Below are positions 1 to 45,613 of a stretch of DNA of 45,613 bases, in pieces. A program made the translations under genes and the position numbers. The DNA is taken from the NCBI GenBank assembly GCA_902805545.1, contig CADCTD010000147.1:1-45613 (forward strand). The letters are read 5' to 3'. Under the pieces are notes generated by a model. That model did no database searches. It saw nothing but the letters and a program-made list of their open reading frames with translations, and was not told the origin of the DNA. Every line of letters begins with the position of its first letter. Position 1 is the first letter of the stretch. Source of the stretch: an uncultured Craurococcus sp. Its GTDB lineage: Bacteria > Pseudomonadota > Alphaproteobacteria > Acetobacterales > Acetobacteraceae.

Positions 1-42
1 TCGACCACGCGGCGTGGTTCGGGCATTCTCATGGCTGTCCAT
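1..42 (-). CDS. IS481-family transposase, N-terminal 14 codons only
   Basis: The gene starts with ATG at 42 and runs off the left edge of the window. Only 14 residues are visible. The spacing of His, Asn-Ala-Arg and Thr-Pro is what I recall for the start of IS481-type DDE transposases, whose next segment would be a helix-turn-helix. No stop codon interrupts the visible part. The identification rests on this short stretch, so it could be wrong; sequence beyond position 1 would settle it. Confidence 0.5.
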   Translation of the reverse strand, partial: MDSHENARTTPRGR

Positions 43-109
43 CCGGGGCTCCGGGTTGCTGGTTGTTGGCCTCGCAACCACAGCCAACCAACTCAGCCCC
101 GGAGGGACA
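1..109 (-). mobile_element. Left-cut end of a putative IS481-family insertion sequence
   Basis: The window begins inside this element. On the minus strand a reading frame begins at 42 with the residues MDSHENARTTPRGR, which resembles the N-terminus of IS481-family transposases (consensus roughly M-x-x-H-x-N-A-R-x-T-P). Upstream of it, at 109 on the minus strand, lies TGTCCCTCCGGGGCTG, a plausible terminal inverted repeat because IS481 ends usually start with TGT. Short complementary arms at 43-50 and 95-102 could form a subterminal stem. The outer boundary at about 109 is inferred; the other end and any target duplication are outside the window. Confidence 0.5.
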
Positions 110-128
110 ACCTCCATAGCAGCGACAT

Positions 129-1676
129 CTAGGCCTTCGTCCGCCGCCGCCGGAGCAGCATGGTCCGGACCTCGCCGAGGTTGACCGCCTTCAGCAGATG
201 CGCCGCCGCGAAATAGGCGACGCAGCCGGAGAGGACCAGCACCGCCAGCGCCGCGAACCGAAAGCCCGGCCCCGCCGGGAAGAGCAGCCACTCCATCCCC
301 CAGAGCACCGCCCCCATCACCACCGAGGCTGCGACCAGCCGCGGCACCCTCTGCCGCAGCCGCCGGTCGGGCAGGAAATGCCCCCGCCGCCACAGCAGCC
401 CGCCCAGCGCCACCGCGTTGAACCAGGCCGACAGCGCCGTCGCCAGCGCCACCCCGACATGGCTGAGCCACTGCGTCAGCACCAGGTTGAGCGCCAGGTT
501 CAGCGCGACGGCCGCGAACCCGACCTTCACCGGCGTCGCCGTGTCGCCGCGCGCGAAGAAGCCCGGGGCGAAGATCTTCACCAGCACATAGGCCGGCAGG
601 CCGACGGCATAGGCCGCGAGCGCCGCCGCCGTCGCCTCCGCCTCCGCCAGGCCGAAGACGCCGCGCTGGAACAGCACGATGAGGATTGCCCCCGCCGCCA
701 CCGCCTGGCCGACGGCGGCCGGCAGGCAGAGCAGCAGCGACAGCTCCGCCGCCCGGTTCATCGTCCGGTGCGCCGAGAGCTTCTCCCCCGACCGCACCTG
801 GCGCGACAGCAGCGGCAGCATCGCCGTCCCCACCGCCGCGCCGATCACCCCGAGCGGGAGCTGCCCCACCCGGTCGGCATAGTAGAGGTAGGAGACCGCG
901 CCCGCCGGCAGGAAGCTGGCGATGATGACGTCCACCGCGAGGTTGAGCTGCGTCACCCCTGCCCCGATGATCCCGGGGATCATCCGCCGCAGCACCTGCC
1001 GCACCTCCGGCGCCAGGCTCGGCAGCCTCAGGAAATGCAGCGCCATCCCCGCCCGCGCGCAGGCCCAGAGCACGAGGCCGAGCTGCACCGCGCCGGAGAC
1101 GGTGACGCCCCAGGCCAGCGCATGCGCCGGCGTCGCCACATAGGGCGTGAGCACCAGCAGCGCGGCCATGGACAGCAGGTTGAAGAAGATCGGCGCCGCC
1201 GCGGCCGCCGCGAAGCGGTCGAGCCCGTTCAGCACGCCGGAGACCAGCGCGGTGAGGCAGATCAGCAGCAGGTAGGGGAAGGTGATCCGCGTCAGCTCGA
1301 TGGCGAGCTGGAATTTCGCCGGATCGTCCGAGAAGCCCGGCGCCAGCACCTGCATGAGCTGCGGCATGGTGATCAGCCCGATCACCACGAGCAGCGAGAG
1401 CCAGAGCGTCATCAGCGCCGCCATCCGCTCGGCGAGCTGCCGCGCCACCTGCGGCCCCTGCACGGCCAGCGTCCCCGCGAAGGCCGGCACGAATGCCGCG
1501 TTGAAGGCCCCCTCGCCGAACAGCCGGCGGAACAGGTTCGGCAGCTTCAGCGCGACGAAGAAGCAATCCGCCACCGGCCCGGCGCCGAGCCGGGCGGCGA
1601 TGAGCATGTCCCGCGCGAAGCCGAGGACGCGGCTGGCCATGGTCCAGCCGCCAACGGTGAGGACGCCTTTGAGCAT
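129..1676 (-). CDS. murJ: Lipid II flippase MurJ (MviN)
   Basis: An inner-membrane protein of 515 residues that flips the lipid-linked peptidoglycan precursor lipid II to the periplasmic face; essential for wall synthesis in most bacteria. The translation is almost wholly made of hydrophobic segments, as expected for the 14-span MOP-superfamily fold, and the N-terminus (MLKGVLTVGGWTMASRVLGF, followed by ARD) is the typical MurJ opening. The start at 1676 was chosen because it matches that opening; the frame stays open upstream but the extra residues are unlike the family. In related genomes murJ usually follows mutS-glnD; here three unrelated genes intervene and an insertion element lies just past the stop. 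Confidence 0.95.
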   Translation of the reverse strand: MLKGVLTVGGWTMASRVLGFARDMLIAARLGAGPVADCFFVALKLPNLFRRLFGEGAFNAAFVPAFAGTLAVQGPQVARQLAERMAALMTLWLSLLVVIGLITMPQLMQVLAPGFSDDPAKFQLAIELTRITFPYLLLICLTALVSGVLNGLDRFAAAAAAPIFFNLLSMAALLVLTPYVATPAHALAWGVTVSGAVQLGLVLWACARAGMALHFLRLPSLAPEVRQVLRRMIPGIIGAGVTQLNLAVDVIIASFLPAGAVSYLYYADRVGQLPLGVIGAAVGTAMLPLLSRQVRSGEKLSAHRTMNRAAELSLLLCLPAAVGQAVAAGAILIVLFQRGVFGLAEAEATAAALAAYAVGLPAYVLVKIFAPGFFARGDTATPVKVGFAAVALNLALNLVLTQWLSHVGVALATALSAWFNAVALGGLLWRRGHFLPDRRLRQRVPRLVAASVVMGAVLWGMEWLLFPAGPGFRFAALAVLVLSGCVAYFAAAHLLKAVNLGEVRTMLLRRRRTKA

Positions 1677-1891
1677 GGCGCGCCCTCTAGCCTGGATTCC
1701 TCGCGGGGGCGAGGCTGGAGCATGGCAGGTCCGGCGTGCCGTGCCGGACGCCCCGGGCAATGCGGCCGCATGACGGGCTGGAGCGTCCAGGGGTGCGAAT
1801 CACGCGACGGGCCGACAGGCCAGGCCACCCTCCCCTGTCGGATGCGAACCAGCGCGGGGCCGGAACCGACCGCGACGCCGCCCCGGCCCCC

Positions 1892-2518
1892 TCAATTCGA
1901 TGCCACCATGCGGAGGCCGAGCGCCGTCAGCACCACGCCGAACAGCCCGTCGAGCAGGCGCCGGACACGCCGGAAGGCGGCCGCGACGGCCGCGGCCGAC
2001 AGCAGCCAGGCCAACGCCCCATGCCAGAGGATGGAGAGCACGACCGCGCCCGCCACGGCAGCCGCCGCGGTCCCCGGCGCCGTCCCAGCCCCGAGGAACA
2101 GGCCCGACAGCGACACCCAGAAGACGCCGGCCTTGGGGTTGAGGAGCATCAGCCCCGCGCCGCGCCAGAACCCGGCGCCGGCCCGGGCCGGGACGGCCTC
2201 CGCCGGCGGCTCTTCCGCTTGCCTGCCGCGCAGGGCGCTGCGCAGGGACATCAGACCGAGATAGAGCAGGAACGCCCCGCCACCGATCCGCAGCGCGGCC
2301 GCAAAGAGCGGATGCTGCGCCGCCAGGGCCGAAACCCCGAGAACCGCGGCGATGGCCCAGACCGCCTCGCCGGCGGCAAGCCCGAACGCGGTGCCAACGG
2401 CCCGCTGTCTCCCCTCGCGGAGCGCCGTCCCGGCGATCAGCGCGAAGTTCGGGCCAGGGCTGACGAGGGCGAGGAGGAAGGCCGCCCAGAAGGCGGCGAG
2501 AAGCGGAAGGTCGAGCAT
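1892..2518 (-). CDS. LysE/RhtB-family amino acid exporter
   Basis: A 208-residue membrane protein of normal size for the LysE/RhtB family, which exports amino acids such as lysine, homoserine or threonine by proton antiport. The family signature is near the N-terminus (ALVSPGPNFALIAGTALREG, residues about 17-36), and about six hydrophobic stretches follow. The substrate cannot be told from sequence. It stands alone between murJ and a CLC channel and points away from the latter. No strong ribosome binding site is visible before the ATG at 2518. A long palindromic repeat lies just upstream at 2531-2577. Confidence 0.9.
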   Translation of the reverse strand: MLDLPLLAAFWAAFLLALVSPGPNFALIAGTALREGRQRAVGTAFGLAAGEAVWAIAAVLGVSALAAQHPLFAAALRIGGGAFLLYLGLMSLRSALRGRQAEEPPAEAVPARAGAGFWRGAGLMLLNPKAGVFWVSLSGLFLGAGTAPGTAAAAVAGAVVLSILWHGALAWLLSAAAVAAAFRRVRRLLDGLFGVVLTALGLRMVASN

Positions 2519-2530
2519 GGGGTAATGCTA

Positions 2531-2577
2531 GAGCAAACTCCAGTCAGGTGAAATCACCTGATCGGAGTAATTTGCTC
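2531..2577. repeat. Long imperfect palindrome (extragenic repeat)
   Basis: The arms GAGCAAA-CTCC-xx-TCAGGTGA and their complement meet around a 2-nt centre; the right arm has two extra bases and two mismatches. The stretch is clearly richer in A and T than its surroundings. It resembles the palindromic repeats containing TCACCTGATCGGAGT that are scattered between genes in several alphaproteobacteria, but I could not count genome copies. As RNA it would form a hairpin in the 5' region of the LysE-type gene. Confidence 0.6.
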
Positions 2578-2867
2578 GATTAAACAACAGGCTAGGGCGG
2601 GGTCCGTGAGCCAGGTCGAACGCATACCGCTCCAGGTGGAGCGCCGGAGCCGGAGCAATGCCCGGACGCCTGACTGGTCCGGGGCGACACGTTCAAGCCA
2701 GTCCGAGGAACGCGCCGCAACCCCTCAATCCGTCGAATCTTCCCCAAACCTCCCGCGATCCTAGAGGCTTGCCCGCTCGCAGCCTTCAAGCCTCCAACCT
2801 CTCCGGCGCCGCCGATCCGGAAAAGCCCCTCGCCAGCCCGCTCCCGTTGCGGCAATGACCCTCTTGC
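2578..2867. other. Intergenic stretch between lysE-type and CLC genes
   Basis: Together with the palindrome this makes a 349-base gap between two divergent genes. I see no convincing coding frame, tRNA or clear promoter in it. It must hold the promoters of both genes, but no good -35/-10 pair stands out by eye. Confidence 0.4.
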
Positions 2868-4649
2868 ATGACCACGCTCGCCCTCCGCCGCCGCGTGCTG
2901 TTGATGCGCCGATGGACCCATCTGGCGACGCGCCTCCGCGCCTGGGTCCGCGGCAGCGAGATTGCCGTCGTCGGCCTCGCCGTGCTGATCGGCATTGGCG
3001 TCGGCCTCCTCGCCTGGGGGATGGGCGCCGCGGCCCATGGCCTGCAGCGCGTGCTCTACGGGCTGGAACCGCATCTCCGCCTCTCGGCCGCGACGCGCCT
3101 GCCCGCCTGGCAGGTCCTCCTGGTCCCCTGCCTCGGCGGCCTGGCGCTGGCCCTGCTGAACCAGGCCATCCACCGCTGGCGCCCCCTCGCGCCGGTCGAC
3201 CCGATCGAGGCGAATGCGCTCCGCGGCGGCCGCCTCTCGCTCACCGACGGCGTCGTCGTCGGTGCCCAGACGGTGCTGTCGAACGGCGTCGGCGCCTCGG
3301 TCGGGCTGGAGGCGGGCTATACGCAGATGGGCGGTGGCATCGCCTCCCGCCTCGGCCGGGCCTTCTCGCTGCGCCGCGGCGACCTGCGCATCCTCGTCGG
3401 CGCCGGGACCGCGGGCGCCATCGGCGCCGCCTTCAACGCGCCGCTGACCGGCGCCTTCTATGCCTTCGAACTCGTGATCGGCACCTACAGCATCGCCGCC
3501 CTCTTCCCGGTCGTCGCCTGCGCCGTCAGCGCCGTGCTCGTCGCCCGCTTCCTCGAGGCCGGCACCTATGCGATGGAGATGGCGGCGCCGAGCGTCGTCG
3601 ATCCGGTCTACTACCCGCTCGCCATGCTGCTCGGCGCCCTGTCCGGCCTCGCCGGCATTGCGCTGATGCGCGGCGTCGGCCTCACCGAAACCCTGCTCGC
3701 CCGCGCCATCCCCTCCCCCACCCTGCGGCTGATGCTGGGCGGCCTCGCGGTCGGCAGCCTGGCGCTGATCTCGCCCATCGCCCTCTCGGCTGGCCACGGC
3801 GCGCTGCACATGGCCTTCCTGACCGAATCGCCGGCCTGGCCCATCCTCGCCCTGCTGCTGGTGAAGGCGATGGCCTCCATCATCTCGCTCGGCAGCGGCT
3901 TCCGCGGCGGCCTCTTCTTCGCCTCGCTGCTGATCGGCGCGCTCGGCGGCAAGCTCTTCGCCGGCGTGCTGGCGATGCTCTCCCCCCCAGGTCCCGATCC
4001 GCTGATCCTTGCCATCGTCGGGATGAGCGCCTTCGGCGCCGCGGTGATCGGCGCGCCGCTGTCGGTCACCTTCCTGGCGCTCGAGACGACGGGCAGCCTC
4101 GCCGTCACCGGCCCCGTGCTGGCCGCCGTCGCGGTCTCCGGCCTGATCGTGCGGCGGCTCTTCGGCTATTCCTTCGCCACCTGGCGCTTCCACCTGCGCG
4201 GCGAGGCGATCCGCAGCGCCCATGACATCGGCTGGGTGAACGACCTGACCGTCGGCAGCCTCATGCGGCGCGAGGTGCAGTCGGCCCCTCTGACCATGGC
4301 GCTCGCCGCCTTCCGCGCGCGCTTCCCGCTCGGCGCCGTGAGCCGGGTGGTGATGCTGGCCGAGGGCGGCCGCTATGCCGGCATGGTCTCCGTCGCCGAG
4401 GCCCATGCCGCCCCGCCCGAGGCCAGCCTCGAGAGCCTCCTCCACCTGACGGACCGCGTGCTGCTGCCGAGCATGAACGCCCGCATCGCCATGTCCGCCT
4501 TCGAGGCGGCGGAGGCCGAGGCGATGGCGGTGGTGGACGGCGCCGGCCGCCGCGTCATCGGCCTGCTGACCGAGGCCCACCTCCTCCGCCGCTATGGGGA
4601 GGAGGTGGAGAAGCGCCGGCGCGAGGAAAGCGGGATCGCCTCCGCCTGA
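2868..4649 (+). CDS. CLC-family chloride channel or Cl-/H+ antiporter with CBS domains
   Basis: A 593-residue CLC protein. Residues about 30-430 are the membrane body; the conserved glutamate of the selectivity/gating loop is kept at about residue 148 in the sequence GLEAG, where family members usually read GxExP, which fits an antiporter more than a pure channel. The next helix reads GAAFNAPLTGAFYAFELVIG, also a CLC hallmark. Residues about 450-585 look like a pair of cytoplasmic CBS domains that often bind nucleotides. The start is uncertain: the ribosome binding site is poor, and Met13 is an alternative. The stop abuts, without a gap, the stop of the convergent gene at 4650. Confidence 0.92.
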   Translation: MTTLALRRRVLLMRRWTHLATRLRAWVRGSEIAVVGLAVLIGIGVGLLAWGMGAAAHGLQRVLYGLEPHLRLSAATRLPAWQVLLVPCLGGLALALLNQAIHRWRPLAPVDPIEANALRGGRLSLTDGVVVGAQTVLSNGVGASVGLEAGYTQMGGGIASRLGRAFSLRRGDLRILVGAGTAGAIGAAFNAPLTGAFYAFELVIGTYSIAALFPVVACAVSAVLVARFLEAGTYAMEMAAPSVVDPVYYPLAMLLGALSGLAGIALMRGVGLTETLLARAIPSPTLRLMLGGLAVGSLALISPIALSAGHGALHMAFLTESPAWPILALLLVKAMASIISLGSGFRGGLFFASLLIGALGGKLFAGVLAMLSPPGPDPLILAIVGMSAFGAAVIGAPLSVTFLALETTGSLAVTGPVLAAVAVSGLIVRRLFGYSFATWRFHLRGEAIRSAHDIGWVNDLTVGSLMRREVQSAPLTMALAAFRARFPLGAVSRVVMLAEGGRYAGMVSVAEAHAAPPEASLESLLHLTDRVLLPSMNARIAMSAFEAAEAEAMAVVDGAGRRVIGLLTEAHLLRRYGEEVEKRRREESGIASA

Positions 4650-4931
4650 CTACTCCTGGGCCAGCCCCGCCGTGCTGTCCTTCTTGCCGAGGCCCGTTGC
4701 ATGGTCCTCGCCCTGCCCGGCGGCCTCGGGGCCGCTGTCGTCCGGCACGCCGCCCTTGACGCCGATATTCACCGGCCCGCCCGGCGCCGCGGCATCGTTG
4801 CGGTTGTTGTTCTCGCCCGGCGAGGGCTTGTACTGATTCGTCTTGTCCCGCTGCGGCGCCTGCGGCCCGTGGCTGCTGGTCAGGTTCTCCTGCGGTTCGA
4901 TATTGCTGCGGCGGTCGGGTTCCGGGGGCAT
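4650..4931 (-). CDS. Small hydrophilic protein of unknown function
   Basis: A 93-residue protein rich in Pro, Gly, Asn, Asp and Gln, with no hydrophobic segment and probably disordered. I do not recognise a family. It is believed to be real because an AGAGGAA ribosome binding site precedes the ATG at 4931, it fills the gap between glnD and the CLC gene exactly, and codon use matches the neighbours. It reads in the same direction as mutS-glnD, 55 bp after glnD, so it may be the last gene of that transcript. Its stop touches that of the CLC gene. Confidence 0.6.
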   Translation of the reverse strand: MPPEPDRRSNIEPQENLTSSHGPQAPQRDKTNQYKPSPGENNNRNDAAAPGGPVNIGVKGGVPDDSGPEAAGQGEDHATGLGKKDSTAGLAQE

Positions 4932-4986
4932 CTGCGTTCCTCTTCTCTGGGTTCAGGAGAGGCCAACGCAGCAGCCGCCCCGCAGA

Positions 4987-7803
4987 TCACGCCGGATCGG
5001 CCGCCGCCCGCGGTGCCGCGGCGACCGGGCCGCCGCCCTCGCCGCCCGGCGGCGTCAGCGCCGCCTCCATCGCCCGGCGCAGGGGTGCCAGCTTCCGCTC
5101 GTTCTCCACCTTCAGGCCGAAGACATCCTTCACGTAGAAGACGTCGACCGCCCGCACGCCATAGGTGGTGATATGCGCCGAGGCGATCTGCAGCCCCTGG
5201 TCGCTGATCGCCGCCGTGACGTCGTGCAGCAGGCCCGGCCGGTCGCGCCCGTTCACCTCGATGACGGTATGGGTGTTCGAGGCATGGTTGTCGAAGACGA
5301 CGCGCGGCGGCACCGTCACGGCGCGCAGCCGCGCCGGCTCCCGCCGGACCTTCCGGATCTCGTCCCGCAGCCGCAGCCGCCCCGAGAGCGCCTGCTCGAT
5401 CAGCACGGAGAGCCGCGCCAGCCGGTGCGGCGCGTCGAAGGCGCCGCCCATCGCGTCCTGCACCCAGAAGGTGTCGAGCGCCATGCCGTTGGTCAGCGTG
5501 TGGATCCGCGCATCGACGATGCTCGCGCCCGCGACGGCGAGCGCGCCCGCGATGCGGCTGAACAGGCCGGGATGGTCCGCCGCATAGACCGTGACCTCCG
5601 TCACCGCCCGCGCCTCCAGCACGCGGGTGCGGACGGTGAGCGGCGCCTGCACCGCCTCCGCCTCGCGGATCAGCGCGGCATGGCGCGCATGGGTCTCGGC
5701 ATCGAAGGAGAGCCAGTAGCCGGGATAGCCGAGGGAGAGGAACCGCTCCCGCTCCGCCGCCGGCCAGGCTTCCAGCATCGCCCCCGCCGCATCCCGCGCG
5801 CGGGCCACGCGCACGTCGCGCTCCGGCACGGAGAGGCCGCCGGCCAGCACCTCCGCCACGCGCCAGTAGACCTCGCGCAGCAGCGTCGCCTTCCAGCCGT
5901 TCCAGACCTTGGGGCCCACGGCGCGCATGTCGCAGACCGTCAGCACCAGCAGCAGCCGCAGCCGCTCCGGCGACTGCACCAGGTCGGCGATGTCGAGGAT
6001 GGTCTTCGGGTCCTCGATGTCGCGCTTGAAGGCGGTCTGGCTGACCAGCAGGTGGTGCAGCACCAGCCAGGAAACCGTCTCCGTCTCCTCCGGCGTCAGT
6101 CCGAGCTTCGGGCAGAGCTCGGTCGCGATGCGCGCGCCGAGCTCCGAATGGTCGCCGCCGCGCCCCTTGGCGATGTCGTGCAGCAGGCAGGCGGCATAGA
6201 GCGCGCGCCGGGATTGCAGCTGCCCGACCAGCTCCGAGGCGACGGGCGCGACCTCCGCCAGCTCGCCCCGCTCGATCTGATGCAGGACGCCAATCGCCTC
6301 GATCGTGTGCTCGTCGACGGTGAAGACATGGTAGGTGTCGAACTGCATCAGCCCGACGATGCGCGCCCAGTCCGGGATGAAGCGCGACAGGAACCCCGTC
6401 TCGTTCATCAGCCTGAGCCAGAGCGCGGCATCGCGGCCGGTGAGGATGTCGAGGAAGAGGGTATTCGCTTCCGCCTGGCCGCGCAGCGAGGCGGCGTGGT
6501 GCGCGTTGCGGATCAGCGCGCGGATCGCCAGCGGATGGATCTCCATCTTCCGGTCGCGCGCCGCCTTGACGATGCGGAGCATCAGCACCGGCTCGCGCGA
6601 GAAGTCGCGGTTCGGGGGTGCGGCCACCAGCTTGCCGTCGGCGAGCGCGAGGCCGGCCTCGGCCAGCGCCGCATCGCCCTGGCGGCGGACGGCGGGCGGG
6701 CCGAGCGAGGCACGCTCGATCGCCGGCTCCAGCACGCGGGTCAGCCGCAGCACGTCGCGCACCGTGAGGAACAGGTGCTTCATGAAGCGCTCGACGCCGT
6801 TCTGCCGGCCGCGCGGCGTATAGCCCATGCGCGCGCCGACCACGGGCTGGAAGTCGAAGGTCAGCCGCTCCTCCGCCCGCCCGGCGACGTAGTGGAGGTG
6901 GAAGCGGACGGTCCAGAGGAAGTTCCAGGCGCGGCGGATGGCGCGCGCCTCATGCTCGGTGATGAGGCCGCCGCCCGGGCTGTCCTCGCCGACCAGCTCC
7001 GGCATGCGCTGGGTGCCGAAGGCGTAGCGCGCGAGCCAGTAGAGGGTCTGCAGGTCGCGCAGCCCCCCGCGCCCCTCCTTCACATGCGGCTCGACCAGGA
7101 AGGGGCTGTCGCCGTAGCGCGCATGGCGCCCCGCGCGCTCCTGCCGCTTGGCGGCGAGGAAGGGGCCGAGGCCGCGTTCCCGCCGCTGCGCGTCGAAGGC
7201 AATGCTGAAGCGCTCGAAGACCGGCCGCTCGCCGACCAGGAAGCGGCCATCGACGAGGGCGGTGAGTACCGTCGCGTCGCGCCCCGCCTCCTCCATGCAG
7301 TCGCGGATGCTGCGCGTCGCATGGCCGACCTTCAGCCCGAGATCCCAGAGCAGGTAGAGGATGAACTCCACCATCCGCTGCGAGCGCGGCCCCGCCTGCT
7401 GGTCGGTGAGGAAGAGCAGGTCGATATCGGAGAAGGGCGCCAGCACGCCGCGGCCATAGCCGCCGGTGGCGACGAGGGCGAAGGGCGCCTCCGCCTCCTC
7501 CGCCGCATTGCGCGGCGGGACCATGGCGAGGGCATAGGCGTGGATGGCGCTCATCAGCCCGTCGACCAGCGCGGCCAGCCAGCGCGCGGCGGGCAGGCCG
7601 TCCAGCTCATGGCTTTCGAAGGCGTCCTGCACCCGGCCCTGGATGCGGCCGAGATGGCTGCGCAACAGGTCGAGGGCCTGCTCGCGCCGCAAGGGGCCCG
7701 ACACCAGCTCGGCGATCAGGTCGGGGAGGACCCCGGGCGCTTCGGCCGGGGCATGGGGCCGGAGGGTCTCGCCCCGGGCCGGGAAGGTCGCCGCTTTGGT
7801 CAT
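4987..7803 (-). CDS. glnD: Bifunctional [protein-PII] uridylyltransferase/uridylyl-removing enzyme
   Basis: The nitrogen sensor that uridylylates PII proteins when glutamine is low and removes UMP when it is high. The 938 residues show the full domain order: nucleotidyltransferase with GGYGRGVLAPFSDIDLLFL at about 114-132, HD hydrolase domain with LLHDIAKGRGGDHSE at about 540, and two ACT domains that sense glutamine at about 745 and 850. The start at 7803 was chosen because the frame upstream runs into mutS and looks non-native. It begins 20 bp after the mutS stop, so the two are probably cotranscribed, an arrangement common in Acetobacteraceae. Confidence 0.96.
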   Translation of the reverse strand: MTKAATFPARGETLRPHAPAEAPGVLPDLIAELVSGPLRREQALDLLRSHLGRIQGRVQDAFESHELDGLPAARWLAALVDGLMSAIHAYALAMVPPRNAAEEAEAPFALVATGGYGRGVLAPFSDIDLLFLTDQQAGPRSQRMVEFILYLLWDLGLKVGHATRSIRDCMEEAGRDATVLTALVDGRFLVGERPVFERFSIAFDAQRRERGLGPFLAAKRQERAGRHARYGDSPFLVEPHVKEGRGGLRDLQTLYWLARYAFGTQRMPELVGEDSPGGGLITEHEARAIRRAWNFLWTVRFHLHYVAGRAEERLTFDFQPVVGARMGYTPRGRQNGVERFMKHLFLTVRDVLRLTRVLEPAIERASLGPPAVRRQGDAALAEAGLALADGKLVAAPPNRDFSREPVLMLRIVKAARDRKMEIHPLAIRALIRNAHHAASLRGQAEANTLFLDILTGRDAALWLRLMNETGFLSRFIPDWARIVGLMQFDTYHVFTVDEHTIEAIGVLHQIERGELAEVAPVASELVGQLQSRRALYAACLLHDIAKGRGGDHSELGARIATELCPKLGLTPEETETVSWLVLHHLLVSQTAFKRDIEDPKTILDIADLVQSPERLRLLLVLTVCDMRAVGPKVWNGWKATLLREVYWRVAEVLAGGLSVPERDVRVARARDAAGAMLEAWPAAERERFLSLGYPGYWLSFDAETHARHAALIREAEAVQAPLTVRTRVLEARAVTEVTVYAADHPGLFSRIAGALAVAGASIVDARIHTLTNGMALDTFWVQDAMGGAFDAPHRLARLSVLIEQALSGRLRLRDEIRKVRREPARLRAVTVPPRVVFDNHASNTHTVIEVNGRDRPGLLHDVTAAISDQGLQIASAHITTYGVRAVDVFYVKDVFGLKVENERKLAPLRRAMEAALTPPGGEGGGPVAAAPRAAADPA

Positions 7804-7823
7804 TCCCTTCAGCCTAACGCCAC

Positions 7824-10466
7824 TCAGGCGCGGTTGACAGCGCCATCCATGAGGCTTCGGAGATGATAAACCATCTCCTGCGCCTCGCGCGGCGAGAGGC
7901 TGTCCGGGTCGAGGGCCGCCAGCGCCGCGAGGGCAGGGTGGTCCGGAGCGGGCGCGGCGGGCCGGGCGAAGAGCGGCAGCTCGTCCGAGAGCGGATCGAG
8001 CCCTCGCGCCCGCTCCTCCAGCGAGGCCAGCACCTGGCCGGCGCGGGTGAGGACGGCGCGCGGCACGCCGGCGAGCTTCGCCACATGCAGGCCCCAGCTC
8101 CGCTCCGCCGTGCCGGGGGCGACGCTGTGCAGGAAGACAACCTCGCCCCGCCACTCGCGGACGCGCATCGTCGCCAATTGCAGCTCCGGCAGCTTGCCCG
8201 AGAGCGCCGTCAGCTCATGGAAATGGCTGGCGAAGATGGTGCGGCAGCGGGTGCGGTCGTGCAGCGCCTCGAGCACCGCCCAGGCGATGGCGAGCCCGTC
8301 CCAGGTCGCCGTCCCGCGCCCGACCTCGTCCAGCACGACGAGGGAGCGCGGCCCGGCGAGGTTCAGGATCGCCGCCGTCTCCGCCATCTCCACCATGAAG
8401 GTCGAGCGCCCGCCGGCCAGGTCGTCCGAGGCGCCGACGCGGGAGAAGAGCCGGTCCGTCAGCCCGATCCGCGCGCGCTCGGCCGGGACGAAGAGCCCGG
8501 CCTGGGCGAGCACGACGAAGAGCGCGTTCTGGCGGAGGAAGGTCGACTTGCCCGCCATGTTCGGCCCGGTCAGCAGGCAGAGGCGCTGGCCGGCCGAAAG
8601 GTCGCAGTCATTGGGGACGAAGGCGCCGCTGCGGCTGCGCGCCAGCGCCGCGGCGACGACCGGGTGGCGGCCGGCGGCGATGGCGAAGTCCGGCCGCTCG
8701 GTCACCTCCGGCCGGCACCAGCCGCCCTCGGCGGCGAGCTCGGCGCTGCCGGCCTGGATGTCGATCTCGGCCAGCGCCTCGGCGGCGCGGGTGATGCCGG
8801 CGGCGGCGGCCAGGCAGAGGCTGCGGAGGTGGCGGGTGATCAGCCGCTCGCGCCGCGAGGCCTCGTCCGCCGCTTCCGAGAGGCGCCGGTCGAGGCCGGC
8901 CAGCGCCGCGCAGGTGAAGCGGACGCCGTTCGCCATGGTCTGGCGATGGATCGGCGCGAAGTCGCCGCTCGCCCTGGGCGGCGCATCCCGCAGCAGCTTC
9001 TCGCCGGCGGCGGCGGGCAGCTCGGCGAGATAGCCGAATTGCTGGTGGTGGCGGATCTTCAGCGCGGCGACGCCCCAGGCCTGGCAGAGGTCGAGCTGGA
9101 GCGCGGCGATGGCGCCCCGCGCATCGTCCCGCAGCCGGCGCAGCGCATCGAGCTGCCCGTCATAGCCGGGGGCGACGATGCCGGCATCGTCGAGCCGCGC
9201 CGGCAGGCTCTCGGCGAGCGCGCGGGCGAGTTCCGGCGCCGGGTCGGGCTCCGGCCGCAGCGCGGCGGCGGCGCGGGCGAGGAGGGGCGGCACATCGTCC
9301 TGCGCCAGCGCCCCGGCGATGGCGACGGCGCGGGCGAGGCCGTCGCGGATCGCCGCCAGGTCGCGCGGGGCGAAGCGGTCGAGGGAGAGGCGGGCCAGCG
9401 CCCGGGCCATGTCCGGCGCGCCCTTCAGCGCCCCCCGGATCGTGCCGCGCAGCGCGGGGGCCGCGAGCAGGGCAGCGACGGCATCGTGCCGGGCACGGAT
9501 CGGCCCTGGCTCGGCCAGCGGGCAGGCGAGGCGGGCGGCGAGCAGCCGGCTGCCCGGCGCCGTCACGCAGCGGTCGACGGCGCCGAGCAGGCAGTCGCGC
9601 AGGCTGCCGCGCTCCGAGCGGAGGATCTCGAGGCTGCGGCGCGTCGCCGCATCCATCTGCAGCACGCCCTGGCTGCCGCGCGGCACGGGGCGGGAGAGAT
9701 GGGCGAGCGCCTCGCTGTTGGCGCCCTTCTGCGTCGCCTTCAGGTAGTCGAGCGCCATGGCGGCGGCGGCGATCTCGGCCGCGTGGTACTCCCCGAAGCC
9801 GTCCAGCGTGCCGACGCCATAGGCCTCGGCGACGCGGCGGGCGGCATCGCGCGGCACCGCCGTCTCCACCGCGCCGGGGAGAGCGAGGGCAGGGGGTGCG
9901 AGGATCTCGGAAGGCTCGAGCCGGGCGAGGAGGGCATGCAGGTCCTCGGGCGCCAGCGCCTCGGTCTCGAAGGCGCCGGTCGAGAGGTCGAGCCAGGCGG
10001 CGCCGAGCTTCTCCTCGCCGGGGGCGAGGGCCAGCAGCCAGGCGGGGCGGGCGGCCTCGAGCAGCGTCTCCTCGGTTACCGTGCCCGGGGTGACGAGGCG
10101 CACCACCTCGCGCCGCACGGCGGGCGCCTTGCGGCGCTTCGCCTCCTCCGGCGTCTCCATCTGCTCGCAGATGGCAACCCGGAAGCCGCGGCGGATCAGC
10201 CGGGCGAGGTAGCTCTCATGGCTATGGGCCGGGACGCCGCACATCGGGATCTTCTGGCCCTGGTGCTCGCCGCGATAGGTCAGCGCGATGTCGAGCGCCT
10301 CCGCCGCGGCTTCCGCATCGGCGAAGAAGAGCTCGAAGAAGTCGCCCATGCGGAAGAAGAGCAGGGCATCCGGATACTCCGCCTTGGCGGCGAACCATTG
10401 CGCCATGGCGGGGGAGGCGCCCTCGGCGGTCGGCGGGCGGGGGGAGGGGTCCGGCAGGCTGTCCAT
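7824..10466 (-). CDS. mutS: DNA mismatch repair protein MutS
   Basis: An 880-residue ATPase that recognises mismatches and starts repair. The mismatch-probing Phe-x-Glu motif is in the N-terminal sequence RMGDFFELF (about residues 40-48). The ATPase domain carries Walker A (TGPNMAGKST, about 630) and Walker B (LVVLDEVGRGTATWDG). Length and domain order are normal for MutS1. It is the first gene of the mutS-glnD unit and is divergent from maeB across 141 bp, which must hold both promoters. Confidence 0.97.
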   Translation of the reverse strand: MDSLPDPSPRPPTAEGASPAMAQWFAAKAEYPDALLFFRMGDFFELFFADAEAAAEALDIALTYRGEHQGQKIPMCGVPAHSHESYLARLIRRGFRVAICEQMETPEEAKRRKAPAVRREVVRLVTPGTVTEETLLEAARPAWLLALAPGEEKLGAAWLDLSTGAFETEALAPEDLHALLARLEPSEILAPPALALPGAVETAVPRDAARRVAEAYGVGTLDGFGEYHAAEIAAAAMALDYLKATQKGANSEALAHLSRPVPRGSQGVLQMDAATRRSLEILRSERGSLRDCLLGAVDRCVTAPGSRLLAARLACPLAEPGPIRARHDAVAALLAAPALRGTIRGALKGAPDMARALARLSLDRFAPRDLAAIRDGLARAVAIAGALAQDDVPPLLARAAAALRPEPDPAPELARALAESLPARLDDAGIVAPGYDGQLDALRRLRDDARGAIAALQLDLCQAWGVAALKIRHHQQFGYLAELPAAAGEKLLRDAPPRASGDFAPIHRQTMANGVRFTCAALAGLDRRLSEAADEASRRERLITRHLRSLCLAAAAGITRAAEALAEIDIQAGSAELAAEGGWCRPEVTERPDFAIAAGRHPVVAAALARSRSGAFVPNDCDLSAGQRLCLLTGPNMAGKSTFLRQNALFVVLAQAGLFVPAERARIGLTDRLFSRVGASDDLAGGRSTFMVEMAETAAILNLAGPRSLVVLDEVGRGTATWDGLAIAWAVLEALHDRTRCRTIFASHFHELTALSGKLPELQLATMRVREWRGEVVFLHSVAPGTAERSWGLHVAKLAGVPRAVLTRAGQVLASLEERARGLDPLSDELPLFARPAAPAPDHPALAALAALDPDSLSPREAQEMVYHLRSLMDGAVNRA

Positions 10467-10607
10467 CCCCCCTGTCTAGACCGGGCCCGACCTCTTCGCA
10501 GCCGCAAACCCGCGGACTTCACGAAGCTGCCGACGGCTGCAACACTGGCGCCTCACCACCGGTGGGCGGATGCGCCGCCGCAACGGCACCTGGGGAAGAG
10601 AACGGCC

Positions 10608-12929
10608 ATGGACGACGCGCACAAGGGCAGCCTGCCGCCCATTTCGCTGGCGGATGTGCGCACCGCGCGGGTGACGCCGGAGGAGGCGCTGGCGCTCCAT
10701 GCCGAGGGGCGGCCGGGCAAGCTGGAGATCCGCCTCACCAAGCCGCTGATCACCGCGCGCGACCTCAGCCTGGCCTACAGCCCGGGCGTGGCTGAGCCCT
10801 GCCTCCACATCCACCGCGACCCGGCGCTGGCCTACGACTACACCTCGAAGGGCAATTTCGTCGCCGTCGTCTCGAACGGCACGGCGGTGCTGGGCCTCGG
10901 CAATCTCGGCGCTCTCGCCTCGAAGCCGGTGATGGAGGGCAAGGTCGCCCTCTTCAAGCGCTTCGCCGATGTGGACGGCATCGACCTCTGCGTCGATACC
11001 GAGGAGGTCGACGATTTCGTCAATGCCGTGAAGCATCTCGGCCCCTCCTTCGGCGGGATCAACCTCGAGGACATCAAGGCGCCCGAATGCTTCGTCATCG
11101 AGCAGCGGCTGCGCGAGCTGATGGACATCCCCGTCTTCCATGACGACCAGCACGGCACCGCCATCGTTGCCGCCGCGGGCTTGCTCAACGCCGTCCATCT
11201 GACGGGGCGGGAGCTGCGCGACATCACCATCGTCATCAACGGCGCGGGCGCCGCGGCCATCGCCTGCGCCGAGCTGATGAAGGCGATGGGCGTCACGCCG
11301 CGCAACGTCATCCTCTGCGACACCAAGGGCGTGGTCTATCGCGGCCGCACCGAGGGCATGAACCAGTGGAAATCGGCCCATGCGGTCGAGACCCAGGCGC
11401 GCACGCTGGCCCAGGCGATGGCTGGCGCCGACTGCTTCTTCGGCCTCTCGGTGAAGGGGGCCGTCACGCCCGCGATGCTGCGGAGCATGGCGGACAAGCC
11501 GATCGTCTTCGCCATGGCGAACCCCGACCCGGAGATCACGCCGGAGGAGGCGCGCGCGGTGCGGCCGGACTGCATCATCGCCACCGGCCGCAGCGACTAT
11601 CCGAACCAGGTCAACAATGTCCTCGGCTTCCCCTTCATCTTCCGCGGCGCGCTCGACGTGCGGGCGAGCACCATCAACGATGCGATGAAGGTCGCCGCCG
11701 CCCGGGCGCTGGCGATGCTGGCGCGGGAGGACGTGCCGGAGGAGGTGAATACCGCCGGTGCCGGCCCGGGGACGGCGCTGCGCTTCGGGCCCGAATACAT
11801 CATCCCCAACGCCTTCGACCCGCGGCTGATCTCGCGCGTGCCGGTCGCCGTCGCCCATGCGGCGATGGAGAGCGGCGTGGCGCGGAGGCCGATCACCGAC
11901 CTCACGCGCTATGCCCGCGCGCTGGCCGGGCGGCTCGATGCCACGGCGAATGCGATGGAGCTCATCACCGAGCGGGTGCGCGCCAATCCGCGCACCGTCG
12001 TCTTCGCCGAGGGCGAGGAGGAGAAGGTGGTGCGCGCCGCGCTCGCCTTCCACAATGCCGGCTATGGCAGCCCGGTGCTGGTGGGGCGGGAGGACCGCAT
12101 CCAGAACGTGCTGCGGACGCTCGGCGTGCAGCTGCCGCCCGGCATCACCATCCGCAACGCCCGCAACTCCGACAGCAACCGGCGCTACGCGGACTTCCTC
12201 TATGCCAGGCGGCAGCGCGAGGGCTTCCTGTTCCGCGACTGCCAGCGCCTCGTCAACCAGGACCGCAACGTCTTCGCCGGCTGCATGCTGGCGCTCGGCG
12301 ACGCGGATGCCGTCGTCACCGGCGTGACGCGGAGCTATGCGGTGGCGCTGGAGGGCATCGCCTCCGCCGTCGACCCGGCGCCAGGGGAGGTGATGTTCGG
12401 CCTGACGCTGATGCTGGCGCGCGTCTCCGGCACGGTCTTCGTCGCAGACACCGCCATCCATGAGCGGCCGGACGCGGCGACGCTGGCCGAGATCGCGGTG
12501 CAGTCGGCCGCCGCCGCCCGGCGCCTCGGGCATGAGCCGCGCGTCGCCTTCCTCTCCTTCTCCACCTTCGGCGACCCGAAGGGGCATATCCCGGGGAGCC
12601 TGCGCGAGGCGGTGAAGCTGCTCGACGAGCGGAAGGTCGATTTCGAGTACGATGGCGAGATGGCGGCCGATGTGGCGCTGGACCCGGTGCTGCGCGCCCA
12701 TCTCTACCCCTTCTGCCGCCTGACCGGCCCGGCCAATGTGCTGGTGATGCCGGGGCTGCATGCGGCCCACATCCTCACCAAGGCGGTGCCGCGGCTCACC
12801 AGCGCCACGACCATCGGCCCGCTGCTGATGGGCATGTCGCGCCCCGTCCAGATCGTGCCGATGGATGCGAGCGTCACCCAGCTGCTCGACATGGCCTGCC
12901 TCGCGGCCCATGCCGCGATCGGGCGGTGA
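10608..12929 (+). CDS. maeB: NADP-dependent malic enzyme with phosphotransacetylase-like domain
   Basis: Decarboxylates malate to pyruvate, making NADPH. The 773 residues consist of a malic enzyme part (about 1-430, with LAYSPGVAEPC and the NAD-binding INGAGAAAIACAELM) and a C-terminal part (about 440-773) like phosphate acetyltransferase. In known MaeB proteins that part is thought to bind acetyl-CoA as a regulator and not to catalyse. The ATG at 10608 was chosen because of the GGGGAAGAG ribosome binding site about 8 bases before it and the family-like N-terminus; the open frame upstream is the antisense of mutS. The stop overlaps the start of the next gene by 4 bp. Confidence 0.95.
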   Translation: MDDAHKGSLPPISLADVRTARVTPEEALALHAEGRPGKLEIRLTKPLITARDLSLAYSPGVAEPCLHIHRDPALAYDYTSKGNFVAVVSNGTAVLGLGNLGALASKPVMEGKVALFKRFADVDGIDLCVDTEEVDDFVNAVKHLGPSFGGINLEDIKAPECFVIEQRLRELMDIPVFHDDQHGTAIVAAAGLLNAVHLTGRELRDITIVINGAGAAAIACAELMKAMGVTPRNVILCDTKGVVYRGRTEGMNQWKSAHAVETQARTLAQAMAGADCFFGLSVKGAVTPAMLRSMADKPIVFAMANPDPEITPEEARAVRPDCIIATGRSDYPNQVNNVLGFPFIFRGALDVRASTINDAMKVAAARALAMLAREDVPEEVNTAGAGPGTALRFGPEYIIPNAFDPRLISRVPVAVAHAAMESGVARRPITDLTRYARALAGRLDATANAMELITERVRANPRTVVFAEGEEEKVVRAALAFHNAGYGSPVLVGREDRIQNVLRTLGVQLPPGITIRNARNSDSNRRYADFLYARRQREGFLFRDCQRLVNQDRNVFAGCMLALGDADAVVTGVTRSYAVALEGIASAVDPAPGEVMFGLTLMLARVSGTVFVADTAIHERPDAATLAEIAVQSAAAARRLGHEPRVAFLSFSTFGDPKGHIPGSLREAVKLLDERKVDFEYDGEMAADVALDPVLRAHLYPFCRLTGPANVLVMPGLHAAHILTKAVPRLTSATTIGPLLMGMSRPVQIVPMDASVTQLLDMACLAAHAAIGR

Positions 12930-13366
12930 CGCTCTTCACCATCGGCTACGAGGATGCGACGCCGGCGCGGCTGGTCGAGGCGCTGCGCGGCGCCGGCGTC
13001 ACCACCCTGGTCGACGTCCGGGCCCTGGCGAACAGCCGGAAGCCGGGCTTCGCCAAGACCGCGCTCTCCGCCGTGCTCGCCGAGGCCGGCATCGGCTACC
13101 GGCATGTGAAGGCGCTCGGCACCCCGCCCGAGGGGAGGGCGGCGGTGCGGGCCGGGCGGCCGGCGGAGATGCGGCGGATCTTCGGCGCCCATCTGGCGGG
13201 CCTCGAGGCGCAGGCGGCCCTGGCGGCGCTCGCTGATCAGGTGGGACGCGAAACGATCTGCCTGCTATGCTTGGAATCCGACCCGGCGCATTGCCACCGG
13301 ACGCTGGTCGCGGAGGCCGTCGCCGCCACGTCCGGGGTCGCGGTCGCGCATCTCCATCCGGCCTGA
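12926..13366 (+). CDS. DUF488-family protein
   Basis: A 146-residue protein of the DUF488 family, whose function is not established. Family features seen are the opening FTIGYEDATPARLVEAL, the central VDVRALANSRKPGFAK, and the C-terminal cysteine motif CLLCLESDPAHCHR, in which the spacing of Cys, Asp and His-Arg suggests a catalytic or metal site. It starts with GTG inside the maeB stop (GTGA overlap), so its translation is probably coupled to maeB. A link to malate metabolism is not implied by the family and would be inference only. Confidence 0.88.
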   Translation: MTLFTIGYEDATPARLVEALRGAGVTTLVDVRALANSRKPGFAKTALSAVLAEAGIGYRHVKALGTPPEGRAAVRAGRPAEMRRIFGAHLAGLEAQAALAALADQVGRETICLLCLESDPAHCHRTLVAEAVAATSGVAVAHLHPA

Positions 13367-13381
13367 GGAAAGACCCCACCG

Positions 13382-13675
13382 ATGTCGCTCTGCCTCGTCC
13401 TGCATGACCTCGGCGCCGCCCCGGCCTCGGCCGAGAAGGTCTTCTTCGAGGCGATCTTCGAAATCGCCCCGGAGCACTGGCCGATCACGCCGCGCGCGGT
13501 GCTGGTCGCGACCGGCGTCTCCCCCGCCTATCTTCGCGACCACCTGCTGCGGGCGCTGAAGAAGGAGGAGGCGCCGGATGTGGTGCTGACCATCACCCGC
13601 GTCTCGCCGGACACGGCTTGGCACAACCTCTCGCCGGAGGGCGAGGCCTGGCTGCGCGACGTGCTGGAGGAGTGA
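13382..13675 (+). CDS. Conserved-looking small protein of unknown function
   Basis: A 97-residue soluble protein that I do not recognise. It is mixed in composition, with the C-terminal half predicted helical (LRDHLLRALKKEEAPD) and no signal or membrane segment. A GAGGAAAGA ribosome binding site sits before the ATG, 15 bp after the DUF488 stop, so it probably ends the maeB-DUF488 transcript. Confidence 0.7.
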   Translation: MSLCLVLHDLGAAPASAEKVFFEAIFEIAPEHWPITPRAVLVATGVSPAYLRDHLLRALKKEEAPDVVLTITRVSPDTAWHNLSPEGEAWLRDVLEE

Positions 13676-13687
13676 GGCTGGCGGGAC

Positions 13688-13768
13688 TTACGCCCGGCCC
13701 CGCATGTAGCGCCGCTCCGGCCGGTAGGTGAGCCAATGACGAAGGCGGGCATACAGGGTCTGGAACAT
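13688..13768 (-). CDS. Possible 26-residue basic small protein
   Basis: A minus-strand frame from ATG 13768 to TAA 13688. The peptide is strikingly rich in Arg and Tyr (it contains LYARLRHWLTYRPERRYMRG) and would be strongly basic, with an amphipathic look. The ribosome binding site is weak. The case for a gene is the composition, a clean TAA stop in a GC-rich genome and the otherwise empty 250-bp gap. It may be a chance frame. Confidence 0.35.
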   Translation of the reverse strand: MFQTLYARLRHWLTYRPERRYMRGRA

Positions 13769-13858
13769 GACCGATGATCCGGCGGGCTTGCGTTCAGCGA
13801 GGGGCGATGGGGTTCGTCAATCGTAATGGAACGAGACCACCGCTGAAGGCAAGATCAC

Positions 13859-13879
13859 AGGAATGTGTTTCACATTCCT
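13859..13879. promoter_or_regulatory. Perfect 9-bp palindrome, possible operator
   Basis: AGGAATGTG and CACATTCCT are separated by TTT. The site is AT-rich for this genome. It lies about 47 bp beyond the coaBC stop and about 90 bp upstream of the possible 26-codon gene. No U-run follows on either strand, so an operator is more likely than a terminator. Confidence 0.45.
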
Positions 13880-13925
13880 TTCCCGGGCCGCATCGCCGAG
13901 TTTTTGCGACAGCCCTGTGACAAAA

Positions 13926-15116
13926 CTAACCGAACGCGGCGGCGATCCGGGCGGCGAGGCGCGTCGCCACCTCCGCCTTTGCCAGCTCCGGCCAGTCCTC
14001 AACGCCCGAATCGGTCACGAGGTGGATGCGGTTGGCATCGCCTCCCATGACGTCGCCGGAGACGTCGTTCGCCAGGATCCAGTCGCAGCCCTTGCGCGCC
14101 CGCTTGGCGATGGCGTGCTCCACCACCCGTTCCGTCTCGGCGGCGAAGCCGATGACGAGGCGGGGGCGGCTGGCGTGGCGGGCGATGGTCGCCAGGATGT
14201 CGGGGTTCAGCGCCATGACGAGGCTCGGGGCCTCGGCGCCGGGCTCCTTCTTCAGCTTCTGCGAGGCTTCGCGCGCCACGCGCCAGTCGGCGACGGCGGC
14301 GGCCATGACGGCGATATCGGCGGGCAGCGCCCCCTCGCAGGCGGCGAGCATCTCGCGCGCCGTCTCGACATGCAGGGTGGTGACGCCCGGCGGGTCCGCG
14401 ACCGTGACCGGCCCGGCGACGAGGGTGACGCGGGCGCCGAGCGCGGCCAGCGCCGCGGCGATGGCGTGGCCCTGCTTGCCGCTGCTCCGGTTGGCGATGT
14501 AGCGGACCGGGTCGATCGGCTCATGCGTCGGGCCGGAGGTGACGAGGGCGTGGCGGCCGGCGAGCGGCCCGCCCCCGGGCGCCAGGATGGCCTCGATGGC
14601 AGCGTGGATCTCGGCCGGCTCGGCAAGGCGGCCGGGGCCGCTCTCGGGCTCCGCCATGGCGCCCACCCCCGGTCCGACGACGAGGACGCCGCGGGCGGCG
14701 AGCGCCGCCATGTTGGCCCGCGTCGCCGGGTGCTGCCACATCGCCGTGTTCATCGCCGGCGCGACCAGCACGGGCGCCCGGGTCGCCAGCAGGATGGTGC
14801 TCGCCAGGTCATCCGCCAGGCCCTGCGCCATCTTCGCCAGCATGTTGGCCGAGGCGGGGGCAACGACGACCAGGTCGGGCAGGCGGGCGAGGCGGATATG
14901 GCCGATCTCCGCCTCCGCCGCCCAGAGGTCGTCATGCACGGGCTGCCCGGTGATGCCGGCCAGCGCCTCCCGCGTCACGAAGCGGGCGCCGCCCGCCGTC
15001 AGCACGCCGGTGACGGCGGCGCCGGACCTGCGCAGCAGGCGCGTCAGCTCCAGCACCTTGTAGGCGCTGATGCTGCCGGAGATGACCAGCAGGATGCGGC
15101 GGTCGGCGAGGCGCAT
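13926..15116 (-). CDS. coaBC: Coenzyme A biosynthesis bifunctional protein CoaBC
   Basis: Joins cysteine to 4'-phosphopantothenate (CoaB) and decarboxylates the product (CoaC) in coenzyme A synthesis. The N-terminal half is the flavin-binding CoaC domain (ILLVISGSISAYKVLEL, substrate-binding PAMNTAMW); the C-terminal half is CoaB (LVTSGPTHEPIDPVRYIANR, later ANDVSGDVMGGDANRIHLV). Length, 396 residues, is normal. The cysteine that enterobacterial enzymes have between the domains (ACGD/ACGE-type motif) is absent; the sequence reads GAMAEPESGPGRLAEP. The ATG at 15116 was preferred to an in-frame GTG at 15128; neither has a strong ribosome binding site. Confidence 0.95.
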   Translation of the reverse strand: MRLADRRILLVISGSISAYKVLELTRLLRRSGAAVTGVLTAGGARFVTREALAGITGQPVHDDLWAAEAEIGHIRLARLPDLVVVAPASANMLAKMAQGLADDLASTILLATRAPVLVAPAMNTAMWQHPATRANMAALAARGVLVVGPGVGAMAEPESGPGRLAEPAEIHAAIEAILAPGGGPLAGRHALVTSGPTHEPIDPVRYIANRSSGKQGHAIAAALAALGARVTLVAGPVTVADPPGVTTLHVETAREMLAACEGALPADIAVMAAAVADWRVAREASQKLKKEPGAEAPSLVMALNPDILATIARHASRPRLVIGFAAETERVVEHAIAKRARKGCDWILANDVSGDVMGGDANRIHLVTDSGVEDWPELAKAEVATRLAARIAAAFG

Positions 15117-15149
15117 CGCGGGCGGCACCTATCGAAACCGGCCTCTGCC

Positions 15150-15250
15150 AGGGTGCCCTTCTGCGGCTTTGCCGCGGAAGGCCGTGCGAGGCCTCGGGTG
15201 TTGAGCAGTATTCGGGGTCCCCGCGGCGCCGCGCAGCGGTGTCGCGGGGA
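15150..15250 (+). repeat. Interspersed repeat, copy 1
   Basis: This gap shares a 25-base identical core (15169-15193, TTGCCGCGGAAGGCCGTGCG and five more bases) and further diverged similarity on both sides with the inverse of 24037-24152. The core includes one arm of a hairpin, CCTTCTGCGG with CCGCGGAAGG. It fills nearly the whole space between the dioxygenase gene stop and coaBC. It looks like a non-coding dispersed palindromic element. Confidence 0.65.
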
Positions 15251-15253
15251 GAA

Positions 15254-16132
15254 TCAGACCGGGCGCTCGCCCTTGATGGTCACGCGGTTGCCGTAGCGGC
15301 GGTGCGGCCAGTAGTCCCACATCGCCCGGTGCTGGGCGCAGCGGTTGTCCCAGAAGGCGACCGAGTTGGGCTGCCAGCGGAAGCGGCACTGGAAGAGCGG
15401 GTTCTCCATGTGCTCGTAGAGGTAGCGCAGGATGCCGTCGCCCTCGTCGCGCGGGATGCCGAGGATGCGGGCGGTGAAGCCGCGGTTCACGTAGAGCGCC
15501 TTCTTCCCCGTGACCGGATGGGTTCGGATGACCGGGTGCTCCGCCCGTGGGTAGCTCGTCTTGTCGGCCACGCCGTCCTTGGCGAACATGCCGCGATAGA
15601 CCGGCTCTCCGTCGTGGAGCGCGGTGAGGCCCTCGAGATAGGCCTTCATCCGGTCCGACAGCGCGTCATAGGCGGCGTACATGCTGGCGAAGAGCGTGTC
15701 GCCGCCATTGGGCGGGCATTCCTTGATGTAGAGGATGGAGCCCAGCGGCGGCTCCTCGTCGCAGGAGACGTCGGAATGCCAGCCCTCGCCATTGGCGCGG
15801 ACGGAATTGGCATCCGCCTTGATGACCATCAGCTCGGGGTGGCCCGGCTCGTGCGGCGCGGCGGGGTGGAGGTGGAGCGGGCCGAACTGCCGGCCGAAAT
15901 CGAGGTGCTGCTCCTGCGTCATCCGCTGGTCGCGGAAGAAGACGACGAGGTTCTCGGCCAGCGCCCGCCTGATCTCCTCCATCTGCCGCGGGGCGATGGG
16001 GCCGCCGAGGTCGACGCCCTCGATCTCGGCGCCGATCACGGGCGTCAGCTTGTCGAGGCGGATGGTCTCGTAGGGCTCGCCCGCATTGCTGAGATGGCGG
16101 ATGCGGGGGCCGTCCAGGGCGTTGAGGGCCAT
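15254..16132 (-). CDS. TauD/TfdA-family alpha-ketoglutarate-dependent dioxygenase
   Basis: A 292-residue non-haem iron enzyme that couples oxidation of a substrate to decarboxylation of 2-oxoglutarate. The iron ligands of the family are present: His119 and Asp121 in GEGWHSD, and the distal His268 in NRCAQHRAMWDY, with a 2-oxoglutarate-binding Arg shortly after (WPHRR). The family includes taurine, sulfonate and 2,4-D dioxygenases; the substrate here cannot be assigned. The start is supported by AAGGAAG upstream. A fragment of a second family member follows upstream at 16206-16535. An interspersed repeat lies past the stop. Confidence 0.92.
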   Translation of the reverse strand: MALNALDGPRIRHLSNAGEPYETIRLDKLTPVIGAEIEGVDLGGPIAPRQMEEIRRALAENLVVFFRDQRMTQEQHLDFGRQFGPLHLHPAAPHEPGHPELMVIKADANSVRANGEGWHSDVSCDEEPPLGSILYIKECPPNGGDTLFASMYAAYDALSDRMKAYLEGLTALHDGEPVYRGMFAKDGVADKTSYPRAEHPVIRTHPVTGKKALYVNRGFTARILGIPRDEGDGILRYLYEHMENPLFQCRFRWQPNSVAFWDNRCAQHRAMWDYWPHRRYGNRVTIKGERPV

Positions 16133-16205
16133 TCTTGCTTCCTTGGCGGGCCGTGTGGCCGGGAAGGCTAGCGCCGCGCGGCCATGGGCGCCAAGTCCCG
16201 CCGGG

Positions 16206-16535
16206 TCACTCCGGCCGGCGGTCGTCGAGCAGGATCAGCCGGTGCAGGCGGCGGCTGTACTTGCCCTTGTCCCATTCCGTGGCGCGGTGGAGGCTGCAGC
16301 GGTTGTCGCTCATCAACACGTCGCCCGGCTGCCGGTGGTGCTCGCGGACGACTTCAGGCCGGGTCATGCGGGCCAGCGGCTCGGCGACGAGGGCGCCCCC
16401 CCTGGCCTCGGGCAGGCCGATGATCTCGCTGTCCCACCTGCCACCAGGATGGAGGCCGCGGCGGCCGGGTCCCGGATGGGTGCGGACCAGGGGATGGATC
16501 ACGTCGGGGAAGCGGGCGCGGGTCGTCTCCGGCAT
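16206..16535 (-). pseudogene. C-terminal remnant of a second TauD/TfdA dioxygenase
   Basis: The 109-residue frame matches only the last third of a TauD-type enzyme: HPLVRTHPGPGRRGL, then RPEVVREHHRQPGDVLMSDN, then RCSLHRATEWDKGKYSRR. The distal His and Arg remain, but the part with the HxD iron motif is missing and the segment after RTHP has lost the usual LYVN. The next gene's stop lies 22 bp upstream, so the 5' two-thirds has been deleted. It may still be translated but cannot be an active dioxygenase. It is clearly diverged from the complete gene next to it, so it is not a recent tandem copy. Confidence 0.75.
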
Positions 16536-16557
16536 GGCATCGAAGGGGCGGTTGCGT

Positions 16558-16917
16558 CTATTCCTTCGCCGCTGCCTGGCGGATGGCGGCCGCCAGCGCC
16601 TCCGGCTGGAAGGGCTTCTCGAGGAAGAGCTCCCGCCGCCGCAGCTTGTGCCGCATCTCCTCGGCCTGGGTGCCGCTGATCAGGATGACGCCGACCTCGG
16701 GGTGCCTGGCCCGGGCCACCTCGGCGAGGTCGAAGCCGCTCAGCCCACCACCGAGGCGGATATCCGTCACCAGCACGTCCGGCACCTGGCCGGCCCCGAG
16801 CAGGATCAGCGCATCCTCGGCATTGGCGAGCCCCTGCACGTCGATGCCCTCTTCGGCCAGGCGGTCGGAGAGCACCATGCGCAAGAGCGCGTCATCCTCG
16901 ATCAGCAGAACCCGCAT
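16558..16917 (-). CDS. Single-domain response regulator (receiver domain only)
   Basis: A 119-residue receiver domain without an output domain. The acidic pocket (Glu7, Asp8, Asp9), the phosphoacceptor Asp52 in VLVTDIRL, a Ser in LISGT and the Lys in FLEKPF are all present, so it should be phosphorylated. The start at 16917 has a GGAGG ribosome binding site. No histidine kinase gene is nearby. It is divergent from the DUF6311 gene across 147 bp. The partner and output are unknown. Confidence 0.93.
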   Translation of the reverse strand: MRVLLIEDDALLRMVLSDRLAEEGIDVQGLANAEDALILLGAGQVPDVLVTDIRLGGGLSGFDLAEVARARHPEVGVILISGTQAEEMRHKLRRRELFLEKPFQPEALAAAIRQAAAKE

Positions 16918-17064
16918 TGCCTCCGTCCTGTCACAGCCAAGCCGCATGACAACGGCCGAAGGGGCTCCGGGATCACCGCGGGATAAAACACAGCGTTTCG
17001 TTCCGCACTGGTCAGGCATCCCAGGTGCCGTGCGGGCGTTACGCGCGATGGCGAGGAGGGCGGA

Positions 17065-18720
17065 ATGACGGGGTGGAAGGCTTGGCTCGGAGCGCCGCTC
17101 GCCGCGCTGGCGGGGGCGGCGGTGGTTCTGGCGGTCTTCGGCCTTGGTCCCCTCAACCCGCACAACCAGGGATGGCTGCTGGCCGGGCCGCTGGGGCCGG
17201 ACCCGGTGCAGCTCTGGCTGGGCTGGAGCTATTTCCGCGCGTCGCCCTGGCTGCTGCCGCCGGGCGCCAACCCGGACTACGGGATGGAACTCGGCACGGC
17301 GATCTACTTCGCCGATGCCATCCCGCTGCTGGCCCTGGTGCTGAAGGCGCTGCGAGGGGTGGTCGAGGTGCCGCAGTATGTCGGGCCCTGGCTGCTGGCC
17401 TGCGGGGTGCTGCAGGGCGTGCTCGGCTGGCGGCTGGTGGGGCTCGCCACGCGCAACCCTCTGGCGCGGGTCTGCGGGGCGGGGCTGCTGGCGCTGCAGC
17501 CGATGCTGATCAACCGGATGGCGGGGCACACACCGCTCGCCGGGCAATGGGTGCTGCTGGCGGCGCTGCTGCTGGCGCTGGGGCGAGGGCAGGGGGCCTG
17601 GCACGCCCTGCGCTGGGCGGCGCTTCTGGCCGTGACGGCGCTGATCCATTCCTACCTGCTTGCCATGGCATTGCCGCTCTGGGCGGCGGACTGGCTGCGG
17701 CGGGCCTGGCTGGCGCGGGGCCGGATGCTGGTCGCCGAGGCGGTCGCCGTGCCGCTGGCGGTGGCGGGGGCGCTGTGGACGGGCGGGTTCTTCCTGCTGC
17801 GCGGCGGCTATGGCACCGGGCCGGGGAGCGAGGCGGGCGGCTACGGCACCTGGAATTTCGACCTGCTGGCCTATGCCGATGGCGGGCTCTGGTCCGGCCT
17901 GCTGCCGGACCTGCCCGATCCCGGCCATTGGGAGGCGGGGAGCAGCTATCTCGGCCTCGGCGGGCTGCTGTTGCTGGCGGCGGGGCTGGTCGCCCTGCTG
18001 CGCCGGCCGGTGGGGCTGCCGCGCCGGCTCTGGCCGCTGGCGGCGGCCCTGCTGGCGCTGCTGGCCTTCGCCATGACCCCCAATGTGACCATCGGCGGCA
18101 GGGGAGGGGAGCTCTTCGCCCTGCCGGACCGGGCGATGGCCATCGCCGGCATGCTGCGCAATGCGGAGCGGATGGTCTGGCCGCTCTCCTACGTGCTGAT
18201 GCTCGGCGCCATCGCCCTGGCGGCGCGGGCCTGGGGCGGCAGGCGCACCGGCTGGCTGCTGCTCGGCCTGCTGGTGTTGCAATGGGTCGACCTCCAGCCG
18301 GGGATCGAGCGGCGCCATTCCTTCGTCGCCGGGGCGCCGACGGGGGTGCCCCAGCGCCTCTTCGACCCGTTCTGGGCGGAGGCGGCAGGGACCTATGCGC
18401 GGGTGCGGGCGGTGCCGGCGGCGAATATGGGGGAGGGGTGGGAGTCGATCGCCCGCTTCGCCGCGCAGGCCGGGATGCCGACGGATTCCATCTACATGGC
18501 GCGGGTCGATGAGGGGCGGGCGGCGGCGCTGCGGGCCAGGATGGCGGAGGTCCTCCGCTCCGGCGCCTATGAGCCGGGCACGCTCTACATCCTCCGCGAT
18601 GCGGAGAGCCTGGCGCTGGCCGAGGCCTCGCACGACCCGGCGCGGGATGCGATCCTCACCGCCGATGGCTACCGGGTGCTGGCGCCCGGCTGGCGGGCGA
18701 GGCCGCTCGCGCGCCGCTGA
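17065..18720 (+). CDS. DUF6311-type multi-spanning membrane protein
   Basis: A 551-residue protein with about ten hydrophobic segments and a soluble C-terminal part of some 120 residues. The early sequence (FRASPWLLPPGANPDYGMEL, then GTAIYFADAIPLL) is what I recall for DUF6311, a family that looks like membrane glycosyltransferases of the GT-C type but has no shown activity. The charged loop after the first membrane span would hold the catalytic site if it is a GT-C enzyme. The start has a GAGGAGGG ribosome binding site. An SDR gene follows 19 bp downstream, probably in the same transcript. Confidence 0.8.
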   Translation: MTGWKAWLGAPLAALAGAAVVLAVFGLGPLNPHNQGWLLAGPLGPDPVQLWLGWSYFRASPWLLPPGANPDYGMELGTAIYFADAIPLLALVLKALRGVVEVPQYVGPWLLACGVLQGVLGWRLVGLATRNPLARVCGAGLLALQPMLINRMAGHTPLAGQWVLLAALLLALGRGQGAWHALRWAALLAVTALIHSYLLAMALPLWAADWLRRAWLARGRMLVAEAVAVPLAVAGALWTGGFFLLRGGYGTGPGSEAGGYGTWNFDLLAYADGGLWSGLLPDLPDPGHWEAGSSYLGLGGLLLLAAGLVALLRRPVGLPRRLWPLAAALLALLAFAMTPNVTIGGRGGELFALPDRAMAIAGMLRNAERMVWPLSYVLMLGAIALAARAWGGRRTGWLLLGLLVLQWVDLQPGIERRHSFVAGAPTGVPQRLFDPFWAEAAGTYARVRAVPAANMGEGWESIARFAAQAGMPTDSIYMARVDEGRAAALRARMAEVLRSGAYEPGTLYILRDAESLALAEASHDPARDAILTADGYRVLAPGWRARPLARR

Positions 18721-18739
18721 CCTGCGGGGAGGGACGAGG

Positions 18740-19498
18740 ATGGATGTGACCGGGATTGCGGCGCTGGTGACGGGCGGCGGCTCCGGCATCGGCGCGGCGA
18801 CGGCCGAGGCGCTGGCGGCGGCGGGGGCCCGCGTCGTGGTGATGGACCTGAAGCGCGAGGCGGCGGAGGCCGTCGCCGCCCGCATCGGCGGGGTGGCCGC
18901 GGCCGGCGACGTGGCGGACGAGGCGGCGGTGGAGGCGGCGGTGGAGGCGGCGGCCGGGCTCGGCCCGCTGCGCCTGGCCGTCAGCTGCGCCGGCATCGCC
19001 CCGGCCTCCCGCGTCGCCGGGCGGCAGGGGCCGCATCCGCTGGCGCTCTTCGAGCAGGTGGTGCGGGTGAACCTCACCGGCAGCTTCAACCTGCTGCGCC
19101 TGGCCGCGGCGCGGATGGCCACGCTCGAGCCGATGGCGACGGGGGAACGCGGCCTCATCGTCAACACCGCCTCGATCGCCGCCTATGAGGGGCAGATCGG
19201 CCAATGCGCCTATGCGGCGAGCAAGGCGGGCGTCGTCGGCCTCACCCTGCCGGCGGCGCGGGAGCTGGCGCGCTTCGGCATCCGGGTGATGACCATCGCG
19301 CCGGGGCTGATCGAGACGCCGATGCTGGCGGGGATGCCGGCCGAGGCGCGGGAGGCGCTGGGCCGCCTGCCGCTCTTCCCCAACCGGCTGGGCCAGCCGG
19401 CGGAGGTGGCGGCGATGGTGCTCGCGATCGCCGCCAACCCGTTGCTGAACGGCGAGACGATCCGGCTGGATGGGGCCCTCAGGCTGACCCCTTCGTAG
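18740..19498 (+). CDS. Short-chain dehydrogenase/reductase
   Basis: A 252-residue SDR enzyme. The cofactor motif GGGSGIGAATAEAL is at about residues 12-25, and the acidic MDLKREA after strand 2 points to NAD(H). The catalytic Ser is in NTASIAAYEG and the Tyr-x-x-x-Lys is in YAASKAG. The layout, including the NLTGSFNLLRLAAARM helix and the proline-rich ending, is like type-10 17beta-hydroxysteroid/3-hydroxyacyl-CoA dehydrogenases, so an acyl-CoA substrate is possible. GGGGAGGGA before the ATG supports the start. Confidence 0.92.
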   Translation: MDVTGIAALVTGGGSGIGAATAEALAAAGARVVVMDLKREAAEAVAARIGGVAAAGDVADEAAVEAAVEAAAGLGPLRLAVSCAGIAPASRVAGRQGPHPLALFEQVVRVNLTGSFNLLRLAAARMATLEPMATGERGLIVNTASIAAYEGQIGQCAYAASKAGVVGLTLPAARELARFGIRVMTIAPGLIETPMLAGMPAEAREALGRLPLFPNRLGQPAEVAAMVLAIAANPLLNGETIRLDGALRLTPS

Positions 19499-19512
19499 TC
19501 AGGCCCGCTTGG

Positions 19513-19689
19513 TCAGGCCCTGGCGCTGTAGGCGGGGGCGGGGATGTGCTGGATCCGCGGCAGCTCCGTCCCCGGCCGGCGCCAGGCGGGGGCCTCGGCA
19601 TTGTCGCGCCATTGCGGAGTGCCGAAGCTGTTCTCGGCGCAGCCCGGCAAGGCGGCAGCCAGGAGAAAGGCCAGGACCGAATAACGCAT
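19513..19689 (-). CDS. Small putative lipoprotein, 58 residues
   Basis: The N-terminus MRYSVLAFLLAAALPGC has a short positive start, a hydrophobic core and a cysteine in a lipobox-like LPGC; proline at -2 is unusual. After the cysteine there are about 40 residues rich in Pro, Ala and Arg, without a known domain. The frame is open further upstream, but the signal places the start at 19689. It is convergent with the SDR gene. Confidence 0.6.
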   Translation of the reverse strand: MRYSVLAFLLAAALPGCAENSFGTPQWRDNAEAPAWRRPGTELPRIQHIPAPAYSARA

Positions 19690-19852
19690 GGCAGCATCCC
19701 TGTCAGAGCATTGGTCGCACCCTGACATACCAGCCGCATCCTGTCCCTCCCGATTCGGCACACGAATCTTTTTCCGGAGCGTAATGACGCCAAGCGGAAC
19801 CAATCCCCAGGCGCGGCGTAGGGACGCAATTCATGGCAGAAGGAAGAAGCCC

Positions 19853-19969
19853 ATGCGCCAAGCCGTCCTGTTGATCCTGGCCTCCGTCAGCCTGGCTGGC
19901 TGCCTCAGCTTCAGCAGCAGCAATCCGAGTCCGCCGCCGGCCGGCGCGGTCATCGTCCCCGCGCGCTGA
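19853..19969 (+). CDS. Very small putative lipoprotein, 38 residues
   Basis: The frame has AGGAAGAAG before ATG 19853 and encodes MRQAVLLILASVSLAGC, a textbook lipoprotein signal, followed by only about 21 residues of Ser and Pro. Such short tails are like entericidin or other small cell-envelope lipoproteins, but no family is recognised. Its last 20 bp overlap the 3' end of the convergent DUF2459 gene. It diverges from the other small lipoprotein gene across 163 bp. Confidence 0.6.
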   Translation: MRQAVLLILASVSLAGCLSFSSSNPSPPPAGAVIVPAR

Positions 19970-20696
19970 GCCCCTCGGCCGCCTGGCGGGCCCAGGCCAT
20001 GGCCTGCTCGGCAAGGACCACGCCCGTCGCATGGACGGGCAGCCGGGCGGCGGCCAGGGCATCGGCCGTCCAGGTGTTGCAGGTATAGGCCGCCGAATAG
20101 ACGATCGGCGAGGCATGGAAGACGCTGCCGGGATAGGGCCCCTCCGCCAGGGCCTGCCACCTCCCGTCGGGCAGCCGCCAGCGCCGGTCGAGGCTGCCCG
20201 CCAGGAATTGCTGCAACCGGTCCATCTGCCCCGCCGTGAGGGGGAGGCGGACGACCTGCCCGGGCCCGAAGGCCGCCTCCGGCGGCGCCGAGAGCGCGGT
20301 GAGGAGGACCGCCCCCGGCCCCGGCAGCAGGGCCCGCAGTGGCGCGAGCGGCGACCGGTCGCCATCCAGCAGCCAGCCGCGGTCGCCGAAGCCGACCACC
20401 ATCGTCGTCATGCCGGGGAAGCCTGCGGCCAGCCCGGCCAGCCAGGGATGCAGCGGCACGGCGCCCACCGGCAGGGCGATGTCGGTATGCCAGCCGCGGT
20501 CGACCACGGCGATCTCGGCGATGCGCGGGCCGGGATCGGGTGGCGGCAGCGCGGCGCAGCCGGCGAGCGGAAGGCCCAGCAGCAGGGCGCGCCGGCCGAT
20601 GCCCCCAGGCTTCGTCCCCGCGGCGCGGCGGCCGCCCGATCCCGCCTGGTGCCTGCCGCTGCTGCCCGCCATCATCCCGTCCGCCGTGGCGGCCAT
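19950..20696 (-). CDS. DUF2459-family lipoprotein
   Basis: A 248-residue protein with a basic N-terminal tail, then RRALLLGLPLAGC, which has a lipobox cysteine and a paired arginine that could mean Tat or Sec export. The mature part shows DUF2459 features: VDRGWHTDIALPVGA, VGFGDRGWLL and YTCNTWTADAL, with a Cys, Asn and Trp that are conserved in the family. The activity of the family is unknown; a cysteine-peptidase-like role has been suggested by the residue pattern, which is inference. The long N-terminus before the signal may mean the true start is downstream (Met at about 20675). Confidence 0.82.
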   Translation of the reverse strand: MAATADGMMAGSSGRHQAGSGGRRAAGTKPGGIGRRALLLGLPLAGCAALPPPDPGPRIAEIAVVDRGWHTDIALPVGAVPLHPWLAGLAAGFPGMTTMVVGFGDRGWLLDGDRSPLAPLRALLPGPGAVLLTALSAPPEAAFGPGQVVRLPLTAGQMDRLQQFLAGSLDRRWRLPDGRWQALAEGPYPGSVFHASPIVYSAAYTCNTWTADALAAARLPVHATGVVLAEQAMAWARQAAEGLSARGR

Positions 20697-20816
20697 GCGT
20701 CACCGGTCGGCCGATAGCGCGTTGCTTGGCGCCGGCTGGTACTGTGCGGGCCTGCTGCTGGCAAGCCTCCGCCCGGCGCCGGCGACGCCATCGCCTGGGG
20801 GAGGGGAGGGAGCCTG

Positions 20817-22118
20817 CTACCGCGTGGCGGCGCTCACCCGCCAGATGCGGTTGCCGACGTCATCGGCCACCAGCAGCCCGCCCTGGCGGTCGATGACGAC
20901 GCCGACCGGGCGGCCGAGCGCGTTGCCCCCGGCATCGAGGAAGCCGGTGAGCACGTCGATCGGCGCGCCGCTCGGCCTGCCATCGGCGAAGGGGACGAAG
21001 ATGACCCTGTAGCCGCTCGGCGGCCGGCGGTTCCAGGAGCCGTGCTGGCCGACGAAGGCGCCCGTGCGGAAGGGCGCGGGCAGGCGGCTGCCCTCCGCGA
21101 AGGCAAGGCCGAGCGAGGCGGTGTGCGGCCCGAGCGCATAGTCCGGCCGGATGGCGCGGGCGACGAGGTCCGGCCGTGGCGGCTGCACCCGCTCGTCCAC
21201 AACCTGGCCGTAGTAGCTGTAGGGCCAGCCGTAGAAGCCGCCATCCCTCACCGAGGTCATGTAGTCCGGCACGAGGTCGCTGCCGATCTCGTCCCGCTCG
21301 TTGACCGCGGTCCAGAGCTGACGGGTCTGCGGCTCCCAGGCCATGCCGACGGGGTTGCGGAGGCCGGAGGCGAAGACGCGGCGCGCGCCGCTGCGCGTGT
21401 CGATCTCGAGGATGGCGGCGCGGTCCACCTCCGCCTCCAGGCCGCGCTCGGCGACATTGCTGTTGGAGCCGATGCTGGCATAGAGCTTCGTGCCATCGGC
21501 GCTGGCGACGATGTTCTTGGTCCAGTGGTGGTTGATCGGGCCGCCGGGGAGGGGGGCCAGCACCTCGCCCGGCGTGGCGATGCGCGTCTCGCCCGGGCGG
21601 TAGGGGAAGCGCACGACCGCATCGGCATTGGCGACGAAGAGATTCTCCCCGACCAGCGCCATGCCGAAGGGCGAGTTCAGGCCTTCGAGGAAGACGGAGC
21701 GCGTCTCCGCCACGCCGTCGCCATCGGCGTCGCGCAGCAGGGTGATGCGGTTGGCGCTCGGGACGCCGGCGCCGGCGCGGGCCATCACCCGGCGCATGAC
21801 CCAGCTGCGGATGCCGCTATCCCCCGGCTTGGGCGGGGCATTGGTCTCGGCGACCAGCACGTCGCCATTCGGCAGGACATGGAGCCAGCGCGGATGGTCG
21901 AGGCCGGCGGCGAAGGACTGCACGCGGAGGCCCTCGGCCGGGGTTGGGGCGGTGCCCTCCGGCCAGCCGCGGGCGGGGGCGATGTTGACGGTCGGGATCC
22001 AGCCGGGTTTCGGCGGGGGGAGTTGCGGGCTCGGGCCGGTGCCGGCCCCGACCGGCAGGCTCGCCTGTTCGCAGCCGGCGAGGGCGAGGAGGACGAAGCC
22101 GAGGAGGGGTGCGCGCAT
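20817..22118 (-). CDS. PQQ-dependent sugar dehydrogenase / sorbosone dehydrogenase family lipoprotein
   Basis: A 433-residue exported beta-propeller protein. The start at 22118 gives [18 protein letters not shown], a lipoprotein signal. The mature part has the GSDH/SNDH family blocks: [58 protein letters not shown] and WPYSYYGQ, and near the end [20 protein letters not shown]. Members oxidise aldoses or L-sorbosone in the periplasm using PQQ. PQQ biosynthesis genes are not in this window, and the actual substrate is not known. Confidence 0.9.
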
Positions 22119-22236
22119 CCGGCGGGAACGTCGCTGCCACCATGGCGGTTCCGATGGCCGGCCGCGACGCTGCGGCCGGTCATTCGAGGTTGCCGTCGCC
22201 ATGACCGCTTGCGGGGCGGCCACGGCGGCGACGCCC

Positions 22237-22917
22237 TCAGCCGCGCTGCTGCGCGAGATGCGGGAACATGGCGAGCTTCGCCGCCTCGTCCATCTCTGCC
22301 TTGAAGGCGTGCCGGTCCTTCAGCGCCAGGGCGCGGGCGGCGGCGGGGCGGGCATTGATCTCCTCGAGATGGCGCCTGACATTCGGCAGGGTGGCGAAGG
22401 CCTCCTCGCCGAGGACGAAGGGCACCAGGCGCGACCAGCCCCAGACGGCCATGTCGACGATCGTGTAGTCCTCGCCCAGCATGAAGCGCCGCGTCGCCAG
22501 CCTGTCCTCGAGGATGCCCCAATGCCGCCTTGCCTCGAAGACATAGCGGTTGACCGCGTAGTCCTTCGGCTCCGGCGCGAAGCGGGTGAAGTGGACGGCC
22601 TGGCCGGAATAGGGGCCGATGCCGCTGGCGACGAACATCAGCCAGGAGAGCATCTGGCCGCGCCCGGCCGCGGGGGGCAGGAACTGACCGGTCTTGTCGG
22701 CCAGGTAGAGCAGGATGGCGTTGCTGTCGAACACCACCGACCCGTCATCCTCGATGGCGGGGACCTTGGCATTCGGGTTGATCTTCAGGAATTCGGGGCC
22801 GTGCTGCTCGCCCTTGCGGGTGTCGACCGGCACGGGCTCGTAGGCGAGGCCCATCTCCTCGAGGCAGAGGGCGACCTTGGTCGGGTTCGGGGCGAGGTTG
22901 TAGTGGAAACGGATCAC
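22237..22917 (-). CDS. Glutathione S-transferase family protein
   Basis: A 226-residue protein with a thioredoxin-like N-terminal domain ([20 protein letters not shown]; glutathione-binding [11 protein letters not shown] and [11 protein letters not shown]) and an all-helical C-terminal domain. This pattern is like the bacterial GSTs related to Ure2p/YfcG. The start is GTG at 22917; the GGGAGGA ribosome binding site lies at an ideal distance. This site is inside the right arm of a 13-bp perfect hairpin (22919-22954), so translation may be controlled by RNA folding. It follows the HU gene in the same direction. Confidence 0.9.
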
Positions 22918-22918
22918 G

Positions 22919-22954
22919 GCCTTATCCTCCCGGCGGATGCGGGGAGGATAAGGC
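22919..22954 (-). promoter_or_regulatory. Perfect hairpin that encloses the GST ribosome binding site
   Basis: In the minus-strand RNA, GCCTTATCCTCCC and GGGAGGATAAGGC pair over 13 bp across a 10-nt loop. The second arm holds the Shine-Dalgarno GGGAGGA, and the GTG start follows one base later. Folded, the RNA would hide the ribosome binding site. A DNA-binding protein operator is the alternative, since the palindrome is symmetrical. No downstream U-run is present, so it is not a typical terminator. Confidence 0.65.
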
Positions 22955-22955
22955 G

Positions 22956-22983
22956 CGCCCCCTTGCGCGGAGGCAAGGGGGCG
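22956..22983 (-). terminator. Hairpin after the HU gene
   Basis: CGCCCCCTTG and CAAGGGGGCG form a 10-bp perfect stem with an 8-nt loop, a few bases past the HU stop. It could be a terminator for HU, though the following bases are CGCCTTATCC and not a clean U-run, so some read-through to the GST gene is likely. Confidence 0.55.
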
Positions 22984-22988
22984 TGACC

Positions 22989-23300
22989 TCAGGCCTTGGC
23001 GGCCTTGCGCTTCGCCTTCTTCATGCCGGCGAGCGCGGCATCCTTCAGCGAGGGGCTGGCCTTGAAGCGGACGGTGGCACCCGCCTTCACCGCCACCTTC
23101 TCGCCGGTGCGGGGGTTGAGCGCGGTGCGCTTCGCCGTCTCGCGCACGATGAAGGCGCCGAAATCGGGGATGGTGAACCGTCCGGTCTCGACGATCTCCC
23201 CCTTGATGGCGGCGATGATGTCGCTCGCCAGGGCATTGGCCTGGATGGTCGGCATCTCGGTCGACTTGACGATGACGTCGGTCAGGAACTTCTTCGACAC
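22989..23300 (-). CDS. HU/IHF-family DNA-binding protein
   Basis: A 103-residue nucleoid protein. It starts with GTG at 23300, eight bases after AAGGAG; an in-frame GTG at 23309 overlaps that ribosome binding site and is excluded. The middle shows the HU fold: GRFTIPDFGAFIV, then ALNPRTGEKVAVKAG with the Pro at the tip of the DNA-binding arm. The C-terminal tail is lysine-rich (MKKAKRKAAKA). The N-terminal extension (KKFLTDVIVKSTEMPTIQA) is of the type seen in Acetobacteraceae. It is divergent from a second GST gene. Confidence 0.93.
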   Translation of the reverse strand: MSKKFLTDVIVKSTEMPTIQANALASDIIAAIKGEIVETGRFTIPDFGAFIVRETAKRTALNPRTGEKVAVKAGATVRFKASPSLKDAALAGMKKAKRKAAKA

Positions 23301-23432
23301 GCACTGCACTCCTTTCGATTCGCCGGGGAATAGCGCGATCCGCGCCGTTTGTCAGGCATAACCTTGTATCGCGGGGCGCTTGCGGTGCGGCTCCGGCTCT
23401 GGGAGATTTCGTCCGCCATCGAGGGAATCGCC

Positions 23433-24029
23433 ATGAAGCTCGCCTATTCGCTCGCCAGCCCCTATGTCCGCAAGGCGATGGCCTGCGCCATCGCCCGAGG
23501 CCTGGACGGGCAGATCGAGCGCTGGACGGTCCCGACCACGGACCCGGCTTTGCTGCCCGTGAACCCGCTCTCCAAGGTGCCGGCGCTCGTCACCGGGGAC
23601 GGGATGGCGCTCTACGACAGCCCGGTCATCTGCGAGTATCTCGACAGCATCGGCGATGCGCCGAAGCTTTTCCCGCCCCCCGGCCCGGCGCGTTGGACGG
23701 CGCTGCGGCGCCAGGCGCTCGGCGACGGCATCATGGATGCGAGCCAGCCGCGCCGGCGCGAGGTCGCCCTGCCGCAGGACCAGGGGCGGCAGGACTACAT
23801 CGCGACGCAGCAGGGCAAGGTCGCCCGAGCCCTCGACGTGCTGGAGGCGGAGGCCGGATCGCTCGGCCTGCTGGCCGATATCGGCGACATCACCATTGGC
23901 TGCGCGCTCGGCTATCTCGACTTCCGCTTCCCGCACGAGCCCTGGCGGCCGGGCCATCCGACGCTGGAGGCGTGGTACGCCAAGGTCGTCGCGCTGCCGC
24001 CGCTCGCGCAGACCATGCCGGTCGGCTGA
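23433..24029 (+). CDS. Glutathione S-transferase N-terminal domain family protein
   Basis: A 198-residue GST-like protein, different from the one at 22237. The N-terminus MKLAYSLASPYVRKAMACAI has a Ser in the active-site position, and LSKVPALVTGDG plus DSPVICEYLDS bind glutathione. The C-terminal domain carries GDITIGCALGYLDFR. This is the DUF-less GST group near YibF. The ATG at 23433 follows GAGGGA; the frame extends upstream but those residues do not fit. Substrates are unknown. Confidence 0.9.
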   Translation: MKLAYSLASPYVRKAMACAIARGLDGQIERWTVPTTDPALLPVNPLSKVPALVTGDGMALYDSPVICEYLDSIGDAPKLFPPPGPARWTALRRQALGDGIMDASQPRRREVALPQDQGRQDYIATQQGKVARALDVLEAEAGSLGLLADIGDITIGCALGYLDFRFPHEPWRPGHPTLEAWYAKVVALPPLAQTMPVG

Positions 24030-24036
24030 TCACTCC

Positions 24037-24152
24037 CAGCATGGCGCTGCGCGGCCTCGTGGAGGCCCTGCCTTGTCGCTCGATGCCCAGGGCCTCGCAC
24101 GGCCTTCCGCGGCAAGGCCGCGGAAGGACACCGGGCAGGGGCCGCTTCCGGA
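24037..24152 (-). repeat. Interspersed repeat, copy 2 (inverted relative to copy 1)
   Basis: Read on the minus strand, this gap aligns with 15150-15250: a 25-base identical core at 24091-24115, GGG-xx-x-GAGC just after it, and GCCGCGCAGCG near the end. It contains a perfect 10-bp hairpin, CCTTCCGCGG and CCGCGGAAGG with a 5-nt loop. It occupies nearly the entire gap between the GST and EVE genes. Confidence 0.65.
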
Positions 24153-24167
24153 AGGTGCCCTGATTCG

Positions 24168-24584
24168 ATGGCCCATTGGCTGGTGAAGAGCGAGCCGGAC
24201 GCCTTCTCCTGGGACCAGCAGGTGGCGAACGGGGTGGAGCCCTGGACCGGCGTGCGCAACGCGCTCGCCGCCAACAACCTCCGCGCCATGCGCATCGGCG
24301 ACCGGGCCTTCTTCTACCACTCCAACATCGGCAAGGAGATCGTCGGCATCGTCGAGGTGGTCCGCGAGGCCTATCCCGACCCGACCGACGAGACGGGCCG
24401 CTGGGTCTGCGTCGACATGAAGGCGGTGCGGCCGGTGCCGCAGCCGGTGACGCTCGCCGCCATCAAGGCAGCGCCGGAGCTGGCGGAGCTCGCCCTGGTC
24501 CGGCAATCGCGCCTTTCCGTGATGCCGGTCTCCGACCCGCATTGGGCCATCCTCTGCCGCATGGGCGGGCTGACGAAGGGGTAG
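24168..24584 (+). CDS. EVE-domain protein
   Basis: A 138-residue single EVE domain (the PUA-like fold, related to YTH). The opening HWLVKSEPDAFSWDQ, the WTGVRNALAANNLRAMRIGD block and FFYHSNIGKEIVGIVEV are the family hallmarks. EVE proteins are thought to bind modified bases in RNA or DNA and often occur in translation-related or modification-dependent defence loci; here the context does not indicate defence. The start is supported by GGAAGGTG upstream. The GFA gene follows after 3 bp. Confidence 0.93.
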   Translation: MAHWLVKSEPDAFSWDQQVANGVEPWTGVRNALAANNLRAMRIGDRAFFYHSNIGKEIVGIVEVVREAYPDPTDETGRWVCVDMKAVRPVPQPVTLAAIKAAPELAELALVRQSRLSVMPVSDPHWAILCRMGGLTKG

Positions 24585-24587
24585 GGG

Positions 24588-25076
24588 ATGCGGCTCGACG
24601 GGTCCTGCCAGTGCGGCGCGGTGCGGTTCCAGGTGGAGAGCGCGCATCCCTACCCCTACCAGCGCTGCTACTGCTCGATCTGCCGCAAGACCCAGGGCGG
24701 CGGAGGCTATGCCATCAATCTCGGGGCGGAGAGCGCCTCGCTGCGGGTCCAGGGGCGGCGGCATATCACCGTCTACCACGCGCGGCTGAAGGACCCGGAG
24801 GATGCAAGGGCGCACCGGAGCCCCGCCGAGCGGCATTTCTGCGCGGTCTGCGGCAGCGCGCTCTGGCTCCATGACGCGCGCTGGCCGGAGCTGGTCCACC
24901 CCTTCGCCTCGGCCATCGACACGCCGCTGCCCGAGCCGCCGGAGAGCACGCACATCATGCTGGAATTCAAGGCTCCATGGGTGGCGGTGGAGGCCGGGCC
25001 GCGCGACCGGCGGCACGAGCGCTACCCGGAGGAAAGCGTCGCCGCATGGCATGCCCGGCTGGGCCTCGCCCCGTGA
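24588..25076 (+). CDS. GFA-family (glutathione-dependent formaldehyde-activating-like) zinc protein
   Basis: A 162-residue member of the Mss4-like GFA/CENP-V family. Cysteines stand at the usual places: Cys7 and Cys9 (CQCG), Cys27, Cys29 and Cys32 (CYCSIC), and Cys85 and Cys88 (CAVC), giving two zinc sites. GFA of Paracoccus was described as helping formaldehyde react with glutathione; most other members have no known role. It overlaps the Rieske gene by 4 bp and follows EVE by 3 bp, so the three are one transcript. Confidence 0.92.
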   Translation: MRLDGSCQCGAVRFQVESAHPYPYQRCYCSICRKTQGGGGYAINLGAESASLRVQGRRHITVYHARLKDPEDARAHRSPAERHFCAVCGSALWLHDARWPELVHPFASAIDTPLPEPPESTHIMLEFKAPWVAVEAGPRDRRHERYPEESVAAWHARLGLAP

Positions 25077-25426
25077 TCGGCCCGGATGAGCGGGTGCTCT
25101 GCCCGGCCGACGAGATCGAGGAGGGCGCGGCCCGCGGCTTCCCCGCCCCGGCCGGGCGCTTCACCGGCCTCTTCGCCGTGCGGAAGGGGGGCGAGCTCCG
25201 GGTCTACGTGAATTCCTGCCCGCATATCGGCCTGCCGCTGGAGCCGCTGCCGAACCGGTTCCTCGATACCCGTAAGGCCAACATTGTCTGCGCCGCCCAT
25301 GGCGCCCGCTTCCGCATCGAGGACGGGGTCTGCATCAGCGGCCCCTGCATCGGCCAGGCGCTGGAGGCCGTCCCCTGCCGGGTGGAGGGGGGGATGCTGG
25401 TCGTCCCGGCCGGGGCGGGGGAGTAG
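25073..25426 (+). CDS. Rieske [2Fe-2S] domain protein
   Basis: A 117-residue protein that is a single Rieske domain. The cluster ligands are Cys49 and His51 (CPHIG) and Cys73 and His76 (CAAHG). There is no transmembrane helix or catalytic domain, so it is a soluble ferredoxin of the NirD/BphF type, or an isolated electron-transfer protein. It starts with GTG in a GTGA overlap with the GFA stop, which implies coupled translation. No oxygenase or reductase partner gene is close by. Confidence 0.9.
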   Translation: MIGPDERVLCPADEIEEGAARGFPAPAGRFTGLFAVRKGGELRVYVNSCPHIGLPLEPLPNRFLDTRKANIVCAAHGARFRIEDGVCISGPCIGQALEAVPCRVEGGMLVVPAGAGE

Positions 25427-25525
25427 CGGAGGGGCAGGGCGCCTCCCATCTCCCCCGATTGACGGGGCGCAAGCCAGCATGGCCAAACTCCCGCCATAAG
25501 GCGCTGTCCGAGGGGAGACACCAGA

Positions 25526-27460
25526 ATGTCCGACGACCAGTTGATCGCGGTGAAGCCGGCGGTCGCCGCCGCCGCCCATGTGACCGCCGAGCAGCACGCC
25601 GCCATGACCGAGGCGGCCGCCGCCGACCCGGCGGCCTTCTGGGCCAGGGAGGCGGGGCGCGTCGCCTGGATCAAGCCGCCGACGCGGATCAAGAACACCA
25701 GCTTCACCGGCGATGTCTCGATCCGCTGGTTCGAGGACGGAGTGCTGAACGCCTCCGTCTCCTGCCTCGACCGGCACCTGGCCAGCCGCGGCGACCAGGT
25801 GGCGATCATCTGGGAGGGCGACGACCCGAACAGCGATGCGAAAGTGACCTACAAGGACCTCCACGCCCGGGTCTGCCGCCTCGGCAATGCGCTGCGCGCG
25901 CTGGGCGTGAAGAAGGGCGACCGCGTCTGCATCTACCTGCCGATGATCGTCGAGGCGGCGGTCGCCATGCTGGCCTGCGCCCGGGTCGGCGCCGTCCATT
26001 CCATCGTCTTCGGCGGCTTCTCGCCGGACAGCCTCGCCTCGCGCATCCAGGACAGCGAGTGCACGGTGCTCATCACCGCCGATGAGGGGCGGCGCGGCGG
26101 GCGCAGCGTGGCGCTCAAGACCAATGCCGACGAGGCGCTGGCCACCTGCCCGAGCATCCGCGCCGTCGTCGTGGTGAAGAATACCGGCGCCGCCGTGCCG
26201 ATGCAGGAGGGGCGCGACCACTGGTACGACGAGCTCACGGCGAAGCAGCCGGCCGAGTGCCCGCCGGAGCCGATGGGGGCGGAGGACCCGCTCTTCATCC
26301 TCTACACCTCCGGCTCGACGGGGAAGCCGAAGGGCGTGCTGCACACCACGGGCGGCTACCTGGTCTGGGCCAGCTACACGCATGAGCTGGTCTTCGACTA
26401 CAAGCCGGGCGAGGTCTACTGGTGCACCGCCGATGTCGGCTGGGTGACGGGCCACACCTATATCGTCTACGGCCCGCTCGCCAATGGCGCGACGACGCTG
26501 ATGTTCGAGGGGGTGCCGAACTACCCCTCCGTCTCCCGCTTCTGGGAGGTCGTGGACAAGCACCAGGTCAACATCTTCTACACCGCGCCGACCGCCATCC
26601 GCGCCCTGATGCGCGACGGCGCGGGGCCGGTGCAGAAGACCTCCCGCCAGTCGCTCCGCGTCCTCGGCAGCGTGGGCGAGCCGATCAACCCGGAAGCCTG
26701 GCTCTGGTACTACCGCGTGGTCGGCGAGGAGCGCTGCCCGGTCGTCGATACCTGGTGGCAGACGGAGACGGGCGGCATCCTGATCTCGCCGCTGCCCGGG
26801 GCGGTGGCGCAGAAGCCCGGTTCGGCGACGCTGCCGCTGCCCGGCGTGCGGCCGGCGCTGGTGGATGGCGAGGGCAAGCCGCTGGAGGGGGCGACGGAGG
26901 GCAACCTCGTCATCCTCGACAGCTGGCCCGGCCAGGCGCGCACCGTCTATGGCGACCATGAGCGCTTCATCCAGACCTATTTCTCGACCTTCCCGGGCAT
27001 GTACTTCACCGGCGACGGCGCGCGGCGGGATGCGGATGGCTACTGGTGGATCACCGGCCGCGTCGACGACGTGATCAACGTCTCCGGCCACCGGATGGGC
27101 ACGGCCGAGATCGAGAGCGCCCTCGTCGCCCATCCGAAGGTCGCCGAGGCCGCCGTCGTCGGCATGCCGCACGACCTCAAGGGCCAGGGCATCTACTGCT
27201 ACGTGACGCTGAAGACGGGGGAGGAGCCCTCGGAGGCGCTGCGCAAGGAGCTGGTCGTCTGGGTGCGGAAGGAGATCGGGCCGATCGCCTCGCCGGATGC
27301 CATCCAGTGGGCGCCGGGCCTGCCGAAGACACGCTCGGGCAAGATCATGCGGCGCATCCTCCGCAAGATCGCGGCGAATGAGACGGAGGCGCTGGGCGAC
27401 ACCTCGACGCTCGCCGATCCCGGCGTGGTGCAGGAGCTGGTGTCGAACCGCGTCGGTTAG
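25526..27460 (+). CDS. acs: Acetyl-CoA synthetase (AMP-forming)
   Basis: Activates acetate to acetyl-CoA through acetyl-AMP. At 644 residues it has normal length. Seen are the ATP-binding [11 protein letters not shown] at about 260, the WWQTETGG motif that lines the acetate pocket and distinguishes acetyl-CoA synthetase, and the C-terminal RSGKIMRR whose Lys (about 605) is acetylated for control in other bacteria. A GGGGAG ribosome binding site precedes the ATG. Two strong hairpins follow the stop. Confidence 0.96.
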
Positions 27461-27529
27461 GGGTGCTAGAACAGGGGGTGAATCCGGTCGCGTTCCGACA
27501 AAAATTACATCCCCTGGAATCAAGGACCT

Positions 27530-27572
27530 GGCCCGAGTCGCGCGAACGAATCGCTGACGCGCGACTCGGGCC
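27530..27572. terminator. 15-bp perfect hairpin after acs
   Basis: GGCCCGAGTCGCGCG and CGCGCGACTCGGGCC pair completely across a 13-nt loop. It sits about 70 bp past the acs stop. The bases after it on the plus strand, GGCGGAAAAGGC, contain no U-run, but the stem is strong enough to stop or protect a transcript. Confidence 0.7.
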
Positions 27573-27596
27573 GGCGGAAAAGGCTTTCAGCACAAC

Positions 27597-27631
27597 GGCT
27601 TGTGGGTGACCGGCTGCGGCACCCACAAGCC
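27597..27631. terminator. 12-bp perfect hairpin between acs and the DUF1674 gene
   Basis: GGCTTGTGGGTG and CACCCACAAGCC pair across an 11-nt loop. It lies 33 bp past the DUF1674 stop on the minus strand and about 140 bp past acs on the plus strand, so it could serve either gene; on the minus strand it is followed by GTTGTGCTG. Confidence 0.65.
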
Positions 27632-27663
27632 CGTTCCCGCTCCGGTCAGGGACCGAATCGGGA

Positions 27664-27933
27664 TCAGAAGTCGCTGACGCGGCCCTTCCGCTCCCAGTCG
27701 CCATAGCGGGTCGGCTCCGGGCCGGAGGGGCCGCCGACCTCCTTCATCCGCAGCGGCTGCTCCGGCGGCGGGTCGCCGGCCGGCGGCATCGTCGGGTCGC
27801 CGGGGATGGGCATGTCCGGGCCGGTCGGGTCGGTCACCGGGGGCGGCGGGATCTCCGGGCCGGGCGGCGGCGTCGGGATCGGCGTCACCGGCACGGGCGG
27901 GTCGCTCGGGGGCAGCGGCGTCGGGTCGGACAT
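27664..27933 (-). CDS. DUF1674 (SDHAF4-like) protein with a proline-rich N-terminal half
   Basis: An 89-residue protein. The C-terminal block [20 protein letters not shown] followed by RVSDF is the signature of DUF1674, the family of eukaryotic succinate dehydrogenase assembly factor 4 (SDHAF4/Sdh8), which protects flavinated SdhA. The N-terminal 55 residues are almost a third proline with repeated PP and DP units and look disordered; I would expect a charged Ala/Arg-rich stretch here in other bacteria. AAGGAGA precedes the ATG. No succinate dehydrogenase gene is in the window. Confidence 0.8.
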
Positions 27934-28028
27934 GGATATCTCCTTCTTGTCGCGTGACAGGATGCATCCTCATCTGGTGTCCTGCCTTGGCCACGCCAAC
28001 GCGCAACGGAGAGGAGGAGCAGCATTCG

Positions 28029-28955
28029 ATGGGCGGATATCTGCGCACCGCAATCCTGCTGGCCGGGCTGACGGCGCTCTTCCTCGCCATCGGCTACCTG
28101 CTTGGCGGGCAGCAGGGCATGGCGATCGCCTTCCTCGTCGCCTGCGCCACCAATCTCTGGTCCTGGTGGAACAGCGACCGCGTCGTGCTCTCCATGCACA
28201 ATGCCGAGCCCATCGCGCCGGAGAGCGCGCCGCGGCTGTATCGCATGGTGGAAGGCCTGGCGCAGCGGGCCGGCCTGCCGATGCCCGCGCTCTACGTCAT
28301 CCATGAGGACCAGCCCAACGCCTTCGCCACCGGCCGCAACCCGCAGAATGCCGCCGTCGCGCTGAATACCGGCCTGCTGAACCTGATGTCGGAGCAGGAG
28401 GTGGCCGGCGTCGTCGCGCATGAGCTGGCGCATATCAAGCACCGCGACACGCTGCTGATGACGCTGACGGCGACGCTCGCCGGCGCCATCGGCATGCTGG
28501 CGCAATTCGGCTTCCTCTTCGGCGGCCGGACGGAGGATGGAAGGCGCAACCCCTTCGGCCCGATCGGCGGTCTGCTGCTGATGATCGTCGGCCCGATCGC
28601 CGCCATGCTGGTGCAGATGGCGATCAGCCGCAGCCGGGAATACGAGGCGGACAGGTTGGGGGCCGAGATCTGCGGCGACCCGCGCTGGCTCGCCTCGGGC
28701 CTGGCAAAGCTCGAGCAGTACAAGCAGGGGCTGGTGAACCACACCGCCGAGGCGCATCCGGCCAGCGCGCACATGTTCATCATCAACCCGTTGTCGGGGA
28801 TGCGGATGGACAGCCTCTTCACCACCCACCCGCCGACCGAGGAGCGCATCCGCCTGTTGCTGGCGATGGCGCCGCCGGCGCCCGCCTGGCCGCAGCCAGC
28901 CCGCCGTGCCGCAAGCCCGTGGGACACGGCCGGCCGCCGCAACCCCTGGGGCTGA
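28029..28955 (+). CDS. htpX: HtpX-like membrane zinc metalloprotease
   Basis: A 308-residue M48-family protease that helps degrade misfolded membrane proteins. Two hydrophobic spans open the protein, the zinc site HELAHIKH is at about residue 131, two more spans follow, and the third ligand Glu is in [13 protein letters not shown]. The last 30 residues are Pro/Ala/Arg-rich and are variable in the family. The ATG at 28029 follows GAGAGGAGG. It is divergent from the DUF1674 gene; a cytochrome c gene follows 46 bp later. Confidence 0.94.
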
Positions 28956-29001
28956 GCCGCGCTTGGCCCCCCGACCCACCCCTCATGGAGAGGCCCGCCC
29001 G

Positions 29002-29376
29002 ATGCTTCGCTATGCCCTGCTCGCCGCGCTGATGCTCGCCCCCACCCTGCCCGCCGCGGCGCAGGATGCGGCGGCGGGGCAACGCGTCTTCAACCAGTGC
29101 CGCGCCTGCCACAGCATCGAGCAGGGCGGGCGCAACGGCGTCGGGCCCAACCTGCATGGCGTGGTCGGGCGCAAGGCCGGCAGCGTCGAGGGCTTCCGCT
29201 ACTCCGCCAGCATGCGGGAGAAGGTGCAGGGTGGCCTCACCTGGGACGAGGACACCCTTCGCGCCTATCTCGCCAACCCGAAGGCGGTGGTGCCGGCAGG
29301 CTCCATGTCCTACCCGGGCCTGCGCAACGAGCAGCAGCTCAACGACCTGATCGCCTATCTCAAGGCGAACGGCTGA
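29002..29376 (+). CDS. Class I cytochrome c (c-552 / cytochrome c2 type)
   Basis: A 124-residue periplasmic electron carrier. Residues 1-18 are a Sec signal (MLRYALLAALMLAPTLPAAAQ, cleavage after AAA). The haem site is CRACH at about 32-36, and the sixth ligand Met is near 100 in PAGSMSYPGL. GVGPNLHGVVGRKAG is typical for the cytochrome c2 group that feeds terminal oxidases. The TGA is two bases before the stop of the convergent dienelactone hydrolase gene. Confidence 0.93.
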   Translation: MLRYALLAALMLAPTLPAAAQDAAAGQRVFNQCRACHSIEQGGRNGVGPNLHGVVGRKAGSVEGFRYSASMREKVQGGLTWDEDTLRAYLANPKAVVPAGSMSYPGLRNEQQLNDLIAYLKANG

Positions 29377-29378
29377 GC

Positions 29379-30080
29379 CTAGCCTATCGTCCTGGCCAGC
29401 AGCTCCGCGCTGCGGCCATTGGCGATGGTGGCCGCCCGCGCATCCCAGGAATGGCCGCCCATCCGGGCGAAGGCGTGGTCGACGCCCGGATAGACATGCA
29501 CGGCGACCTGGCCCTGGCCCGAGAGGCCGGAGAGGATCTTGGCCTGCGCCTCGGGCGGGACGAACTTGTCGCGCTCGGCGATGTGCAGGATCAGCGGCGC
29601 CTTGATGCCGCCCGCCTCGCCGAGCAGGCCCTCGATGCCGACGCCGTAGTAGCTGATATTGGCATCCGCATCCGACCGCGCCGCCATCATGTAGGAGAGC
29701 CGTCCGCCGAGGCAGAAGCCCATGGTCGCGGCCTTGCCGTTGCTGCCGGGCAGCCCCCGCGCATGGGCGATGGTGGCCTTCAGGTCCTCCACCGCCTTGT
29801 CCTGGTCCATGCCGTTCATCAGGGCGAAGGCGCGGTCCCACTGGGCCTGGCCGGCATCCGGGTCGAGCGAGACGCCCGGCTCCTGGCGCCAGAAGAGGTC
29901 GGGGCTGATGGCGATGAAGCCCATCTCGGCGACCCAGTCGGAGAGCTGCCGCATGGCGCCGTTCACGCCGAAGATCTCCTGGATCATCACCACGGCGCCG
30001 GCCGGGGTGGTCTTCGGCATCGCCAGGTAGGCGCCGAAGCGCCCGCTGCCATCGGCCGCAGCGATCTCGATCTCGGGCAT
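29379..30080 (-). CDS. Dienelactone hydrolase family protein
   Basis: A 233-residue alpha/beta hydrolase. The dienelactone hydrolase triad is complete, with Cys123 in GFCLGG, Asp171 in AERDKFVPP and His202 in VDHAF, plus Glu35 in QEIFGVNG that activates the Cys. The numbering of the triad coincides with that of the Pseudomonas enzyme. The start has AAGGAG seven bases upstream. No chloro-aromatic pathway genes are nearby, so the substrate may be some other lactone or ester. Confidence 0.92.
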   Translation of the reverse strand: MPEIEIAAADGSGRFGAYLAMPKTTPAGAVVMIQEIFGVNGAMRQLSDWVAEMGFIAISPDLFWRQEPGVSLDPDAGQAQWDRAFALMNGMDQDKAVEDLKATIAHARGLPGSNGKAATMGFCLGGRLSYMMAARSDADANISYYGVGIEGLLGEAGGIKAPLILHIAERDKFVPPEAQAKILSGLSGQGQVAVHVYPGVDHAFARMGGHSWDARAATIANGRSAELLARTIG

Positions 30081-30125
30081 GATATGCTCCTTGTTTAGAA
30101 CGGTTCCGGCGGCATCTAAGCCCAG

Positions 30126-30803
30126 ATGCGCAGGCTTGCCATGCCCCTGGCGATGACATTGATGGCGGCGGCCGGGCCGGCCACCCCGCCCGGCGCCCTC
30201 GAGGCGGCGGGCTGGAACCATGCCGAGTGGCATGGCGTGGCCCCCGCCCGCTTCCGCCTGCTGCCCGGCGGCGGCGTGGCGGTGGAAGGCCGGGGCGAGG
30301 GCAGCTTCGTCTGGCGACGGGTGCAGGGGCGGGCGGAATGCCTCTCCTGGCGCTGGCGGGTGGAGGCCGGGCCACCGCCGACCGACCTCACCCGGTCGGG
30401 CGGGGATGACCGGGCGCTCGCCCTCGCCATCGGCTTCTCCGGCTGGCCGACGCGCGCCACCTTCTGGCAGCGCAGCCAGCATGCCGTGGCCCAGGCCGTG
30501 GCGGGCAGCCACCCGCTGCCGCGGAGCGCCCTGCTCTATGTCTGGGGCGGGACGGGGCGGGAGCCGGCCGCCTTCCCCAGCCCGCACATGGCCGGGCTCG
30601 GCATGGTGCGGGTGCTGCGCCCGGCCGGGACGCCGACCGGCCGCTGGTTCGAGGAGCGGGTGGACCTGGCCGCCGACTGGCGCGCCGCCTTCGGGGGCGA
30701 GCCGCCGCCGCTGCAGGAGCTGGTCATCGGCACGGATGTCGACGACACGGGCAGCCGGCTCGACGCCCGGGTGGAGGAGATCCGCTTCGGCCCCTGCCGA
30801 TGA
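30126..30803 (+). CDS. DUF3047 exported protein
   Basis: A 225-residue protein with a likely signal sequence (MRRLAMPLAMTLMAAAG; Met6 is an alternative start). The mature part resembles DUF3047: LSWRWRVEAGPPPTDLT, then GGDDRALALAIGF, later LLYVWGG and DVDDTGSRLDARVEEIRF at the end. The fold is a predicted beta-sandwich; no function is known. It is divergent from the hydrolase gene across 45 bp and 52 bp upstream of the MFS gene. Confidence 0.82.
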   Translation: MRRLAMPLAMTLMAAAGPATPPGALEAAGWNHAEWHGVAPARFRLLPGGGVAVEGRGEGSFVWRRVQGRAECLSWRWRVEAGPPPTDLTRSGGDDRALALAIGFSGWPTRATFWQRSQHAVAQAVAGSHPLPRSALLYVWGGTGREPAAFPSPHMAGLGMVRVLRPAGTPTGRWFEERVDLAADWRAAFGGEPPPLQELVIGTDVDDTGSRLDARVEEIRFGPCR

Positions 30804-30855
30804 GGCAGCGAAACGCCGCGCCATGCGTTGCCCCGCCCGAGGAGACCCAGGCGGC

Positions 30856-32307
30856 ATGCGCGACACCCCGAATTCCGGCCAGTTCAGCACCGACGTCCCG
30901 GCCCGGCTCGACCGGCTGCCCTGGAGCGGCTTCCACTGGCGGGTCGTCATCGCCCTAGGCATCACCTGGATCCTCGACGGGCTCGAGGTGACGCTGGTCG
31001 GCAGCCTGGCCGGCGCCATCCACCAGAGCCCGAGCCTCGCGCTCAGCGAGACGCAGATCGGGCTGACCGCCTCGGCCTATCTGATCGGCGCCGTCTTCGG
31101 TGCGCTCGGCTTCGGCTGGCTGGCCGACCGCATCGGCCGCCGCCGCCTGTTCTTCATCACCCTCATCGTCTACATGCTGGCCAGCATCGCCACCGGCTTC
31201 GCCTGGGATTTCTGGACCTTCGCCTTCTGCCGGATGATGACCGGGGCCGGGATCGGTGGCGAATACGCCGCGGTCAATTCGGCGATCCAGGAACTCATCC
31301 CCGCCCGGTTGCGGGGCCGCGTCGACCTTTTCGTCAACGGCACCTTCTGGGGCGGCGCCGCGATCGGCGCCATCACCTCCCTGGTGGTGCTCGACCCCGC
31401 CATCATCGACCCCGAGATCGGCTGGCGCGCCGCCTTCATCGTCGGCGGCGCCCTGTCGGTGGTGGTGTTGCTGCTCCGCCGCCACCTGCCGGAAAGCCCC
31501 CGCTGGCTGATGCTGCACGGCAAGCCGGAGGAAGGGGAGCGGATCGTCTCGGCCATCGAGCGGGATGTGGCGGCCGAGAAGGGCCCGCTGCCGCCCACCA
31601 CCTATGGCCCGACGGTGCTCAACCGCCGTGGCGCTGCGAGCATCGCCGAGATCTGGCACACCATGTTCCAGAGCCACCGCGACCGGGCGATCCTCGGCCT
31701 GACGCTGATGTCCTGCCAGGCCTTCTGCTACAATGCGGTGTTCTTCACCTATGCCCTGGTGCTGACCAAGTTCTACGCGATCCCGGCCCATCACATCGGC
31801 TGGTTCATGCTGCCCTTCGCCCTCGGCAACCTGGCCGGCCCGCTGATGCTCGGCCGCTTCTTCGACACCATCGGCCGTCGCCAGATGATCACCGCGACCT
31901 ACGGCCTCGCCGGGCTGCTCATGGCGGCGACCGGCATCGCCTTCGCCCAGGGCTGGCTCTCCGCCTGGGAGCAGACGGCGGCCTGGACGCTGATCTTCTT
32001 CTTCGCCTCGGCCGCCGCCTCGGCCGCCTACCTGACGGTGGGCGAGAGCTTCCCGCTGGAGATGCGGGCCATGGCGATCGCCCTGTTCTACGCCATCGGC
32101 ACCGCGGTCGGCGGCGTGGTCGGCCCGACGCTGTTCGGCTGGCTGATCTCGAGCGGGGAGCGCGGCGACATCCTCTGGGGCTACCTGATCGCGGCGGCGC
32201 TGATGCTGGTGGCGGCGGCGACCGAATGGCGGCTCGGCTTCGCCGCCGAAGGGCGGTCGCTCGAGGAAGTCTCGGCGCCTTTGTCTTCGGTTGTCACAAG
32301 ACCGTAA
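30856..32307 (+). CDS. Major facilitator superfamily transporter
   Basis: A 483-residue transporter with about twelve membrane spans. The family motif GWLADRIGRRRLF is between spans 2 and 3, its repeat GRFFDTIGRRQM is in the second half, and LPESPRWLM after span 6 is a feature of the sugar/organic acid porters. The start at 30856 is preceded by GAGGAGA; the frame runs open further upstream through the DUF3047 gene, which is antisense-free noise. The substrate is not evident; an organic acid or aromatic acid is possible. Confidence 0.92.
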   Translation: MRDTPNSGQFSTDVPARLDRLPWSGFHWRVVIALGITWILDGLEVTLVGSLAGAIHQSPSLALSETQIGLTASAYLIGAVFGALGFGWLADRIGRRRLFFITLIVYMLASIATGFAWDFWTFAFCRMMTGAGIGGEYAAVNSAIQELIPARLRGRVDLFVNGTFWGGAAIGAITSLVVLDPAIIDPEIGWRAAFIVGGALSVVVLLLRRHLPESPRWLMLHGKPEEGERIVSAIERDVAAEKGPLPPTTYGPTVLNRRGAASIAEIWHTMFQSHRDRAILGLTLMSCQAFCYNAVFFTYALVLTKFYAIPAHHIGWFMLPFALGNLAGPLMLGRFFDTIGRRQMITATYGLAGLLMAATGIAFAQGWLSAWEQTAAWTLIFFFASAAASAAYLTVGESFPLEMRAMAIALFYAIGTAVGGVVGPTLFGWLISSGERGDILWGYLIAAALMLVAAATEWRLGFAAEGRSLEEVSAPLSSVVTRP

Positions 32308-32395
32308 GGAGTGTGCGTTAGGGATTGGCACAACTAAGCGCCAAAGGTTAAGGTTCAGCTCGCAACCTGAGATTGCGTCAGGCGGAGCAGGCGAT

Positions 32396-32773
32396 ATGGC
32401 TGCGGGCACCATGGCCAGGACGGCCGATGACGAATGGGAGAGCGTCTGGCGGGAGTATGACCGCCGGGCACCCGTGCCGGTTGCGGCGCCGGCGCGCCCC
32501 GCCGCGCCGAAGCCGAAGGCGCAGCGGCCGAAACCGGTCCTGCTGCTGGTCCTGGTCTTTGGGCTCGCCCTCGCGCCGCGGCTGTCCTCGCTCCATTCCG
32601 CCACGCCCCACGGGGCGGATGGGATCGACGGACTGTCCCTCCTCGCATCCTTCTCGCCGGCCGAGGCGGAGCTGCCGCCGCTCTCCACCTCCATCGCCCG
32701 GCTGGCCACGCACTCCGCCGATGCGGCCTGCTGGGTCCTCCAGCTCGACCCGCGCCGGTTGGCCTGCCCGTAA
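32396..32773 (+). CDS. Single-span membrane protein of unknown function
   Basis: A 125-residue protein. An acidic/aromatic start (ADDEWESVWREYDRR) is followed by a Pro/Ala/Lys linker, one hydrophobic segment (PVLLLVLVFGLALAP, about residues 58-72) and a variable periplasmic-looking tail with a Cys near the end. I do not recognise it. The frame is open to 32291, but the start with the best GGCGGAG site is 32396; Met6 is also possible. The upstream 88-bp gap is AT-richer than its surroundings. Confidence 0.6.
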   Translation: MAAGTMARTADDEWESVWREYDRRAPVPVAAPARPAAPKPKAQRPKPVLLLVLVFGLALAPRLSSLHSATPHGADGIDGLSLLASFSPAEAELPPLSTSIARLATHSADAACWVLQLDPRRLACP

Positions 32774-32835
32774 GGGCGGTTTCCCACGGCACTACGCGTG
32801 CTTAACTTGGGGCCTTCAGCAAAACAGGCCCCCTG

Positions 32836-33336
32836 ATGTCCGTGACGAAGCAGGAATTCCGCGATGCCATGGCTCGGCTCGGCGCCGCGGTGAACATCAT
32901 CACCACCGGCGGCCCGGCCGGGCGCGGCGGCTTCACCGCCAGCGCCGTCTGCAGCGTGACCGACGAGCCGCCGACCCTCCTCGTGTGCATGAACCGCAAC
33001 GCCACCGCCGCGCCGGTGCTGAAGGCGAACGGCAATGTCTGCGTCAACGTCGCCGCCGCCGGGCAGAAGGAGGTGGCGATGGTTTTTGCCGGCTTCACCA
33101 AATGCACGATGGAGGAGCGCTTCGAGGCCGGGACCTGGGCAAGCCTCGCCACCGGGGCGCCGGTGCTGCAGGGGGCCGTCGTCTCCTTCGACTGCCGCGT
33201 CGCCGAGATCGTCGAGAAGGGGACGCATTGCGTGGTCTTCGCCGAGGTGGCGGGCATCCGCAGCGGCAGCCACCACGAGCATGGGCTGATCTATTTCGGC
33301 CGGGACTACCATCCGGTGGGCAAGGCCGCGGACTAG
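32836..33336 (+). CDS. Flavin reductase-like (FMN-binding split barrel) protein
   Basis: A 166-residue flavoprotein of the HpaC/RutF group, which supplies reduced FMN or FAD to two-component monooxygenases. The early FRDAMARLGAAVNIITTGG, the FTASAVCSVTDEPPTLLVC flavin-binding block, and the ending HGLIYFGRDYHPV are typical. No monooxygenase component is adjacent. The LysR gene begins 6 bp after the stop in the same direction, suggesting a pair under one promoter. Confidence 0.92.
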   Translation: MSVTKQEFRDAMARLGAAVNIITTGGPAGRGGFTASAVCSVTDEPPTLLVCMNRNATAAPVLKANGNVCVNVAAAGQKEVAMVFAGFTKCTMEERFEAGTWASLATGAPVLQGAVVSFDCRVAEIVEKGTHCVVFAEVAGIRSGSHHEHGLIYFGRDYHPVGKAAD

Positions 33337-33342
33337 CGGGCG

Positions 33343-34266
33343 ATGCCGCCGCGGCCCGAGGAGACGGAGCTCCGCCGCCTCGACCTCAACCTGCTGCCGG
33401 TCTTCGTCGCGCTGATGCGGGAGCGGAGCGTGACGCGCGCGGGGGAGGCGCTGTTCCTGTCGCAGCCGGCCACCTCGGCGGCGCTGGCGCGGCTGCGCAC
33501 CGTCTTCCGCGACGAGTTGCTGGTGCGGAACGGCAAGCAGCTGGAGCCGACGGCGCGGGCGGAGGCGCTGCTGGCAGCGCTCACACCCTTGTTGCAGACG
33601 ATCGCGGCGACGCTGGCGGGCGCGGTGCCCTTCAACCCGGCGGAGGATGAGCGCGTCTTCCGCATCGGCTGGACGGATGACGTGGGGATGGCGGCGAAGC
33701 CGCTGCTGGCCCGCATCTGGCAGCAGGCGCCGCATTGCCGCCTCGTCATCCGCACGGCCAACTACCGCACGATCCCAGGGATGCTCGAGAGCGGGGAGGT
33801 CGGCCTCGCCCTCGGCTTCATGGGGGACGACCTGCCGGCGCTGGCGAAGCAGCGGGTGCTGCGCCGCGGCGGCTTCCAGGTGCTGCGCGATGCCGCGACG
33901 GCGCCGGTCGACCTCGAGAGCTACTGCGCCCGGCCGCATGTGCTGGTGACGCCGCGGGGCGACCTCAGCGGCTTCGCCGATGCGGCGCTGGAGCGGCTGG
34001 GGCGGAGCCGGCGGGTGGTGCTCGGCGTGCCGGAATTCGGCCTGCTGCGGCAGGTGCTGCTGGGCACGGAGCTGCTCTGCACCGTCTCCGATGCGCTGGT
34101 GGAGGCGCTGATGGCGCCCGAGGCCGGCGGCGGGCTGGCGGCGGACCCGCTGCCCATCGCCTCGCCCGATTCCGTCATGCGGATGGCCTGGCGCACCGCC
34201 CTCGACCACGACCCGGCCGAGGAGTGGCTGCGCGCCCAGGTGGTGGCGGTGCTGGCCCGGCGCTGA
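33343..34266 (+). CDS. LysR-family transcriptional regulator
   Basis: A 307-residue regulator. The N-terminal winged helix-turn-helix reads LRRLDLNLLPVFVALMRERS and then SQPATSAALARLRTVF; the rest is the LysR effector domain. The early part matches the NodD/NahR-like subgroup (LDLNLL start), whose effectors are often aromatic or acyl compounds. It lies 6 bp after the flavin reductase gene, so it may control that gene or the divergent and convergent neighbours; no target is evident. Confidence 0.93.
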   Translation: MPPRPEETELRRLDLNLLPVFVALMRERSVTRAGEALFLSQPATSAALARLRTVFRDELLVRNGKQLEPTARAEALLAALTPLLQTIAATLAGAVPFNPAEDERVFRIGWTDDVGMAAKPLLARIWQQAPHCRLVIRTANYRTIPGMLESGEVGLALGFMGDDLPALAKQRVLRRGGFQVLRDAATAPVDLESYCARPHVLVTPRGDLSGFADAALERLGRSRRVVLGVPEFGLLRQVLLGTELLCTVSDALVEALMAPEAGGGLAADPLPIASPDSVMRMAWRTALDHDPAEEWLRAQVVAVLARR

Positions 34267-34332
34267 CGGGCGCCCCTCCCATCCGCGTGAACCGGCTGCG
34301 GCTTAACCGGAAGACAACCGATCCAGACATGC

Positions 34333-34366
34333 GAAAGGCCCGGGCGGTTTCCCACCCGGGCCTTTC
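34333..34366. terminator. Strong bidirectional terminator
   Basis: GAAAGGCCCGGG and CCCGGGCCTTTC form a 12-bp perfect stem with a 10-nt loop. It sits 67 bp after the LysR stop and 33 bp after the stop of the 25-codon minus-strand frame; A/T-rich outer arms make it usable from either side. Confidence 0.85.
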
Positions 34367-34399
34367 CATTGCTGCAGCCGTTGCCGGCCTAGGCAGGGC

Positions 34400-34477
34400 T
34401 CAGGAAGCCATCTCCGCAGTGGCGGTGACGATGATCCAGGCCGCAGGCAGGGCACGCGGCATATGGCAATGAGACAC
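34400..34477 (-). CDS. Unrecognised 25-residue protein with an exceptional ribosome binding site
   Basis: GTG at 34477 to TGA at 34400. It begins MSHCHMPRALPAAW, goes on with a hydrophobic stretch (IIVTATA) and ends EMAS. The 16 bases just before the GTG, GAAAGGAGGTGATCCA, are an uninterrupted complement of the expected 3' end of alphaproteobacterial 16S rRNA, with seven bases between the AGGAGG core and the start. A terminator-like hairpin stands on each side (34517-34538 upstream, 34333-34366 downstream), so it is a unit of its own after livK. It could be a secreted or membrane micropeptide, a regulatory leader or a dual-function small RNA; I know of no match. Confidence 0.55.
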   Translation of the reverse strand: MSHCHMPRALPAAWIIVTATAEMAS

Positions 34478-34493
34478 TGGATCACCTCCTTTC
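34478..34493 (-). promoter_or_regulatory. Full-length Shine-Dalgarno sequence
   Basis: The minus strand reads GAAAGGAGGTGATCCA directly before GTG 34477. Most genes in this window have four to six pairing bases, whereas this has 16 in a row. Such a long match may either drive very strong initiation or slow the ribosome's escape. Confidence 0.7.
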
Positions 34494-34516
34494 GGTTGTT
34501 GACGACTGGGGCGAAG

Positions 34517-34538
34517 ATGGGCCCGTAAGGGGGCCCAT
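34517..34538. terminator. Hairpin after livK
   Basis: ATGGGCCC and GGGCCCAT make an 8-bp perfect stem with a 6-nt loop, extended by a few A-T/G-U pairs, 9 bp past the livK stop. It probably ends the liv transcript and separates it from the 25-codon frame. Confidence 0.7.
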
Positions 34539-34546
34539 TTCAAGCA

Positions 34547-35671
34547 CTACATCTGCACGTAGTCGCCGTTCTTCCAGACATAGAAGACATAATCCGGCAC
34601 GGTGACATCGCCTTTCCGGTCGAAGGCGATGTCGCCGAGCACGGTCTGCCACGGGCCGCTCGCCTTCATCGCATCGGCCACCCTCTTGGCGTCGAGGCTG
34701 TTGATCTTGGCCGCGGCGGCGGCCCAGATCTGCACGGCGGCATAGGTGTAGAGGACGTAGCCCTCGGGATCGATGTTCTTCGCCTTGAAGGTCTGCACCA
34801 CGGAGGCGGCGCTGGCGCGCTTGCGCGGGTCGCTGCTGAAGGTCATCAGCGCGCCCTCGCCGGCGGCGCCGGTGATCTGCCAGAAATCCTTGGTGACGAG
34901 GGCGTCGCCGCCGATCAGCGTCACATTCATCCCCTGCTCCTTGGCCTGGCGGAGGATGAGCCCGGCCTCGGTGTAGTAGCCGCCGACATAGATGATCTCG
35001 ACGCCGGCGCTCTTCAGGCGGGAGACGAGGGCGTTGTAGTCGCGCTCGCCCGGGTTGTAGGCGGCATAGATCGTCTCCTGCACGCCGCCGGCGTTCAGCG
35101 CCTTCTTGGTCTCGTCGGCGAGGCCCTTCCCGTAGGCCTGGTTGTCGTGGAGGATCGCCACCTTCTTGCCCGGATAGGTGCGGGCGATGTAGGTGCCGGC
35201 GATCTGGCCCTGCTGGTCGTCCCGCCCGCAGACGCGGAAGGTGTTCCAGGCGCCGTCATCGGTGAATTTGGGGTTGGTGCTGGCCGGGCTGATCTGCAGC
35301 ACCCCCTCCTCCGCATAGACCTTGCTGGCGGGGATGGAGCTGCCGGAGCAGTAGTGGCCGGCGACCAGGGCGACGCGGCGCCCGGCGAGCTGGTTGGCGA
35401 CGGAGACGGCCTGGCGCGGGTCGCAGGCATCGTCGGCGATCTCGAGGGCGAGCTGGCGGCCGAGCACGCCGCCCTTGGCGTTCAGGTCGGCGACGACCTG
35501 TTGCGCGCCGGTCTTCATCTGCTCGCCGGCGGCGGCGTTGGAGCCGGTCATCGGCCCGGCGCAGGCGATGCGGATGGGCCCGCCCCCTTGCGCGAAGGCC
35601 GGGCGGATCAGCCCCGGGCCGGCCAGCGCGATGCCGGCGGTGCCGGCGATCAGTCCCCTGCGATTGAGCAT
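34547..35671 (-). CDS. livK: Branched-chain amino acid-type ABC transporter, substrate-binding protein
   Basis: A 374-residue periplasmic binding protein (Peripla_BP_6 family). The signal is MLNRRGLIAGTAGIALAGPG, with an RR that allows Tat export, cleaved after AFA. The mature start PIRIACAGPMTGSNAAAGEQ is typical of LivJ/LivK; related proteins also bind amides, urea or aromatic acids, so leucine is not certain. It is the last gene of the liv cluster, 83 bp after livF, and has an AGGGAAAG ribosome binding site. A hairpin follows the stop. Confidence 0.93.
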   Translation of the reverse strand: MLNRRGLIAGTAGIALAGPGLIRPAFAQGGGPIRIACAGPMTGSNAAAGEQMKTGAQQVVADLNAKGGVLGRQLALEIADDACDPRQAVSVANQLAGRRVALVAGHYCSGSSIPASKVYAEEGVLQISPASTNPKFTDDGAWNTFRVCGRDDQQGQIAGTYIARTYPGKKVAILHDNQAYGKGLADETKKALNAGGVQETIYAAYNPGERDYNALVSRLKSAGVEIIYVGGYYTEAGLILRQAKEQGMNVTLIGGDALVTKDFWQITGAAGEGALMTFSSDPRKRASAASVVQTFKAKNIDPEGYVLYTYAAVQIWAAAAAKINSLDAKRVADAMKASGPWQTVLGDIAFDRKGDVTVPDYVFYVWKNGDYVQM

Positions 35672-35754
35672 GGTCGTGCTTTCCCTGTCGGTGCCGCTGC
35701 CCTCGGGGCAGCTTGGTGGCGATGTTAGGCGAATGAAGCCGGCCGCTCCAACTG

Positions 35755-36476
<722 letters not shown>

Positions 36477-36480
<4 letters not shown>

Positions 36481-37282
36481 GCGGAGGCCACCTCCTCCTC
36501 CTCCTCGCCGAGATAGGCGGCGATGACCTTGACGTTGCCGCGCACCTCGGCCGGCGTGCCGTCGGCGATCAGCACGCCATGGTCGAGCACCACCACACGG
36601 TCGCTGATGCGCATGACGACGCCCATGTCGTGCTCGATGAGCAGGATGGAGGTGCCCTCCCCGCGGATGTCGAGGAGCAGCTTGGCCAGCTCGTCCGATT
36701 CGCGCGGGTTGAGGCCGGCGGCGGGCTCGTCGAGGCAGAGCAGGGCGGGCTCGGTGCACATGGCCCGCGCGATCTCGAGCCGGCGCTGCTGGCCATAGGG
36801 CAGGGCGCCGGCCGGGTCGTCCGCCCGCTCCATCAGGTTGGTGGCGGCGAGCCAGCGCTTGGCGCGCTCCACCGCCAGCCGCTCGGCCTTGGGGTAGCGC
36901 GAGAGGCCGAGCACCGCGCCGATGCCCCAGCCGGTCGCCGCCATCAGCGTGTTGTGCTGCGCGATCAGCAGGTTCTCCAGTGATGTCATGCCGGGAAAGA
37001 GGCGGATGTTCTGGAAGGTGCGGGCGACGCCGGCGCGGGCGATCCTGTGGCCGGCGAGGCGCTGCAGCTCCGTCGGCAGCGCGCCCGGCTTGTGCAGGCG
37101 GATGATGCCGTCGCTCGGCCGGTAGAAGCCGGTGACGCAGTTGAAGAGCGTCGTCTTGCCGGCGCCGTTCGGCCCGATCAGGGCGGTGATCTCGCCGAGG
37201 CCGGCCGCGAAGGAGACGGAGGAGACGGCGGTGAGGCCGCCGAAGCGCATGGTGAGGCCCTGGACCTCGAGGATGGGGCGCG

Positions 37283-37286
<4 letters not shown>
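36477..37286 (-). CDS. livG: Branched-chain amino acid-type ABC transporter, ATP-binding protein LivG
   Basis: A 269-residue ATPase subunit. Walker A is GPNGAGKTT at 38-46, the family-specific ARTFQNIRLFPGMTSLENLL follows, the signature LPYGQQRRLEIARAM takes the place of LSGGQ as usual in LivG, and Walker B is LLCLDEPAAGLNP. The C-terminus has an acidic run of five Glu, which is uncommon. The ATG at 37286 lies inside the livM stop (4-bp overlap). Confidence 0.95.
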
Positions 37287-39477
<2,191 letters not shown>

Positions 39478-39610
39478 GCCGCCCTCCAGCCCGTGTTTCC
39501 CTGTTGCCCCGAAGCTAGCCATGCTTTCGGCCCCGGCATAGCGGAAGTTGCCGTGCCGCAGCGCGGGGGCGATGATCCCTGCCTGAGCCTTGAGCGGAGG
39601 AAACAGGACG

Positions 39611-40225
39611 ATGGCTTCGGATGCGGCACTCCCCCCCGATGACGGCCGCAGCGGCCGCCTGCCGCCGATTCCCGAGGAGCGGCTGACGGAGGCGCAACGG
39701 CGCGTGGCCGCAGGCATTTCCGGCGGGCCGCGGGGCGGGCTGCGCGGGCCATTCCCGGCGCTGCTGCGCAGCCCGGAGCTGGCCGACCGCTTCCAGCGGG
39801 TCGGCGAGTATCTCCGCTTCAACAGCTCCATCCCGACGGCGTTGAACGAGCTGGCGATCCTCGTGACGGCCAGGACATGGTCGGCGCAGTTCGAGTGGTA
39901 TGCGCATCACCTCCTGGCGATGAAGGCCGGGCTGCCGCCCGCCATCGCCGAGGCCATCGCCGAGGGATGCCGGCCGGAGGGCATGGATGCGGACCAGTCC
40001 ATCGTCTACGACTTCTGCACCGAGCTGCACACGACCCATGCCGTCTCGGATGCGACCTATGCGGCGGCGCGGGAGCGCTTCGGCGAGCAGGGCGTCGTCG
40101 AGCTGCTCGGGGTCAGCGGCTACTACGTGGCGGTGGCGATGGTCCTCAACGTCGCCCAGGTGCCGCTGCCGCCCGGCATGCCGGAGCCGCTGAAGCCGCT
40201 GCCCCGGCCCGGGTCCCCGGGTTGA
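39611..40225 (+). CDS. Carboxymuconolactone decarboxylase family protein
   Basis: A 204-residue all-helical protein of the CMD/AhpD superfamily. The family motif with Glu-Trp-x-x-His is present (SAQFEWYAHHLLAMKAGL), but there is no CxxC, so it is not an AhpD-type peroxidase. Long CMD proteins of this sort occur with organic acid and aromatic acid degradation genes. GAGCGGAGGAAA precedes the ATG at 39611. An acyl-CoA ligase gene follows 80 bp later. Confidence 0.88.
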   Translation: MASDAALPPDDGRSGRLPPIPEERLTEAQRRVAAGISGGPRGGLRGPFPALLRSPELADRFQRVGEYLRFNSSIPTALNELAILVTARTWSAQFEWYAHHLLAMKAGLPPAIAEAIAEGCRPEGMDADQSIVYDFCTELHTTHAVSDATYAAARERFGEQGVVELLGVSGYYVAVAMVLNVAQVPLPPGMPEPLKPLPRPGSPG

Positions 40226-40305
40226 CCGGGGCGGGACCAGGGCTAGGCTGACGCCCGTCCAAGGAAGGCCGCCCGTGCAAGGGCGGGCAGCATCGGGAGG
40301 GGCGT

Positions 40306-42456
40306 TTGCAGCACCACGTCACGGACGGCCGGGCCGGGCCGGAACCCTTGCGCGATCCCGCCAGCCTGCGCCGCCTGCTGTCCCCCCGCAGCGTCGCCGT
40401 GGTCGGCGTCTCGGCCGACCCGATCGGCTTCGGCGCCCGCAGCATCGGCAACATGCGCGGCTTCGACGGCCCGGTCTGGGCGGTGAACCCGAAATATGCC
40501 GGGCAGGAGCTGCACGGCTTCCCCTGCGTCGGCAGCATCGCCGACCTGCCCGAGGCGCCGGATTGCGTGCTGCTCGCCCTGCCGCGCACCGGCATCCTGC
40601 CGGCGGTGGAGGCCTGCATCGAGAAGGGCGCGGGCGGCATCATCGCCTTCGCCTCCGGCTATGGCGAGACCGGGCTTGCCGACCGCATCGCGGAGGAGGA
40701 GGCGCTGCGCGACCGCTGCCGCGCCGCGGGCCTGCCGCTGGTCGGCGTCAACTGCCTCGGCATCGTCGACCATGTGCTGAAGGCCGGCGTCACCTTCATG
40801 CCGGAATATGCGCGGCTGACGGCGCCGCCCGGCGGAGTCGCCATCACCAGCCAGTCGGGCGCGCTCGGCTATGCGCTGATGCAGGCCGCCGAGCGCGGCT
40901 TCTCCGTCTGCCACATGACGACGGCGGGGAATGCGACGGACCTCGATGTCTGCGACCTCGCCGCCTACCAGCTCTCCATGCCGGAATGCCGCGCGGTGGC
41001 GCTGGCGGTGGAGGGGCTGCGCGACGGGCGGCGGCTGGCCCTGCTCGGCGAGGTGGCGCGGCAGGCGGGCAAGCCCATCGTCGTGCTGAAGCTCGGACGT
41101 GGTGAGGCGGGCGCGGCGGCGGCCGTGTCGCATACCGGCTCGCTGGCCGGCAGCGCCGCCGCCTGGTCCGCCGCCTTCCGCCGGGCCGGGATGGTGGAGG
41201 TCGAGGATTTCGACGCGCTGCTGGAGACGGCCGCAATGTTCGCCAAGGCGCCGCCGCCGACGGCGCCGGGCGTTGCCATCATCACCCCCTCGGGCGGCGC
41301 CGGCATCATGGCCGCCGACCATGCCGAGGCGCTGGGCCTGTCCATGCCGCAGCCCATGCCGCAGACCGAGGCGGTGCTGCGCGCCGCAATCCCTGATTTC
41401 GGCGCGCCGCGCAACCCCTGCGACCTCACCGCCCAGGTCGCGTCCAACCCCGCCAGCTACGACGCCTGCATGGAGGCGATGCTCAGCGACCCGCAATATG
41501 GCTGCGCAGTCATGCCGGTGGTCTATTCCCACCACGCCTCGACGCAGGTCAGGATGGAGCAGCTCCGCCCCTATGCGCGGAAATTCGGCAAGCCGCTGCT
41601 GATCGCCTGGATCCCGGAGCAGCTCGAGGGGCCGGGCGCCGTCGCGGCGGATTCCGTGCCGGAGCTGATCCTCTTCCGCTCCATGCGGCGGCTGATGAAT
41701 GCCGTGCGGCTCTGGCTCGAGTATCACGGCCAGGCGCCGGCCGGCACGCCGGCGCGGCCGCCTGGGCTCGAGGCGGCGCTCGCCAGCCTGCCCACGGGCG
41801 ACGCGGTGCTGATGGAGGCGGAGGCGAAGGCGCTCTTCGCCAAGGTCGGCATGCCGGTGGTGGAGGAGCGCCGTGCCGCGAGCGCCGCCGAAGCCGCCGA
41901 GGCCGCCGCCGCGCTCGGCTTCCCCGTGGTGCTGAAGCTCGACAGCCCGGACATCGCGCACAAGACCGAGGTGGGCGGCGTGAAGCTGAACCTGGCCGAC
42001 CGGGGGGCGGTCGAGGCCGCCTTCGGCGTCATCATGGCCTCGGCGCGGCAGCATGCGCCGCAGGCGAGGCTCGACGGCGTGCTGATCCAGCGCATGTCCC
42101 GCGCGGGTGTGGAGATCATCCTTGGAGCAAGGCGGGATGGGCAGTTCGGCTCTCTCGTCCTGGTCGGCACCGGGGGCGTGCAGGCGGAGCTCTGGCGCGA
42201 CGTGGCGCTCGATCTCGCCCCGGTCAGCCCCGAGCGGGCGGAAGCGATGCTGCGGAGCCTCAAGGGCTTCCCGCTGCTCGATGGCTTCCGCGGCGGGCCG
42301 CGCGCCGACATCCCCGCCATTGCCGAGGCCGTCTCCGCCTTCTCCGTACTGGTGGCGGAGGCGGGGCCGCGCATCGAGGAGGCGGAGGTCAACCCGCTGA
42401 TCTGCGGCGACTGGGGCTGCCTCGCCGTCGACGGGCTGGTACGGTGCGGCGCGTGA
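40306..42456 (+). CDS. NDP-forming acyl-CoA synthetase family protein (acetate-CoA ligase-like)
   Basis: A 716-residue fusion of the alpha and beta parts of ADP-forming acyl-CoA synthetases. Residues 20-140 are the CoA-binding Rossmann domain (LSPRSVAVVGVSADPIGFGA), then come two succinyl-CoA ligase-like domains with the phosphorylated His in SHTGSLAG at about 276, and residues about 490-716 are an ATP-grasp domain. It can activate an acid to its CoA ester. The start seems to be TTG at 40306, a few bases after GGGAGGGG. The position beside the liv cluster hints that the imported compound may be its substrate; this is inference. Confidence 0.9.
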   Translation: MQHHVTDGRAGPEPLRDPASLRRLLSPRSVAVVGVSADPIGFGARSIGNMRGFDGPVWAVNPKYAGQELHGFPCVGSIADLPEAPDCVLLALPRTGILPAVEACIEKGAGGIIAFASGYGETGLADRIAEEEALRDRCRAAGLPLVGVNCLGIVDHVLKAGVTFMPEYARLTAPPGGVAITSQSGALGYALMQAAERGFSVCHMTTAGNATDLDVCDLAAYQLSMPECRAVALAVEGLRDGRRLALLGEVARQAGKPIVVLKLGRGEAGAAAAVSHTGSLAGSAAAWSAAFRRAGMVEVEDFDALLETAAMFAKAPPPTAPGVAIITPSGGAGIMAADHAEALGLSMPQPMPQTEAVLRAAIPDFGAPRNPCDLTAQVASNPASYDACMEAMLSDPQYGCAVMPVVYSHHASTQVRMEQLRPYARKFGKPLLIAWIPEQLEGPGAVAADSVPELILFRSMRRLMNAVRLWLEYHGQAPAGTPARPPGLEAALASLPTGDAVLMEAEAKALFAKVGMPVVEERRAASAAEAAEAAAALGFPVVLKLDSPDIAHKTEVGGVKLNLADRGAVEAAFGVIMASARQHAPQARLDGVLIQRMSRAGVEIILGARRDGQFGSLVLVGTGGVQAELWRDVALDLAPVSPERAEAMLRSLKGFPLLDGFRGGPRADIPAIAEAVSAFSVLVAEAGPRIEEAEVNPLICGDWGCLAVDGLVRCGA

Positions 42457-42463
42457 CATATCA
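42454..42463. promoter_or_regulatory. Possible GntR-family operator (weak)
   Basis: TGACATATCA differs by one base from the TGATATATCA core found at 43783. It overlaps the stop of the acyl-CoA ligase gene and lies before the DUF6166 gene. Confidence 0.35.
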
Positions 42464-42508
42464 GCCGGCGATGGCGTAGCATCCCGCCCGCGCATGGGAC
42501 GGGGTGGG

Positions 42509-42802
42509 ATGGCGAAGGTCTATGAGGGCGGGCGTGGCCTGGCCGGGGCGGAGGTCACGGTCGATGGCGCGCCGCTCGACCCGCGCTTCGACCTGCGCCG
42601 CTTCTCGCCCATGGGCTTCGAATGGACCTATGAGGGCGACGGGCCGCGCCAGCTTGCACTCGCCCTGCTGGCCGACCATCTCGGCGATCCGGAGCGGGCC
42701 CTGGCGCTGACCGAGGCCTTCATGCGCGTGGTGGTGGCCCGGCTCGACAATGCCTGGCTGCTGACCTCCGACGAGATCGATGCGGCACTGTCATGCTTGT
42801 AG
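42509..42802 (+). CDS. DUF6166 family protein
   Basis: A 97-residue soluble protein. SPMGFEWTYEGDGPRQLALA, then LLADHLGDPERAL, and at the end LTSDEIDAAL match what I recall for DUF6166, a family without a known function often near mobile or regulatory genes. The start at 42509 has a GGGACGGGGTGGG site before it; ATG 42494 would add five residues without a site. Confidence 0.75.
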   Translation: MAKVYEGGRGLAGAEVTVDGAPLDPRFDLRRFSPMGFEWTYEGDGPRQLALALLADHLGDPERALALTEAFMRVVVARLDNAWLLTSDEIDAALSCL

Positions 42803-42909
42803 GTTGCAGGCTGTGCGCGACGCGAGGGAGCACACGACTGGCGGCATCGCCACCAATCATGCGCTCGACCCGATGGACAACCCTCCCTAAACCCGGCTTT
42901 CCGCAGGGC

Positions 42910-42919
42910 GGATATATCA
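42910..42919. promoter_or_regulatory. Possible GntR-family operator
   Basis: GGATATATCA, one base off the TGATATATCA core, in the AT-rich part of the 252-bp gap before the GntR gene. It could be an autoregulatory site. Confidence 0.45.
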
Positions 42920-42963
42920 ATGACGCATTCGACGGTCGGTAGAGCTGCCGCTGATATGTGGCT

Positions 42964-42973
42964 TGATATATCT
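42964..42973. promoter_or_regulatory. Possible GntR-family operator
   Basis: TGATATATCT, one base off the core, about 80 bp before the GntR gene. A partial copy, TGATATGTGG, begins 12 bases earlier at 42952, so two sites may lie on about the same face of the helix. Confidence 0.5.
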
Positions 42974-43054
42974 CTCGCATCCAGTGTCGCCGGTGAGCCG
43001 CGCCGTGTCAACCGGCTGGCCTTCCCGCAGACATGTCGCTGAAAAGCTCCCATC

Positions 43055-43762
43055 ATGCCCGACCACACGCCGCCCCGCCGCTCACCCTCGCTCCGCCGCC
43101 AGCGCGGCCTTCCCGATGCCGCCGCGACGATGACCGAACAGGCCTATCGCGCCATCGAGGAGGCGATCGTCACCCTCGCCCTTCAACCGGGCGAGGTGGT
43201 CAGCGAGGCGCAGCTCTCCGCCAAATGCGGCTTCGGCCGGACGCCGGTGCGGGAGGCGCTGCAGCGCCTGGCGCGGGAGAGGCTGGTGCGTATCCTGCCC
43301 CGGCGCGGCATCGTCGTGGCGCCGGTCGACATCCGCGAGCAGCTTCGCCTGCTCGAGGTGCGGCGCGAGATCGAGCGACTGACCGCCCGCGCCGCCGCCC
43401 GCCGCGCCGATGCCGCCCAGCGCGCCCGGCTCCGCGGCATCGCCGATGCGATGGAGGAGGCGGCGCGGAACAGCGACGAGACCGGCTTCCTCCGCCTCGA
43501 CCGCGAGCTGAACCTGCTGGTGCTGGACGCCGCCCATAACGAGTTCGCCGCCGCGGCCATGGCGCTGATGCACGGGCTGTCGCGCCGCTTCTGGTTCATC
43601 CACTGGCGGCGCAGCGCCGGGCTGCCGGAAGCGGCGGCGGCGCATGCGCTGCTCGCCCGCGGCATCGCCGATGGCGAGGCGGCGGCGGCCGCCGCCGCCT
43701 CGGATGCGCTGCTCGACTACATCGAGAGCTTCACCCGGGCGACGGTCGGGCCGGAGCCTTGA
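43055..43762 (+). CDS. GntR-family regulator with FCD effector domain
   Basis: A 235-residue repressor or activator of the FadR subfamily. The winged helix (about 25-95) contains LQPGEVVSEAQLSAKCGFGR followed by TPVREALQRLARERLV. The C-terminal FCD domain (about 100-225) has DRELNLLVLDAAHNEF and a His in MHGLSRRFW, residues that hold a metal and effector acid in this family. AT-rich TGATATATCA-like palindromes lie both before this gene and before the following fatty acid hydroxylase gene, which is 50 bp downstream, so it probably regulates itself and that gene. The ribosome binding site is weak. Confidence 0.93.
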   Translation: MPDHTPPRRSPSLRRQRGLPDAAATMTEQAYRAIEEAIVTLALQPGEVVSEAQLSAKCGFGRTPVREALQRLARERLVRILPRRGIVVAPVDIREQLRLLEVRREIERLTARAAARRADAAQRARLRGIADAMEEAARNSDETGFLRLDRELNLLVLDAAHNEFAAAAMALMHGLSRRFWFIHWRRSAGLPEAAAAHALLARGIADGEAAAAAAASDALLDYIESFTRATVGPEP

Positions 43763-43780
43763 CCCTGCCTCCGGCCGCGT

Positions 43781-43794
43781 GCTGATATATCAGC
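43781..43794. promoter_or_regulatory. Perfect 14-bp palindrome, likely operator of the hydroxylase gene
   Basis: GCTGATATATCAGC is fully symmetrical and lies 18 bp before the fatty acid hydroxylase start. In this genome such an AT-rich palindrome is uncommon. FCD-type GntR proteins bind short AT-centred palindromes of this sort. Confidence 0.7.
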
Positions 43795-43812
43795 AACAGG
43801 CGGAGGGATGGC

Positions 43813-44625
43813 ATGCCAGACAGCCCCATGGACGCAGCGCTGCGGCGCGAGCGGCTCTCCCGGCGGCAGGAGGCCTTCCGCGCCGATTTCCGGGCGAAGA
43901 TCGGGCGGCTCTACCATGGCTGGGCGCATGTGGCGCTGATCTATGCCATCGGCGGCGCGGCCATCTGGTATGCGGCGCGGCAGGTGGCGGCGCCGGCCTG
44001 GTATGAGTGGCTGGTGGTGCCGGTTGCCTTCCTCGGCGCCAACCTCTTCGAGTGGTGGATCCATCAGTACGTGATGCACCGGCCCCTGCGGGGCTTCATG
44101 GGCATCTACAAGCGGCACACGCTGGCGCATCACCAGTTCTTCACCGAGACCGAATACACCATCGACGATGCGCGGGACTTCCGCATCGTCTTCTTCCCGC
44201 CCTATGCGCTGATCACCTTCCTCGCCCTGTCGCTGGTGCCATGCCTGGCGCTGCGGGCCATCGGCCTGCCGGATGCGGGCTGGCTGCTGCTGATCACCAA
44301 CACGGCGCTCTACCTCAATTACGAGCTTTTCCATTTCTGCTGCCATGTGAAGGACGACCGGATCGTCCGGCACATTCCCTTCGTCAACACGATCCGCCGC
44401 CATCATGCCGCGCATCACGACACCGCCATCATGATGGAACGCAACTTCAACCTGACCTATCCGATCGCCGACTGGCTCTTCGGCACGAGCGACCTTCGGC
44501 GCGGGCTGCTCGGCCATCTGCTGAACGGCTACGACACGACGCATCGCCGGCCTGACCTGAAGCGGGTGCGGCACGGCACGGACGACCCGCAGGCCGGAAA
44601 GCCGCGGCTCGCGGCGGCGGAGTAG
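43813..44625 (+). CDS. Sterol desaturase / fatty acid hydroxylase superfamily membrane enzyme
   Basis: A 270-residue di-iron membrane oxygenase. Histidine boxes are HQYVMHR (about 88), HTLAHHQ (about 104), HFCCH (about 180) and HHAAHH (about 199), the arrangement of the fatty acid hydroxylase superfamily; about four hydrophobic spans lie between them. It may hydroxylate or desaturate a lipid or carotenoid-like chain. GGAGGG precedes the ATG. A palindromic operator lies in its promoter, and the GntR gene is just upstream. Confidence 0.9.
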   Translation: MPDSPMDAALRRERLSRRQEAFRADFRAKIGRLYHGWAHVALIYAIGGAAIWYAARQVAAPAWYEWLVVPVAFLGANLFEWWIHQYVMHRPLRGFMGIYKRHTLAHHQFFTETEYTIDDARDFRIVFFPPYALITFLALSLVPCLALRAIGLPDAGWLLLITNTALYLNYELFHFCCHVKDDRIVRHIPFVNTIRRHHAAHHDTAIMMERNFNLTYPIADWLFGTSDLRRGLLGHLLNGYDTTHRRPDLKRVRHGTDDPQAGKPRLAAAE

Positions 44626-44629
44626 GGCG

Positions 44630-44833
44630 ATGGCCGCGCTCAGGCCGCTGGATGGCGGGCAGATCAAGACCTCCCGCGCGTCGCTGATCGGCGGCATCGC
44701 GGTCGGGATCGGCGTCGCGGTGCTCTGGGGGGCCCTGGCGCAGGACCTGGGCGCGGGGCCTGCCGCGGCCCTGCTGCCCGCCGCCCTGGCCGGGCTGTTG
44801 GCCGGCCTCTGGGTCTGGCGGGCGGATTTGTAG
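44630..44833 (+). CDS. Small two-span membrane protein
   Basis: A 67-residue protein with a short charged start and two hydrophobic stretches (SLIGGIAVGIGVAVLWGALA and then AALLPAALAGLLAGLWVW). No family is recognised. It begins 4 bp after the hydroxylase stop and has GGCGGCGGAG before its ATG, so it is probably cotranscribed and might assist that membrane enzyme. Confidence 0.6.
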   Translation: MAALRPLDGGQIKTSRASLIGGIAVGIGVAVLWGALAQDLGAGPAAALLPAALAGLLAGLWVWRADL

Positions 44834-44926
44834 CGGCGCATTTGCAACAGCCGGAACAGTTCCCGCGCCGCTTGCGCAACCGATCGCGTCCTTCGTCGTT
44901 TTCGGAAGGAACGGAGAGGAGCGGCC

Positions 44927-45613
44927 GTGGATCAGGTGGCGCAGGCGGACCCTATGGCATCCCGGGCGGGGCCGGAGCAACGATTGCTGGCCGCCCTGCC
45001 GCCTGGCTGGCGGGCGGTCGGGCGCTGCCGCCTCGGCCTCGGAGGGCCGGCGGGGGTGGGGACGGGGTGCCTGGCGCTCGCCCATCCCACGGTCGGGGTG
45101 GCGCTGATTGACCTCATCCCGCATGCGACGCCGAATGCCGAGGCGAGGCTGCGCCGGGCGCTGGAGGCCGCCGGCTTTCACGACCGCTGCCCGGGGATGC
45201 TGCCGGTCTGGCATGGGCGGGTGGACCCGATGATGCTGCGCACCCTGCCGAACGTGCTGGCGGAGGGGTTCGACTCGCTGCCGCCGCTCGGCCTCGGCGG
45301 GCCGGAGGGATGGATCGGCGCGGTGCAGGCGGCCCTCGCCAGGGACCCGGCCTGGGACGTGCCTGGCCGGCCGCGTGCCGCCGCGCCCGTCCCTGCCCTG
45401 CCGGAGGAGGCGGAGGAGGAGGACGCGATCCCGACGCCCCGCCAGCGCCGGGTGCGCTGGATCGGCGGTGGCGTGGTGCTGGCCTGCTGCCTGGCCGTCG
45501 GCATCGCCCTGCTGCCCGCGGCCCCGGCGCCGACGGCGGGCAGCGCGCCAACAGTGGCTGCCGTGCCGGCACCGAGCACGCCGCCCAGTGCTGCCGTGCC
45601 GGCACCAAGCAAC
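44927..45613 (+). CDS. Unknown protein with one membrane span, 3' end outside the window
   Basis: The frame starts with GTG at 44927 after AGAGGAG and is still open at the window end (229 codons). The N-terminal ~150 residues are a soluble domain with a VGVALIDLIPHATPNAEARL block, then an acidic Glu run (PEEAEEEDAIP), a basic QRRVRW and a membrane span (VVLACCLAVGIALL), then a Pro/Ala tail. In the tail an 11-residue unit starting AAVPAPS begins to repeat (33-nt period, 45557 and 45590). I do not recognise the family; the topology suggests a cytoplasmic domain with an exported tail. Confidence 0.65.
   Translation, partial: MDQVAQADPMASRAGPEQRLLAALPPGWRAVGRCRLGLGGPAGVGTGCLALAHPTVGVALIDLIPHATPNAEARLRRALEAAGFHDRCPGMLPVWHGRVDPMMLRTLPNVLAEGFDSLPPLGLGGPEGWIGAVQAALARDPAWDVPGRPRAAAPVPALPEEAEEEDAIPTPRQRRVRWIGGGVVLACCLAVGIALLPAAPAPTAGSAPTVAAVPAPSTPPSAAVPAPSN

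Follow-up and report, generated by a model that had tools for sequence, protein, structure and literature searches.

Why a reading frame of only 25 codons should be led by a complement of the whole 3' tail of 16S rRNA is the question raised by a locus of an uncultured Craurococcus sp. In the 45,613-nucleotide stretch of DNA analyzed here (the window), the sequence GAAAGGAGGTGATCCA (34493–34478, minus strand) stands directly before a GTG start codon (34477–34475), and the 25 codons that follow (MSHCHMPRALPAAWIIVTATAEMAS) are closed by a TGA ending at 34400, so that frame and stop together occupy 34400–34477. An earlier note on this DNA offered two explanations, either a functional peptide made in large amounts or an RNA that is itself the function.

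Complementarity to the 16S rRNA tail

The 3' end of the 16S rRNA in the same genome is ...CTGGATCACCTCCTTTCAAGG (also given as CTGGATCACCTCCTTTC). The 16-base complement that had been described before GTG 34477 (34478–34493, minus strand) is real, and it reaches 17 unbroken Watson-Crick pairs with the organism's own 16S tail when the first G of the GTG is counted. We refer to it as an extended Shine-Dalgarno (SD) sequence. In the entire assembly (4.53 Mb, 97% complete, 192 contigs) AAAGGAGGTGATCCA is present at two places, the 3' end of the 16S gene (L140, SSU 27–1515) and the RNA locus. The complement is also the longest SD-like site in the window, as had been claimed: AAGGAGGTGATCC has one exact copy there, and the next best are three sites with two mismatches. 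Sites with at most three mismatches to AAGGAGGTGATCC number 29 in the window, compared with a shuffle mean of 9.6.

Two trivial origins were considered and ruled out. A chance SD is incompatible with the two-place count in the assembly, with the mismatch counts in the window, and with the class-wide pattern and its empty reversed control (see below). A misread fragment of a 16S gene would not fit a sequence whose sense is that of the 16S complement, which stops at the tail, and which leads into a start codon and frame that are conserved.

Distribution and relation to a known RNA family

Contrary to the initial impression that no described family exists, the region 34501–34336 (minus strand) matches Rfam family RF01867 CC2171 ('caulobacter sRNA'; type 'Gene; sRNA') over model positions 1–159 with 89.8 bits, above the gathering score of 75. 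The CC2171 RNA was reportedly found by Landt in 2008. Of 385 genomes of the class, 85 have a match to RF01867 with E <= 0.001, and 14 of these exceed the cut-off. The family is present in 68 of 150 genomes of the taxonomic family (11 above the cut-off), and among 14 control genomes it is found only in Caulobacter vibrioides.

A search pattern made of the SD and start codon, AAAGGAGGTGATCCNNTG, has a single match in each of 63 of the 385 class genomes, and its reversed control has none. In 299 genomes drawn from the phylum, AAGGAGGTGATCCNNTG is found in 49; by a hand count on the pattern alone, the 86 genomes that belong to the same class account for 47, and the 213 genomes outside it for two. 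These two are unlike the RNA (one has a 141-codon frame, the other a CTG start with 15 codons), and we rejected the idea of a cross-phylum RNA. Named relatives among the matches listed include Sphingomonas, Novosphingobium, Ruegeria, Bradyrhizobium and Mesorhizobium, as well as Methylobacterium, Bosea, Brevundimonas and Roseococcus. When 19 loci of varied clades were compared with Rfam, only Bosea reached the RF01867 gathering score, and the scan of the rest returned no other family at the position of the RNA. The relatives span Alphaproteobacteria beyond the reach of Rfam, and RF01867 covers part of a class-wide RNA.

For comparative analysis 80 loci were taken from the pattern search for SD and start codon, which yielded at least 117 matching stretches. 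Removal of L098, L099 and L137 (no sufficient SD match) and of L210 and L280 (long ordinary genes) left 214 sequences overall. The pattern used to select loci L202–L281 contained the SD and NTGTC; these loci cannot inform on SD conservation and were left out there. The sets found through Rfam are biased towards the SD, since the Rfam model favors it. All of these sequences are related, and the counts given below are not independent events.

Weak similarity to Rfam RF02346 ar35 is seen for the 3' part of the RNA (34329–34461, minus strand; 19.8 bits, below the gathering score of 45). A plasmid BLAST search with the RNA found only partial matches, in eight records that cover 21–28% of the query (the 5' block) and have no annotated feature beneath. 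CC2171 is listed, in the excerpted description of Rfam 15, among the families given one extra covarying pair (PMC11701678). Among the listed papers and excerpts covered by our literature search, which took in few subscription journals, none describes the frame or the SD-mimic pairing and none was recognized as giving a function for CC2171.

The reading frame is conserved but the peptide is not

The earlier note named conservation of the frame beside the SD in relatives as a test, and such conservation is found. The first in-frame stop follows after 14–35 codons in 204 of 206 sequences, compared with a mean of 69 and a maximum of 85 after shuffling (L101, L138 and L139, with no start codon in register, and five sequences with at most 260 nt downstream were excluded). 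The two exceptions are L063 (55 codons) and L136 (37 codons, with an undetermined base). No sequence has a stop before codon 14 in this frame, vs 98 of 205 and 65 of 204 in the other two frames. The spacing of internal landmarks points the same way. In an alignment of 64 family sequences (A1, which does not contain L135, L101 or L136), column 77 is the first G of an internal GGAT (G in 63 sequences, T in L120). It lies 40 nt from the start codon in 51 of the 64 sequences and 28, 37, 43 or 52 nt from it in the remaining 13, and every one of these 13 departures is a multiple of three (−12, −3, +3, +12). The distance from the stop codon to the pairing segment P1b, described below, occurs in all three phases (25, 26 and 13 sequences). 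An open frame of bounded length is kept against insertions and deletions.

In one lineage, represented by L063 and L322, the frame after the same SD is 55–56 codons long. By eye its product resembles a small exported protein (MSKSMK(I/T)LA...) with a signal-peptide-like sequence, unlike the others seen.

The amino acid sequence behaves differently from the frame. In 15 loci linked to LivK, 0.22 of the single-base codon differences in the short frame are synonymous vs 0.70 in LivK, and changes at third positions (490) are not in excess of those at first (691) or second (652) positions; purifying selection at the amino-acid level is not detected in these loci. The synonymous fraction is near neutral in Sphingomonadales (0.27 vs 0.27 expected) and in the Acetobacteraceae type (0.29 vs 0.27), a label that rests on the named loci of the same type L211, L239, L256 and L263. 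None of three single changes is synonymous among four Bradyrhizobium sequences. Peptides are wholly different between clades, and an NCBIfam search with the window peptide returned no match. There is a mild synonymous excess in Rhodobacteraceae (0.37 vs 0.27) and in the Mesorhizobium type (0.35 vs 0.23; five sequences), and judging by these fractions some constraint on the peptide is possible in the two types. A conserved peptide motif, MSHC, was considered and rejected as it is accounted for by pairing of the RNA; codons 3–5 pair in helix P1, so that the conserved N-terminal SHC is readable as a trace of this pairing.

These data bear directly on the view that the locus is an ordinary small-protein gene with an exceptionally strong SD and that the 25-residue peptide is its product. 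The conserved position and length of the frame agree with this view, as does the slightly raised synonymous fraction of the Rhodobacteraceae and Mesorhizobium types. However, the low synonymous fraction next to LivK, the missing third-position excess, the neutral values in the Acetobacteraceae type, Sphingomonadales and Bradyrhizobium, the explanation of the N-terminal codons by P1 and the lack of an NCBIfam match for the window peptide all argue against it, and we consider such a gene very unlikely. Abundant production of a functional peptide, the first of the two original explanations, is unsupported. That the frame is kept while the peptide is not suggests that being translated, rather than the peptide, may be what matters. 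Here a frame is retained by an RNA that is classed as non-coding, whereas no peptide is retained across the loci that we tested.

A close parallel in this respect is rnTrpL of Sinorhizobium, a dual-function small RNA with a leader ORF. Both are short RNAs with a short frame, translated in rnTrpL and predicted to be translated here. However, the 14-residue peptide of rnTrpL is described as functional in the excerpted account (PMC10117765), whereas the peptide sequence here is largely free.

Two helices at the start site

The first helix, P1, is formed by codons 3–5 and the segment directly 5' of a terminator-type hairpin (AAAGGCCCGGG...CCCGGGCCTTT, 34334–34365, minus strand). In the window P1a is CATTGC (34466–34471, codons 3–4), and its partner P1b is GCAATG (34367–34372), immediately 5' of the hairpin. 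Covariation in P1 is class-wide. The two sides change together as CATTGTC/GACAATG, CATTGC/GCAATG, CATCGC/GCGATG and CATGGTT/GACCATG, and also as GTGAG/CTCAC, GTGAA/TTCAC, GCATC/GATGC and others, and 95.8% of P1 cells are paired in alignment A1. The mean pairing energy of P1a with its own partner is −7.94 kcal/mol over 187 unique sequences, compared with a mean of −5.09 and a best value of −5.68 in 5000 permutations of the partners. (Four sequences with no terminator call or less than 150 nt were left out, which gave 210 sequences, 187 of them unique.) For some P1 types, among them TCTAGAGTG and TCTCGTTCC, foreign partners pair at least as well. A long-range helix between the 5' block and the pre-terminator segment, as in RF01867, is present.

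The second helix involves the SD itself. Within the frame lies CTGGATCATC (34430–34439, minus strand), a near copy of the 16S tail, whose partner is GGTGATCCAG of the SD and start codon. A search for the best downstream partner of the SD in 207 sequences gave more stable pairing than in dinucleotide shuffles (mean z −1.44), with 130 sequences below −1 and three above +1. The last base of the SD has a Watson-Crick partner in 67 of 115 sequences that carry GGAT in the frame, vs a mean of 44 and a maximum of 58 in 10,000 permutations, and a base other than A at this position tends to come with a matching change of the partner. RNAalifold, run unprompted on the 64-sequence alignment, recovers most of the SD-mimic helix together with the terminator hairpin, the latter with covariation. 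Counting pairs over both helices, 91.6% of cells are paired compared with 27–54% in slid versions, and the covariation score exceeds that of all 500 shuffles. Two of the five measures of this count are not above the shuffles, namely double-change pairs (as high in 239 of 500) and further pair types (463 of 500).

Folded alone, the window RNA is 3.8 standard deviations below its shuffles and places the SD inside the SD-mimic helix; in the same fold P1a and most of P1b are unpaired. Single-sequence minimum free energy folds of 211 sequences (L217, L243 and L250, with little DNA downstream, were left out) are too variable to show a masking helix. The SD core, scored as helical when at least seven of its 11 bases are paired, is in a helix with downstream sequence in 66 cases, in a hairpin with itself in 76, and otherwise arranged in 69. 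In Rhodobacteraceae a partner of the SD (CCCACCTCC and similar) lies 3' of the stop codon. Close copies of the 16S tail downstream of the frame are seen in L275, at about +95 from the start codon (CGGATCACCTCC), and in L321 (GCGATCACCTT).

The P1 and SD-mimic helices interleave because the order of the segments is SD, P1a, mimic, P1b. If formed together they would produce a pseudoknot that masks the start site. The structure that we propose shares with RF01867 a full-length match above the gathering score, the 5' block, the long-range helix and the terminator hairpin. However, the Rfam consensus places a 2-bp hairpin at the SD and lacks the SD-mimic helix, and the family is typed as an sRNA, not as coding. 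The SAM-II and preQ1-II riboswitches also hide an SD in a pseudoknot and are located before the gene that they control. The RNA studied here resembles them in its predicted pseudoknot, but its own frame looks like a throwaway and no constant gene lies downstream.

Conservation of the SD and its partners

The two sides of the SD-mimic helix are not equally conserved. The 15-base 16S complement GAAAGGAGGTGATCC is identical in all 67 family sequences. More distant sequences found through Rfam retain the full 15-mer in 45 of 67 cases, and the 22 that depart from it do so outside AAGGAGGTG in every case. The internal partner drifts to G-U pairs or mismatches, and variation is one-sided in six of the ten pairs. 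Since the SD stays identical though its internal partner varies one-sidedly, a second partner appears to hold the SD fixed, and on this comparative evidence that partner is plausibly the 16S tail. The SD bases would then be shared between the 16S tail and the copy of this tail within the RNA itself.

A decoy is an alternative reading of the RNA. It would titrate 30S subunits or block 16S tails, much as 6S RNA acts on its own target, with the fold as an off state and the frame as a means to release the ribosome. A complement of the whole 16S tail that is longer than the other SD-like sites of the window and identical in 67 of 67 sequences would suit this role, as would the single match per genome in all 63 class genomes that bear the pattern. 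However, an abundance near that of free 30S would be required, and a decoy by itself gives no explanation for masking of the SD. We regard this alternative as unlikely, and its anatomy is the same as that of the switch proposed below. 6S RNA mimics the binding site of a central machine, RNA polymerase, and has no comparable reading frame. The present RNA likewise mimics the binding site of a central machine, but 6S RNA targets RNA polymerase and lacks a frame.

Alternatively, the RNA could be a classical sRNA that pairs with mRNAs, or a sponge of anti-SD sRNAs, in which the SD-like stretch is the seed and translation is incidental. This would agree with the Rfam type 'Gene; sRNA', and a sponge is known in Caulobacter, where CrfA inactivates its sibling sRNAs SisA-D according to the excerpted report (PMC12559287). 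However, maintenance of the frame is unexpected for an incidental ORF and the match to the 16S tail is letter for letter, and we think this explanation quite improbable.

A putative ribosome-responsive switch

The comparison shows an RNA that is conserved, that matches the 16S tail rigidly, that maintains a frame whose content is largely free, and that has two covarying helices at the start site. The proposal that the RNA itself is the function fits these observations, with the frame kept beside the SD, its codons not kept in the LivK-linked loci, and the 15-mer rigid. Catching ribosomes or competing for 16S tails, as was also suggested, is a possible role.

We favor a ribosome-responsive RNA switch with a throwaway ORF. 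The 5' complement covers the whole 16S tail and would let a free 30S subunit dock through many more base pairs than a normal mRNA allows, and the docked ribosome would translate the frame of 14–35 codons, whose content is largely free. Without a ribosome the SD would fold onto the internal copy of the 16S tail and codons 3–5 onto the pre-terminator segment, and both helices together would form a pseudoknot over the start site and thereby conceal it. The RNA would stay open as long as it is translated and would close when initiation fails. The state of the RNA may in turn set an output, such as RNA stability, pairing to other RNAs or titration of 30S subunits. We infer the coexistence of the helices, the mutual exclusion of folding and 30S binding, the holding open of the RNA by translation and the dependence of an output on its state; as a whole, we lean slightly towards this reading being correct. 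If translation itself is the function, the RNA would sense ribosome supply without a ligand, a special codon or a protein product.

A broader and tentative idea, which we doubt will hold, is that the RNA is a class-wide ribosome counterpart of 6S RNA. As an ideal mRNA mimic it would capture free 30S subunits by pairing with the entire 16S tail, send them through a content-free frame and hide itself in the pseudoknot formed with its own copy of that tail. It would gauge or adjust the supply of initiating ribosomes, shifting SD-led against leaderless or SD-less translation. Sensing of ribosome supply through translation itself would be of relevance in this class, since an SD is missing from many of its start sites; the excerpted ribosome profiling report gives 75.4% for Caulobacter (PMC4117421). 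As a point against the switch, most intergenic ncRNAs of Caulobacter are untranslated in that excerpt, with the exception of two earlier-predicted ncRNAs.

Transcription unit and genomic context

The RNA appears to be transcribed on its own. Of 209 unique upstream regions, 132 have a TTG at −69 to −61 relative to the start codon, vs 19 and 18 in two control windows. The corresponding element in the window is TTGAAA (34543–34538, minus strand; −66 to −61), a −35-like sequence right after the livK stop codon; a scan for consensus sigma-70 promoters at the locus found none. From the position of this element and the onset of conservation near −24, the 5' end of the RNA probably lies at about −30 (34502–34510). 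The conserved leader CAACAAC (34495–34501, minus strand), which is within RF01867, occupies −24 to −18 and has 0.93–1.63 bits per position in 67 sequences. Taking a 5' end at about −30 and the end of the terminator hairpin, at a median of 148 nt after the start codon, the sequences predict a stand-alone RNA of about 175 nt with its own promoter. An RNA of Mesorhizobium huakuii, MH_s33, labeled RF01867 by its authors, belongs to a set in which, in the excerpted report, only MH_s6 is without RNA-seq products (PMC5596092).

The two terminators proposed earlier for this region fared differently. That of livK does not hold up: the hairpin on the livK side (34520–34537, between the −35-like TTGAAA and the SD) is GC-rich without a T run, and a strict terminator scan scored nothing in 34280–34640. 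This hairpin is at the position of a promoter spacer and may be the livK 3' end, a promoter-spacer feature, or both. The strong terminator after the frame stands as a terminator-type hairpin, found both in the RNAalifold consensus and in the fold of the window RNA, but the same strict scan leaves it unscored.

An attenuator or a leader would be expected to precede a gene on the same strand that it controls. In the window no same-strand gene follows that a cis-acting attenuator or riboswitch could control, and the downstream gene is a convergent LysR regulator. Downstream neighbors were called as simple longest-ORF picks at 137 loci; 65 are on the opposite strand and 54 on the same strand, and 18 loci gave no call. 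Neighbors are mostly stable inside clades and different between clades. In part of the Acetobacteraceae type a Peripla_BP_6 protein (LivK) is upstream, and in the Rhodobacteraceae type a Vut_1 transporter precedes the RNA (20 loci) and an RF-1-domain gene follows it (18 loci). The latter gene favors a leader, as it is on the same strand and begins 164–301 nt past the start codon in 15 of the loci. However, with a convergent gene in the window, opposite-strand neighbors in 65 of 137 loci and no constant downstream gene across them, we reject a leader in general and consider it highly improbable as an explanation of the RNA, while a leader role in the Rhodobacteraceae type is possible.

Other downstream genes, assigned by eye, are a branched-chain aminotransferase in 11 loci, of which the named ones are Sphingomonadales, and RNase R in Bosea and Methylobacterium (three loci). 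Among L079, L090, L091 and L202–L271, the RNA of the Rhodobacteraceae type is located between the Vut_1 transporter and the RF-1-domain gene in many loci. By eye this RF-1-domain gene is arfB, which encodes a ribosome-rescue factor. In Hyphomonadaceae (L257) a related RF-1-domain gene adjoins the RNA but is divergent.
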